Assembly: GCA_913775025.1 (NCBI GenBank)
Contig: CAJYJW010000065.1
Location: 1-33,261, forward strand
Length of the DNA stretch: 33,261 nt
Reading direction: 5' to 3'
Source: an uncultured Sphingomonas sp.
GTDB taxonomy: Bacteria; Pseudomonadota; Alphaproteobacteria; Sphingomonadales; Sphingomonadaceae
Part shown: positions 1 through 33,261 of the stretch, one piece after another
Layout: every line of letters starts with the position of its first letter
Position numbering within the stretch: the first letter of the stretch is position 1
The notes under the pieces: model-generated
What the model was told of the DNA's origin: nothing
What the model saw: the letters and a program-made list of their open reading frames with translations, nothing else
Databases searched by the model: none
Made by a program: the position numbers and the translations under genes

Positions 1-153
1 GGGGCCATCGGGCGGCGGTTTCCGGGGATCCGATCCGTGATCGGCGTGCAGCGCGCGGAGAGCGGCGAGACTGTGGCGGAGGGGGAGGCGCCGCCGCCGT
101 CGTCGCTCGCGGCCATCGTCGATGCGGTCAGGACGCTTGGGTCGCCAAGCTGA
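1..153 (+). CDS. C-terminal fragment of an unidentified protein
   Basis: The frame is open from the first base and ends at a TGA at 151-153, giving about 50 residues. The tail has a Glu/Pro-rich stretch (EGEAPPPSS) followed by a short, probably helical end (LAAIVDAVRTL). The start lies outside the window. I do not recognise the family. The alternative is that this is non-coding sequence with a chance open frame. The codon pattern, with G or C mostly at third positions, fits a real gene end, and the following 96 bases to the convergent gene are short enough to be a normal intergenic gap. Confidence 0.4.
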   Translation, partial: GAIGRRFPGIRSVIGVQRAESGETVAEGEAPPPSSLAAIVDAVRTLGSPS

Positions 154-249
154 ACGTTCTAGCTATCGGGGTGGGCGGGGCAGGATGATCGCCCCCGTCG
201 TTAGCGAGGCGGCTGCGGACCCTACCGCGATCCCACCGCGACGCCGTGC

Positions 250-1371
250 TCAGAAGGGGCGGCCGGGCGGGCCGGAAAGATCCAGCGGTCTGGCCCGGAT
301 CCATTTCGATACGATCAGCTTTTGACCGGACACCACGGGCAGGCCGGCATGGCGCGAAGAGGGGTCCGGCCTCCCGTCTGCCATCATATTGCCAAAGCTG
401 ACGGCATCGCCGAGGCCGCCCCGCACCCTCAGGCCCGACGACAGGAAAAGCGTTTCGCCACCGCGATAGTCGGTGTTGAGATAGATCAGGAAGGTCGTGG
501 CACGCGGATTGTCCGTGCCGGTAAGCGCGTCGATATGCGGCTTATATTCCTCGCCGGGCCGATAACGCAGAATCTGCGCTGGCTCCCCCTGCTCGGGCGC
601 GGTCGCCGTCGCCTTCGCGATCCGGCGGTTGATCGCATGGATGAAGGGCGTCTCCAGAACGAAAGGGAAGGCGGCGGCGTGCGATGTCCGCACCGGATCA
701 CGCATCGGCTGGCCGGAGCGGGGATCGACGACCATCGACGGCTGTAGGTACGGGGCCGCCGCATCGATCAGGAGGCGGCATTCCTCCGGCGTAAGAAAAG
801 CCGGATAAGCGGTGACGTTCGGCGCCGTGCCGATCGGGACGCTGGCGGCCGCGTCACTCGCGTCCCCGTTGGCGTCAAGCCTCATCGCGTCGATCGACGC
901 CAGTTCGCGCGCGGCATAGAGATCGCTTCGGGCGCGGCGCGTCAGGTGAGCGATGGCCGCCGGCCAATCCCGCTCGCTGCCGGCACCGTTCGCCAGCATC
1001 GCGATGTAGACTGGCTCCGCATCCGCACGGCCGTGATCGGCGGCACGGCCGAACAGACGCCGGGCTTCGCCAAGATCGCGGCGAATGAGATCGCCGGAGA
1101 GGCGCCATGTCGCCAGGGTGAAAAGGGCGTCCGCGTCGGTGCCGCTGCCGGTCAGTAGGGCGAAGGCTTCGCCGATGCGCCCGGCGGCGGCAAGCGCTTC
1201 GGCCTGTTCCGAGGGTGTCCGTGGTCTGGTCGTCAAAACCCGTCTTTCAAGATGGCCGTCGAAACGGGCGTCCGCATCACGACCTAAACCGCGACGAGCG
1301 CCCGATCCATAGGAAGCGCAAGCCACGAGCGAGGCGATAGCCGATCGACGGACCGATCGCGGTGGTATCAA
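250..1371 (-). CDS. 2OG-Fe(II) oxygenase (prolyl 4-hydroxylase type) with Sel1-like repeats
   Basis: The C-terminal half (about residues 185-361) is a prolyl-4-hydroxylase-type double-stranded beta-helix. Iron ligands are H279 and D281 (HID) and H341 (SRHAG), and K351 (GQKLIVSKW) is the expected 2-oxoglutarate anchor. Residues about 50-165 look like Sel1/TPR helical repeats (AEALAAAGRIGEAF, ARRLFGRAADHG). Such enzymes hydroxylate protein or small-molecule substrates using O2 and 2-oxoglutarate; the substrate here is unknown. The first 45 residues are Arg/Ala-rich and do not resemble the family. A TTG at 1236 (residue 46), preceded by a GA-rich stretch, is a possible true start giving about 328 residues. 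The gene is divergent from a TonB receptor across about 100 bp. PiuC-type oxygenases often sit beside iron-siderophore receptors, but this is not an obvious PiuC. Confidence 0.8.
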   Translation of the reverse strand: MIPPRSVRRSAIASLVACASYGSGARRGLGRDADARFDGHLERRVLTTRPRTPSEQAEALAAAGRIGEAFALLTGSGTDADALFTLATWRLSGDLIRRDLGEARRLFGRAADHGRADAEPVYIAMLANGAGSERDWPAAIAHLTRRARSDLYAARELASIDAMRLDANGDASDAAASVPIGTAPNVTAYPAFLTPEECRLLIDAAAPYLQPSMVVDPRSGQPMRDPVRTSHAAAFPFVLETPFIHAINRRIAKATATAPEQGEPAQILRYRPGEEYKPHIDALTGTDNPRATTFLIYLNTDYRGGETLFLSSGLRVRGGLGDAVSFGNMMADGRPDPSSRHAGLPVVSGQKLIVSKWIRARPLDLSGPPGRPF

Positions 1372-1481
1372 GACCGGCGATTCGGCCCCCGCTGCAGGGC
1401 GTCGCGTACGGACCGGTCGCTTCCCTTATATACGACGGGATATAGCCTTGCTAGAGCGCGTGCGAAGCAATGGGGCGCAAC

Positions 1482-3890
1482 ATGGGGGCATCGATGGTCA
1501 GGTCATTCGCGTTCGCGCTATCGGCGGCGGCGATAATTTCTCCTCTCACCCCCGCGAATGCCGAAGCGGCGGGCGCAGCGGAGACGGCGGAGGCAAGCGC
1601 GCCATATGACGGAGGTTTGCCCGACGTCATCGTCACCGCGCGTCGCCGGGCCGAGGACGTCCAGAGCGTGCCGGCGGCGATCTCGGTGGTGGGCGGCGAT
1701 CTGCTGGACCAAAGCTATACGGTCAACACGCAGGCGCTGACCACGCTGATCCCCAGTCTGAACTACAGCTCGGCGAACCCCCGCAATACCGCCTTCACCA
1801 TACGCGGCCTCGGATCGAGCGTCGTCGCGGTCAGCCAGGCGAACGACGGGCTGGAGCCGGGCGTCGGCTTCTATGTCGATCAGGTGTATCATGCGCGTCC
1901 CGCCACGGCGGCGTTCGATTTCGCCGACATCGATCAGGTGGAGGAATTGCGCGGGCCGCAGGGCACGTTGTTCGGCAAGAACACCACCGCCGGCGCGCTG
2001 AACATCACGACGCGGGCACCGACCTTCACGCGGGAAGGGTTCGCCGAATTCTCCTATGGGGAGCGGAACTTCGTTCAGGCGAAGGGTTGGGTATCAGGCC
2101 CGATCACCGATACGATCGCCTTCCGCCTCTCCGGCGTATCCACCCGCCGGGATGGCGTGCTGGACAATGTGCGCACCGGCCGCGCCGCCAACACGCTGGG
2201 GACGCAGGCGGTGCGCGGCCAGCTTCTGTTCGTGCCTGATGATCGGTTCCGGCTGCGCCTGATCGCCGACTTCACCAATTTCCAGGCCTATTGCTGCACG
2301 CAGGTCTATCTGCGCACCGGCACCAGCCTACGCGCGCCCAATCGCCAGTTCGGCGGGCCGAACGGCCTTGCGGCCCAATTCGGCTATGCGCCCCCCAGCA
2401 CCGATCCCTATGATCGCAAGACCGATATCGACGGGCCGCTGGGCGTCGATACCAACGAAGGCGGGATCAGCGCGATCGCCGACTGGACGACCGGCATCGG
2501 CACGCTCACCTCGGTCAGCGCGTGGCGCTTCTGGAACTGGGATGCGGAGAACGACCGGGACTATACGGGCATTCCGATCCAGATTTCCCAGCATATCCCC
2601 TCGCGGCAGGATCAATATAGCCAGGAATTGCGGCTCGCCTCGAACGGGAGCGGGCCGGTCTCTTATGTGGCCGGGCTATACGCCTTCCGCCAGAAGATCG
2701 TCGGGCGGCCGATCAGCATCTACGGCCCGGCGGCGGCGCGCTATCTGATCGGCACGACCACCGGCGCGGTCAATACGCCGGTCCCGGCCAATCTGCTCGA
2801 CGGGTACGGGCAGGACGGCCGCACGAACTTCGAAACGAACAGCTATGCCGCTTTCGGCGAGGTCAACTGGCGCATCCTGCCCGCCGTCACGCTGACGGGC
2901 GGGCTGCGCTACACGCATGAGGATAAGGAGGGCACATACGATACCACCGTCTCGGGCGGGCCGACGGTCACTAACACGGCGCTAATCAACGCCCGTCTCG
3001 GCGTGCTGCGCCCGCAGAGTTACGCGGCGCGTGATCGCGATGGGAGCTTCTCCGGCCGCGGCAACATCGCCTGGGCGTTGAGCGACGCCGTGCTCGCCTA
3101 CGCCAGCTACGCGCGCGGCTTCAAGTCGGGCGGGATAAACATGTCGGGCCTGCCGCTCGACAACAACAACCGGCCCGTGCTGGCGACCGCCGTCGTGCGG
3201 CCCGAGCGGAACGAGACGTGGGAGATCGGCCTAAAAAACAGGTTGTTCGGCAACCGCCTGATCCTGAACGTCGATGGCTTCTACACGAAGGTGCGCAACT
3301 TCCAGGCGACGGTCGTCGAAAATTCACTGACGCAGACGGTGCAGCTGCGTGGCTATCTGTCCAACATCCCCGAGGTTACGGTGACGGGGATCGAGGCGGA
3401 TGCGACCGCGCTGATCCTGCCGGGGCTCACCGCGCGCGCGGGCCTCGCCTATTCGGACGGGACATACAGCGACTATCCCGCCGGGCCTTGCGCGCTCGAG
3501 GTGCAGACCGCCGCCACGACGCAATGCAGCCTGACCGGGCGGCGGCTCGCCTCGCTGCCTCGCCTGGCGATCACGGCCGGGGTCGATTACGTCCGGCCGG
3601 TCGGGGCGGGGGAGGTGTTCCTGCATATCGATACGGCATCGCGGACAGGCTTCAACGGCGACCCGAGCCTGTCCCGCTTCACCTATATTCGCGGATATAA
3701 TCTCACCAACGCGAACCTCGGCTATCGTTTCGCCAGCGGGGTGGAGCTGATCGTTTTCGCCCGCAATCTTTTCGATGCCGACTATATCCAGAACGTGACG
3801 ATACAGGCGGGCAATTCAGGGCTGATCGTGGGTACGCCCAGTGATCCGCGTACGATCGGCGGCACCCTCCGCTTTCGCTTTCGCGCGTAA
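1482..3890 (+). CDS. TonB-dependent outer-membrane receptor
   Basis: The protein is about 800 residues with a Sec signal peptide ending near PANA. An N-terminal plug follows, with a TonB-box-like stretch (DVIVTARRR) and plug motifs (TFTIRGLGSS-like, EELRGPQGTLFGKNTTAGALNI). A 22-strand-type barrel region rich in aromatic/Gly alternation runs to the end, with RGFKSGGINM typical of the large sphingomonad receptor group. It should import a TonB/ExbBD-energised ligand across the outer membrane. The ligand cannot be read from sequence; this subgroup covers iron chelates and also plant or aromatic compounds. Three in-frame ATGs are possible (1470, 1482, 1494). The latter two each have a GGGG five to six bases upstream, so I chose 1482 with 1494 close behind. 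It is divergent from the oxygenase gene. Confidence 0.9.
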   Translation: MGASMVRSFAFALSAAAIISPLTPANAEAAGAAETAEASAPYDGGLPDVIVTARRRAEDVQSVPAAISVVGGDLLDQSYTVNTQALTTLIPSLNYSSANPRNTAFTIRGLGSSVVAVSQANDGLEPGVGFYVDQVYHARPATAAFDFADIDQVEELRGPQGTLFGKNTTAGALNITTRAPTFTREGFAEFSYGERNFVQAKGWVSGPITDTIAFRLSGVSTRRDGVLDNVRTGRAANTLGTQAVRGQLLFVPDDRFRLRLIADFTNFQAYCCTQVYLRTGTSLRAPNRQFGGPNGLAAQFGYAPPSTDPYDRKTDIDGPLGVDTNEGGISAIADWTTGIGTLTSVSAWRFWNWDAENDRDYTGIPIQISQHIPSRQDQYSQELRLASNGSGPVSYVAGLYAFRQKIVGRPISIYGPAAARYLIGTTTGAVNTPVPANLLDGYGQDGRTNFETNSYAAFGEVNWRILPAVTLTGGLRYTHEDKEGTYDTTVSGGPTVTNTALINARLGVLRPQSYAARDRDGSFSGRGNIAWALSDAVLAYASYARGFKSGGINMSGLPLDNNNRPVLATAVVRPERNETWEIGLKNRLFGNRLILNVDGFYTKVRNFQATVVENSLTQTVQLRGYLSNIPEVTVTGIEADATALILPGLTARAGLAYSDGTYSDYPAGPCALEVQTAATTQCSLTGRRLASLPRLAITAGVDYVRPVGAGEVFLHIDTASRTGFNGDPSLSRFTYIRGYNLTNANLGYRFASGVELIVFARNLFDADYIQNVTIQAGNSGLIVGTPSDPRTIGGTLRFRFRA

Positions 3891-4224
3891 GGTAGCATCG
3901 CCGGCCTATCTCGACCGTGGGAGGATGAGCACGATGAGGTCTGGCCCGCGACTCTCGATCCTCTCCGCTGAACGGTCAGAAGATGTCTGCCATGCATGGT
4001 GTGGGGAGGAGGATCGATCTGCGCCCTAGCGCGCAGCGATGATAAGCGTCGGCCGCATCGTCAGCGCGCCGCCGTAACACCTCAGAATATCGCGAGCCCA
4101 ATTTTCATTGTTGCGGTTCGCGATGACCGTGCGTGACGAAAAGTCGCTGCGCCCTGGTTGAAACCTACTACGGCGTGAGAAAGATTTTGACACGAAAATC
4201 AATGCCGTGCGTTCCGCATGAGAA
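3891..4224. other. gene-free stretch after the TonB receptor
   Basis: No convincing gene. A 31-codon frame (ATG 3934 to stop 4029) has a strong GGGAGG nine bases upstream but unremarkable composition and no recognisable product. A 6-bp stem (CTGCGC 4019-4024 with GCGCAG 4031-4036, 6-base loop) could be a weak transcription stop but lacks a T run. The region from about 4080 to 4200 is richer in A and T than the flanks and has a TTGACA at 4187-4192, a possible -35 element for the next gene. No good -10 follows at the right spacing. Confidence 0.4.
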
Positions 4225-5430
4225 GTGGAGACGCGATTGAAGACACCTCATTCTGCCGAACGTCAGCCCATCCTGGAGAATGGCCGCGTGCGGAAGATGG
4301 CACGTTCGGCGCATGCCTATGTCCGTGGGAACACCGCGAAATTCTACGAATGGCTGGAAGCTTCGCCGGCCGCCGCGCGCGTGCCGCAAGGGCCGGCGAT
4401 ATGGATCTGCGGGGACTGCCATCTCGGCAATCTGGGGCCGCTGGCCAATGGCGAGGGCCATGTAGAGGTGCAGATCCGCGATCTCGATCAGGCTGTCATC
4501 GGCAATCCGGCGCATGATCTCATCCGGCTAGGCCTCTCTCTCGCCACCGCCGCGCGCGGGTCCGATCTGCCCGGAGTTACGACCGCCCGCATGGTGGAGG
4601 CGATGGTCGAGGGCTATGCAGCCGCGATGCGCGATCCGGTGGAAGGGGATGGCGGGCCGGAGCCGGAGGCGGTCCGTAGCGTCCGGCGCAAGGCACTTGG
4701 CCGGCGCTGGCGTCATCTGGCGAAGGAGCGGCTGGACGCGATCGAGCCGACGATCCCGCTCGGCCGCAAATTCTGGGCGCTCGATCCGGAAGAGCGGGCC
4801 GGGCTGAAGGCCGTATTCGACGATCCGGCCATCGCGGATCGCATTCTTGCTTTCGAAGGCAAGCATGGCGGTCGCACGATCCGCATGGTCGATGCGGCCT
4901 ATTGGATGAAGGGGTGCAGTTCGCTCGGCCTCCATCGTTATGCCGTGCTGCTCGGGCTCAAAAGCGCGCGCGGCCGTTCCAGCTATGCGTTGGTCGATCT
5001 CAAGGAAGCGGTGGACCCGATCGCACCCGCCTCGCCCGATGCCGTCATGCCGGCGGACAATGCGGAGCGCGTCGTCGCGGCGGCCCGTGCGTTGTCGCCC
5101 CATCTCGGCAAACGCACGATCCCGGTCCGCATGGGGGGGCGATCCTTCTTCATTCGCGAGCTGGCGCCGCAGGATCTGAAACTGGAGATAGAACAGTTCA
5201 GCAAGGGGGAGGCGGTGCGGGCGGCCCGCTACCTCGCCTTCGTGGTCGGTAAGGCGCATGCGCGGCAGATGGACGATGACACGCGTCATGCCTGGAGCGA
5301 CAGGCTGGACGCGGATCGGCGGGGCGCGATCGATGCGCCGGGTTGGCTTTGGGAAAGCGTCGTCTCGCTGGCCGGCGCGCACGAGGCGGGATATCTCGAG
5401 CATTGCCGTCGCTATGCGCTGGCGGCGTGA
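4225..5430 (+). CDS. DUF2252 family protein
   Basis: The protein is about 400 residues with the DUF2252 signature near the N-terminus: an ICGDCHLGNLG motif, followed by a QIRDLDQA segment and a PAHDLIRL segment. These recall the catalytic and metal-binding Asp pattern of kinase-like (APH-type) folds, and the family has been related to such kinases. No substrate is established, so I give none. No signal peptide or membrane segment is visible, so it is probably cytosolic. The frame can start at GTG 4225 or at TTG 4237. The TTG has the better ribosome-binding site (GGAG six bases upstream). The stop lies only 8 bases from the 3' end of a tRNA gene on the opposite strand. Confidence 0.8.
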   Translation: METRLKTPHSAERQPILENGRVRKMARSAHAYVRGNTAKFYEWLEASPAAARVPQGPAIWICGDCHLGNLGPLANGEGHVEVQIRDLDQAVIGNPAHDLIRLGLSLATAARGSDLPGVTTARMVEAMVEGYAAAMRDPVEGDGGPEPEAVRSVRRKALGRRWRHLAKERLDAIEPTIPLGRKFWALDPEERAGLKAVFDDPAIADRILAFEGKHGGRTIRMVDAAYWMKGCSSLGLHRYAVLLGLKSARGRSSYALVDLKEAVDPIAPASPDAVMPADNAERVVAAARALSPHLGKRTIPVRMGGRSFFIRELAPQDLKLEIEQFSKGEAVRAARYLAFVVGKAHARQMDDDTRHAWSDRLDADRRGAIDAPGWLWESVVSLAGAHEAGYLEHCRRYALAA

Positions 5431-5438
5431 CGGGCGGG

Positions 5439-5515
5439 TGGTGGCCTCTGAGGGATTCGAACCCCCGACGCCCACATTAGGAATGTGGCGCTCTATCCTG
5501 CTGAGCTAAGAGGCC
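5439..5515 (-). tRNA. tRNA-Arg (anticodon CCT)
   Basis: Read on the minus strand, this is a 77-base cloverleaf including an encoded CCA end. The 7-bp acceptor stem GGCCTCT pairs with AGAGGCC. The D-arm contains TAGCTCAG. The anticodon stem CCACA/TGTGG encloses loop TTCCTAA with anticodon CCT (bases 5479-5481), and the T-arm contains GGTTCGAAT. It decodes the AGG arginine codon. The discriminator base is A (5442) and the CCA occupies 5439-5441. Confidence 0.96.
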
Positions 5516-5533
5516 GCACCGCACCGCATCGCC

Positions 5534-5562
5534 GCAATAGCTTTTGCCGGCCGGCTTGTCGA
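5534..5562 (-). promoter_or_regulatory. likely promoter of the tRNA-Arg gene
   Basis: On the minus strand TCGACA (5557-5562) is separated by exactly 17 bases from TATTGC (5534-5539). This gives a sigma-70-like -35/-10 pair with one mismatch in the -35. The -10 ends 18 bases before the mature tRNA 5' end, leaving a short leader. The call rests on spacing and position only. Confidence 0.45.
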
Positions 5563-5637
5563 TTGCGGAGCGATGCCGTCCCATCGGCCGAACGACTTTG
5601 ATGGACCATGCGCCGCCATAGCGACTATGGCCACCGA

Positions 5638-7653
5638 ATGGAGATGGAAAACAGGCGGATACGGCAGGCCGGGGCATTGGCGTTGCTGCTGGCGACGCCG
5701 GGCGTCGCGCAATCGGAATCGGCCGCATCGACGACCGAGGATATCGTCGTCCTCGGCCGAAGCCTGCCGCTGCCGCCCGGCACGCCTGCCTATGGCGCGG
5801 TCGTGATCGGGCGGGACCGGCTGACCAGCAGCCCGTCCGGCCGGATCGAGGGGGTGCTGGCCGATGTCGCGGGCTTTCAGCAGTTTCGCCGCTCCGACAG
5901 CCGCTCGGCCAATCCCTCCGCGCAAGGGGCGACGCTGCGCGCGCTGGGCGGCAACGCGTCGAGCCGCACGCTGGTGCTGCTGGATGGCGTGCCGGTGGCG
6001 GATCCCTTCTTCGGCTATATTCCGTTCTCCGCACTGGTGCCCGATCGCCTCTCGCTGGTACGGATAACGCGGGGCGGCGGCAGCGGCGCATTCGGCGCGG
6101 GCGCGGTCGCCGGCACGATCGAACTGGCGAGCGCCGGGCGGGACGAGTTGCCCGCCGTCGCCGCCAGCGCCTTCTACGGCAGCCGCTCAGCCAGCGAGAT
6201 CGCCGCCACCGTCTCGCCGGATCTCGGGGCAGGCTACGCCACCCTGTCCGGCCGGTGGGATCGCGGCGACGGGTTCGACACCACGCCGCGCGCCCAACGC
6301 ACGCCTTTCACCGCGCGTGCCGCCTACGAAAGCTGGTCCGCCAATCTGCGTGGCGTGGCGCCGGTCTCGGGCGATGCGGAGATACAGGCGCGCGCCACGC
6401 TGTTCCACGATGATCGCACGCTGCGCTTTCGCGGCGCCGATTCGGTCAGCGAGGGGCAGGACGCCAGCCTCCGCCTCATCGCGCGCGGGGCGTGGAAGGT
6501 GGATGCGCTCGCCTATCTGCAGGCGCGCAATTTCGCCAATGTGGTGATCAGCGCCGCGACCGGCCGCCGCACGCTCGATCAGCGCAATACCCCCTCGATC
6601 GGCCTTGGCGGCAAGCTGGAGGTGCGCCCGCCGGTGGGCGAGGCGCATGTGCTGCGGATCGGCGGCGATGTCCGTCGCGCCTCCGGCACGCTCTACGAAG
6701 ATGCCTATAACGCGACGACCGGCGCGGCCACGGCGCGCCGCAAGGCCGGTGGCGCGCAGACCACCGCCGGCCTGTTCATCGAGGACGACTGGACGCTCGG
6801 ACGCCTCGTGCTGACGGGCGGTGCGCGGGCCGATCGCTGGACCATCACCGATGGAACATTCCAGACGGCAGGCGCGACCGGCCCCGCCACGCTCACCCGC
6901 TATCCGAATCGATCCGGCTGGGAGGCGACCGGGCGGGCGGGCGCGCTTTTCCGGGTGACGGACGCGATCGCCCTGCGCGCCGCCGCCTACACCGGCTTTC
7001 GCTTGCCGACTCCGAACGAACTGTACCGCCCCTTCGTGGTGTTTCCGATCACCACCGCCGCCAATGCCTTGCTCGATCCGGAGCGCCTGCGCGGCGTGGA
7101 GGCGGGGGCCGACGTAACGCTGGGCGGGATCAGGCTGGGCGCGACCCTGTTCGACAACCGCCTGCGCGATGCGATCGCCAACGTGACGACAGGCCCGAAC
7201 ATGCGCCAGCGCCGCAACGTGAACGCCATCGTCGCACGCGGTGTCGAACTCACCGCCGCCGCGAGCCTAGGCGAGGTGTCGCTCGACGCCTCCTACGCTT
7301 ATTCCCATGCGCGGGTAAAAGCGCCGGGGCAGGCGTTCGATGGCTTGCGCCCGTCGCAGACGCCAGCGCACAGCGCCAGCGCGACGCTCGGCTGGGCGCG
7401 GGCGGCGGGGCCGGCGGTGTCGATGACGGTCCGCTACGTCTCCCGCCAGTATGAGGACGATCTGCAAGTCGATGCGCTGCGCCCCGCGCTGACTGTGGAC
7501 GGCGTGGCGAGCGTGCCGCTGTTTCGTTCGCTGCGCCTGGTCGGCCGGGTGGAAAATCTGTTCGATGAAACGGTGGTGACGCGCAACGCGGGCGGATCGA
7601 TCGATCTCGGCACGCCCCGCACCTTGTGGATCGGCCTGCGCCTGACCGGTTGA
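5638..7653 (+). CDS. TonB-dependent outer-membrane receptor (small type)
   Basis: About 670 residues: a signal peptide (ALALLLATPGVAQ), a TonB-box-like EDIVVLG, then a plug with motifs GATLRALGGNASSRTLVLLDG, PDRLSLVRITRGGGSGAFG and GAVAGTIEL. A barrel follows with the family-typical AYTGFRLPTPNELYRPF region and a C-terminal VGRVENLFDETV segment. The plug resembles BtuB/catecholate-type receptors, but the ligand cannot be assigned. The frame opens at ATG 5608. I prefer ATG 5638 (or 5644), which places the signal peptide at the N-terminus; none has a strong Shine-Dalgarno. It ends convergently 30 bases from the siderophore receptor, with a strong stem-loop between them. Confidence 0.88.
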   Translation: MEMENRRIRQAGALALLLATPGVAQSESAASTTEDIVVLGRSLPLPPGTPAYGAVVIGRDRLTSSPSGRIEGVLADVAGFQQFRRSDSRSANPSAQGATLRALGGNASSRTLVLLDGVPVADPFFGYIPFSALVPDRLSLVRITRGGGSGAFGAGAVAGTIELASAGRDELPAVAASAFYGSRSASEIAATVSPDLGAGYATLSGRWDRGDGFDTTPRAQRTPFTARAAYESWSANLRGVAPVSGDAEIQARATLFHDDRTLRFRGADSVSEGQDASLRLIARGAWKVDALAYLQARNFANVVISAATGRRTLDQRNTPSIGLGGKLEVRPPVGEAHVLRIGGDVRRASGTLYEDAYNATTGAATARRKAGGAQTTAGLFIEDDWTLGRLVLTGGARADRWTITDGTFQTAGATGPATLTRYPNRSGWEATGRAGALFRVTDAIALRAAAYTGFRLPTPNELYRPFVVFPITTAANALLDPERLRGVEAGADVTLGGIRLGATLFDNRLRDAIANVTTGPNMRQRRNVNAIVARGVELTAAASLGEVSLDASYAYSHARVKAPGQAFDGLRPSQTPAHSASATLGWARAAGPAVSMTVRYVSRQYEDDLQVDALRPALTVDGVASVPLFRSLRLVGRVENLFDETVVTRNAGGSIDLGTPRTLWIGLRLTG

Positions 7654-7675
7654 GGGCCGCCCAGGCGGGCGGCCC
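7654..7675. terminator. stem-loop between convergent receptor genes
   Basis: A perfect 9-bp inverted repeat, GGGCCGCCC (7654-7662) and GGGCGGCCC (7667-7675), with a 4-base loop AGGC. It sits immediately after the stop of one receptor and 8 bases before the stop of the convergent one. The stem would form in both transcripts. No T run follows on either strand, so it may act as a bidirectional terminator or as a 3'-end RNA stabiliser. Confidence 0.6.
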
Positions 7676-7683
7676 CATGCACT

Positions 7684-9768
7684 TTAGAAGCGGTAGGAGA
7701 CGCTACCCATCACGTTGCGCGGCGCGCCGACGAAGGTATCGCCGCGACTGAGCACGGAGGCATAGAATTTGTTGCCCAGCAGGTTGGTGGCGTTCACCGC
7801 GAAACGCCAGTCGCGCCAGTTCACCTCCACCAGCGCGTCCACCAGCGTATTCGCGCCCGTCACCAGCGTCCACGCCGGGCCGACCGAGCGGCGCTTGCCG
7901 GTGTAGCGTACACCGCCGCCCAGCCGCAGCGTAGCCTCGTTGGCGAGCGGGAGCGTCTTCGTCGTCCAGACGGAGGCGTTGTGGCGCGGCAGGAAGTCGA
8001 AGTAGGTGTCGTCGGGCGATGTGACCTTGTTGTAGCTGTAGTTCACCAGTACCTCATAGTCGTTCGCCAGCGTGCGGCTCGCCTCGAACTCGACGCCCCG
8101 GCTTTTCAGCTTGCCCGCCTGTACCGTCACACCGAGCGGGCCGGCGATCGGGCGGTTGCTGTCCTGGATGTCGAAGCCGGTGACGGTGACGAGCGTCTGG
8201 AGATCGGGCTGCCATTTTGCGCCCGCCTCATATTGCCGGCCCGTCTGCGGCCGCAGCCCCGCGCCCGCCAGTGGCTGGAACGATTCGGTGTAGCTGAAGA
8301 AGGGGGAGATGTTCGCGCCAATCTCCCCGATGATGCCGGCGCGGAAGGTCGTCGCCTTGTCGATCTTGCGGGTGCCGCCGACATTGTCGTTCGACCGCAC
8401 CCGGTCCCGCCGTGCGCCGAGCACGACCGAGACGCGATCGAAGAAGCGGATCTGGTCCTGCACGTACAGGCCAAGCTGCCGCTGCGAATTGCTGGTGGCG
8501 TAGCTCGATCCGGGGGAGAAGTTGGGGTCGGCGGCCGTGGGTATTCCGCCGCCGTAATCGGAAAGCGCCGCGTAATCGATATTATAGATGTCGATCGTCT
8601 CGAAGCCGTAGGCCCCCGCCTTGCGGACCCTATTCCAGCTAAAGTCCACGCCCGCCAGCAACATATGTTCCACCGATGCGCCGGTGTTGAACTTGAATTG
8701 CACATTGTTGTCGGTGGTGAAGACGTTCAGCCGCGCGATGCTGCCATCCGCGTAGAGGCCGATCCGGCGGCGCGCGGCGTCTAGATACGGATTGGTCGGG
8801 ATGCTGTAGCTGTCGGGGTAATGGGTGAGGTAGGTGAGGTCGCTATCGATATAGCGCGCCTTCAGGTTTACCTTCACGGTCTCGCCGAACCGCTGCGTAA
8901 TGCCGCCGCCACCCTGCAGGGTGCGCCCGTCGTAGCGGTCCCACCCCGGCTTGCCGATGAACAGGAAGCGATCGAGTTTAGGATTGGTCCCGTTGGGTTC
9001 CACCGTTCCGACCACCGGGAGGAATTGCGAGGTCGAGCCGCTGTCATCCTCCTGATAGAGGCCGAGCAGGGTGACATCGGTATCCGGCGTCGGCTGCCAG
9101 CGGAGCGAGGGCGCGAACATCACGCGATCATCGGGCACGTGATCCACATAGGTGTCGGCATCGCGCGCGCGACCGACCGCGCGGACGGCCAGCGTATCCG
9201 ACAAGGCGAGGTTGATGTCGCCGAGCAGTTCCTTGCGGTCGTAGCTGCCGTATACCGCCGTCAGTTCGCCCCGCGTCTCGAAATCGGGCGTCTTGGAGAC
9301 GAGATTGACGAGGCCGCCGATCGATCCCTGCCCGAACAGCACCGATGCCGGACCGCGCACCACCTCCACGCGGGAAAAGTTGTACGGGTCGGAGGCGATG
9401 CTGGCGTAGAAGCTGAAGATGTCCCGCATCCCGTCGCGGAACTGAAGTGCATCGATCCCGCGAATGACGAAACTGTCGACACGGGTATCGCGACCGTAGG
9501 CGTTTGCCGTGATGCCGGCGGCATAGCGCACCGTATCGCTGATATTGATCGCACCCTGCGACAGAAACTGCTCGGAGGTGATGACGGTGATCGGCTGGGG
9601 CGTCTGAATCAGCGGCGTATCCGTCTTGGTGCCGGCGAAATTATCGATCCGGTCGCCGGTGACGATGATCGTATCGTCGGCGGGCGCGGCCTCCATGGCC
9701 GCATCGGCGGCCCACGCCACCTGCGGTGTGATTAGGCCTGCCAGGCCGGCGAGCGCGATGATCCTCAA
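7684..9768 (-). CDS. TonB-dependent siderophore receptor
   Basis: 694 residues with a clear signal peptide (to PQVAWA) and TonB-box-like DTIIVTGDR. The plug carries the ferric-siderophore receptor pattern: TPQPITVITSEQFLSQGA, DTVRYAAGI, DSFVIRGIDALQFRDGMRD, then VEVVRGPASVLFGQGSIGG. The barrel ends in Phe (GSVSYRF), the usual outer-membrane assembly signal. It should import ferric siderophores with TonB/ExbBD energy. The start codon is TTG (9766-9768), preceded by GGGGG eight bases upstream; no ATG is available. Across a 98-113 bp region with a Fur-like operator lies the divergent DUF3649-PepSY-DUF3325 operon, a frequent partner set of such receptors. The exact siderophore is unknown. Confidence 0.93.
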   Translation of the reverse strand: MRIIALAGLAGLITPQVAWAADAAMEAAPADDTIIVTGDRIDNFAGTKTDTPLIQTPQPITVITSEQFLSQGAINISDTVRYAAGITANAYGRDTRVDSFVIRGIDALQFRDGMRDIFSFYASIASDPYNFSRVEVVRGPASVLFGQGSIGGLVNLVSKTPDFETRGELTAVYGSYDRKELLGDINLALSDTLAVRAVGRARDADTYVDHVPDDRVMFAPSLRWQPTPDTDVTLLGLYQEDDSGSTSQFLPVVGTVEPNGTNPKLDRFLFIGKPGWDRYDGRTLQGGGGITQRFGETVKVNLKARYIDSDLTYLTHYPDSYSIPTNPYLDAARRRIGLYADGSIARLNVFTTDNNVQFKFNTGASVEHMLLAGVDFSWNRVRKAGAYGFETIDIYNIDYAALSDYGGGIPTAADPNFSPGSSYATSNSQRQLGLYVQDQIRFFDRVSVVLGARRDRVRSNDNVGGTRKIDKATTFRAGIIGEIGANISPFFSYTESFQPLAGAGLRPQTGRQYEAGAKWQPDLQTLVTVTGFDIQDSNRPIAGPLGVTVQAGKLKSRGVEFEASRTLANDYEVLVNYSYNKVTSPDDTYFDFLPRHNASVWTTKTLPLANEATLRLGGGVRYTGKRRSVGPAWTLVTGANTLVDALVEVNWRDWRFAVNATNLLGNKFYASVLSRGDTFVGAPRNVMGSVSYRF

Positions 9769-9814
9769 GAGTGCCCCCTGTGATTTTTTATGATGCGGCG
9801 GCCCCTAACGGTAT

Positions 9815-9840
9815 TTGAGATGGATTCGCAATAGCGAATA
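9815..9840. promoter_or_regulatory. Fur-like iron-responsive operator
   Basis: A 6-bp perfect inverted repeat, ATTCGC (9824-9829) AATA GCGAAT (9834-9839), embedded in TTGAGATGGATTCGCAATAG. The half resembling GAGAATGATTCGCAATAG is reminiscent of Fur boxes upstream of siderophore receptor genes. It lies between the divergent receptor (start 9768) and the inner-membrane operon (start about 9882), so one site could repress both under iron sufficiency. Which regulator binds is inferred. Confidence 0.5.
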
Positions 9841-9881
9841 TGGCAACGGGGTTTATGTGATCAGGCGTGGTGCCTGGCGGG

Positions 9882-10202
9882 ATGGACGTGAGGGCGATGG
9901 GCCGGACATCGGGCAAATGGATTCGCATCTTCTTCGCCGGGCCAGGCGCGATCGTCGTGGCGCTGGTGGTGATGGCGGGGATGACGCGCTGGGTGCCGGG
10001 CGGGGCGGCGGGGATCGATAATCTGGCCTTGCCACTGGTGCTGGCGCCGTTGATCTGGGCCGCCTTGTTCTTTCATGCCTGTCTCGATCGCCGGCTCGGC
10101 CGGGTCGTGCTGGTGGCGCTGGGCCTGCTGGTGGTGCATGGCGCGCTCGTCGGCTGGGGCTTCCTCGGCGCATCCCGCCACGCCGTCGGCGGTGCGGCAT
10201 GA
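9882..10202 (+). CDS. DUF3649-type small membrane protein
   Basis: About 106 residues with three hydrophobic segments: IFFAGPGAIVVALVVMAGM, LALPLVLAPLIWAALFF and VVLVALGLLVVHGALVGW. Its size, topology and place as the first gene before PepSY and DUF3325 genes, beside a siderophore receptor, match the DUF3649 group found in iron-uptake clusters. Its molecular job is unknown; a role in handling iron-siderophore at the inner membrane is inferred from context. In-frame starts exist at GTG 9867, ATG 9882 and ATG 9897, none with an ideal ribosome-binding site. Its stop overlaps the next start (ATGA, 10199-10202), implying translational coupling. Confidence 0.65.
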   Translation: MDVRAMGRTSGKWIRIFFAGPGAIVVALVVMAGMTRWVPGGAAGIDNLALPLVLAPLIWAALFFHACLDRRLGRVVLVALGLLVVHGALVGWGFLGASRHAVGGAA

Positions 10203-11791
10203 TCCGGCTGCCCAAGGACGAGACCAAGCTGATGGTCGCGGTGCACGGCTGGTCCGGCATCGTGCTCGGCCTGCTGCTCTACGCGGTCGTCCTCACCGGC
10301 ACGGCGGCGGTTTTCGCGCACGAGATCGGCGCGTGGTCCGCCGGCCATGTCGAGACGCGATCCGCCTTTGCGCGGCCGCTGGACGGCATCATTCGCCGCC
10401 TCTCCGCCGCCACCCCGGCGCGGTATCGCGAGGCGGTCAACCTGTTCGAGATCGGCGACCATCGCCTCGGCGTCTATTTCCATCGCGACGAGATGGACGG
10501 CGGCAAGCCGATCGATCGCGGTATCTATTATCAGCTCGACGGGGCGGGGCGCGTGGCGAAGGCGGTGCGCGGCACCGGCGAGGAGGTGTTCGGCCCGCGC
10601 AACGACGATGCCCTGTCGAGCTTTCTCGTGGATACGCATGTGCGGTTGCATGTGCCGAACCCGTGGGGGTTGCTGCTCACCGGCATCCTCGGGCTGGCGA
10701 TGCTGGTCGCGGCGATCTCCGGCGTGTTGATCCATCGGCATCTGTTCAAGGATATCTTCACCCTCAGGCGCAACGCCAATCCGGTGCTGGCCGAGCGGGA
10801 CCGGCATAGCGTGGCGGGTAGCTGGAGCCTGCCGTTCGCCTTCGTGCTGGCCTTCACCGGCAGCTTCTTCTCCTTCTTCGGCACGGTGGGCATGCCGGTG
10901 CTGGCGATGGCCGCGTTCGGCGGCGACGTGAAGGCGTTGACCGAGACGGTGTACGGCAATGCCGCGACATCCGATCCCCGCCCCGTGGCGATCGGCGACC
11001 TCGATCGGCTGGTGGCCGACGCCAGCCGCCGGGCAGGCGCGGAGCCAACCTTCGTGGCGATCGAAAATTACGGCCGGGCCGATGCCGCCGTCACCACCTA
11101 TCACCCGGCCCGCGCGGGCGGCATCGAGATCACGACCCTGCTGTACGACGGCGCGACCGGGCGTTTCGTGCGGGTGAAGCCGACGATCGGCACGCGCCCG
11201 TCCGCCGGCGGCACGCTCACCGGCATCATGGCGCCGCTGCATTTCGGCAACTTCGCCGGGATGCTGTCAAAGGCGGTGTGGTTCGCGCTGGGGTATGCCA
11301 TGTGCTACGTGACGCTGACCGGCCTCAGGCTGTGGCTGGCGCGCCGGCGGGAGGCGATGCGATCGCTGGAGTGGCTGGATCGCAGCGTCGCGATCGTCGG
11401 CTTCGGTCTGCCGCTCGCGCTGGTCGTCTCGGCCGCCGCCTTCCTCGTCGCCATGCCGCTGGGCACGGCGGTGTACTGGACGACGACGGCTTTCCTGATC
11501 GGCTCCGCCATCGCGATCGGGGCGGGTTTCCTCTCCCCCTCCCGTCTCATGCTCGATCGCTTGCTGCAAGCGGGCACCGGCTTGGTGATGGTGCTGCTGC
11601 CGCCTTTGCGCCTGCTAACGGGCGGACCGAACTGGCTGGTCGCACTGCGCGCCACCCAGCCGGAGATCGTCGCGGTCGATATCGCGTTGCTGGTCGCGGG
11701 CGGCTGGATGACGTGGCGGGTCGCACGGGGGCGGATGGGGTCGGTCAGTCTGCCCGCCGCCGCCGGTCGCCCCGTGGCATCGGCGCGCTGA
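10199..11791 (+). CDS. PepSY-associated TM helix protein (putative iron reductase/uptake)
   Basis: 530 residues. An N-terminal PepSY_TM unit opens with HGWSGIVLGLLLYAVVLTGT and a following periplasmic PepSY region. Further membrane segments lie near residues 155-180 (GLLLTGILGLAMLVAAISGV), 205-240, 345-375, 390-420 and in three later helices. HxW and RH residues flanking the helices (VHGWSG, IHRHLF) are typical of this family. Related proteins (FsvE/PiuB/FegB group) reduce or release iron from siderophores at the inner membrane; that role is inferred here from family and location. It overlaps the upstream gene by ATGA and the downstream gene by TGATG, so all three are probably co-translated. 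Confidence 0.85.
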   Translation: MIRLPKDETKLMVAVHGWSGIVLGLLLYAVVLTGTAAVFAHEIGAWSAGHVETRSAFARPLDGIIRRLSAATPARYREAVNLFEIGDHRLGVYFHRDEMDGGKPIDRGIYYQLDGAGRVAKAVRGTGEEVFGPRNDDALSSFLVDTHVRLHVPNPWGLLLTGILGLAMLVAAISGVLIHRHLFKDIFTLRRNANPVLAERDRHSVAGSWSLPFAFVLAFTGSFFSFFGTVGMPVLAMAAFGGDVKALTETVYGNAATSDPRPVAIGDLDRLVADASRRAGAEPTFVAIENYGRADAAVTTYHPARAGGIEITTLLYDGATGRFVRVKPTIGTRPSAGGTLTGIMAPLHFGNFAGMLSKAVWFALGYAMCYVTLTGLRLWLARRREAMRSLEWLDRSVAIVGFGLPLALVVSAAAFLVAMPLGTAVYWTTTAFLIGSAIAIGAGFLSPSRLMLDRLLQAGTGLVMVLLPPLRLLTGGPNWLVALRATQPEIVAVDIALLVAGGWMTWRVARGRMGSVSLPAAAGRPVASAR

Positions 11792-12066
11792 TGCTCGCGA
11801 TCATCGCCCTAGCGGTGTCGGCGGCAATGATCCTGTGGCTGTGCCTCGGCGATCCGAAGCGCCGGCGCGCGCTGCATGTGGCGGGGGAGGGGCAAGGCGC
11901 GTCCGCCCGTCGCCTGATCGCCGCCGCCGCCTGCCTGCCGGGCCTGCTCGGCCTCCTGCTGGGCGATGCCGCCGCCTTCCTGATCTGGCTCGGCGGCAGC
12001 GGGGCGGCGGGGTGGCTGATCGCGATGCTGCTGGCGAGGGAGCCGGCGAAGGGCGCGCGGCGCTAG
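11791..12066 (+). CDS. DUF3325-type small membrane protein
   Basis: 91 residues with three hydrophobic stretches: IIALAVSAAMILWLCLG at the N-terminus, RRLIAAAACLPGLLGLLLG and AAAFLIWLGGSGAAGWLIAMLLA. A basic loop (DPKRRRALH) follows the first, all as expected for DUF3325 proteins that accompany PepSY genes in iron-uptake clusters. The function is not known. Its ATG shares the last base of the PepSY stop (TGATG). The gene ends seven bases before the convergent peptidase gene ends, leaving no room for a separate terminator. Confidence 0.72.
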   Translation: MLAIIALAVSAAMILWLCLGDPKRRRALHVAGEGQGASARRLIAAAACLPGLLGLLLGDAAAFLIWLGGSGAAGWLIAMLLAREPAKGARR

Positions 12067-12073
12067 GCGGCGA

Positions 12074-14272
12074 TCACTTGTCCTTGACCGTGCGGCCGAG
12101 GAAACGTTCGATCGTGCTCCACTCGTGGACTTGCGCGTCGGCCCCGGCGAAAGCGTGGGTCTTGCCCGGATAGACCATCATCTCGAACGGCCGACGCGCC
12201 GCCTGCAACTTGGCGAACAGCGAGGTCGAGTTCTCGAACACGACATTGTCGTCCGCCATGCCGTGAATCACCAGCAGCGGATCAGCGATCTTCGTGGCCT
12301 CCGTCAGCGCATCTGCGCGGGCGTAAGCGGCGGCATTCTTCGCCGGATCGCCAAGATAGCGTTCGGTATAGGCGCTGTCGTACAGGCCCCATTGCGTCAC
12401 CGGCGCGCCCGCCACGCCGGCGGCGAACGTGCCGGGGGCCGCCTCCAGCAGCTTCAGCGTCATGTAGCCGCCGTAGGACCAGCCCATCACCGCGACCTTG
12501 GCCGGATCGACGAACGGCTGCGCCTTGAGCCACGCTACCCCGGCCAACTGATCGGCGACCTCGGGCGTGCCCAGCGCGCGGAAGATCGGCGCGTCGAACG
12601 CGGTGCCGCGGAAGGAGGTGCCGCGGTTGTCGAGCGTGAAGACGATCCATCCCTTGCTTGCCAGATAGTTCAGGATCAGCGTGCGCCGCCCCCACTGGCG
12701 CAGCACGTCCGCCCCGTGCGGACCGCCATAGACGTAGACGAACACCGGATAGCGCCGGCCCGGCTGCCGTTTGGGGCTGATCATCCGCCATTGCAGCTTC
12801 TGCCCGTCCGCCGCCGGCAGGGTGCCGTATGTCGTTTCCGGCAGGCTGGCCGCATAGGCGGCAAGCGGATGCGCGCCGGCGATCCGGTTCTCGCTCACCC
12901 AATGCGTGCGGGCGCCGCGCCCGTCTGCCAGATAGACCTGCGGCGGCTGGCGCTCGCTCGATCGACGGACGAGCAGCCGGTTCGCGCTGTCGTCTACCGA
13001 CACCGTGTTGACGTAGCCTGGTTCGGTCAGCCGAACCGTATCGCCGCCGGCCAGCGGGACCGCATAGACATGCCGCTCGATCGGGCTGTCCTTCGTGGCG
13101 GTGAAGAGCAGCCGGCCGTTCGCCTCGTCCACCCCGTCGATCGCGGTCACGTCCCACGCGCCGGAGGTGATCGGGGCAAGCGCGCCGTCGCGCCAGTGGT
13201 AGAGATGCGTATGCCCGCTGCGCGCGGACGCCCAGATCAGGCTGCCGTCGCCCAGCACCCGTAGATTATTGTCGAGCAGATCGATCCACGTCTTCGACGT
13301 CTCCGAAAACAGCAGGCGCGTGGCCCCGGTCGCCGGATCGGCGGCGAGCACGTCCAGCCGCTGCTGATCGCGCGACAGGCGCTGGATATAGAGGGTGCGC
13401 CCATCCTTCGCCCAATCGACGCGGGCGAGGTAGAAGTCCGGGTCCGCCCCCAGATCCACCTTCATGCGGCTGCCGCCCGCCGGGTTCATCACGTAGAGAT
13501 CGACCGTCGCGTTCGGCGTGCCGGCGCGGGGGTAGCGTTGCTGGACGAGCGTGGTCTTGTCCGCGCCGATCGCCGCCCGCGTCACGATCGCGACGCGGGA
13601 TTCGTCCAGTCGCTCAACCGCGACATGGGCATCGTCGGGGGACCACCATGCGCCCTCCGATCGATCAAGTTCCTCCTGTGCGATGAACTCGGCGGTGCCC
13701 CAGCTGAGCGTGCCGCCACCATCGCGGGTCAGCGCCGTCTCCCGCCCGGTCGTCAGGTCGATCGCGTAGAGATTCTGGTCGCGTACGAACGAGACGTAGC
13801 GCCCGCCTTCGCTGACCCGTGCGTCCACCTCGGACTGCGGCGTGTTCGTCAGCCGGCGCGTGCGCCCGTCGAGTGTGACGAGATAGATGTCGCCGTCGAG
13901 CGGTACGAGCAGGCTCTTGCCGTCGGGCGCCCAGGAATAGGAGACGATGCCGGTCCGTCCGCCGATGCGCGCGCGTTCCCGTCGCATCTTTTCTTCTTCC
14001 GAAAGCGCCGCGCCCGAGCCGATCTTCGCGGAATCGACGAGCATCCGCTCCGCGCCGGTGCCGGTATCGATCAGCCACAGATCCTGCCGGTCGATATCGT
14101 CGGGCCGGTTGCGCAGCAATGCGGCATAGCGCCCGTCGGGCGACAAGGTGAGCGCCACCGGGCTTGGGCCGGACAGGTCGGGGCTCGTGAAGATCCGCTC
14201 CAGCGTCAGCGGCATCTGCGCGGCGGCGGGGCCGGCGAGGAGGGCGATCAGGGCGGCGGCGCGGAACAGCAT
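12074..14272 (-). CDS. S9 family peptidase, dipeptidyl peptidase IV type
   Basis: 732 residues with a signal peptide (ALIALLAGPAAA, then QMPLTLERIF), so periplasmic or secreted. The N-terminal two-thirds is a DPP-IV beta-propeller (SYSWAPDGKSLLV, WWSPDDAHVAVERLDESR). An EFIAQEEL segment supplies the Glu-Glu pair that binds the substrate N-terminus. The C-terminal alpha/beta-hydrolase domain has nucleophile S599 (GWSYGGYM), an acid at about D674/675 (GMADDNV) and H706 (GKTHAF), plus the DNRGTSFRG signature. It should remove N-terminal dipeptides, preferably X-Pro or X-Ala, from peptides. The ATG at 14272 has GAGG about five bases upstream. It is convergent with the iron operon and appears monocistronic. 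Confidence 0.93.
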   Translation of the reverse strand: MLFRAAALIALLAGPAAAQMPLTLERIFTSPDLSGPSPVALTLSPDGRYAALLRNRPDDIDRQDLWLIDTGTGAERMLVDSAKIGSGAALSEEEKMRRERARIGGRTGIVSYSWAPDGKSLLVPLDGDIYLVTLDGRTRRLTNTPQSEVDARVSEGGRYVSFVRDQNLYAIDLTTGRETALTRDGGGTLSWGTAEFIAQEELDRSEGAWWSPDDAHVAVERLDESRVAIVTRAAIGADKTTLVQQRYPRAGTPNATVDLYVMNPAGGSRMKVDLGADPDFYLARVDWAKDGRTLYIQRLSRDQQRLDVLAADPATGATRLLFSETSKTWIDLLDNNLRVLGDGSLIWASARSGHTHLYHWRDGALAPITSGAWDVTAIDGVDEANGRLLFTATKDSPIERHVYAVPLAGGDTVRLTEPGYVNTVSVDDSANRLLVRRSSERQPPQVYLADGRGARTHWVSENRIAGAHPLAAYAASLPETTYGTLPAADGQKLQWRMISPKRQPGRRYPVFVYVYGGPHGADVLRQWGRRTLILNYLASKGWIVFTLDNRGTSFRGTAFDAPIFRALGTPEVADQLAGVAWLKAQPFVDPAKVAVMGWSYGGYMTLKLLEAAPGTFAAGVAGAPVTQWGLYDSAYTERYLGDPAKNAAAYARADALTEATKIADPLLVIHGMADDNVVFENSTSLFAKLQAARRPFEMMVYPGKTHAFAGADAQVHEWSTIERFLGRTVKDK

Positions 14273-14310
14273 GAAACCTCGGAGGAATGCGGGGGACAGC
14301 GCCGTCTACG

Positions 14311-14817
14311 TCAGGTCGAGGGCGTCGCGCCACCTTTGCGCGGCGGCTGGAGCTGGCCGAGCGTGACGGGGGCGAAATCGCGCACGTCCACGCCCACGTC
14401 ATGCTGGCGGGGCATTGGCTTGAGCGCGCCGTGGCTGTGGCCGTGCAGGTTCACCGCCCCGCGCGCCTGCCCGTTCCAGCTGCGAAAGGCGTAGTGACAG
14501 AGGATTAGCGCCTGAGCTTCCACCACGATCTCGGCATAGTCGGCGATGCTCGCCCACCCCCCATCCGCCTCCGCCCCGTCGTTGTTGCCGCGAATCAGAT
14601 GCTTGGTGCCGTTCAGCGCCGACAGCAAGCCGGCCACGTCGGATGGCCGACGCGCGAAGTCGCCGAGATGCCACACCACGTCGTCCGGCCCGACGACCGC
14701 ATTCCATCGCGCGATCAGGGCGGCGTCCATTTCGGCCACGGTGGTGAAGGGGCGGCGGCGGATGTTGATCGTGCGGTGGTCGCCGAAATGCGTGTCGGCG
14801 GTGAAGAAGACGGTCAT
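14311..14817 (-). CDS. calcineurin-like metallophosphoesterase
   Basis: 168 residues with the binuclear-metal motifs in order: DTHFGDH (replacing the usual DxHG), HLGDFARRP, RGNNDG (Asn for the usual His of GNHD), a single His in LCHYAFRSW, and NLHGHSHG near the C-terminus. Enzymes of this small cytosolic class hydrolyse phosphodiesters or monoesters; the substrate is unknown. The start is ATG 14817, which overlaps the stop of the upstream radical SAM gene (ATGA), so the two are translationally coupled. The frame is open further upstream, but that part is the antisense-free interior of the radical SAM gene in another frame and not this protein. Confidence 0.87.
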   Translation of the reverse strand: MTVFFTADTHFGDHRTINIRRRPFTTVAEMDAALIARWNAVVGPDDVVWHLGDFARRPSDVAGLLSALNGTKHLIRGNNDGAEADGGWASIADYAEIVVEAQALILCHYAFRSWNGQARGAVNLHGHSHGALKPMPRQHDVGVDVRDFAPVTLGQLQPPRKGGATPST

Positions 14818-15902
14818 GTCCAATAGAGTATTCGCGCGGCGGGCAGCGCGGCAGTGATCCGCTCCTCGAAAAAGCGGCGCAGCGCGCGCATCGTGTCGGC
14901 ATCGTACACCTGCTTTTCCGTGCCGAACTTGGTGCGCTTGGTCGTCCGCCTGTCGCCACTCATGTCCAGCGCGGAGCCGGGATACCAGCTTTCCAGCACC
15001 GCTTTTGATCCGGGATTGTAGCGGTGCGTAATCAGCTCCACCGTAAGATCGAGCGTAGGGATGTCGGCCAGCGCCGCCGCCGCGTCGTCGATCAGGGTAG
15101 CGTAGGCCTCCTCCCACCCATCCGCCGCGATGATGGGCGCGATGGTGAGACCGACCGGATAGCCCGCGCGCGCCATCCGCCCCAGCGCGAGGAGCCGCGC
15201 GGCGACGGGGTCCGTGCCCCCCTCGAACCGGGCGAAGGCGCGCGGGTTGATCGAGGCGCGCATCCGCGTGCGGCCCTTGTGTTCCAGCGACAGCAGCGGT
15301 GCCACGTCGGCGAACTTGGTCGTGAAGCGCAACTGCGCGTCCGCTTCCCACGCGCCGAACCAGGCGATCGCGGCGGAAAGCGATCCGGTCAGCGGCTCCA
15401 GCGCCAGCGGATCGGTATAGCAGGATGCCTCGAACGTCGTCCCCTCATAGGCGCGGGCGGCGCTTCGTGAGGTGATGCGCCCCTGACCGAGGTGCGCCGG
15501 CAGCACCGCGAATATCTCGTCCAGATTGGCATAGGCGCGGGTAATCGGCGGGCCTTTGAGGGATCCGGCCAGATAGCAATAGCTGCAATGCGCCGGGCAT
15601 CCCTCCGCCAGATCGACCCGCCAGTCGGCGCTAGGCGCGATCGGCTGCAACCGGCGTTTGGAAGGGGGGGCGACGACCACCGCCAGCGTAGTCTTCGCCT
15701 CCGCATAGGCCCGGCGGGGATCGTCGGGCAGCGCGAGGTTCAATCGGTCGCCGGGTAGCTCCGTTACCGGCACGCCGAGTGCCGCCGCGCGCGCGACGAT
15801 GCCCCGGCCATGCGCGAACCCCAACGCCGATCGGGTGACGATCAGCCGCTTCGGCCGCCACGAAAGCGGCAATCGATCGGCGAGGGGGCGAGTGTCCGTC
15901 AC
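14814..15902 (-). CDS. splB-like: spore photoproduct lyase-like radical SAM protein
   Basis: About 362 residues from GTG 15902. The radical SAM cluster motif is C102-x3-C106-x2-C109 (GCPAHCSYCYL). An FEASCYTDPLALEPLTGSL segment around C161 matches the region of spore photoproduct lyase that contains the hydrogen-donor cysteine (Cys140/141 in Bacillus-type enzymes). Length is close to the family's 340 residues. Known members repair the thymine dimer spore photoproduct; homologues in non-spore-formers (COG1533 DNA-repair photolyase group) are less studied. The frame is open to ATG 15998, but that would overlap the upstream gene by 68 bases, so GTG 15902, 28 bases after that gene's stop, is preferred. 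It overlaps the metallophosphoesterase start. Confidence 0.85.
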   Translation of the reverse strand: MTDTRPLADRLPLSWRPKRLIVTRSALGFAHGRGIVARAAALGVPVTELPGDRLNLALPDDPRRAYAEAKTTLAVVVAPPSKRRLQPIAPSADWRVDLAEGCPAHCSYCYLAGSLKGPPITRAYANLDEIFAVLPAHLGQGRITSRSAARAYEGTTFEASCYTDPLALEPLTGSLSAAIAWFGAWEADAQLRFTTKFADVAPLLSLEHKGRTRMRASINPRAFARFEGGTDPVAARLLALGRMARAGYPVGLTIAPIIAADGWEEAYATLIDDAAAALADIPTLDLTVELITHRYNPGSKAVLESWYPGSALDMSGDRRTTKRTKFGTEKQVYDADTMRALRRFFEERITAALPAARILYWT

Positions 15903-15930
15903 GGACCGGGCGGGCGATGCGCCTGCGCGC

Positions 15931-16398
15931 TCAGGCGATGGCGCGCAGGCGCGGCAGGTCGCGCACGATCGCCGCCGCGCCTGCCAGCACCGCGGCATCC
16001 TCGACGAAGCCGGTCGGTGTTTGCCCGTAGCGCGGCATCGCCGCCATCCGTGCCCGCCAGCCGGGATATGAGGCGACGACCGCCGTGATCCCGCCGATCG
16101 CCGCCCCGGCTAGGCGCGATCTGCGGGGGGCCAGCGCAGCCCCCGCGATCGCGTTGGTCAAGAAGCGGCCGGCGAGGCCGATGGGCACGATGCGATCCGG
16201 CGCGGTCTTCTGCTTATCCCCCGCCATTTCGCCGATCGCCAGCGCGAGGGTGGCAAAGGCGACGGCGGGGTGGGCGAGCAGGCGGGGCGCGCCATTATCC
16301 GCGGGCAATTCGCCGCGCGCCGCCGCGATCGAGACGGTGGCGAGCGGCGTCATCGCCCGCTGCCCGCCCACAAGACCCATCAGGAAAGAAGCGAGCAT
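15931..16398 (-). CDS. DUF4126-type membrane protein
   Basis: 155 residues from ATG 16398, which has a good GGAG (complement at 16405-16408) six bases upstream. The N-terminus (MLASFLMGLVGGQRAMTPL) and later GEMAGDKQKTAPDR and FLTNAIAGAALA match the DUF4126 membrane family, with glycine-rich hydrophobic segments. The family has no known function. The frame stays open to ATG 16512, but the extra 38 residues are polar and unlike the family. It is the first gene of a three-gene cluster with the radical SAM protein and the metallophosphoesterase. Confidence 0.75.
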   Translation of the reverse strand: MLASFLMGLVGGQRAMTPLATVSIAAARGELPADNGAPRLLAHPAVAFATLALAIGEMAGDKQKTAPDRIVPIGLAGRFLTNAIAGAALAPRRSRLAGAAIGGITAVVASYPGWRARMAAMPRYGQTPTGFVEDAAVLAGAAAIVRDLPRLRAIA

Positions 16399-16541
16399 CC
16401 AAGACTCCGTCCATATCCACCGCGCGGGCATGAAGCGCCCCGCCGACGCCCGTGGTTCCGCCTGCCGCGCAATCGATCCAGCGTCGCGATTGTTCGTATC
16501 GCGGATCGACATGCCAGCATCCCAGCGATGAACTCGAACCT

Positions 16542-16569
16542 GACGCCGCCGAGCGCGGTTGCCGGCGTC
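16542..16569 (-). terminator. stem-loop at the end of the cyo-reg operon
   Basis: Inverted repeat GACGCCG (16542-16548) and CGGCGTC (16563-16569), 7 bp with a 14-base loop, touching the last codon of regA. It could end the operon transcript, but there is no T run after it on the minus strand. Confidence 0.3.
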
Positions 16570-17105
16570 TAGCGGATCGGTCGCTTCTCCAATTTGCGGG
16601 CCAGGGTGCGGCGGTGCATCCCCAGCCGCCTAGCGGTTTCCGAGATGTTGAAGCCCGTCTCCACCAGCGTCTCGTTGATCCGTTCCCACTCCAGCGTCTT
16701 GATCGATGTCGCGCGTTCGCTGATCGGCACCGCCGTATCGCCGCCCGCGCGGCCGAACGCCGCCTCGATATCATCGGTGTTGGCGGGCTTGGCGAGATAG
16801 TGTGACGCGCCGAGCTTGATCGCCTCCACCGCCGTCGCGATGCTGGCGAAGCCGGTCAGCACGACGATCAGCATGTCGGGGTTCTGCGCGCACAGCCGCT
16901 GCACGCAGGGCAAACCGCTGGCGGTGCCGAGCTTCAGGTCCACCACCGCATAGCCCGGCGTCGTCTCCGCCAGGATTTGTTCGAGTTCCTCCGGGCCGTG
17001 CGCGACGGAGACGGCATAGCCCCGCCGCTCGAACGAGCGTTGCAACGTGCGCGCGAAGGTGATGTCATCCTCGACGATCACCAGGCGGCGTTCCGTCTCC
17101 GTCAT
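16569..17105 (-). CDS. regA: redox response regulator RegA/PrrA/ActR family
   Basis: 178 residues. The receiver domain has acidic pocket E12-D13-D14, phospho-acceptor D56 (VVDLKL), a switch Thr in VLTGFAS and the conserved Lys in YLAKPAN. A short linker leads to a Fis-type helix-turn-helix whose end, GMHRRTLARKLEKRPIR, is the almost invariant RegA/PrrA/ActR DNA-recognition helix. The linker lacks the usual PPPP run, having instead GGDTAVPIS. In other alphaproteobacteria RegA activates or represses genes for oxidases, photosynthesis, CO2 and N2 fixation when the sensor is active. The start overlaps the regB stop (ATGA), so both partners are made together. Confidence 0.93.
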   Translation of the reverse strand: MTETERRLVIVEDDITFARTLQRSFERRGYAVSVAHGPEELEQILAETTPGYAVVDLKLGTASGLPCVQRLCAQNPDMLIVVLTGFASIATAVEAIKLGASHYLAKPANTDDIEAAFGRAGGDTAVPISERATSIKTLEWERINETLVETGFNISETARRLGMHRRTLARKLEKRPIR

Positions 17106-18418
17106 GGCGCGCTCCGCCCGCGCGGGGCAAGGGGCAGCACCAGCCGCACGTCGGCGCCGCCGCCGGCCCGATTGGTCGCCTCGAGCCGCCCGCCCTGCCG
17201 CCGGGCGACGGTGGCGGCGAGGAACAGCCCCATGCCATGCCCCGCGCCCTTGCCGGACTGGTAGGGCCGGCCGATGGTCGCCAGCTGCTCTGGCGCGAAG
17301 CCCGGTCCGCTATCCGTTACGGCGATCACCATCTCGTCACCCTCCCGCCGGGCGACCAGCATGATGCCGTCCGGGCAGGCGTCGGCGGCGTTGTCCAGCA
17401 GGTTCCAGATCGCCTGGCGCAGGGAGGCATCGGTCACGACCGAAGCGTTCGCCAGCCCCCGGCTGTCGTGCGTCAGCGGTACGCCGGCGTGGGTCGGTCG
17501 CCACGCCGCGACGACCTCCTCTATGAGGGCGGCAGCCGGGCGGCTGGCGATCGCCTCGCCGCGCGGCTCGCCCGCCGAATGGAGAATGTCGGTGACGATG
17601 GCCTTGCAGCGCCGCACCTCGGCCTGCATCTCCTCCAGCTCGCCCGCAAGCTCGGGATCGGCGGCCAGGCGCGGCATCCGCCGCCAGTCGTTGAGAATGA
17701 CCGATAGGCTGGCGAGCGGCGTGCCCAGCTCGTGCGCCGCGCCGCTGGCGAACAGCCCCATGCGGACGATCCCGTCCTCCTCCGCCGCATGCTGGCGCAG
17801 ATCCGCCAGATAGGCATCGCGCGCGCGAAGGTTGCGCGTGATGCGCGTGACGAAAAGGCCGAGCAGCATGCCCGTCAGCACGAAGCTGATCCAGGCGCCT
17901 GTCAGGGTGAGGGTGGCGACGCGATCCACTAGGTTCGATGGAAAGAGCAAAGGTCTGCTGCTGACCGCGAGGCCGGCGTAGCAGACCGCCGCTACCCCGA
18001 TCAGCACCCATGCCGACCATATCTCGAGCAGGATCGCACCCAGCACCACCTGCAACAGATAGAGCGAGACGAACGGGTTGGACGCGCCGCCGCTCAGATA
18101 GAGCTGACACGTCAGCACGCCGATATCGAACAGCAGGGCCAGCATGATGTCGAAGTTCGTCGTGCGGGTCGCCGACAACATGAACCGGCCGACGAGATTG
18201 ACGATCCCCAGCAAGGCGACGAGCCCCAGCATCGCGCCGAGCGGGAGGGGGACGCCCAGCACCCGATGAACGAACAGGATCGTCAGCAGCTGGCCGCCAG
18301 CCGCCAGCCACCGCAAGGTGATCAGCTGCCGCATATTCTCGGCCGCCGTGCCCTCCGGCGACGGAGCGGCGATCGGCGAAGCCGGCTGGCGCGCGAGGGA
18401 AATTATGGGCGCATTCAT
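17102..18418 (-). CDS. regB: redox-sensing histidine kinase RegB/PrrB/ActS family
   Basis: 438 residues. Six membrane segments span roughly residues 38-190. The quinone-binding heptapeptide GGxxNPF is present as GGASNPF (110-116). The kinase H-box is at H229 (AAHELGTPL), followed by the redox cysteine C271 (RRCKAI), 42 residues on and matching the Rhodobacter H225/C265 spacing. The N-box is around N343 (NLLDNAADA), with G-boxes DSGPGF (369-374) and GHGMGL (393-398). RegB autophosphorylates when the quinone pool and Cys are reduced, then transfers phosphate to RegA. ATG 18418 overlaps the SURF1 stop. Its place downstream of a quinol oxidase suggests feedback on the oxidase whose substrate pool it senses. 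Confidence 0.93.
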   Translation of the reverse strand: MNAPIISLARQPASPIAAPSPEGTAAENMRQLITLRWLAAGGQLLTILFVHRVLGVPLPLGAMLGLVALLGIVNLVGRFMLSATRTTNFDIMLALLFDIGVLTCQLYLSGGASNPFVSLYLLQVVLGAILLEIWSAWVLIGVAAVCYAGLAVSSRPLLFPSNLVDRVATLTLTGAWISFVLTGMLLGLFVTRITRNLRARDAYLADLRQHAAEEDGIVRMGLFASGAAHELGTPLASLSVILNDWRRMPRLAADPELAGELEEMQAEVRRCKAIVTDILHSAGEPRGEAIASRPAAALIEEVVAAWRPTHAGVPLTHDSRGLANASVVTDASLRQAIWNLLDNAADACPDGIMLVARREGDEMVIAVTDSGPGFAPEQLATIGRPYQSGKGAGHGMGLFLAATVARRQGGRLEATNRAGGGADVRLVLPLAPRGRSAP

Positions 18419-19101
18419 CGATGCCTCCCGCTTCGCAGCGTCACAACCATGCCGAAGGCCGATAACCCGGCCAGCGCGAACCACGTCAGCGCATAGACGA
18501 GGTGACTGTTCCGGAAGGCGATCACCGTCAACCCGCCGATGGGGAGACCGCCGGGGTTGGGGGTGGCATCGGCATCGATGAAGAAGGGAGCGACCGCGCC
18601 CAGCCGCCGCGCCCGCGCGATCGCCGCCACGTCGCGCGAATACCAGCGGCCGGCGGCGGGATCGTTCGCGCGAAGGAAGCCGCCGCCGGGCTCGCTGTCG
18701 CGCAGCAGGCCCGTCACCGTGACCTGGCCAGAGGGCAGGCCGGTGCGCCGGGTGGCGGGATCGCGGCGCTCTGGCGGTACGAAACCACGGTTTATCAACA
18801 CCGTGCCGCCTGCCGTGCGCAATGGCGTTAGGATCCACCAGCCCGGCCCCCGCTCCGTCACCGCCTGCACCGCCGTCTCGCGATCGTGCAGGAAGGCGCC
18901 TGTCAGCCGCACCCTCGTATAGGCGAGGTCGCCGTTCCAGGTGGCGGGTGGCGGCAGCGGTTGGGGCGGGGCATTCACCCGCGTTTCGACGCGTGCGATC
19001 AGATCGAGCTTCCACGCCCGGCGCTCCACCTGCCAGATGCCGAGCGCGACGAAGCCCGCCGTCAGCAGCAGGCACAACCCGGCGAGCAGCCGCCGCTTCA
19101 C
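18415..19101 (-). CDS. SURF1 family oxidase assembly protein
   Basis: 228 residues with the SURF1 layout: an N-terminal membrane helix (LLAGLCLLLTAGFVALGIWQ), then WQVERRAWKLDLI. The conserved core includes RVRLTGAF, VLINRGFVPPE, VTVTGLLRDSE and WYSRDV. A second helix (LVYALTWFALAGLSAFGMVV) lies near the C-terminus, with RNSHLVYALTWF as the family signature. SURF1 helps deliver heme to subunit I of heme-copper oxidases. The start is GTG 19101, overlapping the cyoD stop (GTGA), and its own stop overlaps regB. Position in the cyo operon supports a role in bo3 assembly. Confidence 0.92.
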   Translation of the reverse strand: MKRRLLAGLCLLLTAGFVALGIWQVERRAWKLDLIARVETRVNAPPQPLPPPATWNGDLAYTRVRLTGAFLHDRETAVQAVTERGPGWWILTPLRTAGGTVLINRGFVPPERRDPATRRTGLPSGQVTVTGLLRDSEPGGGFLRANDPAAGRWYSRDVAAIARARRLGAVAPFFIDADATPNPGGLPIGGLTVIAFRNSHLVYALTWFALAGLSAFGMVVTLRSGRHR

Positions 19102-19496
19102 ATGCCGGGCATCGACCCGGGCTGCATCGGCATCATGTTACTGTTGAGATGGAACATGATCCAGAGCGACCCGGCGATGACGAGGGTGACGATGACGCCG
19201 GTGAACACCAGCGCCAGCAACGTCCAGCCGCCCTCGGCCTTCGGGTTGACGTGCAGGAAGAAAACGGTGTGGACGAGGATCTGCACGAAGGCGAGCAGGA
19301 TGATCGCCACCGCCGTGACGGGGGCGGAAAGAATCCCCGTCATCACCAGCGCGAAAGGCACCGCCGTCAGCACGACCGACAGCAGGAAGCCGATCAGATA
19401 GCCACGCCGGGTGCCGTGGCCATGGCCGTCGCCATGATGCCCCGCGCCATGATGGCCGGCCGCGACGGGATCGGTATGGGCGTGGGGGCCGCTCAT
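19098..19496 (-). CDS. cyoD: cytochrome bo3 ubiquinol oxidase subunit IV
   Basis: 132 residues with three membrane helices: YLIGFLLSVVLTAVPFALV, AIILLAFVQILVHTVFFLH and LALVFTGVIVTLVIAGSLWIMFHLN. The VQILVHTVFFLH segment is characteristic of subunit IV. The N-terminus is unusually His-rich (HAHTDPVAAGHHGAGHHGDG) and the C-terminus Met-rich (MMPMQPGSMPGM), both of which could bind metal. It starts at ATG 19496, overlapping the cyoC stop (ATGA). The subunit assists assembly of the CuB centre in the enterobacterial enzyme. Confidence 0.93.
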   Translation of the reverse strand: MSGPHAHTDPVAAGHHGAGHHGDGHGHGTRRGYLIGFLLSVVLTAVPFALVMTGILSAPVTAVAIILLAFVQILVHTVFFLHVNPKAEGGWTLLALVFTGVIVTLVIAGSLWIMFHLNSNMMPMQPGSMPGM

Positions 19497-20122
19497 CGCA
19501 GAACTCCGAGCAAATAGACGAAGGTGAAGACGCCGATCCACACGACATCCAGCAGGTGCCAGAACATGCCGAGGCACATCAGCCGTCGCTTGTTATCCTC
19601 GTTCAGTCCGCGCTTGCCGATCTGCACCAGCATTACCGCGATCCAGATCAGGCCGAAGCTGACGTGCAGGCCGTGCGTCGCCACCAGCGTGAAGAAGGCC
19701 GAGAGGAAGGCGCTCGCCTGCGGGGTGGCGCCCTCGCGGATCAGATTGCCGAATTCATACAACTCGATGCTTAGGAAGGCGAGGCCGAACAGGGCGGTGA
19801 CCGCCAGCCAGCCCCGCGTCGCGCCGACGCGGTTCTCGTCCATCGCGATGCTCGCCATGCCGTAGGTGATCGAGGAGATCAGCAGCATCGCGGTATTGAG
19901 TGCCACCAGCGGCAACTCGAACAGCTGGCGCGGGGCGGGGCCGCCGGCATAGCTGGTGGAGAGCACGCCATAAGTGGCGAACAGCGTCGCGAAGATCAGC
20001 GCGTCGCTCATCAGGTAGATCCAGAAGCCGAGCATCGTGCTGCCCCCGGCGTGGACATGATCCTCGCCGGTTTCGTAATAGGTCAGCTCCGCATTCTCGG
20101 CGGTGGTGGCGTCACGCGTCAT
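19493..20122 (-). CDS. cyoC: cytochrome bo3 ubiquinol oxidase subunit III
   Basis: 209 residues with five predicted membrane helices. Motifs include FWIYLMSDALIFATLFATY at the first helix, the Glu-containing LFGLAFLSIELYEF, THGLHVSFGLIW, and the final WHLLDVVWIGVFTFVYLLGV, all standard for CyoC/CoxC-type subunit III. It is an accessory membrane subunit that stabilises the oxidase core. The gene starts one base after the cyoB stop and its stop overlaps cyoD. Confidence 0.95.
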   Translation of the reverse strand: MTRDATTAENAELTYYETGEDHVHAGGSTMLGFWIYLMSDALIFATLFATYGVLSTSYAGGPAPRQLFELPLVALNTAMLLISSITYGMASIAMDENRVGATRGWLAVTALFGLAFLSIELYEFGNLIREGATPQASAFLSAFFTLVATHGLHVSFGLIWIAVMLVQIGKRGLNEDNKRRLMCLGMFWHLLDVVWIGVFTFVYLLGVLR

Positions 20123-20123
20123 G

Positions 20124-22115
20124 TCAGGCTCCCGCCGCCGCCGGCAAACCGCGCTCGGTGCGGGTCACATCTTCGGCGGGGATGTAATAGTCGCGATCAT
20201 AGTTGAACGTGTGGCCGATCGAGACGGCGATGAGACCGGCGAAGCTGATCGCGGCGAGCCACCAGATATACCATACCATCGCGAAGCCCAGCACCAGCGC
20301 CAGCGCGGAGACGATCACGCCGACGCCGGTGTTGCGCGGCATATGGATCGCCCGGAAGCCGTCCTTCGGGGCCTGGGCCTTCTTGTCCTTCATGTCGTAC
20401 CACGCGTCCAGTTCGTGGACGACCGGCGTGAAGGCGAAATTGTAGGCGGGCGGGGGCGAGGTGGTCGCCCATTCCAGCGTGCGGCCGTCCCACGGATCGC
20501 CATCGACGCGCAGCTTGTCGCGGTTCTTGATGCTGACGGCGATCTGGATGAGGAACGCCGCGATGCCGACCGCGATGATGGCCGCACCGATCGCCGCGAT
20601 CACGAACCACGGTTGCAGTGTCGGATCGTCGAAGTGGTTCATCCGCCGCGTCGTGCCCATCAGGCCCACGATGTAGATCGGCGTCCAGGCGACCCAGTAG
20701 CCGATCACCCAGCCCCAGAAGTTCACCTTGCCCCAGAAGGGGTCGAGCCGGAAGCCGAACGCCTTCGGGAACCAATATTGCACGCCCGCGAACAGGCCGA
20801 ACAGCACGCCGCCGATGATGACGTTGTGGAAATGCGCCACCAGGAACAGCGAGTTGTGCAACACGAAGTCGGCCGGCGGCACCGCCAGCAGCACGCCCGT
20901 CATGCCGCCCACCGTGAAGGTGATGAGGAAGGCCACCACCCACATCATCGGCAGCTCAAAGCGGATCTGACCGCGATACATCGTGAACAGCCAATTGAAG
21001 ATCTTGGCGCCCGTCGGGATCGAGATCACCATCGTGGCGATGCCGAAGAACGAGTTCACGCTCGCGCCCGATCCCATCGTGAAGAAGTGGTGCAGCCAGA
21101 CGAGGAACGCCAGGATCGTGATGACGACCGTTGCGTAGACCATCGAGGAATAGCCGAACAGCCGCTTGCCCGAGAAGGTCGACGTGATCTCGGAAAAGAT
21201 GCCGAACGTCGGCAGGACGAGGACGTACACCTCCGGGTGGCCCCAGATCCACACCAGGTTCCAATACATCATGGCGTTGCCGCCGAGGTCGTTGGTGAAG
21301 AAATCGGTGCCGACGTAGCGGTCGAGCATGAGCATCGCGAACGCCGCCGTCAGGATCGGGAAAATCGCGACCGCCAGCACGTTGCTGCACAAGGCGGTCC
21401 AGGTGAAGATCGGCATCTTCATCATCGTCATGCCCGGCGCGCGCATCTTGATGATCGTCGTCACCATGTTGATCGCCGATAAGGTCGTGCCGACGCCCGC
21501 AATCTGGAGTGCCCAGAGATAATAGTCTGGCCCGGTATCCGGCGAGTTCTGGAGGTTGGAGACCGGCACATAGTTCAGCCAGCCCGCGCGGCTGAACTCG
21601 CCGACGAACAGCGACACCATCACCAGCGCGGCGCCCGCCACCGTCAGCCAGAAGCTGAGGTTGTTGAGATAGGGGAAGGCCACGTCGCGTGCGCCGATCT
21701 GCAGCGGCATCACATAGTTGATGAGGCCGACGACGAACGGGATCGCCACGAAGAAGATCATGATGGTGCCGTGCGCGGTGAACACCTGATCATAATGGTG
21801 CGGCGGCAGATAGCCCGGATTGCCACCGAAGGCGATCGCCTGCTGCGTGCGCATCATCAGCGCATCGGCGAAGCCGCGCAGCAGCATGATGAAGCCGAGG
21901 ATCATGTACATGATCCCGATCTTCTTGTGATCGACGCTGGTGAACCAGTCGCGCCACAGCCAGCCCCAAAGACGGAACTTAGTAATGAGCGCGACGACGC
22001 CGACGCCGCCCACCATCACGCCGATGAAGGTGACGAGCAGGATCGGCTCGTGGATCGGGAAGGACTCGAAGCTGAGCCGCCCGAAGATGGTCTTGAGGAG
22101 GGAATCGCTAAGCAT
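20124..22115 (-). CDS. cyoB: cytochrome bo3 ubiquinol oxidase subunit I
   Basis: 663 residues, the catalytic heme-copper subunit. All metal ligands are present, each nine residues higher than in E. coli: H115 (FTAHGTIM) and H430 for low-spin heme, H293/Y297 (GHPEVY), H342/H343 (WLHHFF) for CuB, and H428 (VAHFHN) for heme o. The high-affinity quinol site is also intact: R80 and D84 ([10 protein letters not shown]), H107 and Q110 (HHYDQ). This shows a quinol rather than cytochrome c oxidase. It reduces O2 to water and pumps protons across the inner membrane. ATG 22115 has GGAG five bases upstream, 15 bases after cyoA. Confidence 0.98.
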
Positions 22116-22130
22116 GGTGGCTCCGGCGGC

Positions 22131-23306
22131 TCAGCCGCGGCCGGTGCGGGCGGTCTGGCCCGGCACGGTCGGCAGCAGGAAGGACATATTGCGGTTTTCC
22201 GGGGAGGCGGGTTTCGTGGCCCCCGGCGCGCCGGGCTGGCGCGGCTTCGTGATGTTGGGCGCGGGGGCGATCTCGGACTCGTCCTTGAACAGCGCGCCCT
22301 TGGGCTTCGCGCCGCCGGGCGGCTGCGCGCTGTGCCGCCCGGGCATGCCGGCGCCCGCCTGCGTCGCGTGCGGATCGCCGCCGCCCGCCGCCGCGTCATG
22401 CGCCATCACGTCGCGCATGCAAGGGGTGCCGGGGCGTACGCACCGGTTGACCACGCGGTCGAACAGATCGGGTGAAACGCTCGCGAAGCGCATCACCGGC
22501 ACCTTTTCGCTCGGCACTTCCAGCTTGAGATAGGTCGCCGTCGCGAGCGGGCGGCCGGCGGCGCGCGTGCGGGCCACCCAGGCGTCGAAATCCGCCGGGG
22601 TCACGCCGTGCAGGCCGAACCGCATGTCCGAGAAGCCCGCGCCGGAATAGTTGGCGGACATGCCCTTGAAGGTGCCCGGCTGGTTCAGCACGGCATGCAG
22701 CGTGCTCTGCATCCCCGGCATCGCATAGACCATGCCGGCCATGGTAGGCGCGTAGAAGGTGTTCATCATGTTGGTGGAGGTGATGTCGAACCGCACCTGC
22801 CGGTCGACCGGCAGCACCAGCTCGTTCACGGTGGCGATCCCCTGCTCGGGATAGATGAACAGCCATTTCCAGTCGAGCGCGACCACCTGCACCTGCAGCG
22901 GCTTCGCCTTCGGGTCGATCGGCTTGTCCGCCGACACGCGGCCCAACGGGCGGAACGGATCGAGGAGATGCGTGCTCGACCAGGTGAGCGCCCCCAGCGC
23001 GATGATGATCAGCAGCGGCGCGGACCAGATCACCAGTTCGAGCGAGGTCGAATGGTCGAAATGCGGATCGTAGGTCGCCGTCTCGTTACCCTTGCGATAA
23101 TGCCACGCGAACAGCACGATCAGTACCAGCACGGGCACGATGATGAGCAGCATCAGCCCGGTCGAGGCGTAGATCAGATTGCGCTGCTGAAGTGCGACGT
23201 CGCCCGCCGGGTTCAGCACCGCGCGCTCGCATCCGGCGAGCAGCGCCAGCAGCGGCAGCAGGGCGGGCCGGACGAGGCGCCGGGCGAGGGACGGGTGTTC
23301 GCGCAT
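22131..23306 (-). CDS. cyoA: cytochrome bo3 ubiquinol oxidase subunit II
   Basis: 391 residues. A lipoprotein signal peptide has lipobox LLAGC (C26), followed by two membrane helices (LIYASTGLMLLIIVPVLVLIVLF and VIWSAPLLIIIALGALTW). A cupredoxin domain follows, with WKWLFIYPEQGIATVNEL and FYAPTMAGMVYAMPGMQ. The CuA cysteine motif is replaced by YSGAGFSDM, so there is no CuA, as in quinol oxidases. The usual length is about 315 residues. This protein carries roughly 80 extra C-terminal residues rich in Pro, Gly and Ala, probably disordered in the periplasm. It is the first gene of cyoABCD-SURF1-regBA. The start is ATG 23306; the open frame extends further up, but only this start gives a lipoprotein signal. 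Confidence 0.95.
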   Translation of the reverse strand: MREHPSLARRLVRPALLPLLALLAGCERAVLNPAGDVALQQRNLIYASTGLMLLIIVPVLVLIVLFAWHYRKGNETATYDPHFDHSTSLELVIWSAPLLIIIALGALTWSSTHLLDPFRPLGRVSADKPIDPKAKPLQVQVVALDWKWLFIYPEQGIATVNELVLPVDRQVRFDITSTNMMNTFYAPTMAGMVYAMPGMQSTLHAVLNQPGTFKGMSANYSGAGFSDMRFGLHGVTPADFDAWVARTRAAGRPLATATYLKLEVPSEKVPVMRFASVSPDLFDRVVNRCVRPGTPCMRDVMAHDAAAGGGDPHATQAGAGMPGRHSAQPPGGAKPKGALFKDESEIAPAPNITKPRQPGAPGATKPASPENRNMSFLLPTVPGQTARTGRG

Positions 23307-23342
23307 GGATGCTGCCGTTAAGCCTGTGGACGGTCGGGCTAC

Positions 23343-23361
23343 ATTGGACATTTTGTCCAAT
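23343..23361. promoter_or_regulatory. palindromic operator between cyoA and the MFS gene
   Basis: A perfect inverted repeat ATTGGACA-TTT-TGTCCAAT with 8-bp arms and 3-base spacer. It sits in the 151-bp divergent intergenic region, 37 bases upstream of cyoA and 97 upstream of the MFS gene. The symmetry and spacing are those of a site for a dimeric regulator. The sequence is not a Fur, FNR or LexA consensus and does not resemble the loose GCGGC-N5-GTCGC RegA site, so the binder is unknown. Confidence 0.55.
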
Positions 23362-23457
23362 CCCGTCATCCATCCATTACGGGCAGTAGCATCCCGTTTC
23401 CCGATCCCCGCCGGATCGGCTATCGTATCGGGCGTAAGCCCACGGGAGCAAGACGAG

Positions 23458-24789
23458 ATGACCGCACCGACCGCCGCGGCGAATTCGACGTCGCTAGAAA
23501 GGGACGCGCGCCTCGTCACCGCACGCGAGCATAAGGTCGCGCCCGGTGAGATCGCCATCGGCGTCATCATCGGGCGGACGAGCGAATTCTTCGACTTCTT
23601 CGTCTATGCGCTTGCCTCGGTGCTGGTGTTTCCTTCGCGCGTGTTCCCCTATGTCGATGCGGTCACGGGCACGCTCTATTCCTTCGCGGTGTTCGCGCTG
23701 GCCTTCGTCGCCCGGCCGTTCGGCACGATGTTGTTCTACTGGATCGACAAGAATCACGGTCGCGGCGTGAAGCTGACGGTGGCTATCTTCCTGCTTGGCG
23801 GGTCGACGATGGCGATCGCCTTGCTGCCCAGCTATGCGCAGATCGGCGGCTATTCGGCGCTGCTGCTGTCGATCTTCCGCTTCGGCCAGGGCATGGCGCT
23901 GGGCGGCACATGGGATGGGCTGCCCTCGCTCCTGTCGCTCAACGCCCCGAAGGACCGGCGTGGCTGGTATGCGATGATCCCGCAACTGGGTGCGCCGCTG
24001 GGCCTGCTACTGGCGGTCGGCCTGTTCGCCTACTTCCAGTTCCTGCTCGTGCCGCAGGATTTCCTCGATTGGGGCTGGCGCTATCCTTTCTTCGTGGTGC
24101 TGGCGATCAACGTGGTGGCGCTGTTCGCCCGCCTGCGCCTCGTCGCCACGCCGGAGTTCGAACGCCTGTTCGAAAGCCGCGAGTTGCAGCCCTCGTCGCC
24201 GTTCCCCACGCTGTTCCACGAATGGCGCACGATCCTGCTCGGCGCGCTAGCCCCGCTGGCCAGCTTCGCGCTGTTCCATCTCGTCACGGTGTTCCCGCTC
24301 TCCTACGTCACGCTGTACAACAACGAGCCGCCGGTCCGCTTCCTCGCGATCGAGGCGGCGGGCGCCGCAGTAGGCGTGCTGTCAATGCTGGCGTCCGGCC
24401 TGATCGCGGATCGGGTGGGCAGGCGGGCGGTGCTCGGCGTGTCTGCGGTGCTGATCGGCGCGTACAGCGGCTTCGCGCCGCAGCTGCTGGGGGCGGGGGG
24501 CATCGGCGAGACGATCTACATGCTTGCCGGCTTCGTGCTGCTGGGTCTCGCCTTCGGCCAGTCCTCCGGCGTGATGAACGACAGTTTCCCCTCCCACTAT
24601 CGCTATACCGGTGCGGCGATCGTCGCCAATTCGGCGTGGCTGGTCGGCGCGGGCTTCGCGCCGCTGGTGGCGCTGTTCCTCGCCAGTCGCTTCGGCCTGT
24701 GGTCAGTCGGCGCCTATCTGCTTTCGGGTGCCGCCTGCACGCTGGGCGCGCTGTGGTTCAACCAGGAATGGGCGCGCCGGGGTAACTGA
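23458..24789 (+). CDS. MFS transporter, metabolite:H+ symporter type
   Basis: 443 residues with twelve predicted membrane helices. Family features include FDFFVYALASVLVFP in helix 1, the loop KNHGRGVKLT after helix 2 (a degenerate MFS A-motif), RFGQGMALGGTWDGLPSLL in helix 4, and a second A-like motif, GLIADRVGRRAVLG, between helices 8 and 9. Closest in pattern to the metabolite/H+ symporters (ProP/ShiA/KgtP group), so a small organic acid or osmolyte is likely; the substrate is not readable. ATG 23458 has GGGAG about nine bases upstream. An open frame extends to 23305 but has no family similarity and would overlap cyoA. It is divergent from cyoA across a palindromic operator. Confidence 0.88.
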   Translation: MTAPTAAANSTSLERDARLVTAREHKVAPGEIAIGVIIGRTSEFFDFFVYALASVLVFPSRVFPYVDAVTGTLYSFAVFALAFVARPFGTMLFYWIDKNHGRGVKLTVAIFLLGGSTMAIALLPSYAQIGGYSALLLSIFRFGQGMALGGTWDGLPSLLSLNAPKDRRGWYAMIPQLGAPLGLLLAVGLFAYFQFLLVPQDFLDWGWRYPFFVVLAINVVALFARLRLVATPEFERLFESRELQPSSPFPTLFHEWRTILLGALAPLASFALFHLVTVFPLSYVTLYNNEPPVRFLAIEAAGAAVGVLSMLASGLIADRVGRRAVLGVSAVLIGAYSGFAPQLLGAGGIGETIYMLAGFVLLGLAFGQSSGVMNDSFPSHYRYTGAAIVANSAWLVGAGFAPLVALFLASRFGLWSVGAYLLSGAACTLGALWFNQEWARRGN

Positions 24790-24802
24790 CGCGCCCCGGT
24801 CC

Positions 24803-26287
24803 TCAATGCGGCACGGCCCCCAGCGAGAAGCCGGTGCGGTCGTGCAGCGCATAGCGATCGACGATATCGGCGCTGGCGGCATTGTAGCCGATGATCGATA
24901 CGTCCGATCCATCCCGCCGCAGCCGCGCGACGACCTTATCGAGCGCGCCGACGGCCGAAATATCCCAGAAATGCGCGGGCGAAACATCAATCGTCACCGG
25001 CCGCCCCGCCTCGCCTGAAAAGGCGCGGACGAAGCGATCGACCGAGGCGAAAAACAGTTGCCCCGTCACGCGATAGAGGATGGCGCCGTCCGCCGCCTCA
25101 TGCCGCTCCACCGCGAACATGCGCCGCACCTTGCCTGCGAAGAATACGCCGGAAAGCAACACGCCCGCCAGCACGCCGCGCGCCAGATCGTGCGTCGCCA
25201 CCACCACGACGACCGTCGCCAGCATCACGGCGGAGGATGTCGCCGGATGGCGTGTCAGGTTGGGAATCGAATTCCAGCTGAACGTGCCGATCGACACCAT
25301 CACCATCACCGCGACGAGCGCGGGCATCGGGATGCGGCCGACGATCGGCCCCAGCACGACGAGCAGGAACAGCAGGAAGGCGCCTGCGAAGAGGGTGGAA
25401 AGCCGGGTGCGTCCGCCCGAGGTGACGTTGATGACCGACTGGCCGATCATCGCGCACCCCCCCATGCCGCCCACCAGCGCAGCGGCGATGTTCGCGCCGC
25501 CCTGGCCCATGCATTCCCGGCGCTTGTCGCTGTCGGTGTCGGTCATGTCGTCGACGATCTGGGCGGTCAGCAGCGATTCAAGCAGGCCCACCGCCGCCAT
25601 CGTCAGCGAATAGGGCAGGATGATCCGCAACGTCTCCCAGGTCAGCGGCACCTGCGGCCAGGCGAGGGACGGCAGGCCGGAGGGCAAGCGACCCATATCG
25701 CCGACGGTCCGTACCGGCAGGCCCCACCATATGCTGACCGCCGCGAGCACCACGATGGCGACGAGCGGGGAGGGGACCGCCTTGGTCAGGCGCGGCAGCA
25801 GATAGATGATCGCCAGCCCGCCCGCGACCATCGCATGGCTATGCCATGTCACGCCGATCAGCTGCGGCACTTGCGCCATGAAGATCAGGATGGCGAGCGC
25901 GTTGACGAAGCCTGTGATGACCGATCGCGACACGAACTGCATCAGCAGGTCCAGTCGCAGCAGCCCGGCGACGATCTGGATCAGCCCCATCAATATCGTG
26001 GCGGCGAGCAGATAGGCGACGCCGTGATCGCGTACGAGCGGCCCCACCACCACCGCCACGGCGGCCGTCGCGGCGGACACCATCGCGGGTCGCCCGCCGA
26101 GCAGCGCGATCACCATCGCGATCGCGACGGAGGCGTAGAGGCCGACACCGGGATCGACCCCGGCGATAATGGAAAAGCCGATCGCCTCGGGAATGAGGGC
26201 GAGCGCCACGACGGTGCCGGCCAGCACGTCGCGACGCATCTGGCCGATGTCGGAGAACCAAGGGTTCCGGTACGGTATGTCAGACAT
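24803..26287 (-). CDS. SulP family anion transporter with STAS domain
   Basis: 494 residues from ATG 26287. The transmembrane part begins with [32 protein letters not shown], the SulP signature, and continues through [18 protein letters not shown] and [26 protein letters not shown]. The last about 110 residues form a STAS domain ([36 protein letters not shown]) facing the cytosol. Substrates in the family are sulfate, bicarbonate or related anions. The protein resembles the bacterial group with short STAS domains that includes bicarbonate and sulfate carriers. The frame is open far upstream, but residues before 26287 lie in a structured leader. An alternative ATG at 26353 is in frame. No strong Shine-Dalgarno precedes 26287. 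Confidence 0.9.
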
Positions 26288-26307
26288 TGAAAGGCACCAA
26301 GAGCAGG

Positions 26308-26438
26308 CATGCGCGACCGCGCCGACAGGGGCTGCGGATGGATCGACGCGCATGATCTGTTGTCCGGCGGATCGGCGGCCGGAATAGCCACCCGGGTTTG
26401 CACCGGGTCCTGATGAATGTGGCGGCCATAGCGCCGCC
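26308..26438 (-). ncRNA. candidate structured 5' leader RNA of the SulP gene
   Basis: On the SulP transcript four helices follow one another. Stem A GGCGGC/GCCGCC pairs 26433-26438 with 26421-26426. Stem B ACCCGG/CCGGGT pairs 26403-26408 with 26390-26395, with a 7-base loop or alternatively a GCAA tetraloop closed by GGT/ACC. Stem C TCCGGC/GCCGGA pairs 26378-26383 with 26363-26368. A long-range 8-bp stem D CATGCGCG/CGCGCATG pairs 26347-26354 with 26308-26315 and ends 20 bases before the start codon. Such packing just upstream of an anion transporter suggests cis-regulation. From memory a sul1 candidate motif occurs before sulfate transporter genes in Alphaproteobacteria; I cannot confirm that this is it. 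Confidence 0.45.
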
Positions 26439-26538
26439 GCCCCGCGCAACGCAAGTCTATCGACGCCTCCGCGCATAGTCTCTGTTCGGCGGCAGGGCGC
26501 GGCGATATGCAGGCCGCGGTTTCGCTTGGGGCGCAGGG

Positions 26539-26853
26539 ATGGATAGGGAACGGATCGAGGCACATTGCCGGGTGGCGAACTGGGGGACGATCCTGTTCGG
26601 CTTCCTCGCGCTCTCCGCGCCGATCGTGCTGGCCGGCGAGGCGATCGTCTGGGTGGTTGAGCGACGCTGGCCGACACTCGCCTATCTGGGGGGATGGCGG
26701 CCTGGTCATTGGCTTGCGCCGCTCGCATTCCTGCCATTATCGGCGATCGTGCTGATCGTCGGCGGCGGCGGCTTCTTCCTTTCCCTCGGCTATTGGCGGT
26801 CGCAGGAGAAGCTGCGGCGTCGCCTCGGGCGTCGGCCTCCGCCGGCCGCCTGA
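26539..26853 (+). CDS. small two-helix membrane protein of unknown function
   Basis: 104 residues. Two hydrophobic helices are clear: WGTILFGFLALSAPIVLAGEAI (about 15-37) and WLAPLAFLPLSAIVLIVGGGGFFLSL (about 58-84). They are joined by a loop with WVVERRWPTLAYLGGW and followed by a basic tail (RRRLGRRPPP). I do not recognise a family. ATG 26539 is preceded by GGGG and CAGGG. It is divergent from the SulP gene and on the same strand, 85 bases before, as the TauE/SafE gene, so it may share the anion-related context. Confidence is limited by its small size. Confidence 0.6.
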   Translation: MDRERIEAHCRVANWGTILFGFLALSAPIVLAGEAIVWVVERRWPTLAYLGGWRPGHWLAPLAFLPLSAIVLIVGGGGFFLSLGYWRSQEKLRRRLGRRPPPAA

Positions 26854-26938
26854 CACGACAGGCGCGCCTCTTCGCACTCGCCTTTCGCGGTGATCGCTGT
26901 CAGGGGGATAGAGGAATGCGCCATCGGGGAATGCCGAA

Positions 26939-27706
26939 TTGATCGACTGGTCCGCCGCCGGCCTCATGGACATGCTGCCTTTCATCGCCGCCGGCTTCGC
27001 CGCTCAGCTGGTGGATGGGGCGCTCGGCATGGCGTTCGGCATCATCTCCAGCACCTTGCTGATCAGCCTGGGCGTATCGCCGGCGGGGGCATCGGCGGGC
27101 GTTCACTTCGTCGAGACGTTCACGACCGGCGCGTCCGGGATCAGCCATATCCTCCAGCGCAACGTGGACTGGCGGCTGTTCGCCCGGCTGGCGATCCCCG
27201 GCGTGATTGGCGGCGTGACCGGGGCCTATCTGCTCAGCGGCATCGATGCGGGGATCGCTCGCCCGTTCGTTCTCGCTTATCTGGCGATCATCGGTGGATA
27301 TATCTTCTGGCGCAGCTTTCGCGCCGAACCGAAGGCCGCCGCGCCCAAGGTTGTCGAGCCGCTAGGGCTGATCGGCGGATTCCTTGATGCGGCGGGCGGT
27401 GGCGGCTGGGGGCCGGTCGTCACCTCCAATCTGCTGGTGCAGGGGGCAGAGCCCCGCCGCACGATCGGCACCGTCAACACCACCGAGTTCGTGCTGACCG
27501 TCGCGATCTCGGCCGCGTTCATCGGCGCGCTCGGGTGGAAGGCGTTCACCGTCGCCACGGTCGGGCTGCTGATCGGCGGCGTGGCGGCCGCCCCGCTCGG
27601 TGCGATCATCGCCCGGCGCGCGACGCCGACGATGCTGCTCCGGCTGGTCGGCATCCTGCTGATGCTGACCAGCCTTTATGGTATCACCAGCGCGCTGACC
27701 CGTTGA
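26939..27706 (+). CDS. TauE/SafE family sulfite/sulfonate exporter-like permease
   Basis: 255 residues with about seven to eight membrane helices. The family repeat is visible twice: FIAAGFAAQLVDGALGMAFGIISSTLL with VHFVETFTTGASGISHIL in the first half, and LIGGFLDAAGGGGWGPVVTSNLL with GTVNTTEFVLT in the second. TauE/SafE proteins move sulfite, sulfoacetate or other organosulfur anions, though many members have unknown cargo. The start is TTG 26939, with GGGGA eight bases upstream; the next ATG (26966) would cut into the first helix. Proximity to a SulP carrier supports an oxyanion role, by inference only. Confidence 0.88.
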   Translation: MIDWSAAGLMDMLPFIAAGFAAQLVDGALGMAFGIISSTLLISLGVSPAGASAGVHFVETFTTGASGISHILQRNVDWRLFARLAIPGVIGGVTGAYLLSGIDAGIARPFVLAYLAIIGGYIFWRSFRAEPKAAAPKVVEPLGLIGGFLDAAGGGGWGPVVTSNLLVQGAEPRRTIGTVNTTEFVLTVAISAAFIGALGWKAFTVATVGLLIGGVAAAPLGAIIARRATPTMLLRLVGILLMLTSLYGITSALTR

Positions 27707-27745
27707 CTTTCCGAAGCCGGGGCGTTCGGCGAACGGGTGAAGGCT

Positions 27746-28873
27746 TTATCGCGCGGGGTCGAAGGAAAATAGCTCGGTGCGAATTGAAGCCGGCGCGCCG
27801 GGCTTGAACCAGTTTGTATCCTGAATGTGGCTGGCCGTCACATAAAGCCGCCCGTCAGCCCCTTCAGAGAACGTGTCCGGCCAGCGCAGGCGGCGGTCGG
27901 TCAGCACCGTCTCCACCGTTGAGCCGTTCAGGCGCTTGATCGAATAGTCGGTGGGGGAGGTGAGGTAGAGCGTGCCAGCCTTCGTCATCCACAGCCCGTC
28001 CGCCACATGAGTGGTGGCGACCGTCCTCAATCCGCGCCCGCGCTCCGCCTCGCTCACGCCGTCGCGGAGCAGGGCGGTGTCGATCGAGTAGAGGGTCTTG
28101 CCCGTCAGCGCTTGAAAATAGAGCGTCTTGCCGTCGCCCGAGATCGCGATGCCATCTGCGGCGAAGGCCGGCTGGCGGCCATCCGGTCGGACGAGCGGCT
28201 TGCCGTCCAGCATCACCTTCACCGTCTTGTCCACCTGCGTGGCGGGGTGGCCATCGAGGGCGCGGAACCCCTTGCCGTTTTCAAGATCGATCACGATGAT
28301 CGCGCCGCGCGTGCCGCTGTCGGTGATGTAGCCGGTCTTCCCGTCGGGCGAGAAGCGGATGTCGTTCAGATAGGTGCCCTGCAACGCCACCGTTTCGGGC
28401 ACCAGGATCGTCTTCACGACGCGGTTGGTCTTGAGATCGATCTTCACCAGCTTCGGCGCGCCGGGCAGGATCTTCTCATTGCCGGGCGCGCCGGGATCGA
28501 GCACCCAGAGATTGCCCTTGCCATCCGGCACGATCGACTGGACGCAGACGAAATATTCGCCGACCGGCAATTCATTGGCGCGGGCATTGCGCCAGCTGTT
28601 CCACTTGGCGTCCGGATAGGCCTTCAGGCTGCCGTCCGGCATCACCTCGGCGACGGAGATGGGGGCGTCGTCCGTCCAGCGGGGGAAGTTGACGAAGCGG
28701 CGGCCATCCGCCGTCACCGCCACCCCCGTCGCCTGATGCTGGAACTGCGCGTCCTGTCGCAGCGCCGGGCTCTGGCCAGCCTGGGCATAAGCGACGCCGC
28801 CGCCCGCCACGACGGCGGCCGCGACCGCCGCGATGCCGAGGCCCATCCAGACGTTCTTGCGTTTTCCGGTCAT
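27746..28873 (-). CDS. Yellow/MRJP-family protein, if translated from its internal start
   Basis: Alternative reading of the second half of the fused frame: 375 residues from ATG 28873. A purine-rich AGGGGAACGG lies about four to nine bases before this ATG, a good ribosome-binding site, and the N-terminus (MTGKRKNVWMGLGI...) has the basic-then-hydrophobic shape of a signal peptide ending near AYAQA. That would place it in the periplasm as a stand-alone L-dopachrome-tautomerase-related propeller protein, the usual form in bacteria. The reaction is not established for bacterial members. The internal start would explain a signal-like sequence in the middle of a fusion. Confidence 0.5.
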   Translation of the reverse strand: MTGKRKNVWMGLGIAAVAAAVVAGGGVAYAQAGQSPALRQDAQFQHQATGVAVTADGRRFVNFPRWTDDAPISVAEVMPDGSLKAYPDAKWNSWRNARANELPVGEYFVCVQSIVPDGKGNLWVLDPGAPGNEKILPGAPKLVKIDLKTNRVVKTILVPETVALQGTYLNDIRFSPDGKTGYITDSGTRGAIIVIDLENGKGFRALDGHPATQVDKTVKVMLDGKPLVRPDGRQPAFAADGIAISGDGKTLYFQALTGKTLYSIDTALLRDGVSEAERGRGLRTVATTHVADGLWMTKAGTLYLTSPTDYSIKRLNGSTVETVLTDRRLRWPDTFSEGADGRLYVTASHIQDTNWFKPGAPASIRTELFSFDPAR

Positions 28874-29797
28874 GGCATCCGTTCCCCTGTTGAATGTCGT
28901 AAACCTCGCGCCTCCGGTCTGACGGGCGACGAAGTGAGTATGGAAGGCGTCGATCACGGCCTGCGGCGCTTCGCGCTGCGGGAAGTGGCCGACGCCGGCG
29001 ATTTCGATGAAGTTGAACGGCCCGGAGAATTTCTCCGGCACGGCCCTCGCGGCGGCGGGCGGGTTCACTCCGTCCTCCACGCCCTGCACATAGATGGCGG
29101 GTTGGGCGAGGGACGGCGTCGCCATGACCTTATCCTCGAGCCACCGGCTGCGGGGATCGGGCTCGGCCTCGCCCCAACGGGCGCGATAGCTGTGGAGGGT
29201 GATCGCCAGCCAATCGGGATTGTCCCAGGCCTTCGCCACGCGCGCGAAGGTCGCGTCGTCGAACCAGCCGGCGGGCGACCAGTTGCTCCAGTGGCGATGC
29301 GCGAAGACGCGCCTATCGGCTTCCACCGCCGCCGCCCCGCACGCCGTCGCCATGAACCAGTGATACCATTGCAGTTGCGCGTGCCAGAACGGTGGCGTCG
29401 GCATCCCGCCAAGCCTTGGCGGAGTGGACAGCATCGCGAGCCGCTCAACCTGATCGGGCCAGCCGATCGCGAGCGCCTCGGCAATGTTCGAGCCCCAATC
29501 GTGCCCGGCGACCATGAAGCGATTGACGCCAAGCCCGTCCAGCAGCGCGATCGCATCCATCGCGAGGATGCCGCTGTTGGCCGTGCGCGGTGCCTGGGGC
29601 GATACGAAGCGCGTCGCGCCGAAGCCGCGCAGCGACGGCACGATCACGCGGCAGCCGGCCCCCGCCAGCGCGGGGACGACCGCATCCCATGTGGAGCGGT
29701 CATCCGGCCAGCCGTGCAGGAGCAGCAGAACCGGCCCATCCGCCGGCCCGCTCTCCTGATAATCGATCCAGAGGTCGGGGGTGGCGATGACCGGCAT
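27746..29797 (-). CDS. alpha/beta hydrolase fused in frame to a Yellow/MRJP-family protein
   Basis: One uninterrupted frame of 683 residues. Residues 1 to about 295 form an epoxide-hydrolase-like alpha/beta hydrolase: oxyanion-hole motif HGWP (28-31), Asp nucleophile D100 (AGHDWGS), acid D242 (VEDGVNP) and H271 (GVGHFPQ). From residue 309 the protein has a membrane-anchor or signal-like segment (VWMGLGIAAVAAAVVAGGGVAYA). A six-bladed propeller of the Yellow/major royal jelly family (L-dopachrome tautomerase-related) follows: GVAVTADGRRFVNFPRW, LNDIRFSPDGKTGYITDSG, ADGIAISGDGKTLYFQALTG. No stop separates the halves. Either this is a real fusion, with a cytosolic hydrolase and periplasmic propeller, or the second half is translated from its own start (see the next entry). 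ATG 29797 is preferred over 29824. Confidence 0.65.
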   Translation of the reverse strand: MPVIATPDLWIDYQESGPADGPVLLLLHGWPDDRSTWDAVVPALAGAGCRVIVPSLRGFGATRFVSPQAPRTANSGILAMDAIALLDGLGVNRFMVAGHDWGSNIAEALAIGWPDQVERLAMLSTPPRLGGMPTPPFWHAQLQWYHWFMATACGAAAVEADRRVFAHRHWSNWSPAGWFDDATFARVAKAWDNPDWLAITLHSYRARWGEAEPDPRSRWLEDKVMATPSLAQPAIYVQGVEDGVNPPAAARAVPEKFSGPFNFIEIAGVGHFPQREAPQAVIDAFHTHFVARQTGGARFTTFNRGTDAMTGKRKNVWMGLGIAAVAAAVVAGGGVAYAQAGQSPALRQDAQFQHQATGVAVTADGRRFVNFPRWTDDAPISVAEVMPDGSLKAYPDAKWNSWRNARANELPVGEYFVCVQSIVPDGKGNLWVLDPGAPGNEKILPGAPKLVKIDLKTNRVVKTILVPETVALQGTYLNDIRFSPDGKTGYITDSGTRGAIIVIDLENGKGFRALDGHPATQVDKTVKVMLDGKPLVRPDGRQPAFAADGIAISGDGKTLYFQALTGKTLYSIDTALLRDGVSEAERGRGLRTVATTHVADGLWMTKAGTLYLTSPTDYSIKRLNGSTVETVLTDRRLRWPDTFSEGADGRLYVTASHIQDTNWFKPGAPASIRTELFSFDPAR

Positions 29798-29907
29798 AGG
29801 CGCTGAACCCCGCCGCCCCGCCATTGGTTCAGAAAAAATCTATGCGTAAGACAAAGTTACCGCCGCGCACGATACGCCGCGACGCATATCCGCTGCCGCT
29901 GCCGGCA

Positions 29908-30462
29908 TCAGCGCGCGGCCTTGTCGGTGCTGTTTGTCGGTGCGGATGGGGGAGGCGTGGTGTCGGCGCCGGATGTGGCCGGTGGGGGCGGGGCCGGTAT
30001 CAGGATCGGCTGGCGCGGATTGCCATCGGCGGTCGAGCGTATTTCGTCCGATGCGCTTTCGACTGGACGTTTTTCTCTACGAGCAGACGCGCGTGCGCGC
30101 CTTCGAAACCCCGCCCGATCGTGGGCGGAACGGCGTCGTCGTGTCGCCGTGGCGTCTGAGGCGCCCCCCGGTGCGGGTGGGATGGCGGCGACCGGGGCGG
30201 CCGCCGCCGGCAGCGATACGCGGATGCGTGGCTCGGACGCCGGCTCCATGCTGGCGATCGGAAAGCGGGTGACGGGCCGGGCGGCGCGCATTTGCACGAT
30301 CGCCAGGCCGCCCGCCCCGGCCACCCCAAGCATCAGCAGCAGACCGCCCGCCAAGGCCCATCGATCCCGGCCCTTCGCAGGTGGCGGGGCAGGCGGGGCG
30401 TCGGCCCGGTCAAGGTTGAGGATCGCCTCGACATCCTTCTCCAGCTGATCACCGATGGTCAT
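29908..30462 (-). CDS. membrane-anchored proline-rich protein of unknown function
   Basis: 184 residues. A short cytosolic N-terminus (MTIGDQLEKDVEAILNLDRA) and a Pro/Ala linker precede one membrane helix (WALAGGLLLMLGVAGAGGLAIV, about 35-56). The rest is low-complexity: an Arg-rich middle (RRRRSAHDRAGFRRRARASARR) and a Pro/Thr-rich C-terminus. No domain is recognised, and such a tail is probably disordered in the periplasm. The start overlaps the upstream phosphatase stop (ATGA), which suggests the two products work together. The reading frame on the opposite strand is also open, so the product is supported mainly by the overlap and spacing. Confidence 0.6.
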   Translation of the reverse strand: MTIGDQLEKDVEAILNLDRADAPPAPPPAKGRDRWALAGGLLLMLGVAGAGGLAIVQMRAARPVTRFPIASMEPASEPRIRVSLPAAAAPVAAIPPAPGGASDATATRRRRSAHDRAGFRRRARASARREKRPVESASDEIRSTADGNPRQPILIPAPPPPATSGADTTPPPSAPTNSTDKAAR

Positions 30463-31214
30463 GCCGGTGCTGTGGAAAGCACGGCGTGATCACCCCCCTC
30501 CAGCATCAGCGCGGTGAGCTTGCCGGTGCGATAGGCGCCCGTATCGATACCGATGCGGTTGGCGCGCATGTCCACCTCTTCCTCGATCGAATGGCCGTGG
30601 ACGATGACGTGGGGATGCACCGCCTCGCTTTCCAAAAACTCGTGGCGGATCCACAGCATGTCCTGCGCCGTCTGCCGGGCGATCGGTACGTCGGGGCGGA
30701 TGCCGGCGTGGACGAACAGATAGCCGCCTATCCGCAGCGATGTGGGCCGTGTCGTCAGCCAGTCGATCGTTTCGGTGGGCACCTGCCGTCGCGCCGCCGC
30801 CAGGCAGGCGCGGGTCGGGCCGCCGGCGATCAGCTCCGCCTCGACCCCCCAGCTGGCCAGCGCCGCATCCCCGCCGTGCCGCAACCACACCGCCAGCGCA
30901 TTGACGTTGCCGCCGAGCGCATCGAGCATCATCGCCTCATGATTGCCCTTCAGCACAACGAACGCGTCCGAGCGGGCGGACAGCGCACGGCACCGATCCA
31001 CGATCGCCGCTGAATCCGGCCCGCGATCGATGATATCGCCGAGAAGGACGAGCCGGACGTGGGCCGCCGGGCGCGCCGCATTGTCCCGCCGGATCTGGCC
31101 GACCAGCGCCTGCAGCAGATCGAGCCGGCCATGCACGTCACCGATCGCATACACCCGTTCGCCCGCCGGTATGCGCGTGGATGGCGGCACGGCCCTGACG
31201 GCGGCGGTCCCCAT
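30459..31214 (-). CDS. PPP-type serine/threonine phosphatase (metallophosphoesterase)
   Basis: 251 residues with the complete bacterial PPP motif set in order: GDVHGRLD, GDIIDRGPDS, GNHEAMM, FVHAGIRPD and HGHSIEEE. These supply the Asp/His/Asn ligands for two metals. It resembles the PrpA/PrpE-like bacterial phosphatases and the bis(5'-nucleosyl)-tetraphosphatase group; the motifs do not separate the two. It should be cytosolic. The start is ATG 31214, close after the polysaccharide kinase-like gene (50 bases), and its stop overlaps the downstream membrane-anchored gene. A phosphatase in this position could act on the BY-kinase pathway, but that is inference. Confidence 0.88.
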   Translation of the reverse strand: MGTAAVRAVPPSTRIPAGERVYAIGDVHGRLDLLQALVGQIRRDNAARPAAHVRLVLLGDIIDRGPDSAAIVDRCRALSARSDAFVVLKGNHEAMMLDALGGNVNALAVWLRHGGDAALASWGVEAELIAGGPTRACLAAARRQVPTETIDWLTTRPTSLRIGGYLFVHAGIRPDVPIARQTAQDMLWIRHEFLESEAVHPHVIVHGHSIEEEVDMRANRIGIDTGAYRTGKLTALMLEGGDHAVLSTAPA

Positions 31215-31263
31215 CCCGCTTATGGCCTGACCCGATCGCGCCGCAGGCGCTGTCCGCTCGGTC

Positions 31264-33219
31264 TCACGGATCCACCATCGTCAGCGTTACGGCGGCGATA
31301 CGCGCGCCGGCCTGCTCCAGCAGATCCTTCGCCATTCGCGTCGCATCGGTCGGCGTCACGCGTGCGCGCGCCACCAGCAGCACGCCATCGGCCATCGCCG
31401 CCAGCTCCCGCGCCTCGGACAAAGCCAGCGCCGGCGCACAATCGAGCAGCACCATGTCATAGAGCTTTTCGAGATCGCGGATCAGCCCGGCCATCTGCGG
31501 CGAGGAAACCGCGCCGTTCGCGACCTGGCGTTCGCTCCCCTGCGCCAGATATTGCGCGCCCGATGGCGTATCCACCTCCACGGCGTCGCGAAAATCGACG
31601 TCGCCGTCGAGCACCTCGGCCAGCCCTATCCGTACATAGGGGCTGAGGGCGCGGCTGGCGGCGGGGCGGCGGCCGTCGCAATCGACCAGCACCACGCGCA
31701 GGCCGGCCAGCGCGGCGGAACGAGCGAGGCACAGCGCGACCGTCGTCTTGCCCTCCTCCGGCAGCGCGGACGAGATGGCGATCGAGCGCATCCCCTCGCC
31801 ACCCGCCGACAGGCCCGAATGGATGCCCCGAAAGGCGAGGCCGAAGGGGGAGCGGCGGTGATTGTACAGATAATCGGGCGGCCCCATCCGATCGTCCGCC
31901 GGAAAATCGGCGTCGGCCACGCGCGCCAGATCGGGCACCATGCCGATCACCGGGCGGCCGAGCCGCCGCTCCGCCTGCATCCGCGTGCGGAAGCCCTTGG
32001 TCGTTCCTTCGCGCACCAGCACCGTCACGATCGCGGCGGCCAGCGCCGCCAGCAGGCTGAACAGCACGAACGGCAATGCGGCCGGCGTGCGTCGCGCCGC
32101 CGGCACGCTGGCGCGGGAGATGACGTAGGCGGCGGCGGTATCGCGCCGCGCCTCCTCCACCAGCGTGCGATAGCGGCTGGCGAACCCTTCGTAGCGGGCG
32201 CGGGCGGCGGCGGCGCGTGTATCCATCCGGCGGCGCAAGGCGGTCGCGCGGTCCATCGCGGCCAGCTCGTCCCCCGCGCGGGCACGGGCGGCCCGCAGCA
32301 GCGCTAGGCGGTTGCGGGCATTGCCGAGATCGGTGTTCAGCCGGGTCAGGCGGCGAACCTCGTTCGCGATCTCCCGATCGATCTCTGGCGGGCGGGGCAC
32401 GGTGGCGTTCGCCAGCAATTCGCGCAGGCGGGGGGAGGATAGGCGACCCTGCCCGCCGCCCCGCTCCACCGAAAGGCGCGCGGCGAGCGCCTGCTCGTCG
32501 AAGGCCGCCGTCTGTATGCCCGCGTCGAGCGCGCGTATGTCGTTCGAAAGGGTGGCGCGGTCGGTCGGGCGGCTGAGGATGCCGACCGCCTCGTTCAGTC
32601 CGCGCGCCGCCGCCTCGTCGCGGATGGTCTGCTCGCGCGCGGCCGCCACCTGCGCCTGTAGCGCTGATTTTTCGCGGCCACGCACGCCGCCGACCCGCCT
32701 GTCCGCCACATAGGTTTCGGCCAGCGTGTTCAGGATGCCCGTCGCCAGCACCCGATCGGCGGCGGCGTAGCGCACCGCGACCGCATAGGAGGTACCGCTC
32801 GTCTCGATCCGCAGATTGTCGCGCACCGTATCGATCGCCTGCCGCCGCGCATCCACTCGCGCGATCGCCGGGCCGCTGCGTGGCTGGCCGACACCGCGCA
32901 CGTTGGTGAGGCCGAGGCGATCCACGACGGCCGCCACCAGTTCGCGCGAGGTCAGCAGCCGCACCTCGGTATTGCGGGCGAGCGGGCTAGCGGAGGATGC
33001 GGTGGCGGATGCCGGGGCGAGCCGATCGAACCCGTGATCCAGCCAGATGTCGGCGCGCGCCACATACCGGCGCGGCATCAGCACCCAGGCGATCAGCGCG
33101 GCGGCCAGCACCAGCAGCATGGCGCCGATGATCCAGCGCCGATGATAGCGCAGCGCCCGTCGTATCGTCGCGAGGCGGCCGTCGGCCACGGGGCGCTCGG
33201 GCCCGTCGTTCTCCGCCAT
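31264..33219 (-). CDS. Wzz/BY-kinase-like polysaccharide chain-length and export protein
   Basis: 651 residues. The first membrane helix (WIIGAMLLVLAAALIAWVLM, about 30-50) opens a Wzz periplasmic part with long coiled-coil helices, closed by a second helix (LPFVLFSLLAALAAAIVTVLV). The cytosolic P-loop domain has a Walker A of the form SALPEEGKTT (484-493, K491), a Walker A' VLVDCD (D513, D515) and a Walker B LLDCAP (D593), as in bacterial tyrosine kinases (Wzc/GumC/ExoP type). The C-terminus ends TLTMVDP without a tyrosine cluster. The family regulates polymer length of exopolysaccharide through Wzy. ATG 33219 has GGGG six bases upstream, but the frame remains open past the window edge, so the start is not certain. 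Confidence 0.9.
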   Translation of the reverse strand: MAENDGPERPVADGRLATIRRALRYHRRWIIGAMLLVLAAALIAWVLMPRRYVARADIWLDHGFDRLAPASATASSASPLARNTEVRLLTSRELVAAVVDRLGLTNVRGVGQPRSGPAIARVDARRQAIDTVRDNLRIETSGTSYAVAVRYAAADRVLATGILNTLAETYVADRRVGGVRGREKSALQAQVAAAREQTIRDEAAARGLNEAVGILSRPTDRATLSNDIRALDAGIQTAAFDEQALAARLSVERGGGQGRLSSPRLRELLANATVPRPPEIDREIANEVRRLTRLNTDLGNARNRLALLRAARARAGDELAAMDRATALRRRMDTRAAAARARYEGFASRYRTLVEEARRDTAAAYVISRASVPAARRTPAALPFVLFSLLAALAAAIVTVLVREGTTKGFRTRMQAERRLGRPVIGMVPDLARVADADFPADDRMGPPDYLYNHRRSPFGLAFRGIHSGLSAGGEGMRSIAISSALPEEGKTTVALCLARSAALAGLRVVLVDCDGRRPAASRALSPYVRIGLAEVLDGDVDFRDAVEVDTPSGAQYLAQGSERQVANGAVSSPQMAGLIRDLEKLYDMVLLDCAPALALSEARELAAMADGVLLVARARVTPTDATRMAKDLLEQAGARIAAVTLTMVDP

Positions 33220-33261
33220 CGGTGCCCCCAGGCGGGGAATGCCGGCCGCCTCGGCGACGGG

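Follow-up and report, generated by a model that had tools for sequence, protein, structure and literature searches.

In Bradyrhizobium, a single open reading frame encodes the cytochrome b/c1 precursor FbcH, from which two proteins are obtained: an internal signal exports the second protein, and signal peptidase separates it from the first. We know of no established role for the bacterial Yellow/MRJP proteins, whose stand-alone members have their own start codon and signal peptide, are joined to no hydrolase, and carry the name 'L-dopachrome tautomerase-related protein' in plasmid records. Internal starts within one frame have also been described, and the part of a Caulobacter crescentus study that concerns them counts 75 CDSs with internal in-frame starts (PMC4117421). 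Similarly, the part of another report that deals with the Streptomyces Rieske protein describes a C-terminal domain that is exported by an internal signal peptide (PMC13186574).

The gene described here joins an alpha/beta hydrolase to a Yellow/MRJP propeller. It lies on the stretch of DNA analysed, hereafter the window, which comprises 33,261 bases and is one entire contig out of the 346 in a draft genome. The preliminary description, which left the strand unstated, was correct that the in-frame hydrolase-Yellow ORF is real. Specifically, translation of the minus strand from the ATG at 29797 to position 27746 yields 683 amino acids with the sole stop at the end; the longest in-frame start of this ORF lies upstream of that ATG, at 29824 (minus strand). 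Both domains are recognised by Pfam, with Abhydrolase_1 matching residues 22-277 (72.8 bits, cut-off 25.8) and MRJP (PF03022) matching residues 419-626 (84.2 bits, cut-off 19.8), which assigns the C-terminal part to the latter family. NCBIfam matches of the fusion protein fall far under their respective cut-offs. The parts of the gene are as follows.

28931..29797, minus strand: alpha/beta hydrolase domain, residues 1-289 (Pfam Abhydrolase_1), with putative catalytic residues D100, D242 and H271; 5bov is the nearest solved sequence
28874..28930, minus strand: linker, residues 290-308, 19 codons without a stop; 16 codons in relatives, whose linkers appear to be under purifying selection in the hydrolase frame
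28883..28888, minus strand: Shine-Dalgarno-like (SD-like) AGGGGA, 10-15 nt ahead of the internal start, dG -6.5; a comparable site in 48 of 49 fused loci
28871..28873, minus strand: internal ATG, residue 309, the proposed second start; ATG in 48 and GTG in 1 of 49 fused loci
28790..28846, minus strand: hydrophobic helix, residues 318-336, mean hydropathy 1.98 over 19 residues; proposed core of the propeller signal peptide and membrane anchor of the hydrolase
28784..28792, minus strand: AYA, residues 336-338, proposed signal peptidase site ahead of Q339; AxA[QRK] in 48 of 49 fused and 0 of 18 tail-only loci
27746..28765, minus strand: MRJP/Yellow propeller of the six-bladed type, residues 345-683 plus the stop codon (Pfam MRJP; model pLDDT 94.0, pTM 0.92; nearest folds 2qe8, 9w1k and 5yyl)

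As in FbcH, one ORF runs through both proteins and contains an internal signal with an AxA site, at which cleavage is predicted. Unlike FbcH, the fusion consists of other proteins, its upstream partner is a soluble-type enzyme in which no other membrane span was found, and an internal start with an SD-like site is conserved as well. Its propeller shares domain and fold with the stand-alone bacterial MRJP/Yellow proteins, and its hydrolase shares with epoxide hydrolases (5bov, 1ehy and others) the fold, the Asp nucleophile motif GHDWG, and HGWP, whereas the C-terminal helix and propeller are additions that enzymes of the 5bov/1ehy type do not have. The gene resembles the C. crescentus cases in being a single ORF with two in-frame starts, but, compared with those cases as treated in that part of the study, its inner start opens at a signal peptide, such that the two forms would reach different compartments (PMC4117421). 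Like the Streptomyces Rieske protein, the fusion is proposed to export its C-terminal domain by an internal signal, whereas the Rieske protein is presented in the corresponding part of its report as a polytopic Tat substrate that is one protein (PMC13186574). No publication on a hydrolase-MRJP fusion was found in the literature searched, which was a limited collection queried with limited terms.

An open frame alone is weak evidence for a fusion in such GC-rich DNA, because long upstream frames that lack a hydrolase match also occur ahead of unfused propellers, at L193, where a frame of 365 codons runs into the propeller, and at L195. The recurrence of the arrangement carries more weight. Among 98 related genomes, the propeller is matched in 14 and the hydrolase (E 1e-40) in 6, and all three genomes examined from the window's genus carry the fusion, one of them (G001) with an additional stand-alone propeller (L017). 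Of 397 genomes sampled from the family, 10 have the hydrolase (E 1e-60), 16 the propeller (E 1e-100), and five (G000, G001, G002, G404 and G433) both halves in one frame. The genus of G433, represented by 151 genomes, yields the hydrolase in 42, the propeller in 38, and both in a single open frame in 25; among the remaining 13 genomes with a propeller, two (G493 and G512) have a broken hydrolase ahead of it and 11 are unfused. A scan of named genomes, in which the best 80 of 88 loci were classified, adds 43 loci with an open junction, 41 of them titled Sphingomonas, along with 17 in which the hydrolase has a helix tail only and 18 plain hydrolases. When identical copies are removed and the two remaining loci (L068 and L073) are set aside, 49 fused and 18 tail-only distinct loci are left, the 49 being related sequences rather than independent counts. 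Because the same hydrolase-to-propeller frame is present in all 49, the junction is beyond chance, and the notion of a local event or error is not supported.

A stop in the linker of homologues, which the preliminary description proposed to look for, is absent from the 43 open loci among the best 80 of 88 but does have counterparts elsewhere. In L191 a stop follows the hydrolase and the genes are separate. L068, from a lichen MAG, has an in-frame stop near 2505, where Gln follows the AxA (AFA), which would leave a hydrolase with a helix tail; this stop could be a MAG error. L073 carries a frameshift inside the hydrolase. The hydrolase frame is also broken in L071 and L072, further upstream of an open junction, and in the fused-type loci L196 and L197, whose propeller frames are intact.

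Some genomes hold more than one copy: G550 has two fused copies and a stand-alone propeller, G450 and G485 each have one fused and one unfused copy, and Sphingomonas sp. PsM26 has two fused copies (L051 and L053). A contig titled Microvirga sp. SRT01 (L050) has a fusion that hardly differs from the one in G433, and is perhaps a mislabelled or contaminated record.

The linker bears the marks of protein-coding sequence. The distance from a conserved Phe to the internal start is exactly 16 codons in 48 of the 49 fused loci; the window, with 19, differs from its relatives by three whole codons. Across 43 unique linkers, the hydrolase frame has a pN/pS of 0.56 and the shifted frames 0.98 and 1.30; these are simple summed pair counts, uncorrected for relatedness, with shifted-frame pairs that contain a stop dropped. 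Since the ratio is lowest in the hydrolase frame, the linker, which precedes the internal start, is read as coding sequence and, as judged from these counts, is under purifying selection in that frame.

The internal start codon is also kept in all 49 fused loci. Again as the preliminary description held, the propeller has a signal-like helix and a ribosome-binding site of its own: the sequence just upstream of ATG 28873 is AACAGGGGAACGGATGCC, with AGGGGA as the putative site, and the hydrophobic stretch that follows closes in AYA-Q. An SD-like 4-mer precedes the internal start in 48 of 49 loci, compared with 51 of 533 other in-frame ATGs in the same ORFs. This site is variously coded (CGG AGC, AGG AGC, AGG AAC, TGG AGC, AGG ACG, AGG ATG and others), but the core GGA is retained. 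Where the linker has an Arg at this site, its codon is CGG or AGG in 45 of 46 cases, versus 28% of Arg codons in the same ORFs, and even L055, in which the Arg has become Trp, retains GGAG. Averaged over the 49 fused loci, the SD duplex energy is -5.58, versus -1.76 under synonymous recoding; locus by locus, 22 of 49 fall below 0.05, with the window (0.152) and L004 (0.802) above. The site is lost in all three propeller-less loci that have a recognisable linker (L091, L095 and L105, which form one clade), and is likewise absent from L197, in which the hydrolase is broken. The putative internal start and its ribosome-binding-type site are therefore conserved in the manner of a nested gene, with one exception: L066 is fused and lacks the SD-like site, so internal initiation is not needed everywhere.

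The motif AxA[QRK] comes directly after the helix in all but one of the 49 fused loci (L039 has SHAQ instead), but in none of the 18 tail-only loci, whose helix is of similar hydropathy. Within the G433 genus, eight genomes lack the fusion and have the hydrolase in tail-only form (G446, G447, G458, G497, G500, G540, G553 and G568). Two of these, G446 and G447, carry the helix-tailed hydrolase at one site and a stand-alone propeller of the exported type elsewhere; no propeller was found at E 1e-100 in the other six (G458, G497, G500, G540, G553 and G568). The full-length structural model is uninformative on the helix and junction because pLDDT is below 50 across residues 292-343.

We propose that one gene yields both a hydrolase-helix-propeller polyprotein and a separately started propeller, and that cleavage would free the propeller in the periplasm while the hydrolase stays anchored on the cytosolic side, a reading to which we assign a probability of about 0.65. 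Ribosomes that begin at the first start would make the whole polyprotein, whereas those that begin at the internal ATG would make the propeller alone, with the same helix serving as an ordinary signal peptide. In either case the helix would take the propeller to the periplasm and signal peptidase would cut at the AxA. Two products are predicted: a hydrolase whose C-terminal helix anchors it to the cytosolic face of the inner membrane, and a soluble periplasmic propeller. The preliminary description offered two readings, a two-domain protein that spans the membrane or a gene pair that lost its stop and makes both forms; the evidence is most consistent with both at once, as a conserved arrangement.

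Should the fusion instead remain covalent, it would sit in the inner membrane as a two-faced protein, its cytosolic hydrolase tethered to a periplasmic propeller. The conserved frame and linker agree with such a protein, a helix left uncut would simply span the membrane, and L066 manages with no internal SD-like site. However, an uncut anchor needs no AxA[QRK], the very motif that separates fused from tail-only loci; the internal start is conserved; and G446 and G447 have the two parts apart, making a lasting tether rather unlikely. A different explanation is that only separate translation of the propeller matters, the missing hydrolase stop being tolerated read-on and the long form an unselected by-product. 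This would account for the strong conservation of the SD-like site and start, and the two-gene arrangement of L191 is in keeping with it. Yet the linker evolves as protein at a nearly constant length, in the 18 distinct tail-only loci the hydrolase is followed by a hydrophobic helix although no propeller is present, and in the absence of a stop every hydrolase must carry the helix. We regard an unselected long form as unlikely.

Alternatively, a stop or frame boundary might have been erased by assembly or sequencing error, given that the window comes from a draft of many contigs and that frame breaks do occur in some loci (L071-L073, L196 and L197). The same open junction is found, however, in 49 distinct loci, including a complete plasmid record of Sphingomonas taxi in which the fusion is annotated as one CDS of 676 amino acids. 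This recurrence in effect rules out an assembly artefact and leaves error of either kind with next to no probability. The fusion is real, conserved and functional-looking, and its sequences frame the proposed polyprotein and separately started propeller well.

How might the fusion have arisen? In L191 the same two genes lie in the same order, with a TGA that ends the hydrolase, a spacer of 46 nt, and a propeller with its own SD-like site. This arrangement of adjacent, separate genes suggests a route: the fusion would most simply have arisen when a pair like that of L191 lost its stop. The two genes are neighbours in other orders as well: the propeller is upstream of the hydrolase in L192 and L194, L090 has the order propeller, SDR, hydrolase, and on a Rhizobium leguminosarum plasmid (L207) the propeller is followed by the hydrolase 228 nt away. 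Such repeated proximity in differing orders suggests that the two proteins may serve one pathway.

The hydrolase tree, with 92 rows (48 fused including L068, 18 tail-only and 26 plain), needs seven changes. A single origin for the fused and tail-only forms is not rejected (p-AU 0.40), and the window and L004 are placed among plain hydrolases by weakly supported forks. Tail-only rows are nested within fused rows, so the tail-only loci are most simply read as having lost the propeller while retaining the helix. Several such losses are not proved, because an AU test does not reject a single tail-only clade at 0.05 (p 0.0617). The propeller tree contains few stand-alone rows and its outgroup is very long; its starred branches require a minimum of two switches between the fused and the stand-alone state. 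Separately, plain hydrolase relatives occur in the Bacteroidota genera Spirosoma (L106, 58% identical) and Mucilaginibacter (L108, 51%), which suggests horizontal transfer.

The hydrolase has the residues of the epoxide hydrolase type. D100, D242 and H271, which the preliminary description had listed for the hydrolase, are invariant in 5 of 5 and in 27 of 27 fused proteins, as are, in the 27, the GHDWG that contains D100 and the HGWP; by position they are the probable Asp nucleophile, acid and His base. The nearest solved sequence, 5bov, is a putative epoxide hydrolase (E 5.4e-56), and the nearest folds are epoxide hydrolases, 1ehy among them, and dehalogenase relatives. Two lid tyrosines are a feature of epoxide hydrolases; Y145 and Y204, invariant in 27 of 27 fused proteins, are candidates for them. 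Fluoroacetate dehalogenases have Arg residues directly after the nucleophile; here D100 is followed by W-G-S-N, with W101 and G102 invariant in all 27, and those Arg residues are absent. The propeller model has the Yellow-type fold, with TMq of 0.86 to 2qe8, 0.78-0.79 to 9w1k, the Aedes dopachrome conversion enzyme (18-20% identity), and 0.78 to 5yyl_A, a royal jelly protein.

Around the best 80 of 88 loci, neighbours include a catalase-like family (at least 31), SDR (at least 30), hormone-sensitive-lipase-type esterases (at least 19) and Crp-type regulators (at least 14), as grouped by single linkage of mechanically called ORFs. Only Pfam-checked families are used, because F1 and others are opposite-strand artefacts. 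One of the catalase-like paralogues clears Pfam Catalase (29.6 bits, cut-off 25), whereas the other does not, and the gene next to the fusion on the S. taxi plasmid bears the annotation 'catalase family protein'. Single catalase-like neighbours gave no match to solved structures, and their profile gave only a weak one (4cab, E 0.0017). Small catalase-like haem enzymes, such as one from coral, are known to turn fatty-acid hydroperoxides into epoxides, and on this basis we would guess that the fusion system handles epoxides or oxylipins.

A broader version of our proposal is that the helix doubles by design as the signal peptide of a separately startable propeller and, after cleavage, as the C-terminal anchor of the hydrolase, with selection keeping both modes of translation. 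One gene would then set the ratio of inner-face hydrolase to periplasmic propeller, both acting on molecules of one kind; the catalase-like, SDR and esterase neighbours hint that this could be part of oxidised-lipid or epoxide metabolism. We offer this tentatively, at somewhat under even odds. If the helix does serve in both roles, it provides a compact route by which one frame gives two proteins in two compartments, and genes of this kind would be routinely mis-annotated. A single-protein record of the fusion is already public, but the propeller is hidden there because the S. taxi copy carries no name other than 'alpha/beta fold hydrolase'. A conserved fusion and a recurrent epoxide-hydrolase-like neighbour constitute a testable lead to the substrate of bacterial Yellow/MRJP proteins.

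The window itself lacks the neighbourhood of catalase-like, SDR, esterase and Crp-type genes, and TauE/SafE and metallophosphoesterase genes (Pfam) flank the fusion. Elsewhere in the window, an ORF at 31264-33219 (minus strand) resembles, by eye, an exopolysaccharide chain-length/tyrosine kinase protein. An Rfam sul1 RNA at 26358-26413 (minus strand; 77.3 bits, gathering threshold 36.2) lies at the start of a minus-strand ORF, 24803-26737, that looks like a SulP-type sulfate transporter and whose true start is probably nearer 26290.
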